Shown: positions 1 through 64,000 of the stretch, piece after piece | How positions within the stretch are numbered: the stretch's first letter is position 1 | How the letters are laid out: each line of letters begins with the position of its first letter | The notes under the pieces: generated by a model | What the model was told of the DNA's origin: nothing | What the model saw: the letters and a program-made list of their open reading frames with translations, nothing else | Databases searched by the model: none | Assembly: GCA_943736015.1 (NCBI GenBank) | Contig: OX031061.1 | Span: 15,199,290 to 15,263,289 of the forward strand | DNA from: Tridacna crocea | Lineage: Eukaryota > Mollusca > Bivalvia > Cardiida > Cardiidae | DNA: 64,000 nt | Reading direction: 5' to 3' | Program-made: the position numbers and the translations under genes

Positions 1-228
1 AACTCTGTACCACACAATCCCTACTTTTGACGACCCTGAACAAGAAGCCTTTAGAAAACATTGAGGGAAAAGGAGAAAATGCTGGTAAGCAGCATTTCTT
101 CCATTTCCCAAAATGTTTTCTACCCTGCTGGAAACAAAATTTCAATTTTTGAGTTAGGTTTATTTTGTTGTCTGCAAGTCCTTACAATTTGGACCAGTCT
201 AGAATTCTGTTGTTTGGTAATGAGTTAA
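1..228 (+). mobile_element. PalA1 MITE, 5' end cut by window edge
   Basis: Starts inside the 5' TTAA (first bases AACTCTGTACC) and ends GGTAATGAGTTAA at 225-228. The central palindrome at 54-120 is somewhat degraded (TTGAGGG on the left, TTCTTCC on the right). The right arm keeps the family's diagnostic CTGCAAGTCC...CAATTTGGACCAGTCTA stretch. No coding capacity. Confidence 0.85.
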
Positions 229-423
229 ATATTATCAAAAGAAGAAATTCACTTATCTACATCATTTCAAACTGAAGAATTCCTATAGTAATTGGCCGCA
301 AAAAGTCTATATCAAACACATTACTTTCCATGTTAAATGCATTATTTTGGAAATAATTTTTGAAGTATACTGCCTTTATTTCTTCCATATCAAGAGCTAG
401 TATCACAGTAGAAGTAATTCACA

Positions 424-500
424 GGGCCCTGGTAGCACAGTCGGTAGCGTACAGGACTTCAGAATAGTGGATCACTGGTGTGATCCCCGTCTTGGCTGAT
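424..500 (+). mobile_element. tRNA-like SINE head, fragment
   Basis: Contains an A-box-like TGGTAGCACAGTCGG and, about 45 bp later, a weak B-box-like GGTGTGATCCCCG. It resembles a tRNA-derived SINE promoter. No SINE body recognised downstream and no tRNA fold checked, so it may be a decayed tRNA-like sequence. Confidence 0.4.
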
Positions 501-561
501 TTCTTTCTGACGATTAATGATAGTCATTGCAACAGGATTGCTTCGATCAATAAATTGAATT

Positions 562-790
562 TTAACCCTTTCCCAAACGGCAAATTTTGGACCAGACTAA
601 ATTCAAAGTATTTTTCAGATGACAAATTAACAGTTGCTAAAAAAATGATTTATCTATATGATAGGGTAGAAAACATTGTGGGAAAAAGAGAAAATGGTGG
701 TTACCAGCATTTTCTCCTTTTCCCACAATGTTTTCAAAAGGCTTCTATTCCTAACCCGTAAAAACCAGGGACTGTTTGGGAAAGGGTTAA
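562..790 (-). mobile_element. PalA2 MITE
   Basis: Bounded by TTAACCCTTTCCCAAAC and GTTTGGGAAAGGGTTAA, an almost perfect terminal inverted repeat. The palindrome at about 670-732 is intact apart from AAAGAG and GGTGG changes in the left arm only. It is a reference copy for the A2 subfamily, whose outer arm contains GACCAGACTAAATTC and CAGATGACAAATTAACAG. Confidence 0.9.
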
Positions 791-1822
791 GGTACATGAA
801 AATGAAAGACAATGCTTACCTTGCTAGTAAAATATTCCACCATGTAAAACCACTCTTAGGTAATGAGAAAATGATCAAAACTGATGAGAGAAGAGCTGTT
901 TGGTATGAGACACACATCCTTTTATCACCCAATTAAGAGTAAAGTTACCAGTATTTTCCCAGCAAAAATGTAGTATTTGTTGATAAGCCATTACTGGCCT
1001 CATATTACCATATAAATTGTTATATCTGGTTAGAGCAAGACAACAGTAAATCCAAATACTTGGTTTTTGCATGAACAAGTCACATACTATATTTGACCAG
1101 GCATGTATTTATCTTCAGTTGATTGTTTCTTGCTTAATAAGATCACAGAAAAATCTGACTGATTGTGTGAGCAAAAACCCTGCAACAGAAAATATGATGT
1201 TTTTGCGTTGTTATGTGGGGCACATTTTCTCAAAATGGTTTCTGCAATAACCCCTTATTTTCTTTTGCATCATTTTTGCACATCTCTTTAAGCTCATCTT
1301 GAAGGTTTTACACAATGTATGGAGATATAAGGGGTTTTTGTACTTTATTTAACACCAGAAAAATGATACATAATCATGTCACAAATCAATATCTCTGTAA
1401 TTAATAGAGATAATGAGCTCATCTTTTGACACAAGGTGTGAACACAGAAAACAAACATTTTTATGGAAAAAAGTGATTTTTTCAAAATCTGTCCGATACG
1501 AGGTTTTTGCTCTAACCCCTCGATATGACGTTTTCATTGTGATGGCCTTTTGTGGTCTTTCAATGCCGAACACACATCACGAAGTTGGGATTCTCTTTAG
1601 CTCACATTCCAATGTCAATTTCCTTATTTCACATTTATCTTTAACAGCATGTCTGTGATGTCTAGTTTTGCATTTATATATTTGATGTTAAATAATCCTG
1701 AAGGAACAAGTCCTACAGGTGTAAGTCGGGACTGTGTGCAGGCCACTATATTCCCCAATCTTTTACCTCTGGATATAATATATATTACCCTATTGCCAAA
1801 TATATTAGTAGTATAAAAACAG
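791..1822. other. no recognisable gene
   Basis: AT-rich sequence. Short overlapping frames on both strands (for example 1379-1573 minus and 1413-1658 plus) show no family I recognise and no splice-site context. I see no repeat seen elsewhere in the window. Confidence 0.6.
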
Positions 1823-2008
1823 AGCTCCAGATAGAGGGAGTGATTTTGATTTCAAAATTGAAAATATTGATTATTCTTCACTAAACCCTATGTTGTGGGT
1901 ACTCATTAGAATCGTCTCATTGAGACGATTCTAATGAGTACCCACAACATACGGTTTCAAAAGGAAATAACTGATTTGAATACCATCACTCCCTTTTATC
2001 TGGAGCTT
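1823..2008. repeat. foldback element with 63-bp palindrome core
   Basis: Outer inverted repeats AGCTCCAGATAGAGGGAG and CTCCCTTTTATCTGGAGCT bracket a nearly perfect palindrome at about 1889-1951. Each arm is about 31 nt (TATGTTGTGGGTACTCATTA and its complement) with essentially no spacer. No similarity to the PalA-PalE stems. Confidence 0.85.
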
Positions 2009-2141
2009 TGATAAAAGTATATCACAGTATTAGATGTCTGTGCCATAGCACCATTCTGAACAAATCTATTTACAATTTAGGAGTCTTCTTTATAAAGATT
2101 TTATCAAAAGCAATAGTTAGCACCAGGAATTGTGTCATTAT

Positions 2142-2369
2142 TTAATCCTTTATCACACAATCCCGACTTTTGACGATCCTGAGAAAGAAGCCTATTGAAA
2201 ACATCGTCGGAAAAGAAGAAAATGCTGATAACCAGCATTTTCTTCTTTTCCCACAATGTTTTGTACTTTTCCCAAAACAAATTCAATTTTCAAGCCATAT
2301 TTATTCTGTCATCTGCTAATGGTTTCAATATGGACAAGTCAACAATTTTGTCGTTTGTTAAAGAGTTAA
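2142..2369 (+). mobile_element. PalA1 MITE
   Basis: TTAATCCTTTATCACAC at the left and TGTTAAAGAGTTAA at the right. In the central stem both arms carry a matched change (GAAGAAAATG and CATTTTCTTC) relative to the usual GGAGAAAATG and CATTTTCTCC, so base pairing is preserved. Confidence 0.9.
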
Positions 2370-2969
2370 GACATTTGGTTTAATAACACCATGCAATGAT
2401 GATGAACATACATATAGACGTTCACTGTACAATAGATTTTTTGTGAAACACCATTGTTGTTGATGTGCCTGAATCAACATTTTTTGTTTACAAATATGTC
2501 CAGACAACAGGAAGTAAGAGATCATCATTAATTACCAAAAATAACGCCAATGACAGAACAGTGCTTCTGATTGTAAATCTTCATAAGAATGATCAATGGA
2601 ATGAAAACTGAATGAATTTATAGCAGAAAAAAAACTTACTGATTTTATGTACATGTATGAATGTATATTTTAATCTCTTCATCTGAAATTTACGACCTTA
2701 TTATAAATGTATAACCTTACTTCCCGGACACCCTGTATGATGAATTAAGTCTACAAGCACCAACAATACTTCAAGTGATTTTATATTGATTGTTGAAAGC
2801 CAAATTTGGGCTTGTGACACATATGGATATTTGAAATTGTATCAGATATCGTAATCACTCTGTACATGCATCTACATTTAAACAGTTACTTGTTATGTTT
2901 TTCAGGTGAATTGTTTTTAGATTTCATAGTCGATGTGCACTAACCTGTACAAATACATGTTCATTGGTA

Positions 2970-3130
2970 AGGCTTTACCCAACAACAAAATTTTAGACTG
3001 GTCCAAATTGGAAGTGTTTGCAGTTGACAAAATAAATGTGACTCAAAAAATTAAACTTGACTTGGGATGACTAGAAAGTAGAAAAAAAAAAATCATCGTT
3101 TTGATAATATCGACTGTGGGAAAATGGGCT
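2970..3130 (-). mobile_element. PalA fragment
   Basis: Begins GGCTTTACCCAACAACAAAATTTTAGACTGG-like and keeps the arm up to the stem start. The stem itself is replaced by unrelated sequence after about 3076. Confidence 0.6.
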
Positions 3131-3240
3131 ATGTTTGGCTAAAAAGTAGGCCACTGAGAGAAAAGCTTGTGTACAAAGTAAAGGCCAAATTTTCAGTCCA
3201 ATAATTATAAAAAATTGATAGAATATTAATTTTGTAATTA

Positions 3241-3325
3241 TATGTCAAAGGAGATTTAAAATGGATCATGTTTGGTCAAAAGGCTCAGGTGAGCGCTTTA
3301 GGGCCATCATGGCCCTCTTGTTAAA
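3241..3325 (+). mobile_element. hairpin 3' end of a bivalve-type repeat
   Basis: Contains CTCAGGTGAGCGCTTTA followed by the hairpin GGGCCATCATGGCCC and TCTTGTT. This arrangement recurs at 3' ends of Helitron/Helentron-like repeats in molluscs (from memory). The CTRR terminus of classic Helitrons is absent, and the 5' end of the element was not identified. Confidence 0.5.
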
Positions 3326-3394
3326 GATATTTCTTGTTTACTTAATATGTTCCTGATAGTAGGTCTAAACCAGCTTCTAATTCGAAGAGTTCCA

Positions 3395-3482
3395 CATACT
3401 GAAATATTGTCGGATTACTTCAAAAACTTTGTAACTAAAGCTTGAAACAAGCTGTAGTTACGAGGTTTTTGAAGTAAACTAA
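3395..3482. repeat. foldback repeat (GTAGTTACGAGG type)
   Basis: Inverted arms TTACTTCAAAAACTTTGTAA and TTACGAGGTTTTTGAAGTAA flank a short loop AAGCTTGAAACAAGCT. Related copies lie at 39898-39968 and 56790-56866, with paired changes. Confidence 0.75.
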
Positions 3483-3485
3483 CGA

Positions 3486-3602
3486 TATGATGTATAGAAA
3501 ATATCTGCATATACTATTTCTTTCATCATTATAGAGTAGGCAGAAGTCGAATCTTCATTGGTTACTTTGTATTGTGTTCCACGTTTAATTTGTAAGTAAA
3601 AT
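3486..3602 (+). repeat. dispersed direct repeat, copy 1
   Basis: About 115 bp beginning GATGTATAGAAAATATCTGC and ending TTTAATTTGTAAGTAAA. It matches 4806-4922 in the same orientation with scattered substitutions. Function unknown. Confidence 0.75.
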
Positions 3603-4345
3603 TATATGATTAGCAGTGCTTATTTCTTTCACTTACAATAGGAGAAAAATATGAAATTTCCATTGTGCCGGTGTTTGGCTTCATTGGTCGTAAGCTAGCC
3701 TGGCATTCAGGCCCTGCATTTAAGTCATTCTAATAAACAAGGTACACAACCACAGTAAATCAGACATTCAGAGCATTGAGAACACAGAGTTTCCATTTTG
3801 CAGTTTTATTTGATGAGTTTGTTTTAATGAAAAGGCTCTATTTAACGGACTGACACCAGTCTACTCGAAAGCCAGCAACCCTGTTTCCTGATCTCGTGTT
3901 CATTGTGCCTGGATTCGTTTGTATATGCGTTAATGTTTGTTTCAAAACTATGAACTCATTTAAATGAAACTTTACCGAAGTATTGCTGCCGTAGTGATAT
4001 CCAGGAATAAAAATGACTCGACTTCAACTGTAGTTGCCATGGCTAGAATGAAAATATATTGCAATAAAATAATAGTAAACCATCGTCAGATTTATGGATG
4101 TATTGCTGATCTGTCATGCAAATACAATTTTAGATATTTCAAACTTTAAAAAGAAAAATTGTCAAGAGTTAATTTCTGTTTATTTTCAATTGACTTTTCT
4201 TTTCTTTCTCGACATCGAATTAGTATGTAAAAGATCTGCTTTTTTAATCCGATGATCCGATGAAGCTACTGAGTAAGGAGAGGAGGAGGGGGGGGGGGGG
4301 TTATTCTGAAATTTGTTTCAATAGATCTACAGGCTTCTTCTTCTA
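3603..4345. other. no recognisable gene
   Basis: Short frames only. It contains a G-rich run at 4282-4301 next to a purine-rich tract. Nothing else identifiable. Confidence 0.55.
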
Positions 4346-4539
4346 TCTCACTGAGATAGAAGCCTTTATAAAACATGGTGGGAAAAGGTAACCAGCATTT
4401 TCTCCTTTTCCCACAATGTTTTCTATCCTTCACAAAACAAATTTCAAGTTTTCAGTCACTTTTATTTTGTCGTCTGCAAATGCTTTCGATTTGGACAAAC
4501 CTGTTTCGTGGGATAGAATGACGTGTGGTAAAGAGTTAA
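4346..4539 (+). mobile_element. PalA1 MITE, 5' truncated and stem-shortened
   Basis: The right end is GGTAAAGAGTTAA at 4536-4539. The left arm of the palindrome has lost its AGAAAATGCTG portion (GGGAAAAGG runs straight into TAACCAGCA), so the hairpin is asymmetric. No left TTAA visible. Confidence 0.8.
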
Positions 4540-4805
4540 TAGGACGAAAATTGAATAGATTCTTACTTACGAATAGAGCACTCTAATGGTATTCGTGAAA
4601 TATCGCCTTTCATCGCAAAAAAATAGTACAGATTCGGCCAGGACTTTGGCAATCAGTAATCGATGCGAGGAAGCAGCGTCTATCGGCCGATCATTACGGA
4701 TTACTAGAATCCAATTTGCTTGCCCTATCCTTAATTGTGTTTGTGTAGGGTTTGATAAGGCTAATACCTTAGGCGTATGGTAAACCCTTTTACTTCCCGT
4801 AGATT

Positions 4806-4922
4806 TGATGTATAGAAAATATCTGCATGTACTATTTCTTGCATCATTTATGTTGGGCAGACAGAAGTCAAATCTTCATTGGTAACTTTGTGTTGTGTTC
4901 CACTTTTAATTTGTAAATAAAT
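4806..4922 (+). repeat. dispersed direct repeat, copy 2
   Basis: Second copy of the repeat at 3486-3602, with the same order of AGAAAATATCTGCATG, CAGAAGTCAAATCTTC and GTGTTCCAC blocks. Confidence 0.75.
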
Positions 4923-5298
4923 TTACAATTACAACGAGATTGAGAACGTGCTGCCATTATGGTAAGCGGCAATCCGAGCGCTTTATTGGTCAAGACAAGG
5001 GAGATAACCACGATTAAATCTGGAAGTCAAAGTATGGATTACCTCTCTTGTTTATGTGCATAATGTACTAGTCATTTCCTACTGAAATCATCAGTGTTAC
5101 ATTCAAGAATGTTAACTCCTTGGATGCGAAGCATGACTCGATGTACTTTTACGTACAGTATAGATCAAGATCAGATTCAAATGAAAATGCGGTTTGATTT
5201 TTTATCTAATCCGTACGTATCGGCGATATTCCAGCGAAAAGGACTGTAAAAGGCATTCTACATGTATCAAGACGACATAATGTTGGTTTATCCTGCTT

Positions 5299-5671
5299 TT
5301 AAGGTAAGACTGTGTAATGCACTTTCGGTGAAAATTCTTATTGGTTGATGAATAAGGATAAATAAGAATCTATGCAGAAATAATATTTTCGCACATTTCT
5401 AACGGATCAGAAATTCCGTTTATGTCTATATTGAAATTATTTTTTGATACTTTTGTTATTTTTCTGAAAAGGGAGGTAATTATTATCTTTTTGAATTGAG
5501 AATATTATAGTGGTTTTAGATTTATAAATGATAATTCAAAGAAGGAAAAAAATGGAAAAAAAATGAATTGGTGAAAGTAGTTCAATAATACTCATTTTGA
5601 ATTATAGCTAATTTTGCAGGATGATATTTTAGTGGAAATCGCTGTTTTCCATTACACAGGTCTTACCTTAA
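5299..5671 (+). mobile_element. J-family TTAA element
   Basis: Bounded by TTAAGGTAAGACTGTGTAATG and CATTACACAGGTCTTACCTTAA, so the termini are inverted repeats of about 20 bp ending in TTAA. A reverse-oriented, diverged copy lies at 37714-38082. No ORF of note, so non-autonomous. Confidence 0.85.
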
Positions 5672-5714
5672 AGGTACACCCTTACAACTAGAGAGGATAC
5701 GCCTGGTTAAGACT

Positions 5715-6085
5715 TGAAAGATGATAGAATGGCTCAGATGAGATACCAATTACATGGTGTAAGGGACAGGAAAAGCACAAGGGATTTGTCTTCATTTAAC
5801 CCTTTCCCAAACAATCCCTGGTTTTTACGAGTCTGGAATATTAGCCTTTTGAAAACATTGTGGGAAAAGGAGAAAATGCTGGTAACCAGCATTTTCTCCT
5901 TTTCCCACAATGTTTTCTACCCTATCATAGACAGAAATCATCTTTTCAGCAAGAGTTGAATTGTCGTCTGCAAATGCTTTCAATTTGGTCTAGTCCAAAA
6001 GTTTGTCGTTTGGGAAAGGGTTAAAACCGGAAATGACAACAGCCTTATTGCCTTTGTTATTGCCTTAAGGCCTCCAAAACATGAA
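5715..6085 (+). repeat. dispersed repeat P, split by a PalA2 insertion
   Basis: The sequence ATGGTGTAAGGGACAGG, then TTTAAAACCGGAAA, then GGCCTCCAAAACATGAAATG is shared with 19265-19425 and 27290-27425. Here it is interrupted at TTTAA by the PalA2 copy 5796-6024; the other two copies are uninterrupted at that point. Confidence 0.8.
5796..6024 (+). mobile_element. PalA2 MITE
   Basis: TTAACCCTTTCCCAAACAAT to GTTTGGGAAAGGGTTAA. The palindrome arms (GGGAAAAGGAGAAAATGCTG and its complement) are intact. Inserted in repeat P at TTAA. Confidence 0.92.
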
Positions 6086-6355
6086 ATGCATTTTCTATTC
6101 GTACTTGTTCCAAAAAATTTAGTTGCTTCGCCTTTGTGTCAATGTGGTGGAATTGAAACTAGTCACCATTACCTGTTAGAGTGTGGGTATTATACTGTCG
6201 CTAGAAATAAGCTTTTTGCAACTATTGAGAAATTCACAACTGTCAGTTTGGATGTCCTGCTGTACGGTGACGAAAGCCTCACCTTTCAAGAAAATGTAAC
6301 AGTAATTTTAGAAGTGCAGTCTTTTATTAAGGATAGCAAAAGGTTCAAGCTATAA
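6086..6355 (+). pseudogene. LINE ORF2 C-terminal fragment
   Basis: An 89-residue open frame contains SPLCQCGGIETSHHYLLECG (residues 15-34), the Cys/His-rich tail typical of the region after the reverse transcriptase domain in Jockey/I/CR1-like non-LTR retrotransposons. No RT motifs lie upstream, so this is a 5'-truncated copy. The frame ends FIKDSKRFKL and stop, as such ORFs commonly do. The first ATG is not meaningful because the frame is an internal fragment. Clade not determinable by eye. Confidence 0.75.
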
Positions 6356-6716
6356 AGAAAATCTATTTAACTCTTTTGATAATTCTATAGTTTCGTTTTG
6401 CTATTATATCGAACGTATAAAGACAATAGAGTCTATTTCTTAATATTGGTTTAGAGAGCATCCCACATCGCACGATCTTCCTGTCTATAGCATCCGTAAC
6501 TGACACCTTTTCCCTTTTTGGCACCTTTTTTTCTTTTACTTGTTAATTCAATTAATAAATGAATAAAATACCATCTAGAATCCATGGAAAGGAACAGTAT
6601 AAGCTTATGCTTTCGTTCCAATCCATTTTGTAGCATATTCTAAGTATACAGTACTTTGTAATTGTCTTATTATATTTTGTATGTAAAATGTTGCAAATAA
6701 AATATGTTTAAACTAA
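6356..6716 (+). mobile_element. probable LINE 3' UTR
   Basis: AT-rich sequence immediately after the LINE-like stop codon, ending near GCAAATAAAATATG, which includes an AATAAA-type signal. Assigned to the same insertion by position only. Confidence 0.4.
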
Positions 6717-6823
6717 TGGTTCTAGTGTGATAAAAGAAGGATGAAATGGATTAAACAAAAAATGGCTAAAAAACTGGCTGAAAAACGAGTACATAGATAG
6801 ATATATCTTTGACTCCTTCATGA

Positions 6824-7041
6824 TCGAACGACAATATTTTAAGCTTGCCCAAATCGAAAGCATTTGAAGACAACAAAGTAAAAGTGACAGAAAATTTGAA
6901 ATATGTTTTGTGAAAGGTAGAAAACATTGTGGGAAAAGGAGAAAATGCTGGTTACCAGCATTTTCTCCTTTTCCAAAAACGTTTTCTAAAGGCTTCTTTC
7001 TCAGGGTCGTCAAAAGTAGGGATTGTGAGGTAATGGGTTAA
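6824..7041 (-). mobile_element. PalA1 MITE, left TTAA lost
   Basis: Right end GGTAATGGGTTAA at 7038-7041. The palindrome is intact up to a C-to-A run (TTTTCCAAAAACG) in the right outer stem. The left end has decayed to CGAACGACAATATTTTAAGC. Confidence 0.85.
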
Positions 7042-7112
7042 AACGTTATAAACAAGATATCTGAAAGGAGGGTTGATATCAAAAACTTATTCTACCTTAG
7101 CAGATATTTTTT

Positions 7113-7540
7113 TTAAACCCTTTACCAGATGACAAAATGAAACTGAAAGCATTTGCATACCACCAGTTCATTGTGGTTCAAATCGTGCAACCTTGCTTTG
7201 ATAGGGAGGAAAATATTGTGGAAAAAGAAGAAAATGCTGGTTACCAGCATTTTCTCCTTTTCCCACAATGTTTTAACTCATTACCAAACTATCAAATTGT
7301 AGGCTTGTCCAAATTGAAAGCAATTGCAGACGACAAAAATAAAGTGACTGAAAATTTGAAATTTGTTTTGTGAAGGGTATAAAACATTGTTGGAAAAGGA
7401 TAGAATGCTGGTAACCAGCATTTTCTCCTTTTCCCACAATGTTTTCTAAAGGCTTCTTTATCAGGGTCGTCAAAAGAAGGGATTGTGTGGTAATGGGTTA
7501 AAAAAGCCTGCTGAACAGGGTCTGCTTGGTAAAGGGTAAA
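7113..7540 (-). mobile_element. PalA MITE (outer), host of a nested PalA copy
   Basis: The left end TTAAACCCTTTACC and left palindrome arm run to the end of the stem at 7276. The right arm resumes at 7502 (AAAAGCCTGCTGAACAGGG) and ends GGTAAAGGG at 7538. The intervening 7273-7501 is a complete PalA1 copy. Confidence 0.85.
7273..7501 (-). mobile_element. PalA1 MITE (inner, nested)
   Basis: TTAACTCATTACCAAAC to GTGTGGTAATGGGTTAA, inserted just 3' of the outer copy's palindrome at CAATGTTTTAA. Both ends carry TTAA, one copy of which belongs to the host element. Confidence 0.9.
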
Positions 7541-7739
7541 TGAGATTCGACCATACTTGCAGCACGCGTAAGTTTTTTTCCTCCAGTCCTAGTCTTATCA
7601 TACCTGTGTTACCTGATCCAGTGATACTTGTTGTGTTTGGCTTTTACCGAGGTTTGATAATACTTGATCTATGCTCTGACAAAATGGGGTCAATGCATCT
7701 CCGAAATGCATTATACTAATAAGTTCGGTCACAATAAGC

Positions 7740-8355
7740 AATTGTCTTACTTTCTAATTTAGAACGCGTTTTACGCATGTAATAATCTTCGAAGATTCGA
7801 CCCGTCTTATATGACGCATCACCCGTTCCCCGATACTTGGGAAAAATAGGGCTAATTTCGAAGCTAATCCGTAGTTTTTCTAATTTAGAAAATTTTGGAG
7901 AATAAAGCCGAGAATGTTGTGATGAATGGTTGGTGAACACAGATTCCGTACTTGACCGTGGAAAGGTATCAGTGGTCTGGATAGACTTTTGTGCACCGTT
8001 TTAGTCATTATCTCCCGCTAGATGGCTTTCTACAAATACACATCTATCTAATATGGGCATTCTGGGTACATAAGCGGACTAATTTTTCAAAACGACAACC
8101 GTTACTTTGAATTTCAAAATGAAAGAAACGTTTCCTCAGTAAAATGCTACCTAGTGCGATTTATTCAGATATGATCAGCTAAGAGGTACTCTATGCACCG
8201 GCCATTTATTAAAATAGTCCCTACAATTCCTACGGATTAGCTTCGAAATAAGCCCTATTTTTCCCAAGTTTCGGGGAACGGGTGATGCGTCATATAAGAC
8301 AGGTCGAATCTTCGAGGAATATGACATTCGTGATAACGCGTTTTAGTAAGTAAGG
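7740..8355. repeat. foldback element with about 125-bp arms
   Basis: The arm at 7748-7876 (AACGCGTTTTACG..., AATCTTCGAAGATTCGACC, CATCACCCGTTCCCCGA) is the inverse of 8222-8350. The interior and right arm (8006-8355) belong to repeat L, also found at 33095-33458 (minus) and 42398-42780 (plus). Confidence 0.8.
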
Positions 8356-8462
8356 CATGTTTAGGATTGATTTAATTTATTTATCATCGACACAAGTTGC
8401 TCATATAGGCGACGCTTCCCTGAAGGCTGTTATTATTGTTATGGGAGATTGGTTTAATAGCT

Positions 8463-8730
8463 GCCCGCCCGGGTGGCTCAGTGATGAGCGTGTCGGACTC
8501 CTAACCGGGTGGTTGTGAGTTCGATACCCGGTTGAGGCAAACTTTCTTTCCGGCGTATTTGGCGTATTTTCGCCTCTCACCTCTGCTGAAGTAAGTGAGA
8601 AAAGTAGTTTTTGGCTTTGGAAAGAAAGTAGTGTTAGTACTGGTATGAGAAAGCCAGGAAACACATGTGCGTCACCGACCGCCATGATATGACCATAGCT
8701 GTTAAAGTGGCGTTAAACCCCAATACAACC
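8463..8730 (+). mobile_element. tRNA-derived SINE
   Basis: The head has the A box TGGCTCAGTGATGAGCG and the B box GAGTTCGATACCCGG, internal pol III promoter elements of a tRNA-like region. The body runs CTTTCTTTCCGGCG, CACCTCTGCTGAAG, GCCAGGAAACACATG and ends CCCCAATACAACC. Other copies lie at 8731-8970, 38344-38512, 39321-39577 and 55851-56112. No ORF; frames crossing it are artefacts. Confidence 0.88.
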
Positions 8731-8970
8731 CATGGTTTAACAGCTAAGGTCATATGGCAGTCGGCGACGCACGTGTTTCCATGCTGGCTTTTTCACACCA
8801 GTGCTAACACAACTTTCTTTCCAAAGCCACTGACTACTTTTCTCACAAGCTTCAGCAGAGGTGAGAGGCGAAAATACGCCGGAAAGAAAGCTCGCCTCAA
8901 CCGGGTATTGAGCTCACAACCACCAGGTCATGAGTCCGACACGCTCACCCTTGAGGCACCCGGGCGGGCG
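8731..8970 (-). mobile_element. tRNA-derived SINE, inverted against its neighbour
   Basis: Reverse-oriented copy abutting the previous SINE tail to tail. It has all body blocks; the B box reads GGGTATTGAGCTC on the plus strand and is mutated. The pair is flanked by TTATGGGAGA at 8439-8448 and 8971-8980. Confidence 0.85.
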
Positions 8971-9100
8971 TTATGGGAGAATAGTGCAGATATAGGAAGG
9001 ATCCCATGTTAAGTTACGCCTGCTTTTATTACGTGCTTGATGTATAGCACCATCACACGGGACCTCGTTTTAACGTCTTATGCGAACGACTATCGGCTAT

Positions 9101-9329
9101 TTAACCCTTTCCCAAACGGCAAATTTTGGACCAGACCAAATCGAAAGCATTTTGCAGATGACAAATGAACAGTTGCTAATAAGATGATTTTTCTATGTGA
9201 TAAGATAGAAAACATTGTGGGAAAAGGAGAAAATGCTGGTTACCAGCATTTTCTCCTTTTCCCACAATGTTGTCAAAAGGCTTCTATTTCTGACCCGTAA
9301 AAACCAGGGATTGTTTGGGAAACGGTTAA
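9101..9329 (-). mobile_element. PalA2 MITE
   Basis: TTAACCCTTTCCCAAACGGC to GTTTGGGAAACGGTTAA. The palindrome is perfect around CTGGTTACCAG. Its uninterrupted arm GATTTTTCTATGTG is the empty-site comparison for the 5.2-kb insertion in the PalA2 copy at 11548. Confidence 0.92.
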
Positions 9330-9442
9330 GATGGCCTGCTGTAAAAATAGAACCCACACCCTCAAGTGACCCCAAACATCACGGTCGCTAGTCCTACACT
9401 CTACCATTTGGGTCGTGCGGGCTAGTCGCATGTGTACGTGGG

Positions 9443-9705
9443 ACTACCCATCACAAATAAACTCCCAAAAGCCCCATTTTTTCCTCATGACTTGTCATTA
9501 TCAATAAAGTCTTCAGTTATACCATAACACCTCTCTTTATACAACAATAATGCCAACCTGTAGAAAACAAAGGTGGATTACCCATCGCAAATAAACTCCC
9601 AAAAAGCCCCTTTTTTCTCGTGACGTATAAACATCAATAAGGGTCTCGGTGATACCCTAACACCTTACTTTATACATCATTATTGTCAACATGTAGAAAA
9701 TGATG
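9443..9705 (+). repeat. tandem duplication, about 133-bp unit
   Basis: Two diverged units, each beginning CTACCCATC or TTACCCATC, then CAAATAAACTCCCAAAA, and ending near TGTAGAAAA. Units start at about 9443 and 9576. Confidence 0.75.
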
Positions 9706-9827
9706 CTCGGATGAAAGTACGACGATTACTCGGTCCGCGAGCACGATAACAAGTAGGCAGCCATTAAATGTCTTCGCACCAACCTTTACCTTTCAAACTT
9801 TTTACCAGGTAAGTCTGTGTTTTGAGT

Positions 9828-9990
9828 GTAAAGTTGCTAAGTGACTCTCAAGGATCTTTTGCGGACAGTATAGATCAAGATCAGACTGCACAGAACGTGC
9901 AGTCTGATCTTAATCTACACTGTCCGCTAAAGTGTTATGTTTTTTCTTTGAAATTTGGACTTTTTTGTTTCACTAATAAATGGAAAAATT
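9828..9990 (+). mobile_element. PalB MITE
   Basis: The core at 9861-9927 is GCGGACAGTATAGATC, the GATCAGACTGCAC stem, loop AGAAC, then the inverse arm ending ACTGTCCGC. The outer arms are diverged and the TTAA ends are not preserved. Confidence 0.75.
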
Positions 9991-10014
9991 CGTTTTATTT
10001 ATTCACCAGTGCCA

Positions 10015-10110
10015 ATCCAATCCCAGTTTTTTACGACCCAGTGGAAGAAACCTGATGAAAACCTTCTGGGAAAAGGAGTAAATATTTTCTATTTTTTTCC
10101 TCCTTTTTAA
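10015..10110 (+). mobile_element. PalA2 fragment
   Basis: Left arm only (AATCCCAGTTTTTTACGACC, GGGAAAAGGAGTAAATATTTTC). The right side of the hairpin is replaced by T-rich sequence. Confidence 0.6.
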
Positions 10111-10129
10111 TTTACTATTGGTCACACGT

Positions 10130-10290
10130 ATCGGGACAATTGCCCCGTTCCCCCCCACCCCCGGGACAATTGCCCCCCCCCCCGGACAATTGCCCCCTTA
10201 GGACAATTTCCCCCGGACCATTGCCCCCCGAGGACAATTCCTGTCCTCGGGGGGAGAACAGTCCGGGGGGGGGGGTGGAATTGTCCTAGA
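10130..10290. repeat. GGACAATTGCCCC-type C/G-rich array
   Basis: Seven or more irregular units of GGACAATT followed by C runs, ending in a short palindrome CGAGGACAATTCCTGTCCTCG and then G runs. It is strikingly GC-rich inside AT-rich DNA; the G runs on either strand could form G-quadruplexes. Confidence 0.75.
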
Positions 10291-10329
10291 ACCTTCTTCA
10301 CAAGCTCTCTCTGTCTCTCTCGGCGAAAG

Positions 10330-10425
10330 GTTAAATATGGGATTGTTTTGCAAAGAGGAAGAAGGAGAGGGCTTTTGAAAACATTTTCCGAAAAGGAGAA
10401 AATGGTGGGAACTGTCACTTAAGTT
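10330..10425 (+). mobile_element. PalA fragment
   Basis: GGCTTTTGAAAACATTTTCC and GAAAAGGAGAAAATGGTGG match the left arm; the right arm is missing. Confidence 0.5.
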
Positions 10426-10642
10426 CACGTTTAATTTTTATTGTCTTTGTCAGTTTTCAGCCACTCTCGATCTTGAAGCATAAAAATGTGTGACGTTTGG
10501 TACAATATTTTACTAGTTTCACATTTTACAACGTGATAGGCATCTGATGACCATGCATTATGGGTAGGCAAGGATCGTCAACAACTTTGAACATAAGGTA
10601 TAAGTGTCAGCTAATTGAGCTGCCATCTGGCAAAAAGGGGGT

Positions 10643-10871
10643 TTAACCAATTACCACACAATGCCTACTTTTGACGCCCCTGAAAAGGAAGCCTTTTGAA
10701 AACATTGTGGGAAAGGGAGAAAATGCTGGTAACCAGCGTTTTCTTCTTTTCCCACAATGTTTTCTACCCTTCACAAAACAAATTTAAAATTTTCAGTCAC
10801 TTTTATTTTGTCGTCTGCAATTCCTTTCAATTTTGAAAAACCTAAAATTTTGTCGTTTGGTAAAGGGTTAA
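10643..10871 (+). mobile_element. PalA1 MITE
   Basis: TTAACCAATTACCACAC to GGTAAAGGGTTAA. Palindrome with two mismatches (GCGTTTTCTTC on the right). Full length. Confidence 0.9.
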
Positions 10872-10930
10872 ACATCTCTGATTCATTATGCCAAACAGGG
10901 GCGTAGCTAGCCCCTCAAAGAGGTGAACTT

Positions 10931-11157
10931 TCAAGTCTTTACCGAACAACAAAATATAGGTTTGTCCAAATTGAAAACAATTGCAGACGACAAAATAAAA
11001 GTGGCTGAAAATTTGAAATTTATTTTTCGAAGGGTAGAAAACATTGTGGGAAAAGGAGAAAATGCTGGTTACCATCGTTTTCTCTTTTTCCCACAAAGTT
11101 TTCTAAAGGCTTCTTTCTCAGGGTCGTCAAAAGTAGGGATTGTGTGGTAATGGATAA
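10931..11157 (-). mobile_element. PalA1 MITE with decayed TTAA ends
   Basis: Left end TCAAGTCTTTACC and right end GGTAATGGATAA show point-mutated TTAAs. The palindrome is well preserved. It lies about 60 bp from the preceding copy in opposite orientation. Confidence 0.85.
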
Positions 11158-11175
11158 AGTAATACCGATGGTATT

Positions 11176-11275
11176 AATCATTTAGCACACTTTCCTGATT
11201 TTGACGACCTTCAAGAAAAAGGAATTTAGAAAAAAAATATGGGAAAAGGAGAAAATGATGGTTACCAGCATTAGA
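11176..11275 (+). mobile_element. PalA1 fragment
   Basis: Left arm and left half of the stem (ATGGGAAAAGGAGAAAATG, then GGTTACCAGCATT). It is cut off in the middle of the right stem arm and joined to PalC-like sequence (about 11280-11435). Confidence 0.7.
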
Positions 11276-11279
11276 CAAG

Positions 11280-11435
11280 TAAGTCATAACATAATCATCG
11301 ATCCATAAATCCATTTTGTCTAAATACAGAATGAATCACGAAGTAGATAGGGTGTTTGACATGCAGAAAATTGATTCATTGGCCATGAGGACGTATCGAC
11401 TGGAGTCAACCTGTTACGATACTTTTTGCAAGTCC
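11280..11435 (-). mobile_element. PalC-family fragment
   Basis: Contains AAATCCATTTTGTCTAAATA, GAATCACGAAGTAG and GACATGCAGAAAATTGA, the arm of PalC seen at 25020-25080 and 38280-38340, then a degraded half-stem near TATCGACTGGAGTCAACC. Confidence 0.55.
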
Positions 11436-11547
11436 ACTGGAAACACCCCCCCCCCCCCTCTTTTACAGTGTCTCCATTTTATCTTTAATTTCTCATTGTT
11501 TTTGAAAGATTCAAGATTGTCAAAACGTCGGGTTATTGGATAAAGGG

Positions 11548-11686
11548 TTAACCCTTTCCCAAACAATCCCTGGTTTTTACGGATCAGGAATAGTAGCCTT
11601 TTGAAAACATTGTGGGAAAAGGAGAAAATGCTGGTAAGCATTTTCTCCTTTTCCCACAAGGTTTATACCCTATCATATAGAAAAAT
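11548..11686 (+). mobile_element. PalA2 MITE, left part of a split copy
   Basis: Starts TTAACCCTTTCCCAAAC and contains the palindrome with a shortened centre (TGCTGGTAAGCATTTTC). It breaks at CATATAGAAAAAT. The missing right part is found 5.2 kb away at 16881-16970. Confidence 0.88.
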
Positions 11687-11974
11687 TGAATGATTAAGCT
11701 AGACTTACCTTCGTAGAAGTAAGGCGAAGGTTGATCATAATTTCATCCGACACAAAACTCCCTTAGGGCTCACACAGATTATGACGCAGCGTCAGCAATC
11801 CAGGTGGTCATATTTTAGAGTACTTATGGCGCAGTAGTTGCATCATTTTGTAAGGAATTGTTGGAAGGGTGGATGAGGGTGGGCGTGTGAGCCCTAAGGG
11901 AGTTTTGTGTCGGATGAAATTATGATCAACCTTCGCCTTACTTCTACGAAGGTAAGTCTAGCTTAATCATTCAA
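11686..11974. repeat. foldback with perfect 90-bp arms
   Basis: The left arm starts TTGAATGATTAAGCTAGAC and the right arm ends with its exact inverse, GTCTAGCTTAATCATTCAA. The loop is about 109 bp. The loop side carries GACGCAGCGTCAGCAATCC, which also occurs at the right end of the 5.2-kb insertion. Confidence 0.9.
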
Positions 11975-12015
11975 TTTCATCCAACACATAAACTCCCTTA
12001 TGGGCCCCACAGATT
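11974..12015 (+). repeat. left copy of 42-bp inverted repeat
   Basis: Begins ATTTCATCCAACACATAAAC and ends GGGCCCCACAGATT. It matches the complement of 16843-16884 without mismatch by eye. Confidence 0.88.
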
Positions 12016-14493
12016 CTTTAGAGTTGATTTCTTATAAAATGGGCAAGCATAACATTGAGAGAAGTGCTGACTTTCATTAACAACAATTTTGGAATCCTGT
12101 GAAGCGTAGCATTGAGCAGGTGTGTTAGCATTACTCGGGTCAGCTCATAATATGACTTCTCTTAAACGCCCTCCCTCACGATGAATTTGTAACAAGGACG
12201 CCGATCTTATCCTATGCGTAATATACGGCTTGAAATGTTCACAATTTCTCATAAGTATTTTATTTTATTACTGTTTATAAGTATTTGTACTTTCCATTAC
12301 ATTCTTAATTGTAACAATACAAGATTTATTCTTGCCTCATATCGTTGTGCATTCTGCCGCATACGTCCGTATTGCGTTGAACTAGCCAGAGAAAGAGTTT
12401 CCTCATTGCATGATACATCTTACAAAACCGGCTGGTGGTTTTGTTTCATGTATGATAATATTCTCGTTTAGCCATGTGCTAATTAGCCTTATATTCAACT
12501 ATTGTTTGTGCATGAATTTTAGTAATGGCCGTTTTCTTTTTTAAATCAACGAATAACTCATGGCGAAGTTAATAACATTTGACTCCCGGACTTCTGTTTG
12601 TCGATTTGTGTGAGGATTTTCATAGTTATGTTATCCCCCAATTTCCAACGGAATTCGTGGAAATGAATGGAGTGGAAATATACATGTGTAATACCTTTTC
12701 CTACACCATGTGAATACAAATGTCTCATAAGCAGCTGCTCCTGGTTCGGAATATCTAGTACCATATAAAAGGAATTTGGCATTCAACGTGATGCAACCCA
12801 TGTCCTGTGTGCATATCTGGCATTAATTACTTTTACAAGTGATGAATAAAAAGCATTTTCATCAAACAGTCCTTCTAGTACATTATTTCCACTCCTACAC
12901 AGAGTTTTTCTGTCCGTGTATTTCTCCTTTTGGGTTTAAATACGATCTACCGAATCATAGTGTTTTTTTTTCTACCATGATTATTCATTCATAAACAACT
13001 TGTTGTATCGTTCGTATGTAGTCGTATGTAGACTTTCCTCATGTTCGTCATGAAGGCGTGATTCTCGCTTTCGAAATCTTCTCGTATCTTCATTCTTTTG
13101 AATTTGATGTTCCTTTGATCTAAATAGCTTTTCTTTCATTATCAATAAATCACATGCCACATATAGTGCAGTAGCTGTATGGATTTACAAGTATGTATTA
13201 GATTTAACGTTACGTTCAAGAATGTAACTGCTACTTTTGTTGCCATGTCAACATTCAGATTGTCCTCTGGGACAGGAGGTATGTTAATTTAAATATCAGA
13301 AATACTATGATATGGCCATAATCGGCATGTTTCCCTAGCTGTAATATCCTCGCATGCTTCTCATGTTCTTTGTAGTCTTGGATTCTTAACTATGAACAGA
13401 CCTTGAACCATCATCTTACCTGATATGAACTCAGGAATTTTGTAACACCTCAGTCACCACTGAATGCACTGCTCTTTTTATATTACGTAAGCCAGTCTGA
13501 GAACAATTACTAATGGAATTCACGCTTGCAAGATAAGACCCTGGATAAGCGAGTTCATACAAGTTTCAGTGGTTCGGATTTCAAGACTGCAGGAGGAGCC
13601 AATAATTAATGCCGTTTAATTAGTATTTATGTCCTCTGAAATGATTCTGAAATATTTACAAACCGGTCCTCATGTCTTGATTGAGTAATAAATAATCACC
13701 CGAAAGGTCAACAGATGTTAACCAGCAAATCTTCCTCATTATAGTGAGTGCTGACTGCTATGCAGCGGTTTCGTTTGAAAAGACTTTCGTTTAAATAAAA
13801 CGAGAATTTCAGATGTCAAATAAGTCTTATTCTACCTGCCATAACTCACTGAGCTGAAATTTTGATATGCATGCATTGCTGGTATCTATGTCGTTAAGGA
13901 TTCATTTTCCTCATGTCACGATGAAGCCGTTTCACCACCTTGGAATTTCCAAGTATAGCCTATCTCGAACTTGTATTTGATACTCGGACTTAATTTGTAT
14001 TTATTCCCGGTTTCGCTTTTATTGTTGGATTGAAGGTTGTGGTTGTTCCAGTGTGGAGTGTGTGGGGAAATGGTTGGCCCCTCTCCCCTTTCAGCTATGG
14101 AACTCTTTTATTTTAAGTGAACGAAGCCTTTGATTATTTGAGACAATTTAACTCGGGCAGTATTTCTAGAAAAGAAATGTTGAATTAAGAGACATGTACA
14201 TGGGAAAGAGATATTTCCGCACATTTCCTCAACTTATTAGATTGTAGGCTACAACTTTCTGTGTCGAGATGTTGTCTCGTAATACCGGTATTTGTGTGTG
14301 TGTTTCTTTAGGGCTGTTTCAGTGTTGGCACAGTGGCCATCTACTCTCGAGTCTTGTCAATTTGACACCCCTTTTGTCATTTACATTTATATTGAAGTGC
14401 GTTTCTATATCCTTCGAAACAGTTGCCATTTTCTGTAGCTAGATCCATCTATACAATTCTTCTGTCGAAATCGGAACTGTTGTTTGAAAGGAG
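12016..14493. other. interior of the 5.2-kb insertion, no recognised gene
   Basis: AT-rich, low in the MITE families that fill the rest of the window. The longest frames (85 aa at 12214-12471 plus, 74 aa at 12558-12782 minus) have no recognisable domain. No tandem repeats seen. Confidence 0.5.
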
Positions 14494-15010
14494 TCATAAA
14501 TGTTCAGCCATTTGTTTTCGAGTTTTCCCATATTGAGCCTCTGTATATTTCGTCTCAAGGAAATGTTTATCTATTATCTCCATGGTCAGAATCACTGCTA
14601 AGGTCATGACCGTGCAAGAAAGGTCATTAATTTCCTGTGGTCGCTCTATCCTGCATTTTCCAGGTATTGTCTGTGATACTTTCACAGATAAGATATCTTC
14701 CTTTATGCTAATTATAGGATAGTTTAATGTCTGTTGTGATTTTGACACATTCCGAGCCTTGTTCTCGTGGACTGAACTGACCGCTGAGTTATCCATTCGT
14801 GCTATTTTCTATCAGATTTGAATTGCACGGAGATATACCGATAATTAATTGCCGGTCAATCACCTCTTGTTGTCTTGCAATATGCATGTGTATTCCTTGC
14901 AAGATTACGGATTCTTCGGCTGTTACGATATGGCTGTCAAGTTTTTCTAGAAATGTAGAGTTCGCACTTTGGCATATAGATTTCTCCAAATGAGAAACCT
15001 TAGACAACAT
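14494..15010 (-). pseudogene. possible captured coding fragment, frame-broken
   Basis: Two minus-strand frames abut: 15010-14789 (73 codons, MLSKVSHLEKSICQS...) and 14796-14494 (100 codons, MDNSAVSSVHENK...ending KTRKQMAEHL). The stop of the first overlaps the start of the second (ATGGATAA), giving a one-base frame change. Composition is less repeat-like than other frames here and has amphipathic stretches (for example VMTLAVILTMEIIDKHFLE). I recognise no family. It may be a captured exon or chance. Confidence 0.3.
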
Positions 15011-15229
15011 TTACCGTGAAGTGACAAATTAACTTCACTACGGCTTTCAACTATTTTCTGTAGATCGAGTTATTCACTATTCATATCTTCCTGCTTTTTT
15101 TTTTTTTTGTGTGTGTACTTACTTAACCCGTCATATATAGGTGCCATATAATTCAGTGAAACTGTGGTATCCATGTACACATACATGTATGTGTAATTGT
15201 GCACCTGAGGGGTATCTTTTTATTGTAGT

Positions 15230-16585
15230 GCTTTTTGAACGATGTAAATCCATCGTCAATCAAAGCACTGCTGTAGAAGCGAATTTTGCTTAAACGACGT
15301 AATTGGATCCTTAAGGTAACTTCAATTATATGACTGGAATTTCGCTCAAAAGTACGATGTAAGTTCATCGTTAATAGACCTTTGATATACGAAATATTTT
15401 TGGTTGAATGATGTAAGTTCATCGTTCATAGACCTTTGATATAGGAAGTACTTCTGCTTGCACGATTTAAACGCATCGTTAATAGAACTATGATATTGAA
15501 GCAGTTTTTGCTTATACGATGTAAATCCATCGTTAGAAGAACTTCGATTTTGAAACAATTTTTTTTTCTTGAACGATGTAAATCCATCCTTCATAGAACT
15601 TTGATATAGAAGCAATTTATGCTTATACGATGTAAATCCATCGTTAGAAGAAGTTTGATTTTGAAACATTTTTTTTTTTTTTTTGAACGATGTAAATCCA
15701 TCCTTCATAGAACTTTGATATAGAAGCAATTTTGCTTGAACAATGTAAGTCCATCGTCAATAGGACTTGGTTATAGAAACAACTTTGGCTTGAACGGTGT
15801 AAATCCACCTTCAATTAATACATCTCTGATATGGAAAACGTTTGATTGAACATCGTAAATCCATCCTAAATTGAACTTTGCTGTGAAAAGATACTTGTAC
15901 TGGCTTGAACGATGTAAATCCATCGTAAAAAGAACTTTGACATGGAACATCTCTGGCTTAGGAATTGTAAATCTATCCTTGATAATCTGTTGTACATAAA
16001 AATTGTCTACAAGGATGTAAATCCATCTTATATAAGTCTCATGATACATGAACCTTTGGTTGAACTTTGTGAAGTAATCGTAAATGCTAGAACGGCGTGA
16101 ATCTGTTCAAGATTGATCATTCTTAGCCACGAACCGTGCATTAAGACAACTTTTGCCAAACGACGTGAATTCTTTGTTTTCAACCATTTGATATAAAACA
16201 ATTTTTTGCCAGAAAGTTGGAAATATCATCATTAGTTAATCTTTGATATGGAATTAACTGTTGCTTTAACGACGTAAATCCATCCTTAATGAATTCTTGA
16301 TATTGAAGTAACTTGTTTTAACTGTGTGGAATTGTTAGCGTTGATAAATCTTTGATGTAAATCCGGAAGCAGTTTTTAGCTGTGAAGACGTAAATCGGAC
16401 CTTAATTAATCTATGATATAGAAGTAACTTTTGCCAGGACGACGTACATCCATCGTCAATAGATCTAGATATATGGTAAATGTCAACTTTGCATGAGCAC
16501 TTGAGTGACATAATTTCATCTTTTGTTATAAGAACAACTTTTGTTTGGGCGATGTAATTCCATCGTTTGTAAGTGCATTTAAAAT
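15230..16585 (-). repeat. 54-bp tandem array encoding an 18-residue repeat
   Basis: About 20 degenerate units with consensus ACGATGTAAATCCATCGT followed by AATAGAACTTTGATATAGAAG. The unit start GATGT occurs at 15241, 15296, 15356, 15410, 15464, 15518, 15575, 15629, 15689, 15743, 15796, 15852 and 15911. From 15356 to 15743 the spacings are 54, 54, 54, 57, 54, 60 and 54, all multiples of three, leaving one minus-strand frame open (15346-15729, DGFTSYKQKL-type motif every 18 residues). Each unit contains the short palindrome CGATG...CATCG. Units decay toward 16.5 kb. Confidence 0.85.
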
Positions 16586-16842
16586 GCAATTCATTCCGTT
16601 GTAAATAATAATATTCTTACGATATTTAAAGTATTTTTTTTTTTTTTTTTTACTATTATTTAAATGGACTCACCGCTTCCTATTCTATTCCTCAAAGTAC
16701 TCCTTAGTATTTTTTGCTATGAAATACGAATTATTTTCAAATCACATATAATTAGAACTAGTAATCATTGTCTATGAAATATGTCCGTTCCCTGGTCGCT
16801 ATTGCCTCGTTATGACCACCTGGATTGCTGACGCTGCGTCAT

Positions 16843-16884
16843 AATCTGTGGGGCCCATAAGGGAGTTTATGTGTTGGATGAAAT
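16843..16884 (-). repeat. right copy of 42-bp inverted repeat
   Basis: AATCTGTGGGGCCCATAAGG through GTGTTGGATGAAAT, the inverse of 11974-12015. Marks the right end of the 5.2-kb insertion. Confidence 0.88.
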
Positions 16885-16970
16885 CATCTTTTTAGCAACT
16901 GTTAATTTGTCATCTGCAAAATGCTTTCAATTTGGTCTGGTCCAAAATTTGCTGTTTGGGAAAGGGTTAA
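16881..16970 (+). mobile_element. PalA2 MITE, right part of the split copy
   Basis: AAATCATCTTTTTAGCAACTG through GCTGTTTGGGAAAGGGTTAA. It continues exactly where the left half at 11548-11686 stops when compared with intact A2 copies at 9101-9329 and 562-790. Confidence 0.9.
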
Positions 16971-17149
16971 AAGAGAGATGGTGGGGTGTAATTTTGGTGC
17001 ACGCGGTACTGTCACGAACTGTGAAACAAGTAATTTTATGTCAAAATAAAAGCGCTGTGCTTCAGATAGTTTTACCGATAACATTCATAGTTTTTTATCG
17101 AAAAACCTTTTACGCGCAGGTTTAACTTTTTATCAAAAAGTCCCTTGCT

Positions 17150-17275
17150 TTAACTCTTTTACCAAACGATAAATTTATAGACTGGTCCAAATTGAAAGCA
17201 TTTGCAGATGACAAAAATAAATGTGACTGAAAAATCGAAATTTGATTTGGGAAAGGTAGAAAATATTGTGGGAAT
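17150..17275 (-). mobile_element. PalA1 MITE, truncated at the stem
   Basis: TTAACTCTTTTACCAAACG and arm up to GAAAATATTGTGGGAATTT. It then joins PalD-like TACGTAAATGTCCGAATGCC, so this is a junction between two families. Confidence 0.75.
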
Positions 17276-17339
17276 TTACGTAAATGTCCGAATGCCTCTT
17301 TGGCATATTGAAGGTCGGTCATATTATGAAGGTGACTTA

Positions 17340-17530
17340 TCCCAATTAACCCTTATGGCGCTGTGTTGCACATCAGAGTCCAATATTAACTGGTACACCA
17401 ATGTAACAGTAAACCTGGGCCACAATGGTAACTAGCCTCATTTAAACCTCTTGGCGATGTTTTGCGCATCAGAATCCAACATCAACTGGTACACCAATGT
17501 AGCAGTAAAACCTGGGCCACAATGGAACCC
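17340..17530 (+). repeat. tandem duplication, about 97-bp unit
   Basis: Two units contain CATCAGAGTCCAATATTAAC or CATCAGAATCCAACATCAAC followed by TGGTACACCAATGTA and CCTGGGCCACAATGG. Confidence 0.8.
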
Positions 17531-18502
17531 ACTTTTTGCAGACATTGCCGTTTTATATAGTACAACAAGGACTAAAAGGGACCTACCACAGTCCGATCTT
17601 ATGTATACTATAAACGAGTGCTTGACAACGTTGGTTCATTTCCCGTTTGAATTTTGACACCCCCTCCCCCTATTTTCTTTCAGTCTCAAACGATATTGCT
17701 TTTGTCATGCGGATGTCACTGGCACGTGATATAAAAGATATAGAGTCAAATTGCATTGGTAGATTTGATAGCGCTGTCAGAACCAAAAGTTCAAAAGTTC
17801 TAGACGTGCCATTTCTGTTTTACAGTAATAGTATCTTTTAGTCTTTTGTGTGTTAAAAGGATAGAAATCGACAGAAATTTCACTTTCTTTGGAGATCAGC
17901 AAAGCAAAGTTCTTACTCAGTGATACCACAGGCCCTTTTGAAACTGGATTGTTCTATCATGGATCACCGAAACTTTCATTACTCGATCATTTAACACTGT
18001 TACTAAGATTAGCACTTTGGTGCATCGGCTCTATGTCGTAATGGATCTGCAAAGGCCTGTGTAGATACACTCAACAACTTGATTCAATCTTTATTACAAG
18101 TAGACAACCTTACTTTATTTTCAATATAACTTTTTTTTCAAATTCATTCTTGCAACTTAACTCATCTCTCTTGATTCCTAAAGTACACTAGCGCTGGCGC
18201 CGAATGTGGCAGCCAAAGAAGAGCCCCAAAGTTTACAACCGCTCCCGAGTAACGGAACATTTGGGAAAGGAGGCCGACGGTCTAACCTCACAACCACGAA
18301 CACCATGTTCATGTTTTTGTGACATTTTCATCCGTTGAAGAATATAGTATAAAGGATGTAGAAAAAGACTGAAAGGTAAATCAAGGTGGGTGTATCGAAT
18401 ATCAAAGAAGTTATAATATATAGCTTTGTGGTGAGACCGTGACACGGACATGAAATTAACAACACTCCCCGGAAACAAAGTGCAGGCGACCAGGTGCACC
18501 GA
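17531..18502. other. no recognisable gene
   Basis: Short frames on both strands without recognisable domains. No repeats from the families described here. Confidence 0.5.
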
Positions 18503-18718
18503 TTAACGCTTTACCATACGGCCAAACTTTCAGCCTTGTCCTATTTGTAAGTGTTTGCAGACGATAAAGTTAACATTAATCAAAAGGTGAAAGCTGTCTT
18601 TTACAAGGTAGAAAACGTTGTGGGAAAAGGAGAAAATGCTGGATACCAGCATTTTCTCCTTTTCCCTCAATGTTTTCGAAAAACTCTTGTTTTGGGTAGA
18701 TAGGAGTTAGGAGTTTTT
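18503..18718 (-). mobile_element. PalA1 MITE, right end decayed
   Basis: TTAACGCTTTACCATACGG at the left. The palindrome around CTGGATACCAG is intact. The expected right-hand TTAA is not seen; the sequence degenerates after GTTTTCGAAAAACTC. Confidence 0.8.
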
Positions 18719-19264
18719 CTTAAAGGAGACAGAAGGTAATGCTTTTTACCTTGAAAATACTCGACAATCAATGTTTGGTTATGGAGTGACTTTGTATTAA
18801 TAAGTTTTTATCTTTTTTTTAAACAGCGATTACATAATCGCAGTTTTGATAATACCGGTCTACAGAAATATCGCTGTGCCGCTTTAGGCTCCCCCTATCG
18901 GAAAGTTTCACAGCCTGCTGGTGTAGATTTATTTCACCAAATTATTTATTCAAATCATTTAATCAAATTAAGTAGAGTGTGCATTATTTTTACGCAGCTA
19001 TTTGCGTTGGCTTTCGACATGGTTCTTAGTGTCATTTTATAATAATAAATAAAAGACCTTAGACCGATCGGTCAAAACTGTAGTCTTGTTTATTCTGCGG
19101 GCTGCTTCAGACCGTTTTTTGAGGAGTTGTTGACGTTGTTATTTTCCGCTGTATCTTTTCATATTGGACCAAAAACTAGTGTAAATATTCATGTCCAAGA
19201 ACTTCTTCAATCTTTTTTAAAGGATACACCTGTACAGAAAGAGAAAACACCATGTAAATACTTG

Positions 19265-19425
19265 AAAATGTATATAATGGCTCAGCTATGTAAACAGAGA
19301 TAAAATACCAGTATACATGGTGTAAGGGATAGAAAAACTAATTTCTTATTTAAAGCCGGAAACAACAACAGCAATTGTTTTGACGGCATCCAAAACATGA
19401 AATGAGTTTTCTATCCGTCGTAATC
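19265..19425 (+). repeat. dispersed repeat P, uninterrupted copy
   Basis: CATGGTGTAAGGGATAG, TTATTTAAAGCCGGAAAC and CATCCAAAACATGAAATGAG in the same order as at 5715-6085. The TTTAAA here corresponds to the position where a PalA2 copy sits at 5796. Confidence 0.75.
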
Positions 19426-19664
19426 GATATAAACAGGAGCAACACTTGGCATGGACATACAAGAATGGTTATAGTTTCATAAAACAAGGACGAAATAGGT
19501 TAGAGATAGGCTGAAATTGCCTGAAAATGAGTAGATATTTATCTTTTAAGATACAACTTCTTTTGATTATCAGTTCATTTTCGAGAAATATTTTGACACC
19601 GTCTGTCTTCTCAAATCATTTTCTAGTATTCTATTGACTGCAACACGCGAGAAGGGGCATTTGG

Positions 19665-19745
19665 ACATTTGCGGTAAATATCGCCTCAGATCAGCCAACG
19701 CAGTCTGCGCAAGCTTATCCGAAAAGACACTTTTCGTGTAAATGT
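19665..19745. mobile_element. PalD hairpin, degraded
   Basis: GCCTCAGATCAGCC...CGCAGTCTGCGCAAGCTTATCCGA forms a hairpin related to 63319-63382, flanked by CACTTTTCGTGTAAATG. Confidence 0.6.
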
Positions 19746-19794
19746 AACTGTCTGCTTTGCGCAAGTCTGTTGTTGCACAACATCTAATGTGGTC

Positions 19795-19885
19795 ATAAGG
19801 TTCCGTCTGGGGTTAGCCTGCGCGGACTGCGCAGGCTGATCCGAGACGACATTTTACTCGAATGTCCGAATGTCCCTTTTAGCGT
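19795..19885. mobile_element. PalD hairpin
   Basis: TTAGCCTGCGCGGACTGCGC and GCAGGCTGATCCGAGACG form the stem, followed by TCGAATGTCCGAATGTCCC, the PalD 3' flank also seen at 63490-63520. Confidence 0.65.
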
Positions 19886-20162
19886 TTTGCAAGCCATATT
19901 GACATGTATTTTCTATAGTTTAACTTATCAAAAGAAATAATCTTATCACATAACCTCCCTTGTTTTAAGTGTAATGTACCCATTACGAATGTTCTTATCT
20001 CACACACGTTTAATGTCACATTTGTGTGATATCATTTTTGACGTCATTTTATACGCATTTCATACAAGTGAATGAGTCTCATGGAAAATACCGCGGGTGC
20101 ATTTATGAATGTTCTTGCATCATCTGATCTAATTTTGTAAAATAAAGTTATGTGATAAAAAG

Positions 20163-20307
20163 AATCTGACATTTGTGGGCTTTTGAGATAAGATTTTATT
20201 AAACTCGTCAAGGAAAATGTTATTAAGCTCGCCAAAGGCTCGCTTAATAACATTTCCCTTGATTCGTTTAATAAAATCTTATCTCAAAAGTCCACCCAAA
20301 TCAGATC
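20163..20307. repeat. foldback G, copy 1
   Basis: Arms GCTTTTGAGATAAGATTTTA and its inverse TAAAATCTTATCTCAAAAG bracket a second nested inverted pair AATGTTATTAAGCTCGCC and GCTCGCTTAATAACATT. A truncated relative lies at 30139-30268. Confidence 0.8.
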
Positions 20308-20496
20308 TTATATATCTGAATGCAATTGAGATCGCCTTTGCTCTTGATAATGACGTTGAGCTATATTTGAAGGGGTGGGGGTAGGGAGAAGGGGGGGAGG
20401 AAGAGCTTGGTAGTTACGATGATAAAACATGTCTCAAACGTACATGAACGACGCCAATTGACCGCTTTAAAATTGAAATCAAGTTTTTAGCCCCTA

Positions 20497-20607
20497 TAAA
20501 GAACAATCCCGAATTCAAAAGGAGTCTGGACAAAAATCATAATTTGATTTATCATCTACAAACGCTTTCAATTTGGACAAGTCTTACATTTTGTTGTCTG
20601 CGTAAAA
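20497..20607 (+). mobile_element. PalA1 fragment without stem
   Basis: AACAATCCCGAATTCAAAAG joins directly to ATCATCTACAAACGCTTTC; the palindrome and both inner arms are deleted. Confidence 0.6.
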
Positions 20608-20611
20608 AGCA

Positions 20612-20822
20612 GCCTTATACCACAAAAGCCGAGTTTGAACAACTTTAAGGTAAAGAAGTTCTGAAGAGGAGAAATTGGTGGTGACCAGTATTTTCTCTCT
20701 TCCTGCAATATTTTCTACCATTTCAGGGACAAATTTCATAATTCATGCAATATTCCGTGGGTCGTCTGCCAGTGCTTTCAATTTGGACCAGTTCAACATT
20801 TGGTCGTCTGTTTAAGAGTTAA
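20612..20822 (+). mobile_element. PalA1 MITE, diverged
   Basis: CCTTATACCACAAAAGCCG at the left and GTCTGTTTAAGAGTTAA at the right. The palindrome is degraded (GAGGAGAAATTGGTGG and CAGTATTTTCTCTC). It shares its right TTAA with the next copy. Confidence 0.8.
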
Positions 20823-21047
20823 CCCATTACCACACAATCCCTACTTTTGACGCCCCTGAGAAAGAAGCCTTTTGAAAACACTGTGGGAAAATGAGAAAAT
20901 GCTGGTAACCAGCATTTTCTCCTTTTCCCACAGTGTTTTCTACCCTTCCCAGAACAAATTTCAAATTTTCAGTTACTTTTATGTTGTCGTCTGCAAATGC
21001 TTTCAATTTGAACCGGTCCAAAATATTGTTGTTTGGTAATGAGTTAA
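20819..21047 (+). mobile_element. PalA1 MITE
   Basis: TTAACCCATTACCACAC to GGTAATGAGTTAA. Both arms carry CACTGTGGG / CCCACAGTG, a matched change from ATTGTGGG / CCCACAAT, preserving pairing. Confidence 0.92.
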
Positions 21048-21179
21048 ACACAAATTACCTTTACACTTGTGATACCAAAGCCAGATTGAGGGTTCTGTAG
21101 CTGACATGTAAGATTAAGATCAGATCAGACTATAATCCGGATCCCTATTCACTAAACATTCTTAAGAATGTTCTTGGTC

Positions 21180-21301
21180 TTATTCTTCAAGATTTCCTGA
21201 CCGTGAAAGTAACAGATTTCCTGACTGGCTAAACCTTTTAGTTTAGCCAGTCAGGAGTTCCGTTACTTTCACATCAATTGACAAACTTCTGAAGAATAAG
21301 A
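21180..21301. repeat. foldback with CTGACTGGCTAAAC stem
   Basis: CTTATTCTTCAAGA, GTGAAAGTAAC and CTGACTGGCTAAAC on the left pair with GTTTAGCCAGTCAG, GTTACTTTCAC and TTCTGAAGAATAAG on the right, with an asymmetric bulge. It abuts the TTAA of the PalA1 copy at 21302. Confidence 0.8.
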
Positions 21302-21530
21302 TTAACCCATCACCACACAATTCCTACTTTTGACGCCCCTGAGAAAGAAGCCTTTAGAAAACATTGTGGGAAAAGGAGAAAATGCTGGTAACCAGCATTT
21401 TCTCCTTTTCCCACAATGTTTTCTTCCCTGCTGCAAACAAATTTCAATTTTTAAGTTACGTTTATTCTGTCGTCTGCAATTCCTTTCAATTTGGACAAAC
21501 CTAAAATTTTGTCGTTTGGTAAAGGGTTAA
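21302..21530 (+). mobile_element. PalA1 MITE
   Basis: TTAACCCATCACCACAC to GGTAAAGGGTTAA, with a perfect palindrome around CTGGTAACCAG. Full length. Confidence 0.92.
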
Positions 21531-21984
21531 GGATGTTCGAAGAATTGTTGGTGAATACAGACCCTGATCTTTTACCTGCCTTGTATGATATTTTGTGAAA
21601 AACATGTGATAGCACTAGAATAGCCTTAAGTTTTTTTTTAATTGCAATATCCTTCTTTTTTGTTGCATTTTTTTCCCCTGCACACAGACAAATCTTTTCA
21701 TGTCACCTTGTATGTTCTATGCTTGAAAGAAAATGTAATTCATGGCTTTGACCTTTAACCTGAATTCAAAGTTTTATTGCAAAACAATTTTGAAACTCGA
21801 GGTGCGCCTTTAGTTAAACTTTTAATGGTTTGTGTTTGGCAAATGCAGGGCTTTTGTTGACACGGGCCGATGTTGGTCTGTTCCTTGTCTTATTGCTGGT
21901 CGTGTATCATTGTGCGATAGCTCTATTTTATTCAAGAATGCAATTTTGACCATTAAACCTTGACCACAAAATTTTAAATTTAAA

Positions 21985-22098
21985 TGACTCTATGGACAGC
22001 TTTTGAAAGCATCGTGGGAAAAGAAGAAAATGCTGGTAACCAGCATTTTTTTTCTTTTCCCACATGTTTCTCTAATCTTGAAAGACAAATCCCAAAGT
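21985..22098 (+). mobile_element. PalA stem fragment
   Basis: GACAGCTTTTGAAAGCATCG and GGGAAAAGAAGAAAATGCTG with inverse arm GCATTTTTTTTCTTTTCCC. The outer arms and TTAA ends are absent; it abuts F-family copy 1. Confidence 0.65.
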
Positions 22099-22646
22099 TT
22101 AAAGGTGACCCTTCAGATTTTGGGTCGAAAATTTCACAAAAATGCAAAAAAATCATCCTTATACTACCAAAGCCTTTTAATTTTCATTCATAAAACCCCA
22201 GTACTCGAAAACCGTCTGACAACACGAGAAATTAGAGATTTACTACGGCCCAGGTTGACACCAACGGGAGACACGTTCTATTTTTAGATGATCAATTCGC
22301 TCATTTACTTACAGGAATACACGGAAGAAGCGTCAAACATAGCGTCCGAAGAAATCATTATGGAAAATAATTATTACATGTTTGTTATCATAGGGAATTA
22401 AGCGTTATGAGTCACGTGTCAGTCACTTGACATTCCCACAATGCTTTATTGATTTTTGGCGCGAAATCTAAAAATACCTTAAGTGGCTACGTAGCCTTTT
22501 ACGGGAATACCATCAAAAAAAAATTTTTTTTGTAATTTCATGAATCTTAATTGTTGATGAAATGTATTATTTTATCACATGAATTTCCGTGATATAATCA
22601 TTTTTTAATTTGGTGAGATGTAAAAATTCTAAATACCCACCTTTAA
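22099..22646 (-). mobile_element. F-family TTAA element, copy 1
   Basis: Ends TTAAAGGTGACCC and TAAATACCCACCTTTAA give inverted termini next to TTAA. Internal landmarks CACGTTCTATTTTTA, CATTCCCACAATGC and GGCGCGAAATC are shared, in reverse, with 44836-45383 and 61933-62432. No transposase frame. Confidence 0.88.
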
Positions 22647-22649
22647 GCA

Positions 22650-22760
22650 ACAATTATTCAGTCTTCTGAAAGTGATTTCAATTTGTAACCATTTGGGCAA
22701 CGCTTGAATTACCGTCTGCAAATGCCTTCAGTTTTGTCGTCTGGTAACTGAGTGAACTTT
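22650..22760 (+). mobile_element. PalA fragment (right arm)
   Basis: CAGTCTTCTGAAAGTGATTTC and CCGTCTGCAAATGCC...TTTTGTCGTCTGGTAACTGAG resemble PalA right arms; no palindrome present. Confidence 0.5.
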
Positions 22761-24075
22761 TATTTGACGGATGGGTCATATCTAAAGAAAAAGTGCAGAC
22801 GATTTTTTAAATCTTCATGGCTACTAGGATGACTACCAGCATTGGCTCCTTTTCCAACAATCTTTTTCAAAGCTATCCTTGTAATCAGTATGTGAAGGAG
22901 CTTAGTTTTGAAAAACAAGAAATCCTTTTTAAAAAAGACAGATGGTGTAAGAGGTATCTAAATATGAATATTTAAGTTACACTCTTTTGTGGTACAGTAT
23001 ACAGAAAAATGATCGACAATAACCACGTCAGCGGTTGTTCCAAAGTAGGCCACATTTTTGACCAGTGGAAGATTATCATTTATTCATACCAATATAACGA
23101 TTTCAAGAAGTAAGACAAAAAACAGTGCATTCAGCTACCCTAAAGTTGCAAGGGCACGTTCCCTGTAATCTCACTTTGACCTAAAACGATCGACAAGGGC
23201 ACTAAAAGCCTCGTTCCACTTGCTTCGCCTCAAGGTTTTAATCCCTGTTTAAACTCTATCGGATTTCGTCCGAGATAAACCCGTCCTTGCATCAGACTAG
23301 TGTACGTGTCCCTCTTTGACGCCTTAGATGATAAAGTAGTTTTAAAAAGCTTTTGATGTCAAAATCAGTTTGCGGTCAAAAATCATTGCCATCCTAGTGT
23401 TTCAGTTCGCAATGATGGCGCTGATATTGTCACAAAGTAAACCACGAAAATAGACAGACCTCTGTGTGTGGACACTGCTAACCGCAAGTCCATATGCGAC
23501 TCTGGTTTTGAACAAGACTGTTTTAAATTTCAAAACAAAATCTCGATTGTGTAATGGAAACGATGCCAAAATAACTGCCTTTCTTTTCATTGGTCGTATA
23601 AATCTTGTTTACTTGAGGTTATAGCCATAGATGTCAATTTGATTTTTTTTCTCTATTTTTCTTTTCTTTAAAGCGAAAAGATAAAGTCACTAAACTGTTT
23701 TGTTTACCCCATATTTCACGAGCCTCATTTCAATGTATGATAAGCAATAGCCTGCGTCCTGGCGCCAATGATATCATCATTCATAATTGCGGTTTTTCTA
23801 TGTCTATACTGTTCTGTGACAATGATAATGTTAATCCCTTCAACAATTATTGTCTTCTTTTTTCAAAATAACGTCAGAATATATAATCGAAAATTAAAAA
23901 AAAGAGAAACAGAAGGTATCAGACTGGAACCCAGGCTAGATAGGCTATTAGACCAAAGTTAGACATTGCAAAATTCTTTTGTTTTATCATACTCACTCTA
24001 GTCTTATTTAGTCAAAGAGACTCGATGTACAAATATGAATTTCCCAATGCACGCAACACCGATCGACCTCGCATT
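22761..24075. other. no recognisable gene
   Basis: Contains a PalA stem scrap at 22830-22890 (CTACCAGCATTGGCTCC). The rest is unassigned; short frames such as 23402-23590 (minus) have no family signature. Confidence 0.5.
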
Positions 24076-24288
24076 TTAACGGTTATCCTGCTGAAAAACA
24101 CTATAATGAAATTTTGATTCGATATTAAAAACCCAGATATTATCATTTCAAAGCTATTTCTAATGGAACGATATCCCATTATCGGACAGTGTAGATCCAA
24201 GATCAGGCTGCACGTTCTGTGCAGTCTGATCTTGATCTTCACTGTCTGCAAAAGGTCAGTAAGTCGGGCTTAGCAGCCAAAAGGTTAA
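24076..24288 (-). mobile_element. PalB MITE, full length
   Basis: TTAACGGTTATCCTGC to AGCAGCCAAAAGGTTAA, with TTAA at both ends and a palindrome core at 24183-24250 (CGGACAGTGTAGATCC...). Useful reference for PalB ends. About 213 bp. Confidence 0.88.
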
Positions 24289-24384
24289 GACGGTTTAGTT
24301 TAAATCGTCTTTCATACGGTCACGTTTTGTAAAGAACAAGAAACAGCATCGTTTACCCTTTCTTGATACAATCACGAATGATAT

Positions 24385-24495
24385 TTAACCGTTTAAAGAC
24401 GAATGAAATTATTTCAGTCCTGTTTAATTTGTCGTCTGCAAACGCTTTTAATTTGGAACAGTCTGATTTTTTGTTGTCTTTTAAAAAGAACTAAT
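24385..24495 (+). mobile_element. PalA fragment (right arm)
   Basis: GTCCTGTTTAATTTGTCGTC and GCAAACGCTTTTAATTTGG match the right arm; the stem is missing. Confidence 0.5.
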
Positions 24496-24649
24496 TTTAC
24501 AAAATGATTACGTAGTAATTTAGCACAAAAAAAGTAGGTCCAGTTTTTTACATTTGCCTTCATTGCTTCAATTTGCCTTCTGTGCTTCAAATCATGAATC
24601 TGTTTGTAATTCATTTTTTTTTTCAACTTAGCTGAATGTGCCAACTTTT

Positions 24650-24775
24650 GACCGTCCTTTTGATACTGATAACGAATGCATAAATAGAATTTTGTGATTG
24701 GTCAAAATTCTAGACAAATTCATCTAAAGCAGTTGGTGGCAAATTTACGCCGTCCATCTTTTTTTGAAAAAAAAA
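24650..24775 (+). repeat. dispersed repeat N, copy 1
   Basis: CATAAATAGAATTTTGTGAT, TTGGTCAAAATTCTAG and GGCAAATTTACGCCGTCC. Copies also at 39005-39125 and 60115-60235. Confidence 0.7.
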
Positions 24776-24904
24776 AGTTCTTGTTCTTTACGTTTGTGTC
24801 CGTACACAGGTACTACTTCCATTATTGAAAATCGCACGTAATAAATATCTCACTTATATGAATACTGTATTTCAATATACCATTTGATAAAATTGATTAA
24901 GACA

Positions 24905-25157
24905 TGCTCTACTGAAAGGGCGTTAAATGCATCAGCGAAAAGTATCAACCCAGGTCAGCCTGCACAGTCCGCGCAGGCTGAACCTGGGTCGAAACTTTTT
25001 TGATTTTGGTCAATTTTCTGCATGTCAACGGGACCATTTTACCTCAGAATTCAATCAATTGTTATACAAAATGGATTTTATGGACACATTATGATATGTA
25101 AGCTGCTTTTGTACAATGCATCACAGAGACGCGTTAAACCCCTTTTTACCAGAGCAG
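24905..25157 (+). mobile_element. PalC element, full length
   Basis: TGCTCTACTGAAAGGGCGTT and CCCCTTTTTACCAGAGCA form the ends. The palindrome at 24938-25000 (AAAGTATCAACCCAGG...) has one unpaired base (GGCTGAACC). It sits 12 bp from a PalE copy. Confidence 0.82.
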
Positions 25158-25168
25158 GACTAAAACAT

Positions 25169-25396
25169 TTAACCCTTTACCCCATAATGCATTTCTATGG
25201 TATCTCTAATTGACCCTAAATAACAGCAAGGATGAAGCCATTTCTTATGTGTATATGAAACTTTTTGATAGCATAGAAAACACTGTAACAAAAGGTGAAA
25301 TTGCTCGTCACGAGCAATTTCACCTTTTGCCTCAATGTTTTCCAAAGGCTCCTACAAAAATGCGTAGAAATGAGTATCTATGGAGTAAGGGGTTAA
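25169..25396 (-). mobile_element. PalE MITE
   Basis: TTAACCCTTTACCCCATAAT to GAGTAAGGGGTTAA. The core GTAACAAAAGGTGAAATTGC pairs with GCAATTTCACCTTTTGCC. Length and ends match PalA, but the stem differs at about five paired positions. Flanks include GGTATCTCTAATTGACCC. Other copies at 33765-33994 and 43281-43509. Confidence 0.9.
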
Positions 25397-25839
25397 ATGT
25401 GCGACGTACGATTTCAATGCCGCACGATACATGATATCAATGCCACTGTAATGTGATAGCTTTCATGCAAGTCGATTTAATGCAAATGTTACCTTCATAC
25501 AATCGATGTCAATAGCAAATAGCCTTTAAGTATGAAACAAGATATAGGGAAGAAAGAAGGAAGTTCTATAATTAGCCGAAAAATTAAAAAGGTCTATTTG
25601 TCTTTTTATGTCTTTTATGTAAGAACGAAGTACGCAGCGGTATATTTGTGTTCAAGTTTCCTTGACTTTTTGGTAGCCGACAAAATTGAAAAATATAATT
25701 ATACACTACTCGTTTTCGGCCAGATTTAAACCCATGACATTTAAGCCTTGTTTAGTAAAATGTTCTCATAAGTACCAATTCATGTCTGATCCTAAATATA
25801 TCATGGTGTTTCCCCCGTATTTCTATTAAATGCATGGGG

Positions 25840-26325
25840 CATTTTGTCCTGTGTGGTTTTTGTTCTACGTGGCTTTTGTTCCTGGGGTTTTTGTCCTGTG
25901 TGGTTTTTGTCGGTGGGGCTTTTGTCCTGTTTGCCTTTGTCTTTGGGACTTTTGTCCTATACGACATTTGTCAGTGAGGCTATGTCCTATTAAGCTTTGT
26001 CCCGTGGGGCTTTTGTCCATGGGACTTTGTCCTATGTGACCTTTGTCCGTGGGGCTTTGTCGTGTGTGACTTTTGTCCGTGGGACAATGTCCTATTGTTT
26101 TTTTTGTCATAGGGCTTTGTACTATCTGATTTTTGTCCCCAGGGCTTTGTCCTATTAGGCTTTTGTCCGTGGCGCTTTTGTCCTATCTGACCTTTGTCTT
26201 TGGGACTTTGTCCTGTTGGGCTTTTGTCCTTTAAGGGCTTTGGCCTTTGTGACTTTTGCCCTTGGGACTTTGTCCAATAAGGTTTTTGTCCTTGGGGCTT
26301 TTGTCAGATGTGACTTTTGTCATTT
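25840..26325 (+). repeat. TTTTGTCC minisatellite
   Basis: About 28 irregular units of 16-19 bp, alternating TGTGGTTTTTGTCC- and GTGGGGCTTTTGTCC-like versions. Long frames on both strands here are repeat translations (a six-residue periodicity), not genes. Confidence 0.88.
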
Positions 26326-26596
26326 CAATATCTGAATATTTGATGTAATCCATGCAACTGTACAGAACATCCAAACACTTCTATCTTAAAAGCAAGTGCG
26401 TGTACATTAACGTTTTATCTAACCTTAACATACAAAAGCTTTCAGAGTAAGAATTATCTTTGACAAAAACCAAAAAAAAGCACTCCATTATGTATGCTCC
26501 AGAGATTTTTCTGCACATCTACCCCTAGCCAAGTTTTAAGATCAGAATACATCAATGAAAGGTAGACATTTCTCTTTCACCACTCAGTTTTGCTGT

Positions 26597-26767
26597 TTAA
26601 CCCATTACCACACAATCCCTACTTTTGACGCCCCTGAGAAAGAAGCCTTTGGAAAACATTGTGGGAGAGGGAGAAAATGCTGGTAACCAGCATTTTCTCC
26701 TTTTCCCACAATGTTTTCTACCCTTCACAAAACAAACCTAAAAATTTGTCGTTTGGTAATGATTTAA
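26597..26767 (+). mobile_element. PalA1 MITE with right-arm deletion
   Basis: TTAACCCATTACCACAC to GGTAATGATTTAA. The palindrome is intact, but about 57 bp of the right arm are missing between CACAAAACAAA and CCTAAAAATTTG. Confidence 0.9.
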
Positions 26768-26917
26768 ATCGTGCACTGACAAACAAACAGTTGGTCTATT
26801 TGCGGTCGGTTGGAAATTAACACAATAAAGAACTAAACACACTGTTATAAGGTGTGCCTTTCATTGATTTCAAGTGTTTGTCCTGTGTAAATACTGTAAT
26901 AATTTGCACCATTTTTA

Positions 26918-27131
26918 AAACTCTTTTTACCAAGCGACAAACTTTTGGACGGTGCCAAATTCAAGGCATTTGCAAATGATAAGTAATATATTGATAACAT
27001 GAGATTTCTTCCTTTTACAGGGAAAATAATATTGTAGGAAAACGAGAAAATGCTGGCGACCGGAATTTCTCCTTTCTTAACATTTTAAAGGCCATCTCTT
27101 TCAGGATCGTCAGAACTTAGGATTGTGTTGA
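26918..27131 (-). mobile_element. PalA1 MITE, old copy
   Basis: AACTCTTTTTACCAAGCGAC at the left and GGATTGTGTTGAAGG at the right. The stem is degraded on both sides (GAAAACGAGAAAATGCTGG, then CCGGAATTTCTCC). Confidence 0.75.
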
Positions 27132-27197
27132 AGGACGAATCACTACGAGCATAAGATACCAGTTGTCTAAAACTTACTTTTAAAGATATATCCTTCC

Positions 27198-27198
27198 A

Positions 27199-27239
<41 letters not shown>

Positions 27240-27258
27240 TCAGACAGACAGACAGAGA
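27198..27258. repeat. (GA)n microsatellite with GACA tail
   Basis: About 18 GA dinucleotides followed by several CAGA units. Confidence 0.95.
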
Positions 27259-27289
27259 AATCTTTGTAGACTGTAGAATGGTACAGATT

Positions 27290-27425
27290 TTTTTCAGCCG
27301 TGAAAAGATGGATAAATCATCAATATATATGGTGTAAAAAATACATAAACAGGAAACATTCAATTTAAAACCGGAAACACCACAACGGTGATTTCCTTTG
27401 ATGGCCTATAGAAAATGAAATGCAT
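27290..27425 (+). repeat. dispersed repeat P, uninterrupted copy
   Basis: TATGGTGTAAAAAATAC, CAATTTAAAACCGGAAAC and GAAAATGAAATGCATTC. The unbroken TTTAAAACCGG is the best empty-site match for the PalA2 insertion at 5796-6024. Confidence 0.75.
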
Positions 27426-27558
27426 TCTATGTATTCTTGATCTCAACTAATGATCTATATATACAACAGTTGTGTGATACACGACCTGGAGCCACTTGCC
27501 CGACAAGCAGTAGGTCCATCCCGAGAACATATCTTTCATCAGTTTTTTTTTTATTAGC

Positions 27559-28666
27559 TCTACTGGCTTTCAGCCAGCAGAGCTTATGTCATGGCGTGGT
27601 TTCCGTCGTCCGTCCGTCCGTCCGTTAGTCTTTTTCTTGTTTACGCGATAAAGTCTTCATTTCTGGTCAGATTTTCATGAAACTTACACAGTTTGTTTAT
27701 CTCATCGATAGCTTTAACTCTGTTGATTTTGAAAAAAAATCTGACAAAAAGCATGGGAAAAGTAGCCATTTCAAGTTTAAAATTTCCATTTCTTGTTTAC
27801 ACGATAAAGTCTGTATTTTTGGTCAGATTTCCACGAAACTTGCAGAGTTTGTTTATCTTATCAATAGCTTCAGCCCTATTGCTTTTGAAAAAAAAATCCA
27901 ACAAACAGTATGGGAAAAGAAACCATTTCAAGTTTATATAATTTCCATTTCTTGTTTACGAGATAAAGTCCGTATTTTTGGTCAGATTTCTGTGAAACTT
28001 ACACAGTTTGTTTATCTCGTCAATAGCTTTAACCCTATTGATTTTGAAAAGAATCAGACAAACAGTATGGGAAAAGTAGCCATTTCAAGTTTATGTAATT
28101 TCCATTTCTTGCTTACGAGATAAAGTCTGTATTTTTAATAAGATTTCTATGAAATTTGCAGAGTTTGTTTATCTTATCAATAGCTTCAACCCTATTGATG
28201 TTGAAAAAAATCCAACAAACAGTATGGGAAAAGTAGCCATTTCAAGTTGAAAAATTTTATTTCTTGTTTACGCGATAAAGTATTCATTTTTGGTCAGATT
28301 TCTGTGAAACTTACATAGTTTGTTTATCTCATCAATTGCTTTAACACTATAGATTTTGAAAAAAATCCGACAAACAGTATGGGAAAAGTAGCCCTTTCAA
28401 ATTGAACAATTTCATTGCCTGTTTACATGATAAAGTGTTTATTTGTGATCAGATTTTTATGAATTTTTCATCTTTTTTTATCCCTTTGATAGCTATTTAG
28501 CCCTTTTGAGTTTGAAAAAATTCAACAAACAGTAATGGAAAAGTAGCCATTTTGAGTTCAAAATGTCAACTTTTTTGTCTTTTGCGTAATGAATTCCTAT
28601 GTATGTTTTATTTAAAAGCAAACTCTCTGCCAGTAGAGCATATTCAGGCCCTTCAGGGCCTTCTAG
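27559..28666 (+). mobile_element. Helentron-like non-autonomous element with central tandem repeats
   Basis: Starts TCTACTGGCTTTCAGCCAGC and carries subterminal inverted repeats GCTCTACTGGC (27557) and GCCAGTAGAGC (28630). It ends with the hairpin GGCCCTTCAGGGCC followed by TTCTAG|T. Together these fit Helentron-associated elements: subterminal inverted repeats, central repeats and a 3' hairpin. A (CCGT)n microsatellite lies at 27607-27624. No Rep/helicase frame. Boundaries rest on terminal motifs only. Confidence 0.65.
27636..28570 (+). repeat. central array, six units of about 156 bp
   Basis: Units start CTTGTTTACGCGATAAAGT at 27636, 27792, 27951, 28108, 28263 and 28418 (spacing 156, 159, 157, 155, 155). 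Each carries GGTCAGATTTC, CAGTTTGTTTATCTC and AACAGTATGGGAAAAGTAGC. The frame spanning 27677-28123 is a repeat translation. The last unit is most diverged. Confidence 0.9.
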
Positions 28667-29036
28667 TTTACTTGTTTTTCTCTTTTGATTGACTTATTTC
28701 TTTAATAAATTTTCATTTGTATGCATGTTGTTTACGTTCATGACCGGAAAGACACTATCTTCTCTACATACTAGCCGAAATTTACTTATTGTATTTTTTA
28801 TATATATCTTGTATTATTGAAGACCTTATTCTGTGTAAGTTAAACAAAAGGGAATGGCCGAAGCTAAGTTGTGAGAACTTGTGGCCAGACTCTTGATAGA
28901 TTGCAGCCTTGCAACGGTCAGAGGTAACATTTGTTATAAAGATACAAGAATAATTAAACTATACTTTGATACAATAAGAATGAAATAGGGTTTAGAAAAT
29001 CTGGCTGAAAACGAGTACATGTAAAGATACGTCTTT

Positions 29037-29257
29037 GACTCAAACGACTAAACTTTAGGTTTGTCCAAATCGAAAGCATTTGCAGACGACAAAATAAATG
29101 TGACTACAAAATCCAAATTTGTATAGTGGAGTGAAGAAAACATTGTGGGAAAAGGAGAAAATGCTGGTTACCAGCATTTTCTACTTTTCCCACACTGTTT
29201 TCTAAAGGCTTCTTTCCTACGGTCGTCAAAAGTAGGGATTGTGTGGTAATGGGTTAA
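29037..29257 (-). mobile_element. PalA1 MITE, left TTAA lost
   Basis: Right end GGTAATGGGTTAA at 29254-29257. The palindrome around CTGGTTACCAG has two right-arm mismatches (TTCTACTTTTCCCACACTG). Confidence 0.85.
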
Positions 29258-29399
29258 AACAACCTATAAAAATGAAACTTGATAACAGTTTCAGCCAGTG
29301 AAACGATCTGTATTGGCACTGGATTAAGGCTTTATTCTCCAATAAAGTCAAATGAAACGTTAAAGTCTTTTGTAAAATAAATAACTAAGATCTACATAC

Positions 29400-29790
29400 G
29401 GCCCCTAACTCTCATATTAAAAGACGGAAGCTGCCGAGATTAGCCGAATAGCCTTTACGAAAACAACGATGTTACTAGATGTTTACCGAAGACTTAGTGA
29501 GTCAACTGGCCCTAACTCTCATATCTAAAGACGGGATCTGCCGAGATAGGCCGAATAGCCTTTTCAAAAATGTCGATGTTTACCGATGTGTAAGGAGCCC
29601 TACACTTTACGGAAGCTGCCGAGATTAGCCGAATAGCCTTTACGGAAACGTCGAAGTTTAACGATGTTTACCGACGACTTTTTGAGTCTGAGGGACCTTA
29701 CTCTCATCTGAAAAGGCGGAAGATGCCGAGATTGGCTGAATAGCATTTACGAAAATGTCGATGTTTACCGATGAGTTAGGAGAATTAGAC
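29400..29790 (+). repeat. four-unit tandem array, about 106-bp period
   Basis: GGAAGCTGCCGAGATTAGCC or close variants recur at 29426, 29533, 29611 and 29717, each followed by GAATAGCCTTTACG and GATGTTTACCGA. The third unit is shortened to 78 bp. Confidence 0.85.
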
Positions 29791-29792
29791 CT

Positions 29793-29932
29793 TAATGCCG
29801 CTTATCGAAATCAGTTTTTCATAAAAACAAAAATTCGTTATTGGACAATGTAGAACCAAGATCAGACTGCACGTTCTGTGCAGTCTGATCTTGATATATA
29901 TTGTCCACAAAAAGTCCTCGTGTGGCGCTTAC
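29793..29932 (-). mobile_element. PalB MITE
   Basis: Core at 29841-29907 (TTGGACAATGTAGAACC, stem GATCAGACTGCAC with loop GTTCT). Its right end runs into TTAC at 29929-29932, shared with the next PalA copy. Confidence 0.8.
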
Positions 29933-30130
29933 CCCTTTACCACTCGACAAAATTTTACACAGATCGAAATAGGAAGCATTTCCAAAGGGAATGGTAAATG
30001 TTGCACAAAAAATGGGATTTGTCAGTTAGACAAAAGAAAACATTGTGGGAAAAGAAGAAAATGCTGGTTACCAGCATTTTCTTCTTTTCCCACAATGGTT
30101 TCAAAAAGCTTAAAACTCAGGCCTGTGTGA
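29929..30130 (-). mobile_element. PalA MITE, right end lost
   Basis: TTACCCCTTTACCACTCGAC at the left. Both arms carry the matched change GAAGAAAATG / CATTTTCTTC. The right outer arm is shortened to TTCAAAAAGC. Confidence 0.8.
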
Positions 30131-30138
30131 CATATATA

Positions 30139-30268
30139 GGATCTGATATGAGTTGGATTTTGAGATAAAATTTTATTAAACGAGTCTACAAAAAATGTCA
30201 TTAAGCGAGCCATTGGCGGGCTTAATAACATTTTTTGTGGCCACAAAAGCCAACGAGTGTCAGATTCT
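30139..30268. repeat. foldback G, copy 2 (partial)
   Basis: TTTTGAGATAAAATTTTATT and the inner inverted pair ATGTCATTAAGCGAGCC / GGGCTTAATAACAT. The outer right arm is replaced by GGCCACAAAAGCC. Confidence 0.7.
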
Positions 30269-30668
30269 TTTTATCACATTACTGTATAACAACAATTATA
30301 GTCCAAAATGTGTTAAACAAAAGGCATACATGTATCATGTGTAGTGAAATTTACACGAAGTCTGTACACTTACTTTGACAGGTACCTTACGATTTAAAGT
30401 AGTTCCGATGAAACTTGCATAACATTGATTTTTGTTTGAGTCTAACAATATGATTAAATAAACAACTTTACCATGTTGATCGCTAATTTCCTTCAGAAAC
30501 CTAGGTCAGCAATGTTTTAGAAATAAAGCGTATAATTAGAGTAATGGCCAAAATACAGCACTATTTTCTTATCTCACACATATGTGAGACAAGAAAATTC
30601 GTAATGGCTGTATCACATTGAAAACAAGAAGAGTTATGTGATAAAAATGGTTTACCAGCCACAGGGTT

Positions 30669-30896
30669 TTAAGTCTGTACTACACAATCCCGACTTTTAA
30701 CGACCCTGAATGAAATACCTTTTGAAAACATTGAGGGAAAAGGAGAAATGCTGGTAACCAGCATTTTCTCCTTTTCCCACAATGTTTTCTACTCTTCACA
30801 AAACAAATTTCAAATTTTCAGTCACTTTTATTTTGTCATCTGCAAGTGCTTTCAATTTGGACCAGTCTAAAATTTTTTCGTTTGGTAAAGAGTTAA
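30669..30896 (+). mobile_element. PalA1 MITE
   Basis: TTAAGTCTGTACTACAC to GGTAAAGAGTTAA. The left stem has lost one A (GGAGAAATG) relative to the right. The first 14 bases, TTAAGTCTGTACTA, recur immediately at the right end (30893-30906). Confidence 0.9.
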
Positions 30897-31339
30897 GTCT
30901 GTACTAATTGGGAAGACGGTCAATAACGCAATGTTTACATGTCTCCTTTGACATGGACTTGTAAAACTGAATGTCAATAGGGACTGGTCGTGTCAATATT
31001 AAATGGGTAAATAAACCTCGAATAATAAAGCTATCAATCCAATCAGAGACTTAAATCTTCGCGGTAAATTGACATAATTTGATTGCGTGGTGGTATCAAC
31101 AATGGACCATCAACTATGCAAAGATTTGCTGAATTTTTTCACAATTTCTAGATTGTTCATTGTCTCCATTTTTTATGCCACACACAGTTTGTTTTGTGCC
31201 TACTCACGACAACACGCTACTCAGAGCTATCATGCAAAATTAAGAGCGGTACTCTGACAACAGGGTATTTAATGCATCCCGATGGTCAAAGCATATATAT
31301 AATACATGTACCAAGCAAGTCATCACATAGATAGGGATT

Positions 31340-31778
31340 CTTTTATTTCATGGTTTCGGACTTTCCGGTAGGATATGGAGAAATAGCAGTGAAAATATTT
31401 TTCGATCTTACACTGGTACCACCAGTGAAAATACCGATTTTCACGTTCTTGTTGCCTAGGTAAATTACGCAAGCCTCACAACCGGATGGGAAATACGACG
31501 TCATATACCTTACATTTCTCGCGCTTGACGTAATATTGTAATGCGTTGCTATGAGGGAGGGGTACGCCACAGGGAATAACGGAAAAGAACTGTACTGGTT
31601 TTTTATAAAGCTCCTCCCAGTAAAGGGTTCAAAGCATGAAATAAATAGAATATTTTTTTTCTTGAACACCATCGGTAATATTTTCACGAGTGGCTGCTCC
31701 ACTCGTTAAAATATTACCGATGGTGTTCACTCGATGAAATAAATTTCGATCTTTCACCGACAAAAACAAATATCCTCT
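31340..31778 (-). mobile_element. repeat K, copy 1 with extra hairpin
   Basis: TTTTATTTCATGG at one end and CACTCGATGAAATAAATTTC at the other. The interior (CACTGGTACCACCAGTG, GACGTCATATACC, GGGGTACGCCAC, GAGCTCCTCCC-like) is shared inversely with 51428-51821. A 67-bp palindrome at 31663-31729 is absent from the second copy, which has only one arm. Confidence 0.82.
31663..31729. repeat. 67-bp near-perfect hairpin
   Basis: GAACACCATCGGTAATATTT, then ACGAGTGG, loop CTGCT, CCACTCGT, and AATATTACCGATGGTGTTC. One base bulge near the centre. Confidence 0.9.
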
Positions 31779-31903
31779 ATATAATCCACTTTGTCTAATT
31801 ACGGGCAGAATCGCATTTGCTTCCCTAACTAGAGGACTTATTGGTTCAGACAGATGCATTCACAGTATAAAAATAACTAGAGCCACGTGTATCACTAAAC
31901 GTG

Positions 31904-32223
31904 ATTATAACCCCCACCCCCTACAGCTCCTTGTCGCAAAACAGGTCTTTGCCACAGAATGCAGAATGGTTGAATACCAAAGTAAGAGTTGGAAAAAGTT
32001 AAAGGGGAGTAAATTCCGTAACAAATCGCGACAGGGTCATAAAAATTGCACATGCACAACTTTATATTTATAGGAACACTGTGTGTAAATTTGAGTTCAG
32101 TACGTGAAAAAATGTGGGAGTATAGCTGAGGACAGTCTACAGACGGACGGACGGACGGACGGACGGACAGATAGCCATGGCGATTCCAGTATACCCCCCT
32201 CCACTACGTTGTGGGGGTATAAT
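31904..32223 (+). mobile_element. M-family TIR element
   Basis: ATTATAACCCCCACCCC at the left and GTTGTGGGGGTATAAT at the right form inverted ends. Contains a (GGAC)n run at 32134-32167, then GGCGATTCCAGTATACCCCC. A truncated relative is at 57002-57070. Confidence 0.75.
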
Positions 32224-32490
32224 AATTTTCTCGTCGTAGATCCCTCGTTCAGCCTAGTCGTTATTTGCTTAATTGTATGAAAGGCCTTCGAAATGATATA
32301 AAAGTAGAAATGTGTCTCTTGGCAAAAGAACACGCGCAGAAGGCAGCGTTCACTTGGGAGTCAACCAAGATGTTTGTCAAAACGAGATCTAAAGGTTAAG
32401 GATTTGAAATAGATCTACTTACTTTTGTGGAAAAAAATATCAATAGAGTCTAAGGTACATTTACGCTAGATTAAGCGGGGCTGTGACAAG

Positions 32491-32695
32491 CTAAACCTCT
32501 AGGCTACAAAGCGAGACTCGCTGACCTTTTGCGGACAGTGTAGATCAAGATCAGACTGCACAGAACGTGCAGTCTGATCTTTGATCTACACTGTCCGGTT
32601 GGGAGATATTATTCCTCAAACTATAATATTAAAATAGCAATATTTTGTTTTTACTGTCTACTTGAAAATTTCATTTTAGTTACTAGTATCATAGG
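32491..32695 (+). mobile_element. PalB MITE
   Basis: CTAAACCTCTAGGCTAC left end (TTAA decayed to CTAA). The core at 32531-32598 has one extra T in the right stem (GATCTTTGATC). The arm TATTTTGTTTTTACTGTC is as in other copies. Confidence 0.82.
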
Positions 32696-33094
32696 CCTCT
32701 GAGACTCCATTGGTCTATAAAAGGATAAAGAATTTTTCATTATCGGACACTGTTACTATAGATAGCACAATGGTGATTCCCTCTTTATTATATATAATAA
32801 ATACATTACATAGGGTATCCCCGGCTGGCCAACTAAAATTACTAATAGTCTTTCGGATGAGACAGACATTAAACCGAGGTTCCGTGTGACGGTGCTATAC
32901 GCCGAGCACGTTAAAGAACCAGGCGAAGCTCTCAGTTTCGACCTGTATCCCTGCACTATCCCCCGTAACAACTAACCGTCCTCTGGGGGCGTCGCTCAGA
33001 TTGGCAACCGGTAGCGACGATAAATAAATGGAAATAACCAACCCCAATGCACTATGTACATGTATAGTAACAGTGTTGATGAAAGTTTGTAGAT

Positions 33095-33458
33095 ATACGT
33101 TGTCTGCGCATGTCATATTCTTCGAAGATTCGACTGTCTTATATGAGGCATCACTAGCCCCACCAGCGGGCAGACTGTAATATTACGCCCTATAAAGTAG
33201 CAATGTAGAAAATAGCTTTTATCAATACGTTTGAGGAGAAATGAGACCTGCTTTTGCTCCAGATTTCTCTAGACTGCTGATCATAGCTGAGTGAATTGCA
33301 CGAGGTAGCGGTTTATTGAGTAAACGTTTATTTTAGTTTGAAATTCAAAGTAACTGTTGTCGCGTAGTCCTGAAAGTGGTTCGGTTCTGTACCCAGGATG
33401 CCCAAATTAGATAGATGAGTATTTATAGAATGCCATCTAGTGGGAGATAATGTGTAAA
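33095..33458 (-). repeat. repeat L, minus copy
   Basis: CTGCGCATGTCATATTC, TTCGAAGATTCGAC, TAATATTACGCCCTATAAAG, GCACGAGGTAGCG and GGGAGATAATG run collinear, in reverse, with 42398-42780. Confidence 0.85.
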
Positions 33459-33621
33459 TATATTCAGATATATACAGGCGATGCACTAATGTGCTATGAA
33501 TGTTCAATGATCGACCAAAGACAATTTTAGTGTTCTGTAATACACCAATAGAGCTTCAAAGGCCTGTGCTAGTATTTAGCAAAGAAACTCATGAGGGTTA
33601 ATAACATTTTTGTTGGCGAGT

Positions 33622-33758
33622 TTAGCATGGTTCTTGGACATGAAAAAGAAAATACAAATAGCAACAGTTTCGAGCCGGGTCAATCTGCGCGAATGTGCAA
33701 GCTTACCTGGTTCGATTCTTTTCATAGATGCATTGACACCTCTTTTCATGGAGCATAG
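33622..33758 (+). mobile_element. PalC element, partial
   Basis: GGTTCTTGGACATG, a degraded stem at 33671-33715 (CGGGTCAATCTGCGC / GCAAGCTTACCTGG) and the end ATGCATTGACACCTC...GAGCAT. Lies 7 bp from a PalE copy. Confidence 0.65.
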
Positions 33759-33764
33759 TTCACT

Positions 33765-33994
33765 TTAACCCTATACTCAATAGAAACTCATTTCTACGCG
33801 TTGCTTGAAGAAGCCTTTGGAAAACATTGTGGCAAAAGGTGCAATTGCTCGTGACGAGCAATTTCACCTTTTGTCACAATGTTATCTAAGCTATCAAAAG
33901 GTGTCATATACACATAAGAAACTGCTTCATCCTTGCTGTTACTTAGGGTCAATTAGAGATACCATAGAAATGCCTTATGGGGGAAAAGGGTTAC
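33765..33994 (+). mobile_element. PalE MITE
   Basis: TTAACCCTATACTC at the left; the right end has mutated to GAAAAGGGTTAC. Stem GGCAAAAGGTGCAATTGCTC with inverse GAGCAATTTCACCTTTTG, with one mismatch. Confidence 0.88.
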
Positions 33995-34002
33995 AATAAT
34001 TC

Positions 34003-34240
34003 AATACAATACAATATATTTTATTGCTTGTAACAGGCCTCCGGCCCAAAGTACATATCATTTTGGATAACATATCCAAATATACATCATTGTTACGCCC
34101 TTAACATCAGTAAAAAGTTAATTAGTACATATGTGTCCAAATAAGGCATCTAAAACAGTAGAACACTGGCATAAATCACATAACACATTTTTGCAATTCG
34201 AAAAGTAATCATATCTTCAACGATTGATATGCCATAAACT
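34003..34240 (-). mobile_element. non-LTR retrotransposon 3' end
   Basis: Read on the minus strand: a 3' UTR containing CTTTGGGCCGGAGGCCTG and AATAAAATATATTG, ending in a short ATTGT(ATTG)-type tail, visible here as CAATACAATACAATA. Truncated 5'. Clade not determined. Confidence 0.6.
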
Positions 34241-34387
34241 ATACCAGTTCAGCGCATACAGCTCACAGATAGAAAATAAATGCTCGGATACGTATTCATT
34301 CATTCGTTAACACATACCAGATTTTCAGGGTTGTGTGCATCATGCAACGAGAAGAATACAGATATCAACGATACGGATTTTATTACC

Positions 34388-35069
34388 TATGGTGGCATGT
34401 TTCTGTCTCGAAATACGAGATATCTGTTATAATAGTTTAATTGAGAGGACTATCGCGATAAAACAAACATTTCAAGAAATATCATCGTGGTAATAAAAAG
34501 ATGAGAATATCACGATAATTCTCGAAATTATCACATTTTTTGCGTTCGTGCCCACAACTGAAAATCACAGTATCTATAATTAGAAACGGTTTCGGAAAAT
34601 CTTCGTCTCCAACCTGTTGAATTCTCCTTTTCCTTGAATGGTTTTAAAAATGTTCAGTAAGAGGCAGTTCGAGTCGTTCTTTACAGACTTCATTTCATTT
34701 CATGTGCAGTCAAAATTTACAAATCAAGTTACAATTGTAAATAAGTCGAATTTTAACTTACTGCTATCTTGTAATTTCAAAAACTACAGAAGGTATCCAA
34801 AATGGTGAGTTATGATCTATTTATAGTATCAAGAACCGCTTAGATCTATGACAAAAAGTTGATTTCGAATGTCAGCTTCGTGCACGGATGAGAAATTTTC
34901 CTTAAAAATAATCATTGAACAATGTAAATTTATCATTATATTTTTCCTAGGAAACTTTTCTGTGAGTTGCTTAAAATTTCAAAGAAACTTTAATTTATCG
35001 CGATACTAAGTTTTCTAACATTATCATGACACTTATCATGTATCTCGTGACAGAAATGTGCCACCATAG
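34388..35069. mobile_element. Q element with about 73-bp inverted repeats
   Basis: CTATGGTGGCATGTTTCTGT at 34388 is inverted at 35069 (GAAATGTGCCACCATAG). Similarity extends inward to CTATCGCGATA (34452) and TATCGCGATAC (34998). The interior has no recognisable frame. Confidence 0.7.
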
Positions 35070-35449
35070 TTTTCCTTTTTTAAAAGCGCTTACTGAAAAT
35101 GTCAGGTGAAGAAGAAATGTCATATGATAGACATCAAATGTTAGGTTCAAACGACCTGCCTTAAGCAAATAACGAGTCCTGCCCTGAATCAAAGCGTTAC
35201 GAACGCTGAAGTGGTATTTGTCAAGGAAACCCATAGTGTGGAATAAATAGTTTGAAAGAAACAGAGACATACTGTTCAAAAATTGGCTTAAAAGTCAACA
35301 CCTAAGCAAATGAATACCTTTTCGGTTGAAGCGAGAGTACTCATAACAAAGTTTGATTTATTTTTACATATGTGGTCTCCCTATGATCGTTAGGAGGAAG
35401 CAGGAGTAACGCCCCTTGACAGTAGGATGCTTGACGAATAGAGAGCATG

Positions 35450-35768
35450 CGCGGATCCAGATATCTTTCTCAAGGGGGGTCCCACCGAAAACGCACTCGT
35501 CTTAGTATATGATACCTTGATTTCCGGATTTCAGTGGATGTACGAGTAAGCCATTTACAAGAAAAGTCAAATTTTCCAGTTCTACGAGTTCTCGTAAACA
35601 TGAGGAGGTCTCCACATTTAGAACCTTTTTTCTTTTTAAATTTATGACTGTATTTTACATAAATTCTGTGCAATATCAAACCAGTCCCATTCACGAATCT
35701 GATAACCACTTTTTTGCCAAAATTCCAGGGGGTGTCCGGACCCCCGGTCCCCCCTCTGGATCCGCCCT
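35450..35768. mobile_element. GC-rich-TIR DNA element
   Basis: GCGGATCCAGATATC...GGGGGGTCCC at the left and GGTCCCCCCTCTGGATCCGC at the right form inverted ends. GGATCCAG-rich ends like these recur in invertebrate DNA transposons. Interior frames (for example 35470-35817 minus) show no transposase. Confidence 0.7.
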
Positions 35769-35799
35769 TGGAGAGAAAAGTGCTATTGATATATCGACC

Positions 35800-35983
35800 A
35801 AATACTACAAAAACCATGTTTAATGCATCTCTGTGTATATACTACGTAACAAGCAGGTCATTATATAACTACTGCCCTCTAAAATCCAATTTGTACAACA
35901 ATGGACTGTATCATGAGGTAGCGTGGTTCTTGGACATGCAAAAATACAAAGAACGAAAACTTGCGACCCGAGTCAGCCTGCGC
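35800..35983 (-). mobile_element. PalC fragment joined to PalA
   Basis: TTTAATGCATCTCTGTG, AAGCAGGTCATTATATAAC, CTTGGACATGCAAAAATAC, then CGACCCGAGTCAGCCTGCGC, where it stops at a half-stem and PalA sequence begins. Confidence 0.65.
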
Positions 35984-36085
35984 GACTTGTGGGAAAAGGA
36001 AAAAATGCTGGTAACCACACAATGTTTTCAAAAAAACTTTCCTTTTCAGGGCCATTGAACTCGGGATTGAGTAGTAAAGAGTCAA
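35984..36085 (+). mobile_element. PalA stem fragment
   Basis: TTGTGGGAAAAGGAAAAAAT and GCTGGTAACCACACAATG; most of the right stem arm is deleted. Directly continuous with a PalC half-stem. Confidence 0.65.
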
Positions 36086-36109
36086 AAGGCCATCGTTTAC
36101 CGATATCTT

Positions 36110-36338
36110 TTAACTCATTACCAAACGACAATATTTTAGGCTTGTCCAAATCGAAAGCATTTGCAGACGACATCATAAAAGTGACTAAATATTTGAAATT
36201 TGTTTTGAAAAAGGTAGAAAACATTGTGGGAAAAGGAGAAAATGCTGGTTACCAGCATTTTCTCCTTTTCCTACAATGTTTTCTAAAGGCTTCTTTCTCA
36301 GGGTCTTCAAAAGTAGGGATTGTGTGGTAATGGGTTGG
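36110..36338 (-). mobile_element. PalA1 MITE
   Basis: TTAACTCATTACCAAACGAC to GTGTGGTAATGGGTTGG (right TTAA mutated). The palindrome has a single right-arm change (TTTTCCTACAAT). Confidence 0.9.
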
Positions 36339-36498
36339 ACAGATATTGGTCGGAAGACAAGTGTATTTATATATGCATGTAAAAAAAAAACTTTTTTATC
36401 TTTTTATTAGTTATGATAAAAAGCAAAAGTAAACGTTTGGGTGATCCATCAAATCCCTTTATAAGATGACTGCAACCACGTGGTAAATATATTTTATC

Positions 36499-36675
36499 CA
36501 TGCTCTGAGGTAACGGGGCTTAATGATTCTGCAAAAAAGTTTAGACCCAGATCAGCTTGCGTGGCTTGCGCAGGCTGACCTGGGTCGAAACTTTTTTGTT
36601 GTTGGTCAATTTTCTGTATGTCAAAGGACCGATGTACCTCATGATTTACTCGATTTTCATGGATTTATTATGCAT
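36499..36675 (+). mobile_element. PalC element, left part
   Basis: TGCTCTGAGGTAACGGGGC and the stem at 36533-36598 (AGTTTAGACCCAGATCAGC / GCTGACCTGGGTCGAAACT), followed by a PalB-like fragment to about 36740 (TTTGATCTTGATCTGC...). Confidence 0.75.
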
Positions 36676-36740
36676 TCTGATCATGTACAGTTTGATCTTG
36701 ATCTGCAAAAGGTCAGTGAGTCGGAATTAGCAACGTTAAA

Positions 36741-37713
36741 AAAAGACAAACTGTCGTAGGGTAGAAACTGGTTTTGTACACAAAACAAATACTGTATACG
36801 ATTTTTGCCATTTTGCATTTTCCATATCACGAGACAGATTTCAGTTGTGATACGCATTTTAATGCTTTTTCGTAAAACCAAACTGTGTGTATCGAAACAG
36901 AGATTACATATTTTGCACCTGTATTTTTGGTCGTGTGATCACGTGGGAGATTTACACACCCAAACATCTCGATTATAACCCGTATGAAGGTCGTAATCCT
37001 ACACCAATTCATCGCAACACTGATTAAAGCTCTATTTTATTGCCGTCATAACGTGGCCTTCACTACGATCTTTTATAAACCTTGGGCTGCAACTCACTGA
37101 CTTTTTGCAGACAGTGGCTTTTTTCGGTTCTTTTTTGATCCTGTGAAATATTTGATAAGTGAATTTTAAGGGTGACAATCTACGTCATAGCAGAGGTGTC
37201 GGAATAGCCGCCATTTTGTGCGCAAAGTGCAGATTAATTACTTTTAAAAGATATATATATATATCTAAAATTTACTTAGAATACCTACTTCATCTGGTGA
37301 CGGTAAATATATTTGACCTATTCCTGAAATCAAAATGCCATGAAACAATGTTGTATCTCTAAACACTTCAAAGCAATTATTCTTAACGGTATTGTATACG
37401 ACATCTAATTTTAAATCGCACAATCATGTGTCACCCACCGGCTTCGAAAACTGTGCGGAAGTAAATGCAAAGTCAACGAAACTAATGAACGAAATATGAA
37501 TGTATACTAACGAAGAAAGTTGCCAGGTACCATATGCACTGCTTTGTTTGGACAGAACTTCAATAACACTAATGTACAAGCTGAAAAACTTATCTTTTTA
37601 AAACGAAAATGGCGGATTTAAAATGTCTCTGATGACGTATGCTATGACATAGGTTGTTACCCCTAAATTTTATACGAGAAGAAAGACACTTTTTTTGCAC
37701 GTGCAACTAGCAG
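36741..37713. other. no recognisable gene
   Basis: AT-rich. Includes a short (TA)n run at 37252-37262. No domains or known repeats seen. Confidence 0.5.
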
Positions 37714-38082
37714 TTATGGTAGTGGACCAGTAATAGAAAACAACTATTTCCACTATAATATTATTGTACAAAATTTGCTATGATTAAAAATGAGTGTTAT
37801 TGTACTACTTTCACCGAGCCGCTTTTTCCTTTTTGTCCTTTTTAGAATTGCCATTTATAAATCTAAAACCACTATGTTCTCATAACAAAGGGAGATAGTA
37901 ATTACCTCTCGTCTGGAAACTAACAAAAGTATCAACAAATTATTTCAAGATATAGACATCAAAAGAAATTCTAAAAATGTGCAAAAGTATTACATGTATA
38001 TCTGTATGAATCCGAATTTATCAACCATCAAAGAAATTTTATGCCATACTGCTCTAGAAGTATTAGGGGTCTACTACCTTAA
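37714..38082 (-). mobile_element. J-family element, reverse copy
   Basis: TTATGGTAGTGGACC and GGTCTACTACCTTAA form the ends. The interior (CCATTTATAAATCTAAAACC, CTCATAACAAAGGGAG) is the inverse of 5400-5560. About 369 bp against 373 bp for the plus copy. Confidence 0.8.
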
Positions 38083-38193
38083 TTTACTGACACAGGACTT
38101 GGTTTTTCTCGTATGTGTAGATTTATTGATTTGAATACAATTACAAGGTAACAGTACAATCGTGTCTAATTCTTTTTGGTATGATAAATATCC

Positions 38194-38758
38194 ATGCTCT
38201 GGTAAAAAGATGTTTAATGCATTTCCATCATACGTGACGTCAAGCAGGTCATTACAATGGTTATCGATACATGAGATATAATTTGATCTGAACGTCGACT
38301 GAATCACGAGGTAGAATTGCCCTCTGACATGCAGAAATATGAGTTTGGTTGGTTGTATTGGGGTTTACCGCCATTTTAACAACTATGGTAATATCATGGC
38401 GGTCGGTTATGCACATGTGTTTCCTGGCTTTCTCACACTGGTACTAACACAACTTTCTTTCCAAAGCCACGGACTACTTTTCTCACATGCTTCAGCAGAG
38501 GTGAGAGACAGAAACATGAGTCATTTGACCGATAGCAAAAAGTGTCGACAACGGCCAGGCTGTTTTCTGGCAAGTCATCCATGAAATCCCTCTAGTCTAA
38601 TAATCGACAGAATCTGTAGGCAGAACGGTCCTCCAACATGCCAAAAACATTGGTCAATAGCAAAAAGCATCGGCCCAGGTCAGCCTGCGCGGATTGCGCA
38701 GGCTGACCTTGGCCGATGCTTGTTGCAGATGCATTAAACTCCCTTTTTACATAGCATG
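38194..38758 (-). mobile_element. PalC element interrupted by a SINE
   Basis: TGCTCTGGTAAAAAGATGTT at the left, TTTTTACATAGCATG at the right, palindrome at 38661-38726. The stem reads GCATCGGCCCAGG / CCTTGGCCGATGC, a matched double change from GTATCGACCCAGG. A SINE fragment sits at 38344-38512. Confidence 0.78.
38344..38512 (-). mobile_element. tRNA-derived SINE, head deleted
   Basis: Tail GGTTGGTTGTATTGGGG, body ACATGTGTTTCCTGGC and CTTCAGCAGAGGTGAGA. The tRNA-like head is missing. Confidence 0.8.
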
Positions 38759-39004
38759 TTTCATATTTAAATCGGCACTAAGCACATAATATATAAAGAC
38801 GCTGATTCACCGCTTAGCTATCACAGTTAAAATACTAAAGTAAACAATAAGGTCACGCTCAAAGGTCATATTAATAAATCAGACCGATTGGTTCCTAGTT
38901 CTCTAGTTCAATGAAAATCTAAACGTTCGATATTTTTCCGACAGTCTATACCCAATTTATGAACAAATACTTTTTCGACATGCGGAATGTGCTTACTGAC
39001 ATTT

Positions 39005-39125
39005 GACCTACTTTTTTTGGTATCGATAGCAAATCAATAAATAGAAATTTCTGATTGGTCAAAAATGTAAAGATGTTTATTTTAGGGGTCCCTGACCATT
39101 TGCGGATAAATTTACGTCGTTTTTT
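39005..39125 (+). repeat. dispersed repeat N, copy 2
   Basis: AATAAATAGAAATTTCTGAT, TGGTCAAAAATGTAAAG and GCGGATAAATTTACGTCG. Confidence 0.7.
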
Positions 39126-39320
39126 TTTTAATATTTGTTATTCTAGTAAAACACTACTTACTAAAAGGCCCTGTACCGGCCAAAAGTCCACAAAGGGTGT
39201 GGTAAACTGCATATGAATTTGAAGCATATCGTCTAAAGGTATTGAAATTATTCTGAAAATAGACTAAATCATGAAGTGCACTGGTCTTTTGACAAAGAGA
39301 ACATTTTACAAAAGCAAAAA

Positions 39321-39577
39321 GCCCACCCGGGTGGCTCAGTGATGAGCGTGTTGGACTCATGACCTGGTGGTTGTGAGTTCGATAACAGGTTGAGGCGAAT
39401 TTTCTTTCCGGCGTATTTCCGCCTCTCACCTCTGCTGAAGCATGTGAGAAAAGTAGTCGGTGGCTTTGGAAAGAAAGTTGTGTTAGTACCGGTTTGAGAA
39501 AGCCAGGAAACACATGTGCGTCACCGACCGCCATATGGCCATAGCTGTTAAGCCCCAATACAACCAATACAACCAAC
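39321..39577 (+). mobile_element. tRNA-derived SINE, near full length
   Basis: A box GGTGGCTCAGTGATGAGCG and B box GAGTTCGATAACAGG, body, and tail CAATACAACCAATACAACCA. The 186-aa minus-strand frame 39154-39714 runs across it and is not a gene. Confidence 0.88.
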
Positions 39578-39582
39578 AAATG

Positions 39583-39680
39583 CAAAAAAGTTAGAAGCAG
39601 ATCAGCCTGCACGGACTGCGCAAGCTGACCTTGGTCGATACGTTTTGTAGATGCCCTGAGTCCCATTTCTGGACTCAAAT
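39583..39680. mobile_element. PalC fragment
   Basis: AGCAGATCAGCCTGCACGG and CTGCGCAAGCTGACCTTGG form the stem, followed by TTGTAGATGCCCTGAG. Confidence 0.65.
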
Positions 39681-39774
39681 GTTTATCTATATAGTAAGAG
39701 TTATGTCTAATCACTTGTCAAATTAACAATTTGTGCAATGTCCAAACTGTCCAGTACATTAGAGCCTTGGAATT

Positions 39775-39897
39775 CAACCTTTTTCCCAATGGATTACATG
39801 TTTGATTGACTCTTGGTAAAACGCCTTTTGTAATATTTTGAAATATTTTGAGAAAAGGAGAGAATTCTGAAAACCGGCCTATTTCTTTTTTTCCCCC
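39775..39897 (+). mobile_element. PalA remnant
   Basis: CAACCTTTTTCCCAATGG, GTAATATTTTGAAATATTTTG and GAGAAAAGGAGAGAATTCTG are recognisable but no hairpin survives. Confidence 0.4.
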
Positions 39898-39968
39898 ATA
39901 TCGTCGGTTTACTTAAAAGAAACTTGTAACTACAGTTATGAGGTTTTAAAAGAAATCCGACGATATTT
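39898..39968. repeat. foldback repeat (GTAGTTACGAGG type), copy 2
   Basis: ATCGTCGGTTTACTTAAAAG pairs with TTTTAAAAGAAATCCGACGAT around TTGTAACTACAGTTATGAGG. Confidence 0.7.
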
Positions 39969-40007
39969 TATTCATTTATTTATTTTCTACAGGCGATTCA
40001 CATTGCT

Positions 40008-40220
40008 TTAACCCCTAGCCTACTATGCTCGACTCACTGACCATTTGCAGACAGTGTAGATCAAGAACAGACTGCACAGAACGTGCAGTCTGATCTTGGA
40101 TCTACACTGTCCGATAAGGAAGTATCATTCCCAAAAAAATAACTTTGAAAATAGCAATATTTCAGTTTTTACTATCGATTCGAAAATTTCACTTCAGTTT
40201 TTTACCATGATAAAGGTTTA
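40008..40220 (+). mobile_element. PalB MITE
   Basis: TTAACCCCTAGCCTAC to GATAAAGGTTTA. The core at 40048-40112 has one mismatch (AAGAACAG). Shares its right TTTA with the next PalB. Confidence 0.88.
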
Positions 40221-40429
40221 CCCTTTAGCTGCTTAGCTCGAATAGCTGACCTTTTGCGGACAATGTAGATCAAGATCAGACTGCACAGAACGTGCAGTCT
40301 GATCTTGGATCTACACTGTCCGATAAGGAGACAACTTTCCCAAAAATCATAACTTTGAAACAGCAATATATGGGTTTTAACAATCGAATTGAACATTTCA
40401 TTTTAGTTTTTTAGCAGATTGAAGGTTAA
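40217..40429 (+). mobile_element. PalB MITE, tandem neighbour
   Basis: TTTACCCTTTAGCTGC to GATTGAAGGTTAA. Same orientation and same length as the preceding copy, joined by a single TTTA. Confidence 0.88.
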
Positions 40430-41210
40430 GATTATTCACTTTGTCAACTGAGTAATTGTATGGTATTCGATGGGTGAGTATAAGAATTTGTCTGGTATGG
40501 AGGCAAGCCAGGTACATGTATATTTTGGACAAAGTTTGAGCTTTGAGCCAATGGGGACCATACTTGTGAATTAAATTATCTCCCTTGCCAAATAAAGACT
40601 GAAGGTAACCAATTAACACATTGGTCCTTTCGCCTGTATACCTTTGTTTTTATCCTTGGTTCCCTTGGGGATGTTGCGATAATTATAACAATGATTTATG
40701 TATGTATGTTTAAGGGCAACATGTAATTCAAATCAAATTGTTTTCTTAATCACCAGGAACTCTGTATAAATCGATCTGTAAAACAATCTAACATAATTTA
40801 ATTGAAATATTGTCTCGGGAAAGTAACTGTCCAGTGCAAGAAAATCAAGGATAAAATCCAAGTAATTCCCTTATTAGAGACAAAGTAGTGCTGTGGAAGA
40901 ATAAAGGGAAATAGCTCAAATGTGGTCCTCAGTGAACTGCAAGTCTCGGCTTACATAAACCTATCTACAGCCAGTGATAAAATATTTTGTTTGTTTTCAG
41001 TTGAAAAATAATCTGATGCTACAAAACTTATTTTTCCTTTTTACATGGTTAATGTTTTCCCTTGTTTGCAGTGTCACACAAAGTCGTGGGAAATATCTCC
41101 AAAATCCTAGTAACCTAAGACTATTTTCAATCTCCTTAAAACTATCGTGGTTATCAATTGATCTCGACGTAGTTTCTAAAAGGAAGAAGGCCTTTACACA
41201 GATCATGGGC
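40430..41210. other. no recognisable gene
   Basis: AT-rich; frames 40974-41252 (plus) and 40997-41206 (minus) overlap and have no recognisable motifs. Confidence 0.5.
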
Positions 41211-41447
41211 TTAACCCTTTACCACACAGTCTCGAATTTTAAACAATCCTGAGGACGGAGGCTTTTGAAAACATTGTAGGAAAAGGAGAAAATGCTGGTA
41301 ACCAGCATTTTCTCCTTTTTCCACAATGTTTTCAAACCCTATGAAGGACAATTTTATATTAATAACTTTATGTATTTTCTTTCTGTAAATACTTTCAATT
41401 TGGACAAGGCTAATATATATATTTTTTTCGTAGGGTAAAGGGTTTAA
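41211..41447 (+). mobile_element. PalA1 MITE
   Basis: TTAACCCTTTACCACAC to GGGTAAAGGGTTTAA, slightly long because of an AT expansion (TAATATATATATTTTT) in the right arm. Confidence 0.9.
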
Positions 41448-41556
41448 AACAGACCGTGTCGTCAATAATACTGATATCCTGGGTGAAAAACAAAGTTTTC
41501 AATATGGACAAATTTTGAACTTGCGAGAACTCGTAGTTACGACTTGTTGTTCCTGG

Positions 41557-41784
41557 TTAACTCATTACCAAACAACAATATTTTAGGTTTGTCAAAATTG
41601 AAAACATTTGCAGACCACAAAATAAAAGTGACTGAAAATTTCATTTTTTTTTGTGAAGGGTAGAAAACATTGTTGGAAAAGGAGAAAATGCTGGTTACCA
41701 GCATTTTCTCCTTTTCCCACAATGTTTTCTGAGGGCTTCTTTTTCAGGGGCGTCAAAAGTAGGGATTGTGTTATAATGAGTTAA
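41557..41784 (-). mobile_element. PalA1 MITE
   Basis: TTAACTCATTACCAAAC to GTTATAATGAGTTAA. The palindrome is perfect except TTGTTGG on the left. Confidence 0.92.
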
Positions 41785-41883
41785 TTAAGTGTTGTCCATC
41801 TGTTACGTTAGACCGTTCCTTCTTGCATGGCTTCATCCCGATTTAAATACAATACCCAACAACTACGTTAGGGAGAGATCTCT

Positions 41884-42235
41884 TTGGCTCAGTGGTTATG
41901 GTATTGGTCTTTCGTCCGGTGTAATGCAGAGAAATGACCCCCATTACAAAATGACCCACGGGTCATTTCTCGACGTAGAGGAATGACCCATGGGTCATTT
42001 CTCGACGTGGAGAAATGACCCATGGGTCATTCCTCTACGTCGAGAAATAACCGTGGGTCATTTTGTAATGGGGGTCATTTCTCTGCATTATAGAAATGAC
42101 CCATGGGTCATTCCTCTACGTCGAGAAATGACCCGTGGGTCATTTTGTAATGGGGGTCATTTCTCTGCATTACACCGGACGTTCTTGGTAACCGGAATCC
42201 TGCCCGGTCCCTGTATTTCTGCCATGCCTTTGTTC
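41884..42235. repeat. nested palindrome cluster inside a tRNA-like sequence
   Basis: TTTGGCTCAGTGGTTATGG resembles a SINE A box. From 41919 to 42178 the sequence is made of repeated palindromes AATGACCCATGGGTCATT joined by CTCGACGTAGAGG and GTAATGGGGGTCATT. A long inverted repeat spans TCCGGTGTAATGCAGAG (41919) to its inverse ending CATTACACCGGA (42178). Small frames here are artefacts. Confidence 0.85.
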
Positions 42236-42397
42236 ATTTGTTTCTTCGTTACAGACTTTGTTTGTAAGACATCGTGTTATGTATAGTAGTATTCTAGTTC
42301 CAGTAAATTGTTTGAATAATTATTGAATAGTTGTTGTTATTGAAAAGTGTGAGATACGCTGCATTCTATATCATTTTAGACATACCACTGTGACAGC

Positions 42398-42780
42398 TCA
42401 CATATTCATCATTATCTCCCGCTACATGGCATTCTATAAATACTCATCTATCAAATTTGGGCATCCTGGGTACAGAACCGAACCACTTTCCTACGCGACA
42501 ACCGTATACCTTTGAATTTCAAACTAAAATAAACGTTTACTCAATAAAACGCTACCTCGTGCAATTCACTCAACTATGATCAGCAGTCTAGAGAAATCTA
42601 GAGCTAAAGCAGGTCTCATTTCTCCTCAACTTACTGATAAAAGCTATTTTCTACATTACTACTTTATAGAGCGTAATATTACAGTCAGCTCGCTTTTGGG
42701 GCTAGTGATGCGTCATATAAGACAGTCGAATCTTCGAAGAATATGACATGCGCAGACAATGACATATTCATGTATATCGT
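42398..42780 (+). repeat. repeat L, plus copy
   Basis: TTATCTCCCGCTACATGGC, GGGCATCCTGGGTACAG, CTACCTCGTGCAATTC, CGTCATATAAGACAGTCG and TATGACATGCGCAGAC. Confidence 0.85.
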
Positions 42781-42922
42781 ATATGCCATGGGTTTCATCA
42801 GTACAAGCGTCTTGCCCACGTACACTCCAAATGAATATTCCAATGCATCTTGTAAGGCTCAAACCCGAGATATCTAGCTTGCATGTCCTACACTTTACTA
42901 TTGAGCCACATAGGAGACCTCT

Positions 42923-43148
42923 TAACCCATTACCACACAATCCCTACTTTTGACGCCTTGAGAAAGAAACCTTTAGAAAACATTGTGGGAAAAGGAGAAA
43001 ATGCTGGTTACCAGCATTTTCTCCTTTTCCCACAATGTTCTCTACCCTTCACAAAACAAAATTCATTTTTTCAGTCACTTTTATTTTGTCGTCTGCAAAT
43101 GCTTTCGATTTGGACCAGTCTAAAATAATGTCGTACGGTAATGAGTTG
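42923..43148 (+). mobile_element. PalA1 MITE
   Basis: TTAACCCATTACCACAC; the right end has mutated to GGTAATGAGTTGT. The palindrome is perfect around CTGGTTACCAG. Confidence 0.9.
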
Positions 43149-43178
43149 TTAGTTATAAGTACTTTGTGGGCAACTGGT

Positions 43179-43284
43179 TTTGCTCTTTACCCGACCTCAA
43201 AGAGTTAAACTTGTTCAAAATGAAAGCATTTGCAGACTACAACTCATATAATTATGTGTGTCAAATGATTGCTTTTGGTTTTAA
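43179..43284 (-). mobile_element. PalA fragment (arm only)
   Basis: CTCTTTACCCGACCTC, AAAATGAAAGCATTTGCAGA and then unrelated sequence up to the TTAA that begins the PalE copy. Confidence 0.55.
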
Positions 43285-43509
43285 CCCTTTACCCCATAGT
43301 GCATTTCTATGGTATCTCGAATTGACCCTAGATAACAGCAAAGATGAAACCGTTTCTTATGTGTATATGATACCTTTTGATAGCATAGAAAACATGGTGA
43401 CAAAAGGTGAAATTGCTCGTCACGAGCAATTTCACCTTTTGCCACAATGTTTTCCAAAGGCTCCTACAAGGAATGCGTAGAAATGAGTATCTATGGAGTA
43501 AAGGGTTAA
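43281..43509 (-). mobile_element. PalE MITE
   Basis: TTAACCCTTTACCCCATAG to GAGTAAAGGGTTAA. The stem GGTGACAAAAGGTGAAATTG pairs with CAATTTCACCTTTTGCC. First element of a four-element chain. Confidence 0.92.
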
Positions 43510-43638
43510 ACGCGTAGAAAACATTGAGGGAAAATAAAGAAATGCTACTTCCTAGCAACATCTCTTTTCCCCCACAATTCTATCTAAAACCTTCGTCTGC
43601 AGGGTCGTTACAACACGGGATGTTGAATAAAGGCTTAA
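43506..43638 (+). mobile_element. PalA, left-truncated, in chain
   Basis: TTAAACGCGTAGAAAACATTG, diverged stem GAAATGCTACTTCCTAGCAAC, then CTGCAGGGTCGTTACAAC and AAAGGCTTAA. Confidence 0.75.
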
Positions 43639-43851
43639 CTTTACCAGACGACAAAATTTTAGACTGGTCCAAATTGAAAGCATTTGCAAACGACAAAAAA
43701 TGTGACTCAAAAATTGAAATTTGACTATGGAAGGGTAGAAAACATTGTAGGAAAAGGAGAAAATGCTGTTAACCAGCATTTTCTCACAATGTTTTCCAAA
43801 GGCTTCTTTGTCAGGGTCGTCAAAAGTAGGCATTGTGTGGTAATGGGTTAA
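43635..43851 (-). mobile_element. PalA1 MITE in chain, shortened right stem
   Basis: TTAACTTTACCAGACGAC to GTGTGGTAATGGGTTAA. The right palindrome arm lacks the CCTTTTCC segment (TTTTCTCACAATG). Confidence 0.88.
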
Positions 43852-44171
43852 AAGCATCTGCAGATAATAAGTGAAATATTACTCAAACCATAAAATTTGT
43901 CTCGTGAAAGGTAGAAAACATTGTGGTTGCAAGCATTTTTTTCTTTTTCCACAATGTTTCCAAATGTCTTCCCTCCTACAGATTACCAAAACACAGGAAC
44001 ATTGTCACAATGACAAGTATTCTCATTTTTTCCCACAATGTTTTCAAATGCTTCCCCTCCTATAGATCACCAAAAACAAGGGAAAGTTACAAGTACTCTC
44101 CTCTTTTCCAACAATGTCTTCAAAAGCCTCCTCTCTCGGGGTCGCCAAATGCGGAAATAGTAAATAGTTAA
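43848..44171 (-). mobile_element. PalA in chain with right arm reiterated
   Basis: TTAAAAGCATCTGCAG to ATAGTAAATAGTTAA. The block CCCACAATGTTTTCAAATGC...CTCCTA.AGAT.ACCAAAA occurs about three times (from 43958, 44033 and 44109). Confidence 0.8.
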
Positions 44172-44436
44172 AAGCACTATGACAGTAGGTTGTTTGTAAC
44201 CGTTTGTTATTCCATATAGTTTCGTAAGATACGAACCGAGACTTACGCTTCTTCCTGTTTGCCCCAACGCGTTGACATGACACGGTCACAATGTTGATCT
44301 TTTGAAAAGATAAAAAGGCTCTTGACAAATATAAAAGATAACGCCCGAATAAAGAACCCACAGTTACAATTAGATTGAGGGGACCTGTTGAACGAGGCTA
44401 AAATATCGGGCACGCTTTACCTCGTTGATGTGCTGT

Positions 44437-44656
44437 TTAACCCTTTACCTCACGGTAAAATTTTAGACACATCAAAAGGTGTGTGTGTGTTTATTTTTTA
44501 AATCAAATGATAGAATTTGTTCTTGAATATATAGAAAATCTTGTGGTAAAAGAAGAAAATGCTGGTTACCAGCATTTTCTAGTTTTTCCCACAATGCTTT
44601 CAAAAGGCTTTTTTTATAGGTCATTAAGACTCGAAATCGTGTGGCAAGGAATAAAA
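44437..44656 (-). mobile_element. PalA MITE
   Basis: TTAACCCTTTACCTCACGG at the left, GTGTGGCAAGGAATAA at the right (TTAA lost). Contains a GTGTGTGTGT insertion near 44481. Stem GAAGAAAATG / CATTTTCTAG mismatched. Confidence 0.82.
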
Positions 44657-44835
44657 AACCTTAGTTCCCTAGGCTATACAGGAATAATGTCGAATAGCAG
44701 CCGGACAAAACATGGACTAGATCTAGATCTAGTATTATTGCGACTAAATAATCTCCCCCCCCCCCCCCAAAAAAAGGCAAGAAACCTCAAAGTACTTACG
44801 TTATGTGTTACAGGGTAGCTTCACACAAGCACCCC

Positions 44836-45383
44836 TTAAAGGTGGGTATTTAGAATGTTCACATCACACCAAATAAAAAAATATATATATCACTGAAATT
44901 TATATGAAAAAACAATACAAATCATCAATAATTAAAAATCATAAAATTACAAAAAAAAAAAAAAAAAAAATGTAGTATTCCCTTAAAAGGCTACATAGCC
45001 TCTTAAGCTATTTTTAGATTTCGTGCCAAAAATCAAAAAAGCATTGTGGGAATGTTAAGTGACCGGCACGTGACTAATGACGCTTAAGTTCAATTACATA
45101 ACAAACATGTAATTATTTTTTCATATCTTCCTCAGACGCTATGTTTGAAGTTTCGTCTGTGTATTTCCGGTATGTACATGAGCGAGTTGCTCATGTAAAA
45201 ATAGAACGTGTTTCCCGACGATGTCGACCTGGGTCGTAGTAAAACTCTAATTTCTCTTGTTGTCGGATGGTTTTCGACTACTAGTGTTTTACGAATGATA
45301 ATTATAAGGCTTTGGGAGTATAAGGATGACATTTTTGTATTTTTGTAAAATTTTTGTCCCAAATTCTGAAGGGCCTCCTTTAA
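44836..45383 (+). mobile_element. F-family TTAA element, copy 2
   Basis: TTAAAGGTGGGTATTTAG to GAAGGGCCTCCTTTAA. It has an A-run of about 20 at 44951 and the landmark AGCATTGTGGGAATGTTAAG. 548 bp, the same length as copy 1. Confidence 0.9.
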
Positions 45384-45404
45384 TGAAATATCGCTCATAT
45401 ACCT

Positions 45405-45602
45405 TTGTGTACAAAGCGTTATAGAGACTTGTACACACGTGTGCGCATACGGTACCTAACATGTTTCAAAGTACATAAGAGGATAAAATTGCATAAAGAG
45501 GATAAAAGGTTGCGTTCATTTTTTATTATTTTTGTATTTTCAATGACTATGGACAACTGTGTACTTGTTGCAAAATTAAATTTGTTCTGTTCTGTTCTGT
45601 TA
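45405..45602 (+). mobile_element. possible LINE 3' end
   Basis: GTATTTTCAATGACTATGG, ACTTGTTGCAAAATTAAATT and a (TTCTG)3 tail resemble the 3' terminus of a non-LTR element. Weak evidence. Confidence 0.35.
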
Positions 45603-45679
45603 AAGAGTGACTGGATAACTGCCCTTGTTGAATTACAAAGTAAATGCAAGCAACTACATAGAACACTACATGCATAATA

Positions 45680-47620
45680 TGATACTTGCACACACAGCTT
45701 GTGCAACAGGATAACTGTACTTAAGAAGTACGTTACACGATAAATACACAAACATTGAATGATTGAACTAACATCATGTGCAATTAGATAACATCCCAAA
45801 TATAGTACATTACAGGATGGCTACACACGAATAACTCATTTCAATAATACAGTGCAAACATAGCACGCAAAGGGACAGCTGCACAAAATAAATGCAGTAT
45901 ATAATGATTGCACCAACATAGTGCGTTCATAGAATAACACTTCAAACGATGTAAGTTACAGGATAACTGCAAATACGAAAAGTGGCACAGGATAATGCAC
46001 GTACATAATGCAATAAATAATTACTTCACGTACACGTACAAATGGAATATAGGAGAAGTGCATACATACAGTGCGTTTAAGCATGAACGTAAAACATATT
46101 GCTTCACAACTTCAAAAAAAAAAATTCACGTATATCATAACTGCACGAAAGACAGTACATTACAGGATATCTGCACAAACGCAGTAAGTTAAATGTGCAT
46201 GGTAAATGTAGAAACACAGCATTTGTACGAGCGTAACTTTTCAAGAACAGTGCGTTACATGTTAATTGTATAAACACAGCACGTTACAGTATAACTACAC
46301 TTACGTTATAGGATAACTACACAAGAACCGTACATTACATGTAAACTGTATAAACACAGCACGTTACAGTATAACTACACTTACGTTATAGGATAACTAC
46401 ACAAGAACCGTACATTACATGTAAACTGTATAAACACAGCACGTTACAGTATAACTACACTTACGTTATAGGATAACTACACAAAAACGGTACGTTAAAT
46501 GATAACTTTATAAACACAGCACGTTACAGTATAACTACTCGTACACATTACGTTATAGAATAACTACACAAAAACGGTACGTTACATGATACCTGTGTAA
46601 ACACAGTACGTTACGATATAACTAAATATACACATTACGTTATAGAATAACTACACAAAAAAAGGTACGTTCCCTGATAACTGTGTAAACACAGTTCGTT
46701 ACAGTAAAACTAAACATACACATTACGTTACAGGATAACTACACAAATACGGTACGTTACCTGATAACTGTATAAACACAGAACTTTACGATATAACTAC
46801 ACATACACGTTACGTTATAGGATAACTACACAAAAACGGTACGTTACCTGATAACTGTATGAACACAGCACGTTACAGTATAACTGCACTTACACATTAC
46901 GTGATAGGATAACCACACAAAAACGGTACGTTACCTGATAACTGTATAAACACAGTACGTTACGATATATTCTAACATGACACGCGACTTTGGATCTATA
47001 AACACAGTGCAAGGAAAACGTGGTAAAATCTGCGACAATCCATGTAGAGTGACGTCATCCTATATCGAGTGACGTCATTCAATGAGTGAGTTATTCAATG
47101 GAACATAATCTTCATCCGCGTTTTTACTCTCAGTTTGAACTTGTTTTCCTTTCATTAAGAATTGGCCATGTTAGAATCGAAATAATCTTCTTTCTATCGT
47201 GGATTATTTATTGTGCCTTATAACTCACAACTGTGGTTTATTGAACGATATACCACGATAGAAAGATTATTTCTTAAACTACACATACACATTACGTTAA
47301 AGGATAACGTCATAAACACAGTACATTGTAGGATGACTGTAAAGAGTAGGCTATAGGAAAACTGCAAAATAGAGTGCATAATAGAATAACTGCCCAAACA
47401 CAGTACGTGTCAGAATAATTGCCCAAACTCAGTACGGTACAGAATACTGTAAATAGCCAGCACTATATGTGTCAAGAATGCATTAATACACTGCCCAGAA
47501 GAATTTCACACACAGAATGCAGTACAAGTTAACTGAAATTCGCAGCGCCTTAAAAGATAACTGCACATGCACAGCACGTAACTGTACACACACGAAACTT
47601 TTAGAACTATTCATGCTGTC
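45680..47620 (+). repeat. GGATAACTACAC satellite region
   Basis: The degenerate motif GGATAACTGCAC or GGATAACTACAC with AACACAG..CGTTACA recurs throughout. The best-ordered part is 46250-46980: TAAACACAGCACGTT at 46271, 46351, 46431 and 46511 (80-bp steps), then 86-88-bp steps (46598, 46685, 46771, 46858, 46946). Confidence 0.85.
47168..47272. repeat. inverted repeat interrupting the satellite
   Basis: AAATAATCTTCTTTCTATCG TGG at 47179 is inverted at 47251-47272 (CCACGATAGAAAGATTATTT), loop about 50 bp. Confidence 0.75.
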
Positions 47621-47640
47621 TTGAAGGCTTTCCATGCAGT

Positions 47641-47845
47641 TGCACCATGTATCGACAGCCTGTGTAGTCTGTGCACGTTGATCTGTACCGAACGTCTTTG
47701 CTACCGGTCAATTTTCTGCATGTCAAGGTATCTGTCTACCTCATGATTGAGATGGCTGTAAGTCAAAATGGATCCATAATGATATGATGACTTGCTGCTG
47801 TAATGCATAACAAAAGCACACTAAACTCCCTTCTGCAAGAGTATA
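47641..47845 (+). mobile_element. PalC element, diverged
   Basis: CTGTGTAGTCTGTGCACG hairpin remnant, GGTCAATTTTCTGCATGTC, CCTCATGATTGAGATGG and the end AACTCCCTTCTGCAAGAG. Confidence 0.65.
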
Positions 47846-48442
47846 GACCAAATGTTGTTTTTTTTCAATACCTGTTCTTGATTTAACATTTTTCCACTTT
47901 TGAAATAGAAGACGAAGTTGAGGAACATGATATTGGTCGATGAAATAATGTGATAGGATGATGAACAATAGATCTAGATCGGTTTTGAAAAAGAATGGTA
48001 ACAATGTAAAGTTGATATTCTATTTAGATATCGAGATGTAAACCGATCTGTGTGTGAAAGATCGTCCCAGATGTTCAAATTTAGCGATATTTGGAAACTG
48101 GCTCTATGTAGAACTTCAGTTAGCTTTGTTCTTACACTCCTCCGTTTGTGCCATAAGGGATTTGCAACTTATTTACAACATATGAAATTTTGATTTTTGA
48201 CCTAGTTGTTTTCTAGGTATTGTCACCTGTAGTATCCATGCAAAAGAAGCAGGAAACATTCAAATTATTTTGACAGAGTTATGCCCCTTTTTCGGCCGGG
48301 AGTTTTCATTTAAAATCAATCCTTTTCTAAACACAGCTGCAGTTGATCGTTGTAACTCGCATGCAGTGTTCTTTTACGAACATCCAGTCATTTGGATATG
48401 CCAGGAACTTTAAAAATTTGGCAAAAGCGACAAGATCTAGTC

Positions 48443-49505
48443 TTGGATGGATGGATGGATGGATGGATGGATGGATGGACGGACAGACGGACAGGTGGAT
48501 GGATGCCTAGGTTGATGGATGCATGGATTGGTAGGTGAATGTTTTGACTGGCGGATTGATGCATCGTTCGGTGGATAGATCGGTTGAACTCGAAGATCCG
48601 ATGATCGGTTGATAGATGAATGGACTTGTTCATGGTTGGATGGAATGGTTGATGGATGGATGGAATGGTTGATGGATTGATGGACTTGTTCATGGTTGGA
48701 TGGAATGGTTGATGGTTGGATGGAATGGTTGATGGATGGATGAAATGGTTGATGGATTGATGGACTTGTTCATGGTTGGATGGATGCCTAGGTTGATGGG
48801 TGGATGGAATGGTTGATGGATGGATGAAATGGTTGATGGATTGATGGACTTGTTCATGGTTGGATGGAATGGTTGATGGATGGATGAAATGATTGATGGA
48901 TTGATGGACTTGTTCATGGTTGGATGGAATGGTTGATGGATGGATGGAATGGTTGATGGGTGGATAAAATGGTTGATGGATGGATGGACTTGTTCATGGT
49001 TGGATGGAATGGTTGATGGGCGGATGGAGTGGTTGATGGATGGATGGACTTGTTCATGGTTGGATGGAATGGTTGATGGATGGATGAACTTGTTCATGGT
49101 TGGATGGAATGGTTAATGGATGGATGAAATGGTTGATGGATGAATGGAATGGTTGATGGTTGGATGGACTTGTTCATGGTTGGATGGAATGGTTAATGGA
49201 TGGATGGAATGGGTGATGGGTGGATGGAATGGTTGATAGCTGGATAGACTTGTTCATGGATGGATGGAATGGTTGATGGGTAGATGGAATGGTTGCTGGA
49301 TGGATGGATGGAATGGTTGATGGGTGGATGGAATGGTTAATGGGTGGATGGAATGGTTGATGGTTGGATGGAATGGTTGATGGAGGGATGGTATAGTTGA
49401 TGGATGGACTTGCTCATGGTTGGATGGAATGGTTGATGGGTGGATGGAATGGTTGATGGGTGGATGGAATGGTTGATGGGTGGATGGACTGGTTGATGGA
49501 TGAAA
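48443..49505 (+). repeat. GGAT microsatellite and minisatellite
   Basis: (ATGG)n at 48447-48478, then about 1 kb of GGATGGAATGGTTGAT units with interspersed GGACTTGTTCATGGTT. Minus-strand frames (HPSTIPSIHQPF-type) are repeat translations. Confidence 0.92.
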
Positions 49506-49753
49506 AAAAGATATATCTTATATATGCAAAAAAATTCCGATAGTGTTTACAAAATAATTAAATCTTAAATAATATCTTTAAAAACACGATATTGTTAGGT
49601 AAACAATTACATACAATTTGATGTCCCTTGGCATTCTAGTGCACTGCACATTTACGAAATAAAAAGGTTGTACTTACTATTGCATTATTAGATTTACTGA
49701 TAAAGTATTTCTGAAGATGAATTTTATTATAAAAGTCTGGATACATGTCCCGT

Positions 49754-49967
49754 TTAACCTTATACCAAACGATACCGTCTTTAAACTAGCTAGGGGAATA
49801 ATCATTTCCAAAACATTGGGTGTTATAACCAGCATTTTCTCTTTCTGCAACGTTTTCTGTCTTTATTTAACAGTCAGAATGCATTAATGAAGTCATGTTT
49901 GATTTGTCGTCTGCAGCAACTTTGAATTTAGACAATTTTAAAATTTTGTTGTTCTGTAAAGAGTTGA
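49754..49967 (+). mobile_element. PalA1 MITE, old copy
   Basis: TTAACCTTATACCAAACG to CTGTAAAGAGTTGA. The left stem arm is almost entirely deleted, leaving CAGCATTTTCTC. Confidence 0.75.
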
Positions 49968-50178
49968 GGTTGCGATGGTATTTCAGATTTCGACTGAGAT
50001 TTAAATTTGAATTTTGTGACAGTAACTTATAATAGAGTTAGATGTTAATCTACGATAAGTTTTGACGTTAAATATCCATGGATTCATGCATTCAGGATAA
50101 CTTTTTAAACTTTTTTACGTAAAACTTTTTGAGCCATGAATCATTCTTAATATCGTCATATACAAAATAGTTTTACAA

Positions 50179-50179
50179 A

Positions 50180-50214
<35 letters not shown>

Positions 50215-50560
50215 GTTTTTCTCTCACTCCTTCTCACTCTCTATTTTTCTCTCACGCAGTATCTCTCTCTATCTCTTCCTGTTCGTCCGTCCGTCTGTCT
50301 GTCCGTCTGCCTGTCTGTCTGTGTCTCTGTCTGGGTCTCCACCTCGCTAAATTTCTCTCACTCGATACCTCTCTGTCTCCATCTCTATTTTTCTCTTACT
50401 CCACCTCTCTCTCTCTCTTTCTCCCCCCCTCTCTCTCTCTCTCTCTCTATTATTTTTGTCTCACTCCATATTTTCTCTCGCTCTTTCTCTCTCTCTCTAT
50501 TATTTTTGTCTCACTCTCTCTCTCTCTCTCTCCCCCCCATACCTCTCTATCTCTCTAATT
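50179..50560 (+). repeat. (CT)n-rich microsatellite tract
   Basis: CTCTCT runs interspersed with GTCCGTCTGTCTGCC and TATTTTTGTCTCAC. The 168-aa frame beginning at 50179 is its translation. Confidence 0.93.
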
Positions 50561-50653
50561 ACGTGAAGACTTACTTGGTACTCTGTAACACTGAGATCCA
50601 CGTAACTCCATTTTACCAGAACATTGTTCAATTACTTTTTACACAACTAACCC

Positions 50654-50882
50654 TTAACCCATTACCACACAATAACAACTTTTAACAACCCTGAGGAAGA
50701 AGTTTATTGAAAACATTGTGGGAAAAGGAGAAAATGCTGGTAACCAGCATTTTCTCCTTTTCCCACAAAGTTTTCTATCCTGTCAAGGCAAAATTGCACC
50801 ATTTGACCCACTTTGAAATTGTCGTCTGCAAATGCTTTCAATTTGGATATGTCTAAAATTTTACCGTATGGTAACGGGTTAA
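50654..50882 (+). mobile_element. PalA1 MITE
   Basis: TTAACCCATTACCACAC to GTATGGTAACGGGTTAA. Stem intact except CACAAAG at the right base. Confidence 0.92.
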
Positions 50883-51020
50883 CAAAATTTTAGACGAACA
50901 AAGAAAATAAGAGCTATAGGAAAAGGGGTGAAATAGTGTGTGGGAAAAGGGGAAAAATTGCTGGCTATCAGCATTTTCTCCTTTCCCTGCAATGTTTTCA
51001 AACGCCTTTAAAAAAAAAAC
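50879..51020 (-). mobile_element. PalA fragment sharing TTAA
   Basis: TTAACAAAATTTTAGACG, GGGAAAAGGGGAAAAATTGC and CAGCATTTTCTCC; right end missing. Confidence 0.7.
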
Positions 51021-51284
51021 AGATTTACAGATGAGATCAAACTTTAATATGACATTTAATTACACGTCTAACCTGTCAATGAATATATATCATTGTTTAA
51101 AGACAAAAGATCTTGGGTTTTTATGATTTTATCTGAAAGATCAGATTTGACGCGACAGTCTTGAGGGCTTAAAACAGCATTTAAGTTATCACATTAGTGA
51201 TTTGTGATCATTTCAGAGCAGCAGCGACAACAAGTAAGTTTATCATTACTATTTGTTCCACTATTGCTACTACTACTCCTTTCT

Positions 51285-51418
51285 TTTTTCTACTACTAAC
51301 GACCACCTGAGTCATGAGGTAGAATTGTCCTTGAACATGCAGAAAATCTTCCCACTGCATGAAGTTTCGACTCTTGTCAGCCTGCACGAATTGTAACATG
51401 GGTCGATACTTTTTGCAA
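51285..51418 (-). mobile_element. PalC fragment
   Basis: GAGTCATGAGGTAGAATTG, CTTGAACATGCAGAAAATC and a half-stem TTGTCAGCCTGCACG...CATGGGTCGATAC. Confidence 0.65.
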
Positions 51419-51427
51419 ATACATATA

Positions 51428-51821
51428 TAGAAGATATTTGTCTTTTTCGTTGAAAGATCGAAATTTATTTCATCGAGTGAACACCATCGGTAATTTTTTC
51501 ACGAGTGGCGCAGCAAACATTCTATTAATTCATGCTTTTAACCCTTTCTGGGAGGAGCTTTATCAAAATCCAGAACAGTTCTTTTCCGTTATTCCCTGTG
51601 GCGTACCCCTCCCGCATAGCAACACATTACAATATTACGTCAAATGCGAGAAATTTATGGTATATGACGTCATATTTCCCATCTGGTTGTTAGGCACGCG
51701 CAACTTATCTAGGCAACAAGAACGTGAAAATCGGTATTTTCACTGGTTGTACCAGTGTAAGATCGAAAAATATTTTCACTGCCACTTCTCGATATCCTAT
51801 CGGAAGGCATGAAATAAAATA
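51428..51821 (+). mobile_element. repeat K, copy 2
   Basis: CGAAATTTATTTCATCGAG, ACACCATCGGTAATTTTTTC, GGCGTACCCCTCCC, ATATGACGTCATATTTC and TACCAGTGTAAGATCG. Lacks the second hairpin arm present in copy 1. Confidence 0.85.
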
Positions 51822-51917
51822 AACTCTCTTTTCAGAGAGCATGACCGAAATACTTGTGGAGATTGTTCTGTAATGGACCGTATACTATAGAGTAACGCCT
51901 AAGAAATGTCATTGAGG

Positions 51918-52168
51918 TATACTCTGTGAAAAGGGGGCTTAATGCATCTGCGAAAAGTATCGACCCAGGTCAGCCTGCGCAGTCCGCGCAGGCTGACCTG
52001 GGTCGATACTTTTCGTTGATAGTCAATTCTTTACTTGTCCAAGGACCAATATACCCCATGACTGAGTCGTTTTTTAGACAAAATGGATGTTATAGATCCA
52101 TGATTAGATGATGACTTGCTTGTTTTCAAAGATCTCGGAGATACAATAAGCCCCCTTTTGTCAGAGCA
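51918..52168 (+). mobile_element. PalC element, reference copy
   Basis: ACTCTGTGAAAAGGGGGCTT and CCCCCTTTTGTCAGAG form the ends. The palindrome at 51951-52016 is perfect over about 29 bp per arm (CGAAAAGTATCGACCCAGG...). Confidence 0.88.
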
Positions 52169-52531
52169 AGGCTCGAATATTACCGGTAAATACAAGAAAA
52201 TGATTACCCTTAAAACATGTTCTACTTTATTTTGTTCTTATACTTTTCCTGCACAAGCGGCAACTGTATGATATTAAATTTACTATTTTTTTTCATATCC
52301 ATTTGTGAAGTTGTGAACAGGCGCCGTAAAATATCGATTCACAGTTGTACCTATAAGATGGATATTGTTATACAAGGACCAGCAAATAGGTCCGCAAAAT
52401 AAACATATTTACATTTTGGACCAATCACAGACCACTATTTATTCAATCAAGACTGATACAAAGAAGAATGTCAAAACCCAGCTTATACAGCCACGCCGAA
52501 AAAAAACTGTTCGTCGTTTGCATACTCCAGT

Positions 52532-52712
52532 CAGGTCCGTCGTGGCTGAGTGCTAAGTATAGGACTCGTGACCTGGCGGCCACGAGTTCGGGCCTCATTG
52601 GATCCACTGGGTCATTCGTGGGGGTGCCCGTAGGCAAGACACTTCAGAGTCCAGCAAGGTACAAATAAAAGCTCAGAAACCCAGGAAAAAAATGAATGTG
52701 TGAACTGTCACC
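52532..52712 (+). mobile_element. second tRNA-like SINE family, copy 1
   Basis: CGTGGCTGAGTGCTAAG (A-box-like), CACGAGTTCGGGCCTC (B-box-like), then CACTGGGTCATTCGTGGG and AGGCAAGACACTTCAGAG. Different from the other SINE family in head and body. Confidence 0.7.
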
Positions 52713-52726
52713 GTGGTATAATTGAA

Positions 52727-52915
52727 ATGACGTTGGTCCTGTGTGACACAGTGCTAAAGTGTAGCACTTGTGACCTGGAGGTCACGGGCTGGAGCCTCAT
52801 TAGATCCGCTGGGTCATTCGTGGGAGTACCCTTAGGCAAGACACTTCAGAGCCCCAGCAAGGTACAAGTGAAACCCAGGCAAACATGAATATGTTACCGT
52901 GATATGACTGACATA
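52727..52915 (+). mobile_element. second tRNA-like SINE family, copy 2
   Basis: GACACAGTGCTAAAGTG, GGTCACGGGCTGGAGCC, GCTGGGTCATTCGTGGG and AGGCAAGACACTTCAGAG; same orientation as copy 1. Confidence 0.7.
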
Positions 52916-52994
52916 ATTTACTATGTAAATAGTTGAGTAGGAAATGAATAGGTGCTTTCCCTTTCCTAGAAATTTTTAAAAGTCCAGCGCTTTC

Positions 52995-53466
52995 AGGTGT
53001 CAAATCACCCAGAGAAGTACTTCCGGGTCGTATGGTGCTAAAGTAGTTCTTTGAAAAAAAATGAAACCTTTTTTTGATAGTGCATGCTTCATTGCATGAT
53101 TGCTTTTCTCACATTATTTCACCTGATGTTTTGAAAAAAGGGTATTTTGTGCTGAATGAGCTAAAATCCATCTTTCTTTTCAGGACTATTTCTTGTGTAG
53201 GGATGCTGGAAATTGTGAAGTAGATGTGGGTACCGGACCTGTGATGGTTAGGAAAAAGACATGGTACGCATGTTTGACCTAATTTTGTGAAAAATCCAAT
53301 CGGTCATGATGGATGTATTTGTTGGAAAATCAAGGGATTAGTGAAGTTTCTGAAACATTTGGAGCATATTATTCATGAACGAATGTCGTGGAACATGTGA
53401 CAACGTGTGGAATTTGCGGAATTTACATTGAATTATATAGGAGTCTATTTGAGTGATTTGACACCT
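52995..53466 (+). repeat. 472-bp direct repeat, left
   Basis: Bounded by a 14-bp inverted repeat (AGGTGTCAAATCAC / GTGATTTGACACCT). Includes an exon-like segment at 53184-53263 with flanking splice-like sites. Confidence 0.92.
53184..53263 (+). other. exon-like segment in the direct repeat
   Basis: Preceded by a pyrimidine-rich acceptor-like TTTCTTTTCAG and followed by GTACGC. The 80 nt are open and would read DYFLCRDAGNCEVDVGTGPV then MVRKKT, with cysteines at positions 5 and 11. The same segment is at 55368-55447. No family recognised; could be an exon of the nuclease gene or an intron-like coincidence. Confidence 0.4.
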
Positions 53467-53841
53467 AGAAGTGATTCTGGCAGAAATTTTTGATTGTTTA
53501 TTTCTCTGCGATTATTGGAGCTAAAGACTTGAAATTCGGAATACAAATTGCTTACACCATGGAAAACTTAATGAAATCATACTTTCAATGTTGGTGAGTC
53601 ATTTTTAAATTTAAATATTGAATTTAATTGAATTTTTTAAATATTCTGTAATTTGTGTCAGTCATAGACTGGTTCCAGTCTGGTTTTTCCTGTATATACT
53701 GTATCCCTGTCTTGAAAATGAGGAAAGTTGTCGTCTGCAATTTCCTAAAGTTGTTTATTGTGACTTTTGAAGTTGAAATTGAAATTTAGATGAATTTTAA
53801 GAAATTTAAAAATATTTAAAAATTGTTTAAAAAATGTCCAG

Positions 53842-54184
53842 ATGGAGAATTTCTTTGAATTGTGCCAAAAGGAACTTGAAAGTCATTCAAAACCCCATGG
53901 AAATGGACAGTGCATCATTTGGACGGGCTGCACAAACAAGGGCTATGGGCAGTTTAGATACAAAAGATCCAAGAGACCCTTATTTTGCCGGCAATAAGAC
54001 CAGAAGTGTGCACAGAATGGCCTTAATGGTCAAACCTAAGTATTTAGATGTCCCTCATGAACAACAAGCCAGCCATTTATGCAATAATAAACTGTGCATT
54101 AACACTGAACGCATTGTTTTTGAAGAAAATTTTACAAATAACTTGAGAAAGATATGTTTTTTGGCATGGAGGTCTTGGAGCTGA
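53842..54184 (+). pseudogene. His-Me finger (homing-type) endonuclease-like ORF, frameshifted
   Basis: The N-terminal part reads from ATG 53842 (MENFFELCQKELESH...; stop at 53995-53997) and contains CIIWTGCTNKGYGQF at residues 24-38, a W-T/G-Y-G motif typical of the start of this nuclease fold. The C-terminal part lies one base out of frame, in the frame that opens at ATG 53834. There it contains VHRMALM, then SHLCNNKLC (His at about 54074) and FTNNLRKIC. SHLC...C plus a downstream NN..C matches the zinc-binding loop and catalytic His of I-PpoI-like endonucleases. A net one-base shift is needed between about 53965 and 53995. Reaction, if active, would be DNA double-strand cleavage. Family call is by motif memory only. 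Confidence 0.65.
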
Positions 54185-54263
54185 CACTTTGCACAGCCAT
54201 TTCACTTAGCCTCATTTCAAAAATGTTCTCCATTATCAAAAGGTCATTTCGGTCCATTTTCAG

Positions 54264-54572
54264 GCACCAAATGCAGACTTAAGCCACCAACTCCCTTCAC
54301 GCACTCCAGAGCGTACAAGGGACTCTCCCGGACAATCACTACAATTTCCAGAATACGAAAGAATGGTGGCTGCCCTCACTGAAGGTAATTTCGGAATCAA
54401 TTTTACTATATCCCTATTTCCGAGTCGTGCCAGTTCTTCAAAAAATTGCACTGGAACGAGTGCGGATGTCTTTGCGGAAAGCAGCCAATCCTCTGGCATC
54501 TTTCGACTTGCGATGGTCCGGAAGAAATTCTGCACTAAATTTGCCTTCTTCTCTTGTCTTGATCCAAGATGA
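54264..54572 (+). other. open segment after an acceptor-like site, possible second exon
   Basis: TCCATTTTCAG precedes an open frame of 103 codons that starts APNADLSHQLPSRTPERTRD, is rich in Ser/Pro/Thr, and continues PEYERMVAALTEG. A donor-like GAAG|GTAATT lies at 54384/54385. It follows the nuclease frame by 80 bp and may belong to the same gene. No domain recognised. Confidence 0.35.
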
Positions 54573-55178
54573 TAAGGATTTTGCTGGTGCAAAACATTAA
54601 GGGGAAGATACAACTTGACAGTCTGGGTTTAATCTAGAAGAGCCAGCGGGTTCTTCTCTTTGCTAATATAACTTGTGATATTTGAGGCTCTGTACTGCAT
54701 CTCATGACAGTATTTTGCTGTGAACTGTAGTACATTGACTGTGGGTGGTCTTTCAAGTACAAACAAAGGTGGCTTTGGGGTTTTTTAACTCTATTTTTTT
54801 ATGACAAAGTCAGTTTTGACCCCCAAAATTCCACAAGAATTGTTACTTTTCTGACCTTTTTTGACCTTGATGGCTGCAATGATCTACAAAAAGCTGTAAA
54901 ATGGAAACTACAGACTGGCCAAAGCATGCTGCACTTTGTTTTGTCAAAATCTACCAACTACTTCCAGAGAATCTTTGATTCGAAGTATTGTTTTGAAACA
55001 TGTCTAATTGCAGCTGAAAGCGCAGGATTTTGTCGCTTAGGGGTAATGTTTTTGAAATGAGATTGTGTGCATCTGAACATAAAATGTATTGAAGTTGGTG
55101 CATTTTGATAATGCATTGAAGCCAATAATCAGTAAGAATGCCTTGTTTGGAGATTTTGACCAACTTGCAGTGTCATCT

Positions 55179-55650
55179 AGGTGTCAAATCACCCAGAGAA
55201 GTACTTCCGGGTCGTATGGTGCTAAAGTAGTTCTTTGAAAAAAAATGAAACCTTTTTTTGATAGTGCATGCTTCATTGCATGATTGCTTTTCTCACATTA
55301 TTTCACCTGATGTTTTGAAAAAAGGGTATTTTGTGCTGAATGAGCTAAAATCCATCTTTCTTTTCAGGACTATTTCTTGTGTAGGGATGCTGGAAATTGT
55401 GAAGTAGATGTGGGTACCGGACCTGTGATGGTTAGGAAAAAGACATGGTACGCATGTTTGACCTAATTTTGTGAAAAATCCAATCGGTCATGATGGATGT
55501 ATTTGTTGGAAAATCAAGGGATTAGTGAAGTTTCTGAAACATTTGGAGCATATTATTCATGAACGAATGTCGTGGAACATGTGACAACGTGTGGAATTTG
55601 CGGAATTTACATTGAATTATATAGGAGTCTATTTGAGTGATTTGACACCT
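55179..55650 (+). repeat. 472-bp direct repeat, right
   Basis: Same length as the left copy and identical as far as I can read it, offset 2184 bp. Followed by TTCACC and a (GTT)n run. Confidence 0.92.
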
Positions 55651-55658
55651 TTCACCTT

Positions 55659-55686
55659 TTGTTGTTGTTGTTGTTGTTGTTGTTGA
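55659..55686 (+). repeat. (GTT)n microsatellite
   Basis: Nine GTT units directly after the 2.66-kb element. Confidence 0.95.
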
Positions 55687-55850
55687 TATTGTTGTTTATT
55701 TTGTATGATATTTTCATATTTCATCCAGTTTTCTTGTTCTTGCCATATTTTTCATAACATATTGTTATGGCCAAAAGCATGTTTTCTGCTGATTTGCCGA
55801 ATAAATGGATGAATTTGAAAGCAGGGTAGAACACCCTTCAAGCAATACAT

Positions 55851-56112
55851 GCCCGCCCAGGTGGCTCAGTGGTGAGCGTGTCACACTCATGACCTGGTGG
55901 TTGTGAGTTCGATACCCGGTTGAGGCGAACTTTCTTTCCGGCGTATTTTCGCCTCTCACCTCTGCTGAAGCATGTGAGAAAAGTAGTCGGTGGCTTTGGA
56001 AAAAAAGTAGTGTAAGTACCGGTGTGAGAAAGCCAGGAAACACATGTTCGTCACCGACCGCCATGATATGACCTTAGCTGTTAAAGTGGCGTTAAACCCC
56101 AATACAACCAAC
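55851..56112 (+). mobile_element. tRNA-derived SINE, full length
   Basis: GCCCGCCCAGGTGGCTCAGTG head, B box GAGTTCGATACCCGG, complete body and the tail AATACAACCAACC. The minus frame 55765-56064 is its translation. Confidence 0.9.
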
Positions 56113-56283
56113 CAAATTAAGCACTACTGGTACATACATAACACTCTCCAGCTTTCAAAGAAAGAAGGCCCGACAATTTTCAAGCCATTTTAACTGATAG
56201 CCGTACATTAAAGTATTTTTAATCATAACAAGTGTGTGTTTTGTTATGCATGTAAAATATTAGGGGATGATTACTTTCGACCC

Positions 56284-56500
56284 TCAACCTGTTCAATAAA
56301 AGAAACGAAACTCCACCCCCTCCCCAAACCGATAGTAAAAATCCAGTTATTGCCATTTAGAAAGGTTTTTTGGAGGCAGTGTAGCTCCTCATCGGACAGT
56401 GTAGATCTAAGATCAGACTGCACGTTCTGTGCAGTCTGATCTTGGATCTACACTGTCCGCAAAAGGTCGGTGAGTCTCGCTCCGCAGCTAAAGGGGTTAA
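56284..56500 (-). mobile_element. PalB MITE
   Basis: TCAACCTGTTCAATAAAAG at the left, GCAGCTAAAGGGGTTAA at the right. The core at 56393-56460 is a perfect palindrome except one centre pair. Confidence 0.87.
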
Positions 56501-56649
56501 ACTACAACAATTTTTAGGATACTCAGTCACTCGAGCGATTTTATTACACGCTTATCTAAAAAAGATAAAACCTTTTTACAGTCTCGAGTTAAAACCCTTT
56601 TTTTACATGAAGAAGTCAACTTTTGCCAAATATTTTCGAGCGTCATCGA

Positions 56650-56762
56650 ACCTTGGAAAGAACTCTTTTGTAAATACTGTTGGAAAAGGATAAAATGCTG
56701 GTAACATGCATTTTATTCTTGTCCCACAATGTTTTCTGTCATTTCTGATGCAAATCTTAACA
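56650..56762 (+). mobile_element. PalA stem fragment
   Basis: CTGTTGGAAAAGGATAAAATG and CATTTTATTCTTGTCCCAC; both outer arms mostly missing. Confidence 0.6.
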
Positions 56763-56789
56763 ATTTAGTGCAGTCAAATTCTATAATTT

Positions 56790-56866
56790 ATCGTCGGTTT
56801 ACTTGAAAAACCTCGTAACAACAGTTTGTAACAAGCTGTAGTTACGAGGTTTTCGAAGTAAATCTA
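56790..56866. repeat. foldback repeat (GTAGTTACGAGG type), copy 3
   Basis: GGTTTACTTGAAAAACCTCG and GTAGTTACGAGGTTTTCGAA, with loop AACAGTTTGTAACAAGCT. Confidence 0.75.
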
Positions 56867-56912
56867 TTTTAGAAATTAGAATGGACTAGAGCTGTCACTG
56901 AATGTGACTAAC

Positions 56913-56961
56913 CCCAGGGTTTAGGGTTTAGGGTTAGGGTTGAACCCTAAACCCTGACCCC
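56913..56961. repeat. interstitial telomere-like palindrome
   Basis: CAGGGTTTAGGGTTTAGGG, TTAGGG, then TTGAACCCTAAACCCTG: TTTAGGG/TTAGGG units facing CCCTAAA units head to head. Confidence 0.85.
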
Positions 56962-57001
56962 GCTAGCCCGCTTTGTCAGAGACGGGCAATTGCTAGTATT
57001 T

Positions 57002-57070
57002 TGTACACTGACGGACACATGGACAGACTGGCTGATTCCAGTATACCCCCAAAAACATTCGTTTTGCGTG
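57002..57070 (+). mobile_element. M-family fragment
   Basis: GACGGACACATGGACAGAC, CTGATTCCAGTATACCCCC and GTGGGTATAAC as at the right end of 31904-32223. Confidence 0.65.
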
Positions 57071-57204
57071 GGTATAACTAGCCAAGATTTTTTGTCGCGT
57101 GGTAAACAGATATGGAAAGTCACAATAGACATGTGCATGCATAATTTTAGAAACGTTTTTTTTTTTATTTCAACGATAGATTCATGTAGAATAACCCTGT
57201 TGTG

Positions 57205-57417
57205 TCAAAACGACAAAATTCAATTTCTATCCGGGTTGAAAACATTTGCAGACGACAAATTAAATGCTGAACATGCAAAATTTGTCTTTTAAAAGGTAGA
57301 AAAGCTATGTGGGTATCTATAGGTAAAAATGCTGGTTACCAGCATTTCCCCTAATGTTTTCAAAAATACTTTTTATAAGAGTCGTTAAAAATTGGTGTTG
57401 TGTGGTAACACGTTTAA
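57205..57417 (-). mobile_element. PalA1 MITE, diverged
   Basis: AACGACAAAATTCAATTTC at the left; GTGTGGTAACACGTTTAA at the right. The stem is reduced to AAAATGCTGGTTACCAGCATTT. Confidence 0.78.
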
Positions 57418-57436
57418 AGGTGAAAATGTTGCTCTT

Positions 57437-57657
57437 TTAACCCTTTCCAAACAATCCCTGGTTTTCTCGACCCTGAGAAAGAAGCCTTCTGCAAACATTG
57501 TGGGAAAAGGAGAAAATGCTGGTAACCAGCATTTTCTCCATTTCCCACAATGTTTTTTTCCCTTCCAAAACCAACTTTCAATTTTTGAATCACATTAATT
57601 TTGTCGTCTGCAGATGCTTGGACTAGTCGAAAATTATGCAGTTGGCTACAGAGTTAC
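57437..57657 (+). mobile_element. PalA (A1/A2 hybrid) MITE
   Basis: TTAACCCTTTCCAAACAATCC (A2-like end) joined to an A1-like right arm (GAATCACATTAATTTTGTCG); ends GAGTTAC. Stem with one mismatch (TTTCTCCATTTCCC). Confidence 0.85.
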
Positions 57658-57790
57658 AGACAATTTTTCAAGCGGGAAAATGTCCTCTTCTTAGATAGCG
57701 TAGATCCAAGATCAGACCACACGTTCTGTGCAGTCTGATCTTGATCTAAATTATCCGCAAAAGGTTGTTGAATCGCACTTGGCAGTTTGA
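57658..57790 (-). mobile_element. PalB MITE, left part missing
   Basis: Core at 57694-57760 (GCGTAGATCCAAGATCAGAC, loop TTCT). Ends GCACTTGGCAGTTTGA, the TTGA being shared with the next PalA1. Confidence 0.8.
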
Positions 57791-58015
57791 CCCATTACCA
57801 AACGGCAATATTTTAGACTGGTCCAAATTGAAAGCATTTGCAGACGACGAAATAAAAGTGACTGGAAATTTGATTTTTTTTTTGTGAAGGGTAGAAAACA
57901 TTGTGGGAAAAGGAGAAAATGCTGGTTACCAGCATTTTCCCCTTTTCCCACAATGTTTTCTAAAGGCTTCTTTCTCAGGGTCGTCAAAAGTAGGGATTGT
58001 GTGGTCATGGGTTAA
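57787..58015 (-). mobile_element. PalA1 MITE
   Basis: TTGACCCATTACCAAACGGC to GTGTGGTCATGGGTTAA. Palindrome with one G-T-type mismatch (TTTCCCCTTTTCCC). Confidence 0.9.
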
Positions 58016-58139
58016 GGATGAAAAGGTAAAATTGTGTGATGCAGCGATGCGTGTGAAAATGATAAGATCGTTTATCATGCCTGCGTTTAATTGGATAAAG
58101 TTGTGACATCGAGAAGTTGCGAGATTCTCGTTCTATACC

Positions 58140-58332
58140 TTAACGCCAAACCACAGACGATAAAAGTTTTTGCCTTATCCAAAATTGAAAGCATTTGCAG
58201 ACGACAATCTCAATGTGTTTCAAATAGAGCAATTTTTCTTTAATAGGGTAAAAAACATTGAGTGACAAGAGGGAAAATGTTGGTTACCAGCATTTTCTCC
58301 TTTTCCAAAAATGTCTTCAGGTTTCTTTTCAA
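58140..58332 (-). mobile_element. PalA MITE, diverged
   Basis: TTAACGCCAAACCACAGACG left end; stem GAGGGAAAATGTTGG / CCAGCATTTTCTCC; right arm ends in TTTCAAAGCC, where the next copy begins. Confidence 0.75.
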
Positions 58333-58467
58333 AGCCTTTTACCACACAATTCCGAATGCCCCTGGAATGAAATGCTTTAAAAAGAATTGGGGAAAAAAGA
58401 GAAAATGCTGGTTAGCGGCGTTTTCTCTTTCCCCACAATGTTTGCAAATGCTTCTTTCCTAGGCCAT
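58333..58467 (+). mobile_element. PalA, right-truncated
   Basis: CCTTTTACCACACAATTCCG, stem GGGGAAAAAAGAGAAAATGC / GCGTTTTCTCTTTCCCC (a partly matched variant). Right outer arm absent. Confidence 0.72.
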
Positions 58468-58685
58468 TACCACAAAATAGTGAATATTAACGATCCCAGG
58501 GGGAAAAGAGCGTATGAAAACATTGTGGGGATAGGAGAAAGTACTGGTTACCAGCATTTACTTCTTTTCCCAAAATGTTTTCCATCTTTTCAAATGCATT
58601 TTTTAACAACTGTACCACAGTGAAGTTTTCTGTTGCGAATCCTTTCAATTTGGACAAGTAATTTTGTCGTTTGGTAAAGGGTTAA
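58468..58685 (+). mobile_element. PalA1 MITE
   Basis: CATTACCACAAAATAG at the left (TTAA lost); GGTAAAGGGTTAA at the right. Stem GGAGAAAGTACTGG / CCAGCATTTACTTC partly mismatched. Confidence 0.82.
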
Positions 58686-58948
58686 CACCAAACGCTAAAA
58701 GGGAACTGCTGTAAAATATCGTGAAGTACTGAATAAACCAGATAGGAATTGAAATAATCAGGAAAGTTTTTCGAGTGTTTATGAAGGCAAAAGGAAAAAA
58801 AAAAACACAAGGAAAAAAAATAGTCGATGAAAAAGATCGTATGAGATAAACAAGATTATTTAGAGCTGATTACCAGTGTCGAGATGATCAAAGCTGGACA
58901 GACAGGGCAAAGGGTTAAAAGTTTTATATTTTCGGGACGAACATTAAT

Positions 58949-59158
58949 CTAACACTTATCCTGTTAAGTGCGACTTCGGAAACTTTTACAGACAGTGTAG
59001 ATCAGGATCAGACTGCACAGAACGTGCAGTCTGATCTTGGATCTACACTGTCCAATAAGGAGATATTTTTACCAAATAATAAACCTGTTAAATAGCAAAA
59101 TTTTGGTTTTTACTATCCACTTGAAAGTTTCATTTCATTTAAGTGGGTGGAGGTTTAA
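58949..59158 (+). mobile_element. PalB MITE
   Basis: CTAACACTTATCCTG to GGGTGGAGGTTTAA. Core at 58995-59053. Shares its right TTAA with the next copy. Confidence 0.85.
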
Positions 59159-59368
59159 CACTTTCCTAACTGTTGACAACACCAGGGGCTTTTGTGGACA
59201 ATGTAGATCAAGATCAGACTGCACAAAACGTGCAGTCTGATCTTGAATCTACACTGTCCACTGCTATATTCCAGACTATGACCGAACTGTTTCTTAATCT
59301 TGCAAAGCAAATATATTTTAAACTTTTCAGAAAATGCAATATATTTATTTTAGCGGGTAAAGGGTTGA
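59155..59368 (+). mobile_element. PalB MITE, tandem neighbour
   Basis: TTAACACTTTCCTAACTG to GGTAAAGGGTTGA. Core at 59195-59261 with loop AAAAC. Same orientation as the preceding PalB. Confidence 0.85.
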
Positions 59369-60114
59369 GGTTGACAGTGAATATGAGAGGGATAGCAGTC
59401 CTCATACACAAGCAGTCTGCGTTATGATTTCAAACATTGTGTACTGTATTTAGCATATTGGAATATGGCGTAGGATAGTTGCCTTGTAGAATTATAGTGA
59501 GGATTTTACGATGTTAAAGAAATGCGTCTGTAAAATTGATAAAAAAAAAACAAGTTTCATCGACATGAGCAGTCTGGTTTCAGCTTTTATACTATCGAAC
59601 ATAGTGATCTGAATTTGGCATATCGGAATATGGCGATGGAATACCACCTTGTAGAAAGCTTATAGATCTAGTTATGGATTTTATAATGTCGACAGATTGT
59701 AGAATCTAATAATAAAGTTGATAAAAGAAACAGTTCGAAAGTTATACATCTGTAAATACGGTCAATGTCTGTTTGTGGTGATTGCCCATTCTTGACGGAA
59801 GATTTGAATGATAGCATTAGGGTTTAGAAACAGGATATTATAGAGGTGTTTACAGGCTGTAAATTGAAACTGTATTATTTTCTAACATGGTTTCATGTGT
59901 CTACCTTGAAAAAGGTTAGTGTTTAGGATATTCTTTGGGAGAAAGGTGAGTTGCAACAATACGGTTTATGGTCTTGTTTTCTTTATTTTTGTTTTAAAGT
60001 GATTTTTCGGCGAAGATTTGATAATGAGACGCTGCGATGACATTTTTCATATTTGGACAGTCAAAAAGTAACATCGCCTGTGGGGACAGTTATCTGTACT
60101 ATTTTTCGGCGTAG
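59369..60114. other. no recognisable gene; diverged local duplication
   Basis: TTTAGCATATTGGAATATGGCG (59449) and TTTGGCATATCGGAATATGGCG (59614) show an old tandem duplication of about 165 bp (spanning CCTTGTAGAA and GGATTTTA blocks). No coding sequence recognised. Confidence 0.55.
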
Positions 60115-60235
60115 CTTTGGACCTAATTTCTACACTGATAACGTGTGAATAAATAGATACTTGTGATTGGTAAAAATGTACACAAGTTTATTATAAGGTA
60201 TCTGTCCATTTGCTGGCAAATTTACACAACCTATC
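60115..60235 (+). repeat. dispersed repeat N, copy 3
   Basis: GTGTGAATAAATAGATACTTG, GATTGGTAAAAATGTACAC and GCTGGCAAATTTACACAACC. Confidence 0.65.
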
Positions 60236-60545
60236 ATGTTTTTTTCTTAAAGAAAATCTTGTTTATACTATGTATTATGCGTAACAGACGCTACGCTTTT
60301 ATTTAAACAAATAAACATTCCTGGGCAGCGTATAAATAAATATTGCGTAGATTTACGCAAATTGTTTGCAATTGTATATAAACACATACGATCCCTGCTT
60401 TACAGAAAGGCATGTATGAGCTGGTGTAAAGTTATGCAAATATGTACTGAAGTCGTTAGTTATGCAATTCAGTGAAATTTGTTATGAGACTTGATGCTTG
60501 CCTATGGAAACTACGGAGGAAAATTTCGTACGTACGCAGTGTAAT

Positions 60546-60642
60546 GTCTGAGAGTTTGCTCCGAAACTATTTTGGGTATTTGTCTCCGCAAACATTTGCG
60601 GAGACAAACAACAAAAATAGCTTCGGAGCAATCTTTCAGACT
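60546..60642. repeat. foldback hairpin, about 97 bp
   Basis: GTCTGAGAGTTTGCTCCGAA, ACTATTTT and TTTGTCTCCGCAAA pair with TTTGCGGAGACAAA, AAAATAG and TTCGGAGCAATCTTTCAGAC. The loop is about 2 nt. It makes an ORF across it that is not a gene. Confidence 0.88.
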
Positions 60643-60802
60643 GGAGATAAGTGAAACGAAGCCCAGGGACAAGTCTTATTTAGCACTCACGTATATAGAA
60701 GTACAGATAATTTTCATAACTATGTAAAGTGTATGTGTTGAAAGATATTGGATGCGTATAGTAATGGATCGATTCTGCTTGTCTGGCACATAACATGTCA
60801 TT

Positions 60803-61031
60803 TTAACTCTTTACCACATAATCCCGACTTTTAACGACCTTGAGAAAGTAGCCTATAGAAAAAAATATAAGAAAAGGAGAAAATGCTGGTAACCAGCATT
60901 TTCTCCTTTTCCCACAGTGTTTTCTACCCTTCTCAGACCAAATTTCCATTTTTTAGTCACATTTACTTTGTCGTCTGTAAATGCTTTCAGTTTGGACCCG
61001 TCTGTAATTTTGTCGTTTGGTAAAGAGTTAA
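60803..61031 (+). mobile_element. PalA1 MITE
   Basis: TTAACTCTTTACCACATAAT to GGTAAAGAGTTAA. The left stem base is decayed (AAAAATATAAGAAAAGG) while the inner stem is perfect. Confidence 0.9.
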
Positions 61032-61160
61032 ACCTTTTAGAAACGCCATGTTGTTGGTAAAAGGGGGCTCTTGAGGCCGGTATAGATCAAAGATCAGACT
61101 GCACGAAACGTGCACGAAACGTGCAGTCGGATCTTTGATATATAGCCTCCGCTTGTGCCA
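61028..61160 (+). mobile_element. PalB variant with duplicated loop
   Basis: TTAAACCTTTTAGAAACG shares its TTAA with the preceding PalA1. Stem TATAGATCAAAGATCAGAC; the centre reads GCACGAAACGTGCACGAAAC GTGC, i.e. the ACGAAACGTGC loop is duplicated. Right arm truncated. Confidence 0.75.
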
Positions 61161-61932
61161 CGTCTGTTTTTTTTTTTTACTGGCTTATAAGATTGTTTAT
61201 TTGAACTTGCATTTATTTGTTTTTATCGTTGCCATCTGTTGCCATATAGATGACGCCATAGTGCAGATACATGATCAAATCCGTCTCCATAAGTTATGCC
61301 TGGTTCTTTAACCTGCGAGGTGTATATCACCGTCACCAGGGACCTTGGTTAAATGTGATACCACAGTTGATGACGTCATACTATGACCAAGACAGTTTGA
61401 CTTAATCAATTAGATTTTGGGGCTTCCATCAAATAGCTTTGGGTTTGTTCTTTTTTATGTAGAGTCAAACAAGGATTTGGGCATCACAGAGCTCGTAAAA
61501 GTTAGATTAGAGATTTCGATTATGGTCAAAATACATGTACTAATATGCATGTACTTACTAGGGTATTAAGAATAGTTTTAACTCAACGTGTGACTTAACC
61601 TACTGTTTGTTTGACTGTACAAGTCAGTATGAAAAAATGGTTGGTGAATACGGACCAGAGATGGAAAAGCAAAAATACTTTATATATCAGATATTTATTT
61701 TGTGTTTTCAAAAAGCCTTTTGTCTCAGGATCATAAGAACACGAGGTTTGGTAAAGACTGAAGCGGCATACTGTACTTCTGATAGGTGACCTATTTTGTT
61801 GCACGTAAGGAAAGAATTTTTAACTTCTTCTGTCTGCAAAATACAATTTGACAAAATTTATGCACAATGCAGAGTGATACCAGATCAAATCGTTGGTATT
61901 CATGATGCAAAAAATGTGGCTTATGAGTTACT
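61161..61932. other. no recognisable gene
   Basis: Possible PalA scrap at about 61720 (CAAAAAGCC, CTCAGGATCATAAGAACACG). Two opposite overlapping 60-69-aa frames are not convincing. Confidence 0.5.
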
Positions 61933-62432
61933 TTAAATGTGGGTATTTCGATTTTTCACATCACACCAAATTAAAAAATATATAGATCACTGAAATTTAT
62001 ATGAAAAAAACAATACATATCACCAATAATTAAGGTATTCGCTTAAAAGGTTACGTAGCCCTTAAGCTATTTTTAGATTTCGCGCCAAAATCAAAAAAGC
62101 ATTGTGGGAATGTTAAGTTACTGGCACGTGACTAATGGCGCTTAAAATCCATAACATAACAAACATGTAATTATTAAATAATGTCTTCTTCGGACGCTAT
62201 GTTTGAAGCTTTGTCTGTGTATTTCTGGTATATAAATAGGCAAGTTGCTCATGTAAAAATAGATCGTGTTTCCCGCCGGTGTCGACCTGGGCTCTAGTGA
62301 GTCTTATATCTCTTTCGATAGTTTTCGACTACTGGGGTTTTATGAAAGAAAATTATAAGGCTTTGGGAGTGTAAAGATGATTTTTTTACGTTTATAAAAT
62401 TTTCGTCCCAGAATCTGAAGGGCGACCTTTAA
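61933..62432 (+). mobile_element. F-family TTAA element, copy 3
   Basis: TTAAATGTGGGTATTTCG to GAAGGGCGACCTTTAA; about 500 bp, shorter than copies 1 and 2 because the poly-A/TAATTA region is deleted. Same orientation as copy 2. Confidence 0.88.
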
Positions 62433-63318
62433 TAGTGACATGGGTTAGTTGATTGAATGATGTTTTACACCACTTTTAGCATTATATCAGTCATACTACG
62501 GCGACAGGTCACATGTCCGTGTTTGTCCTGCGTTTCAGCAGTGCTTGGGCTATGGACACTCCCGCGAAAATTCTAGCGCTACAAGTGAAGCTCGAACCTA
62601 GATTTTCCAGATTACGAGCCATGATACACATTACCACAGAACCACGCAGGACACGCACGCACGCACTGACTTTTCAACAGAGCCATTCTGGCCAGCAATG
62701 TGCTAACAACAAGTTCAAAACTCTTTGACTCTTCAGACGCGAAACCTAGACAGTTGACACTTCGACAAAATGAAAATAAAGAACAGGGGAGAGGGAAAGG
62801 GGTCCTTCTTTATCTTGGGTGTAGATATGACTAAACATGCCGACGGTACAAATCTAGGATTAGCGTTGCACGATCTGAATATATGCTGTCCCCAGAGCCT
62901 TGGCTCTCGCTTATGGTTATGAAAGGGATAAAATTTCATGAAATAGAGCATCGAACAAGGAATGAAATATGGTTATTCTTGTTTAAGTACACGTTTTTTC
63001 AAGCACAAATTTTGTGCATAACATTTGCATATTAAACGGCCACCACCCGGGACTCCAACCTTTTTATAAACACACCATGTATTATTAATAACACCATTTT
63101 CACCATATTTTTCAATTTTCCACCTTAAGCTCCCGCTATCGGCAATGACACTTAAGCGATCAATTTACATAGAGATAAACTGCTTAAAACACAACTGCGC
63201 AATTTGCATATATGCTTTTAGAGGCGTGCACGTTACCTTTATGACAAATCTCTACTCGAGGAGACGTATACTGCCTGAATAGCTGGCACCACGCGAAAAA
63301 GGGCTATCAGAGATTTGC
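62433..63318. other. no recognisable gene
   Basis: Frames 62513-62728 (plus) and 62733-62951 (minus) show no domain. A tRNA-like stretch (CTCGAACCTAGATTTTCC) near 62591 is too weak to call. Confidence 0.45.
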
Positions 63319-63382
63319 GTAAAGTATTATCTCGGATCAGCCTGCGCAATATGCGCAGGCTTATCCGAGATGATACTTTCCG
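63319..63382. mobile_element. PalD hairpin
   Basis: AAGTATTATCTCGGATCAGC pairs with GGCTTATCCGAGATGATACTT around CTGCGCAATATGCGCAG. Arms correspond to PalC with several paired substitutions. Confidence 0.78.
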
Positions 63383-63435
63383 TTGTTATTTAATTTTCTG
63401 ATTTCTGCAAGTCTTCTATAGGACAAAATCGAACG

Positions 63436-63520
63436 TCGGCGTAAAGTTGTCTCGGATCAGTCTGCGAGGACTGTGCAGGCTCATACGTGACGACGCTTTA
63501 CGCAAATTTCCGAATGGCCC
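63436..63520. mobile_element. PalD hairpin, degraded
   Basis: GTAAAGTTGTCTCGGATCAG / GCTCATACGTGACGACGCTTTAC, then CAAATTTCCGAATGGCCC. Confidence 0.65.
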
Positions 63521-63716
63521 TTATCACGTGTTGTGGGCCAAGTTTGTGTTGACGGCTGAACTTAAACACGGGCTAGAAAAATTGCGTTATGATATGAAAA
63601 GATAATGATATATGAGATAAGAAAAATAAAATGAGGCTAGATGAGATAATACATGTATAAGCAAAGAAAAGATACAAAAAAAGCAGATATAAGGGCGGTC
63701 CGATATATGAGTTCCC

Positions 63717-63916
63717 TTAACCTATTACTAGTATAAGTTAAATTTAATTTTATAGCCGATTGGAAAAAAAAACAACAAATTTTGCTTTTTCAAAATTATT
63801 TTTGGAAAGAAAAAAAAAAGATGGTCGAATCATAACAGTGTGTAGTCAAGATCAGGCATCGCGTTTTGTGCAGTCTGATCTTGATCTTGAGTCACGTTAA
63901 TCAGGACAAGGATTAA
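63717..63916 (-). mobile_element. PalB MITE, diverged
   Basis: TTAACCTATTACTAGTATAAG to ACAAGGATTAA. The core at 63838-63894 has one degraded arm (AAGATCAGGCATCGCG). Shares its right TTAA with the last PalA. Confidence 0.8.
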
Positions 63917-64000
63917 ACCTTTACCACACAATCCCGACTTTTAACGATCCTGAAAAATAAAACTTCTTTAAACATTATGGAAAATTTTTGCTGTTACATA
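63913..64000 (+). mobile_element. PalA1 MITE, cut by window end
   Basis: TTAAACCTTTACCACACAATCC and CCTGAAAAATAAAACTTC, stem start AACATTATGGAAAATTTTTGC. The right half lies outside the window. Confidence 0.8.

Follow-up and report, generated by a model that had tools for sequence, protein, structure and literature searches.

We identify the repeat-bounded element in the window (the whole 64,000-nucleotide stretch analysed, G000:C6:15199290-15263289 of Tridacna crocea, whose genome comprises 1.05 Gb in 31 contigs) with high confidence as a young non-autonomous KolobokP DNA transposon. It is a monomer of the form LTDR-INT-LTDR, in which two long terminal direct repeats (LTDRs) enclose an internal region (INT), and its transposase would be supplied in trans. 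KolobokP was described in 2022 (Kojima & Bao, Mob DNA 13:24, PMC9587614; statements on the published lineage refer to the portion of that paper available to us), and the element is a non-autonomous member of this lineage, not a new kind. A reading made from the letters alone (the sequence-only reading) had proposed a candidate new mobile unit. Mobility, and the plan of direct repeats with inverted ends around a nuclease domain, hold up, while the claim of a new kind gives way to the match with KolobokP, and the candidate is settled as part of a published lineage. The assignment was made by setting features against the published description of a lineage with 228 published families, almost all of which features agree, not by comparing consensus sequences. 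Since no transposase remnant was detected in the window INT, the case for descent from a transposase-bearing KolobokP draws on the element's architecture, its nuclease and the class of its LTDRs.

Structure and insertions of the window family

Direct comparison of positions 52995-53466 with 55179-55650 yielded 472 bp with zero mismatches at a start-to-start distance of 2184 bp, and the identity stops at both borders with zero extension on either side. The pair of direct repeats first noticed by eye is thus identical base for base. Both 472-bp copies are edged by AGGTGTCAAATCAC and its inverse. The 14-bp inverted ends reported earlier are present on each copy, but comparison of insertions shows that the outermost A/T is target or interior sequence and that the element's own end is 13 bp. 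The C10 insertion has the bases CGGTGTC...GACACCG at its borders, which puts the element end at GGTGTCAAATCAC. The whole element, GGTGTCAAATCAC...GTGATTTGACACC, measures 2654 bp. It consists of a left LTDR of 470 bp with the same two ends (52996..53465), an INT of 1714 bp (53466..55179, TAGAAG...TCTA) and a right LTDR of 470 bp (55180..55649) identical to the left one. Repeat search and the comparison of insertions place 13-bp terminal inverted repeats at both sides of each LTDR, at 52996..53008 (+ strand) and 53453..53465 (- strand) on the left copy and at 55180..55192 (+ strand) and 55637..55649 (- strand) on the right copy. Comparison of the flanks revealed a target-site duplication, TTTCA, at 52991..52995 and again at 55650..55654. 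Given that TTTCA flanks the 2654 bp as a whole, the element either arrived in the LTDR-INT-LTDR form or gained or lost units in place within one insertion, and the earlier suggestion that it originated as a recent 1.2-fold tandem duplication does not fit.

Nine ORFs of the window element were run through Pfam and PF05551 alone scored over cut-off; the first frame gave two further matches below it (PF08742 at 0.012 and PF15335 at 0.068). Two divergent transposases, those of the C6 and C1 families described below, were used to look for remnants of a transposase in the INT and gave no significant match (best E 0.59); the C18 transposase would suit this search better. A ribozyme or retrozyme reading of the element was also considered and is unsupported, its three Rfam matches all falling far under gathering scores.

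The surroundings of the insertion contain repeats of their own. To its left, two 98-nt direct copies (52555-52854; 85% identical, 202 bp apart) resemble a short interspersed repeat, and to its right a tRNA-like stretch, perhaps a SINE, is visible by eye (55850-56110); ARAGORN made zero tRNA calls within the window. Tandem arrays occupy 27633-28563 (157-bp unit), 46242-46963 (87-bp unit) and 48607-49502 (20-bp unit).

The repeat and the interior were each searched against the genome, with 40 of 96 candidates scored for the repeat and 40 of 63 for the interior, so that copy numbers are lower bounds. The window unit was also found on four other contigs, C2, C7, C10 and C14, at approximately 99-100% identity, which rules against a chance resemblance. 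The window insertion (C6) and the C10 insertion hold one INT and two LTDRs each, C2 holds four INTs and five LTDRs, C14 17 INTs and 17 LTDRs, and C7 28 INTs and 29 LTDRs, summing to 55 LTDRs and 51 INTs with an LTDR at both ends in 5/5 insertions. A genome-wide match to the exact pattern of 14-bp ends gave 59 places, four of which, among the matches listed, lie outside the five arrays. Solo LTDRs with target duplications were found at C3:2.93 Mb and C3:54.7 Mb (L040, L042), an older monomer with a target duplication at C3:6.12 Mb (L041), and a copy on C12 (L043) in which one LTDR adjoins 248 bp of INT and the other end is missing. An array of the window family with about 95% identity lies at C16:33.7 Mb and contains five nuclease matches; the reading of this array covered its two ends. 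The sequence-only reading would have been refuted by an absence of other copies, but the genome holds four further near-identical insertions (1, 4, 17 and 28 INTs), along with solo LTDRs, older copies and related families.

Target duplications of 4-5 bp flank all nine two-ended insertions of the window family examined, with the element taken as GG...CC: besides TTTCA in the window, these are TTAA (C2), GTCC (C10), ACAA (C14), TTAA (C7), CGAT (C16), AACA (the C3 monomer), and TTAA and TGCA (the two solo LTDRs). The C12 copy was left out of this count owing to its missing end. In the assembly, the structure is not peculiar to the window locus, as other insertions have their own flanks and target duplications. 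An ordinary 1.2-fold tandem duplication, or an assembly artefact, would readily produce two perfectly identical repeats such as those in the window; we consider it exceedingly improbable in view of nine family insertions with independent flanks and target duplications outside the repeats, and of SNPs that distinguish units within the C7 array.

Relatives with a transposase

A whole-genome search for PF05551 returned 80 matches, all over the cut-off, while the same domain gave zero matches in 14 control genomes. Some matches outside the window family stand single and others form spaced groups, at C6:22.66 Mb (four at 4207 bp), C1:16.02 Mb (two at 4201 bp), C18:12.46 Mb (two at 4377 bp) and C18:17.04 Mb (four at 4399-5446 bp). 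Units of the C6 group and the first C1 unit encode a 644- or 630-aa protein together with a nuclease on the opposite strand; in the second C1 unit the transposase frame is broken. The 644-aa protein matches PF20700 at 6e-34, and the 630-aa protein is 59% identical to it. Pfam names PF20700 a Mutator-like transposase, a label that counts against the KolobokP reading, in which the placement of these transposases within Kolobok rather than MuDR is putative. CCHC and CxxH signatures are legible by eye in both ORFs; these are given for KolobokP, the finger being common to other Kolobok lineages (PMC9587614). The LTDRs of these two transposase-coding relatives measure 666 and 656 bp. Among arrays of the ~660 class, 3-bp target duplications were seen in 2/2 examined, TTG and, more weakly as it lies within an A-run, AAA.

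The nearest autonomous-looking relative among those examined is the insertion at C18:12.46 Mb, of the ~450 class. Its 472-bp LTDR starts with GGTGTCGCACCAC (beginning GGTGTC) and resembles the window LTDR along 35 bp (83% identity, E 0.003), and a 675-aa open frame gives a transposase match at 22% identity. The insertion (C18:12456760-12466456, L051-L054) is built as LTDR-(INT)2-LTDR, with two INTs directly joined and no repeat between the units. An ATAT target duplication flanks the C18 insertion examined (n=1).

Fragments of transposase were also observed on C5, where 13 groups (G000:C5:42323651-42366499) are spaced 2.7-3.9 kb apart, mostly ~3.5 kb, and extend no further than residues 1-409 of the C6-type protein; PF05551 had no match on C5. 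Judged from this layout, the groups may be a further non-autonomous KolobokP array, one from which the nuclease has gone while some of the transposase remains. This is a hint that multimers can also exist where the nuclease gene is absent.

These relatives bear on whether the direct repeats could be the LTRs of an LTR retrotransposon or TRIM that has lost its internal polymerase. Such elements likewise end in direct repeats that are long and identical, show target duplications of 4-5 bp, and occur as solo repeats and as tandems that share a repeat. In the window family, however, the 13-bp inverted ends, with a GG start and a CC end, lie outside a TG...CA, and the outermost bases common to insertions are GG...CC instead of TG...CA. 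No purine tract was seen by eye at the INT end, and reverse transcriptase was found in 0/11 ORFs run through Pfam (nine of the window element and two of L044). Larger relatives built on the same plan code for a DDE-type transposase together with a His-Me nuclease. The sequence-only reading would have been refuted by a continuous LTR retrotransposon polyprotein in relatives; the C6 relative carries the PF20700 transposase plus nuclease, with no reverse transcriptase in the ORFs scanned. A retrotransposon origin is therefore extremely unlikely.

For the preferred reading, a non-autonomous KolobokP transposon, the following model can be proposed. An autonomous KolobokP would supply the DDE transposase in trans, and we infer that a family like the one at C18:12.46 Mb may serve the window family in this way. 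The transposase would recognise the 13-bp inverted repeats at the LTDR edges, and any left end could pair with any right end, so that solo LTDRs, monomers and entire multimers could all move, with each move creating a 4-5 bp target duplication. Solo LTDRs would then move by themselves rather than arise by recombination, and LTDR-LTDR recombination would generate multimers of the form (LTDR-INT)n-LTDR in place. The ends, the target duplications, the solo, monomer and multimer forms, the relatives with a transposase, the broken nuclease and the block duplication described below are the parts of the model that were observed.

The nuclease gene and the growth of arrays

The frame containing SHLCNNKLC (53831-54184) matches PF05551 (zf-His_Me_endon) at 1.4e-07 with 32.2 bits (cut-off 27), and the WTGC/GYG part of the nuclease sits in the neighbouring frame. 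This agrees with the earlier claim of an I-PpoI-type His-Me nuclease frame between the repeats, which had implied such a split. Alignment places a one-base frameshift between the GQCIIWTGC...GYG and SHLCNNKLC parts, and the C-terminal NGEC.GH part is missing. From the PF05551 match, the alignment and a frame survey, we annotate 53842..54184 (+ strand) as the probable relic of a His-Me finger (I-PpoI-type) nuclease gene. Searches of the PDB gave zero matches with the single window nuclease frame as query, I-PpoI at E 0.018 with one C1 nuclease, and I-PpoI weakly (best E 0.0028) with a profile built on five of the genome's nuclease sequences. Three short nuclease-like matches, at 34-63% identity, were found in viral contigs.

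The two nuclease halves are out of frame in the window unit (1/1), in 4/4 C2 units, in 17/17 C14 units and in 27/28 C7 units, the remaining C7 unit being unscored as its second motif is missing as searched. Taken together, the arrays of 4, 17 and 28 units, which are the three longest, have an out-of-frame nuclease in 48/49 units, with one unscored. The halves are in frame in C10 (1/1), the C3 monomer (1/1) and C16 (3/3 units scored, of 5), which is the one several-unit array that does hold in-frame copies. The in-frame copies too stop shortly past the first Cys of the C-terminal part and lack the NGEC.GH found in the C6 and C1 nucleases, and the position aligned to the nearby H of autonomous copies is R in the window, C10 and C3 and H in C16. 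The nuclease segment diverges at about the same rate as the remaining INT. For the three in-frame copies, pairwise dN/dS comes to 0.97, 0.45 and 2.7 (12-16 changes each), and constraint was not seen in this set of three copies with few changes. We read the nuclease of the window family as a relic and not a working gene; because its frame is broken, the window nuclease is unlikely to drive its element.

The sequence-only reading had proposed just such a drive, with the element moving by cut-and-recombine through its own nuclease in the manner of a homing-type selfish element. The PF05551 domain is indeed present, older copies of the window family have both halves in frame, and the KolobokP authors, too, put forward unequal crossover induced by the nuclease, as the origin of multimers (PMC9587614). 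Nonetheless, the frame is broken in the window and throughout the scored units of the longest arrays, the nuclease segment diverges like other INT sequence with the dN/dS values given above, and short target duplications point to transposition, not homing. We accordingly rate a homing-type element as very unlikely.

Within an array, the units have private SNPs in common, as in C14, where two such SNPs are present in 15/15 units compared. In the C7 array, whose 28 units span ~62 kb as assembled, 14 variants are each common to 2-6 units, and pairs are enriched at a distance of 10 units (9 pairs versus a mean of 1.3; P 0.006 for such a maximum at any lag, 20,000 permutations). More specifically, units 6 and 7 match units 16 and 17, units 8 and 18 have three variants in common, and unit 8 also has a patch in common with unit 11. 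The pattern is consistent with unequal exchange having duplicated a block of units, offset by 10 units, together with conversion. In the otherwise uniform C14 array, units 3, 4, 6, 8 and 11 have 4 additional bp where the LTDR meets the INT, scattered as if shuffled by exchange, and one INT-INT junction lacks the LTDR plus exactly 4 bp.

Given the 48/49 units out of frame and the C7 block duplication, it seems that multimers can do without a functional nuclease in cis and that unequal exchange accounts for at least part of their growth. A stronger claim, which we hold at slightly less than even, is that KolobokP multimers reach satellite-like arrays without a working nuclease in the array, via repeated unequal exchange between LTDRs that is possibly started by breaks; such breaks possibly come from the nuclease or transposase made by other families. 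Against this claim, trans action by the nuclease of another family is conceivable, the nuclease may still have been in frame when the arrays started, or the arrays might move as ready-made multimers. If it is true, a transposon insertion would be the seed of a satellite, and the published role of the nuclease as multimer driver would be unnecessary in cis. Out-of-frame arrays of up to 28 copies and the block duplication favour unequal exchange or a trans factor over a cis-acting nuclease, a constraint of modest novelty on models of multimer formation.

Comparison with known systems

KolobokP as described in PMC9587614 and the window family have in common the LTDR-INT-LTDR plan, multimers of the form (LTDR-INT)n-LTDR and solo LTDRs. 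Published LTDRs are ~450 or ~660 bp long, and those found here are 470 (window), 472 (C18), 666 and 656 bp (relatives). They carry short terminal inverted repeats of their own (11-18 bp in oyster) with 5'-RR...YY-3' ends, corresponding to 13 bp and GG...CC here. Target duplications of 3-5 bp with loose target choice are described, 3-4 or 4-5 bp depending on the family, and are 4-5 bp in the window family and 3, 3 and 4 bp in the relatives. INT-INT junctions are described with a loss of 3-4 bp, and such direct junctions occur here in C14, where 4 bp are lost, and in the C18 relative. The lineage encodes a His-Cys box nuclease of the I-PpoI type, represented here by PF05551 but apparently as a broken relic in the window copy. 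Autonomous members carry a transposase in the INT, where none was detected in the window and where relatives carry one; as PMC9587614 includes non-autonomous families in KolobokP, the window copy counts as non-autonomous. Arrays here reach 17 and 28 units, whereas the largest multiplicity named in the portion of that paper available to us is LTDR-(INT)4-LTDR, its tables giving no unit numbers. By size and form alone, the element resembles KolobokP-4N1_CorFlu, a non-autonomous family of Corbicula fluminea with a monomer of 2637 bp and LTDRs of 473 bp (2654 and 470 bp here) that also has solo LTDRs and multimers.

The SHLC.N..C.N signature is common to the window nuclease and I-PpoI, a His-Cys box homing endonuclease; unlike I-PpoI, the window nuclease lies outside any group I intron and, in the window family, is probably a relic. 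Bacterial composite transposons and IS26-type pseudo-composites, with which KolobokP is compared in PMC9587614, likewise have two short mobile units flanking a cargo. Each of these units moves alone or jointly and tandem growth shares a unit, and the window element would work alike. In contrast to the bacterial systems, the KolobokP transposase is encoded in the internal region and not in the flanking unit, and the host is a eukaryote.
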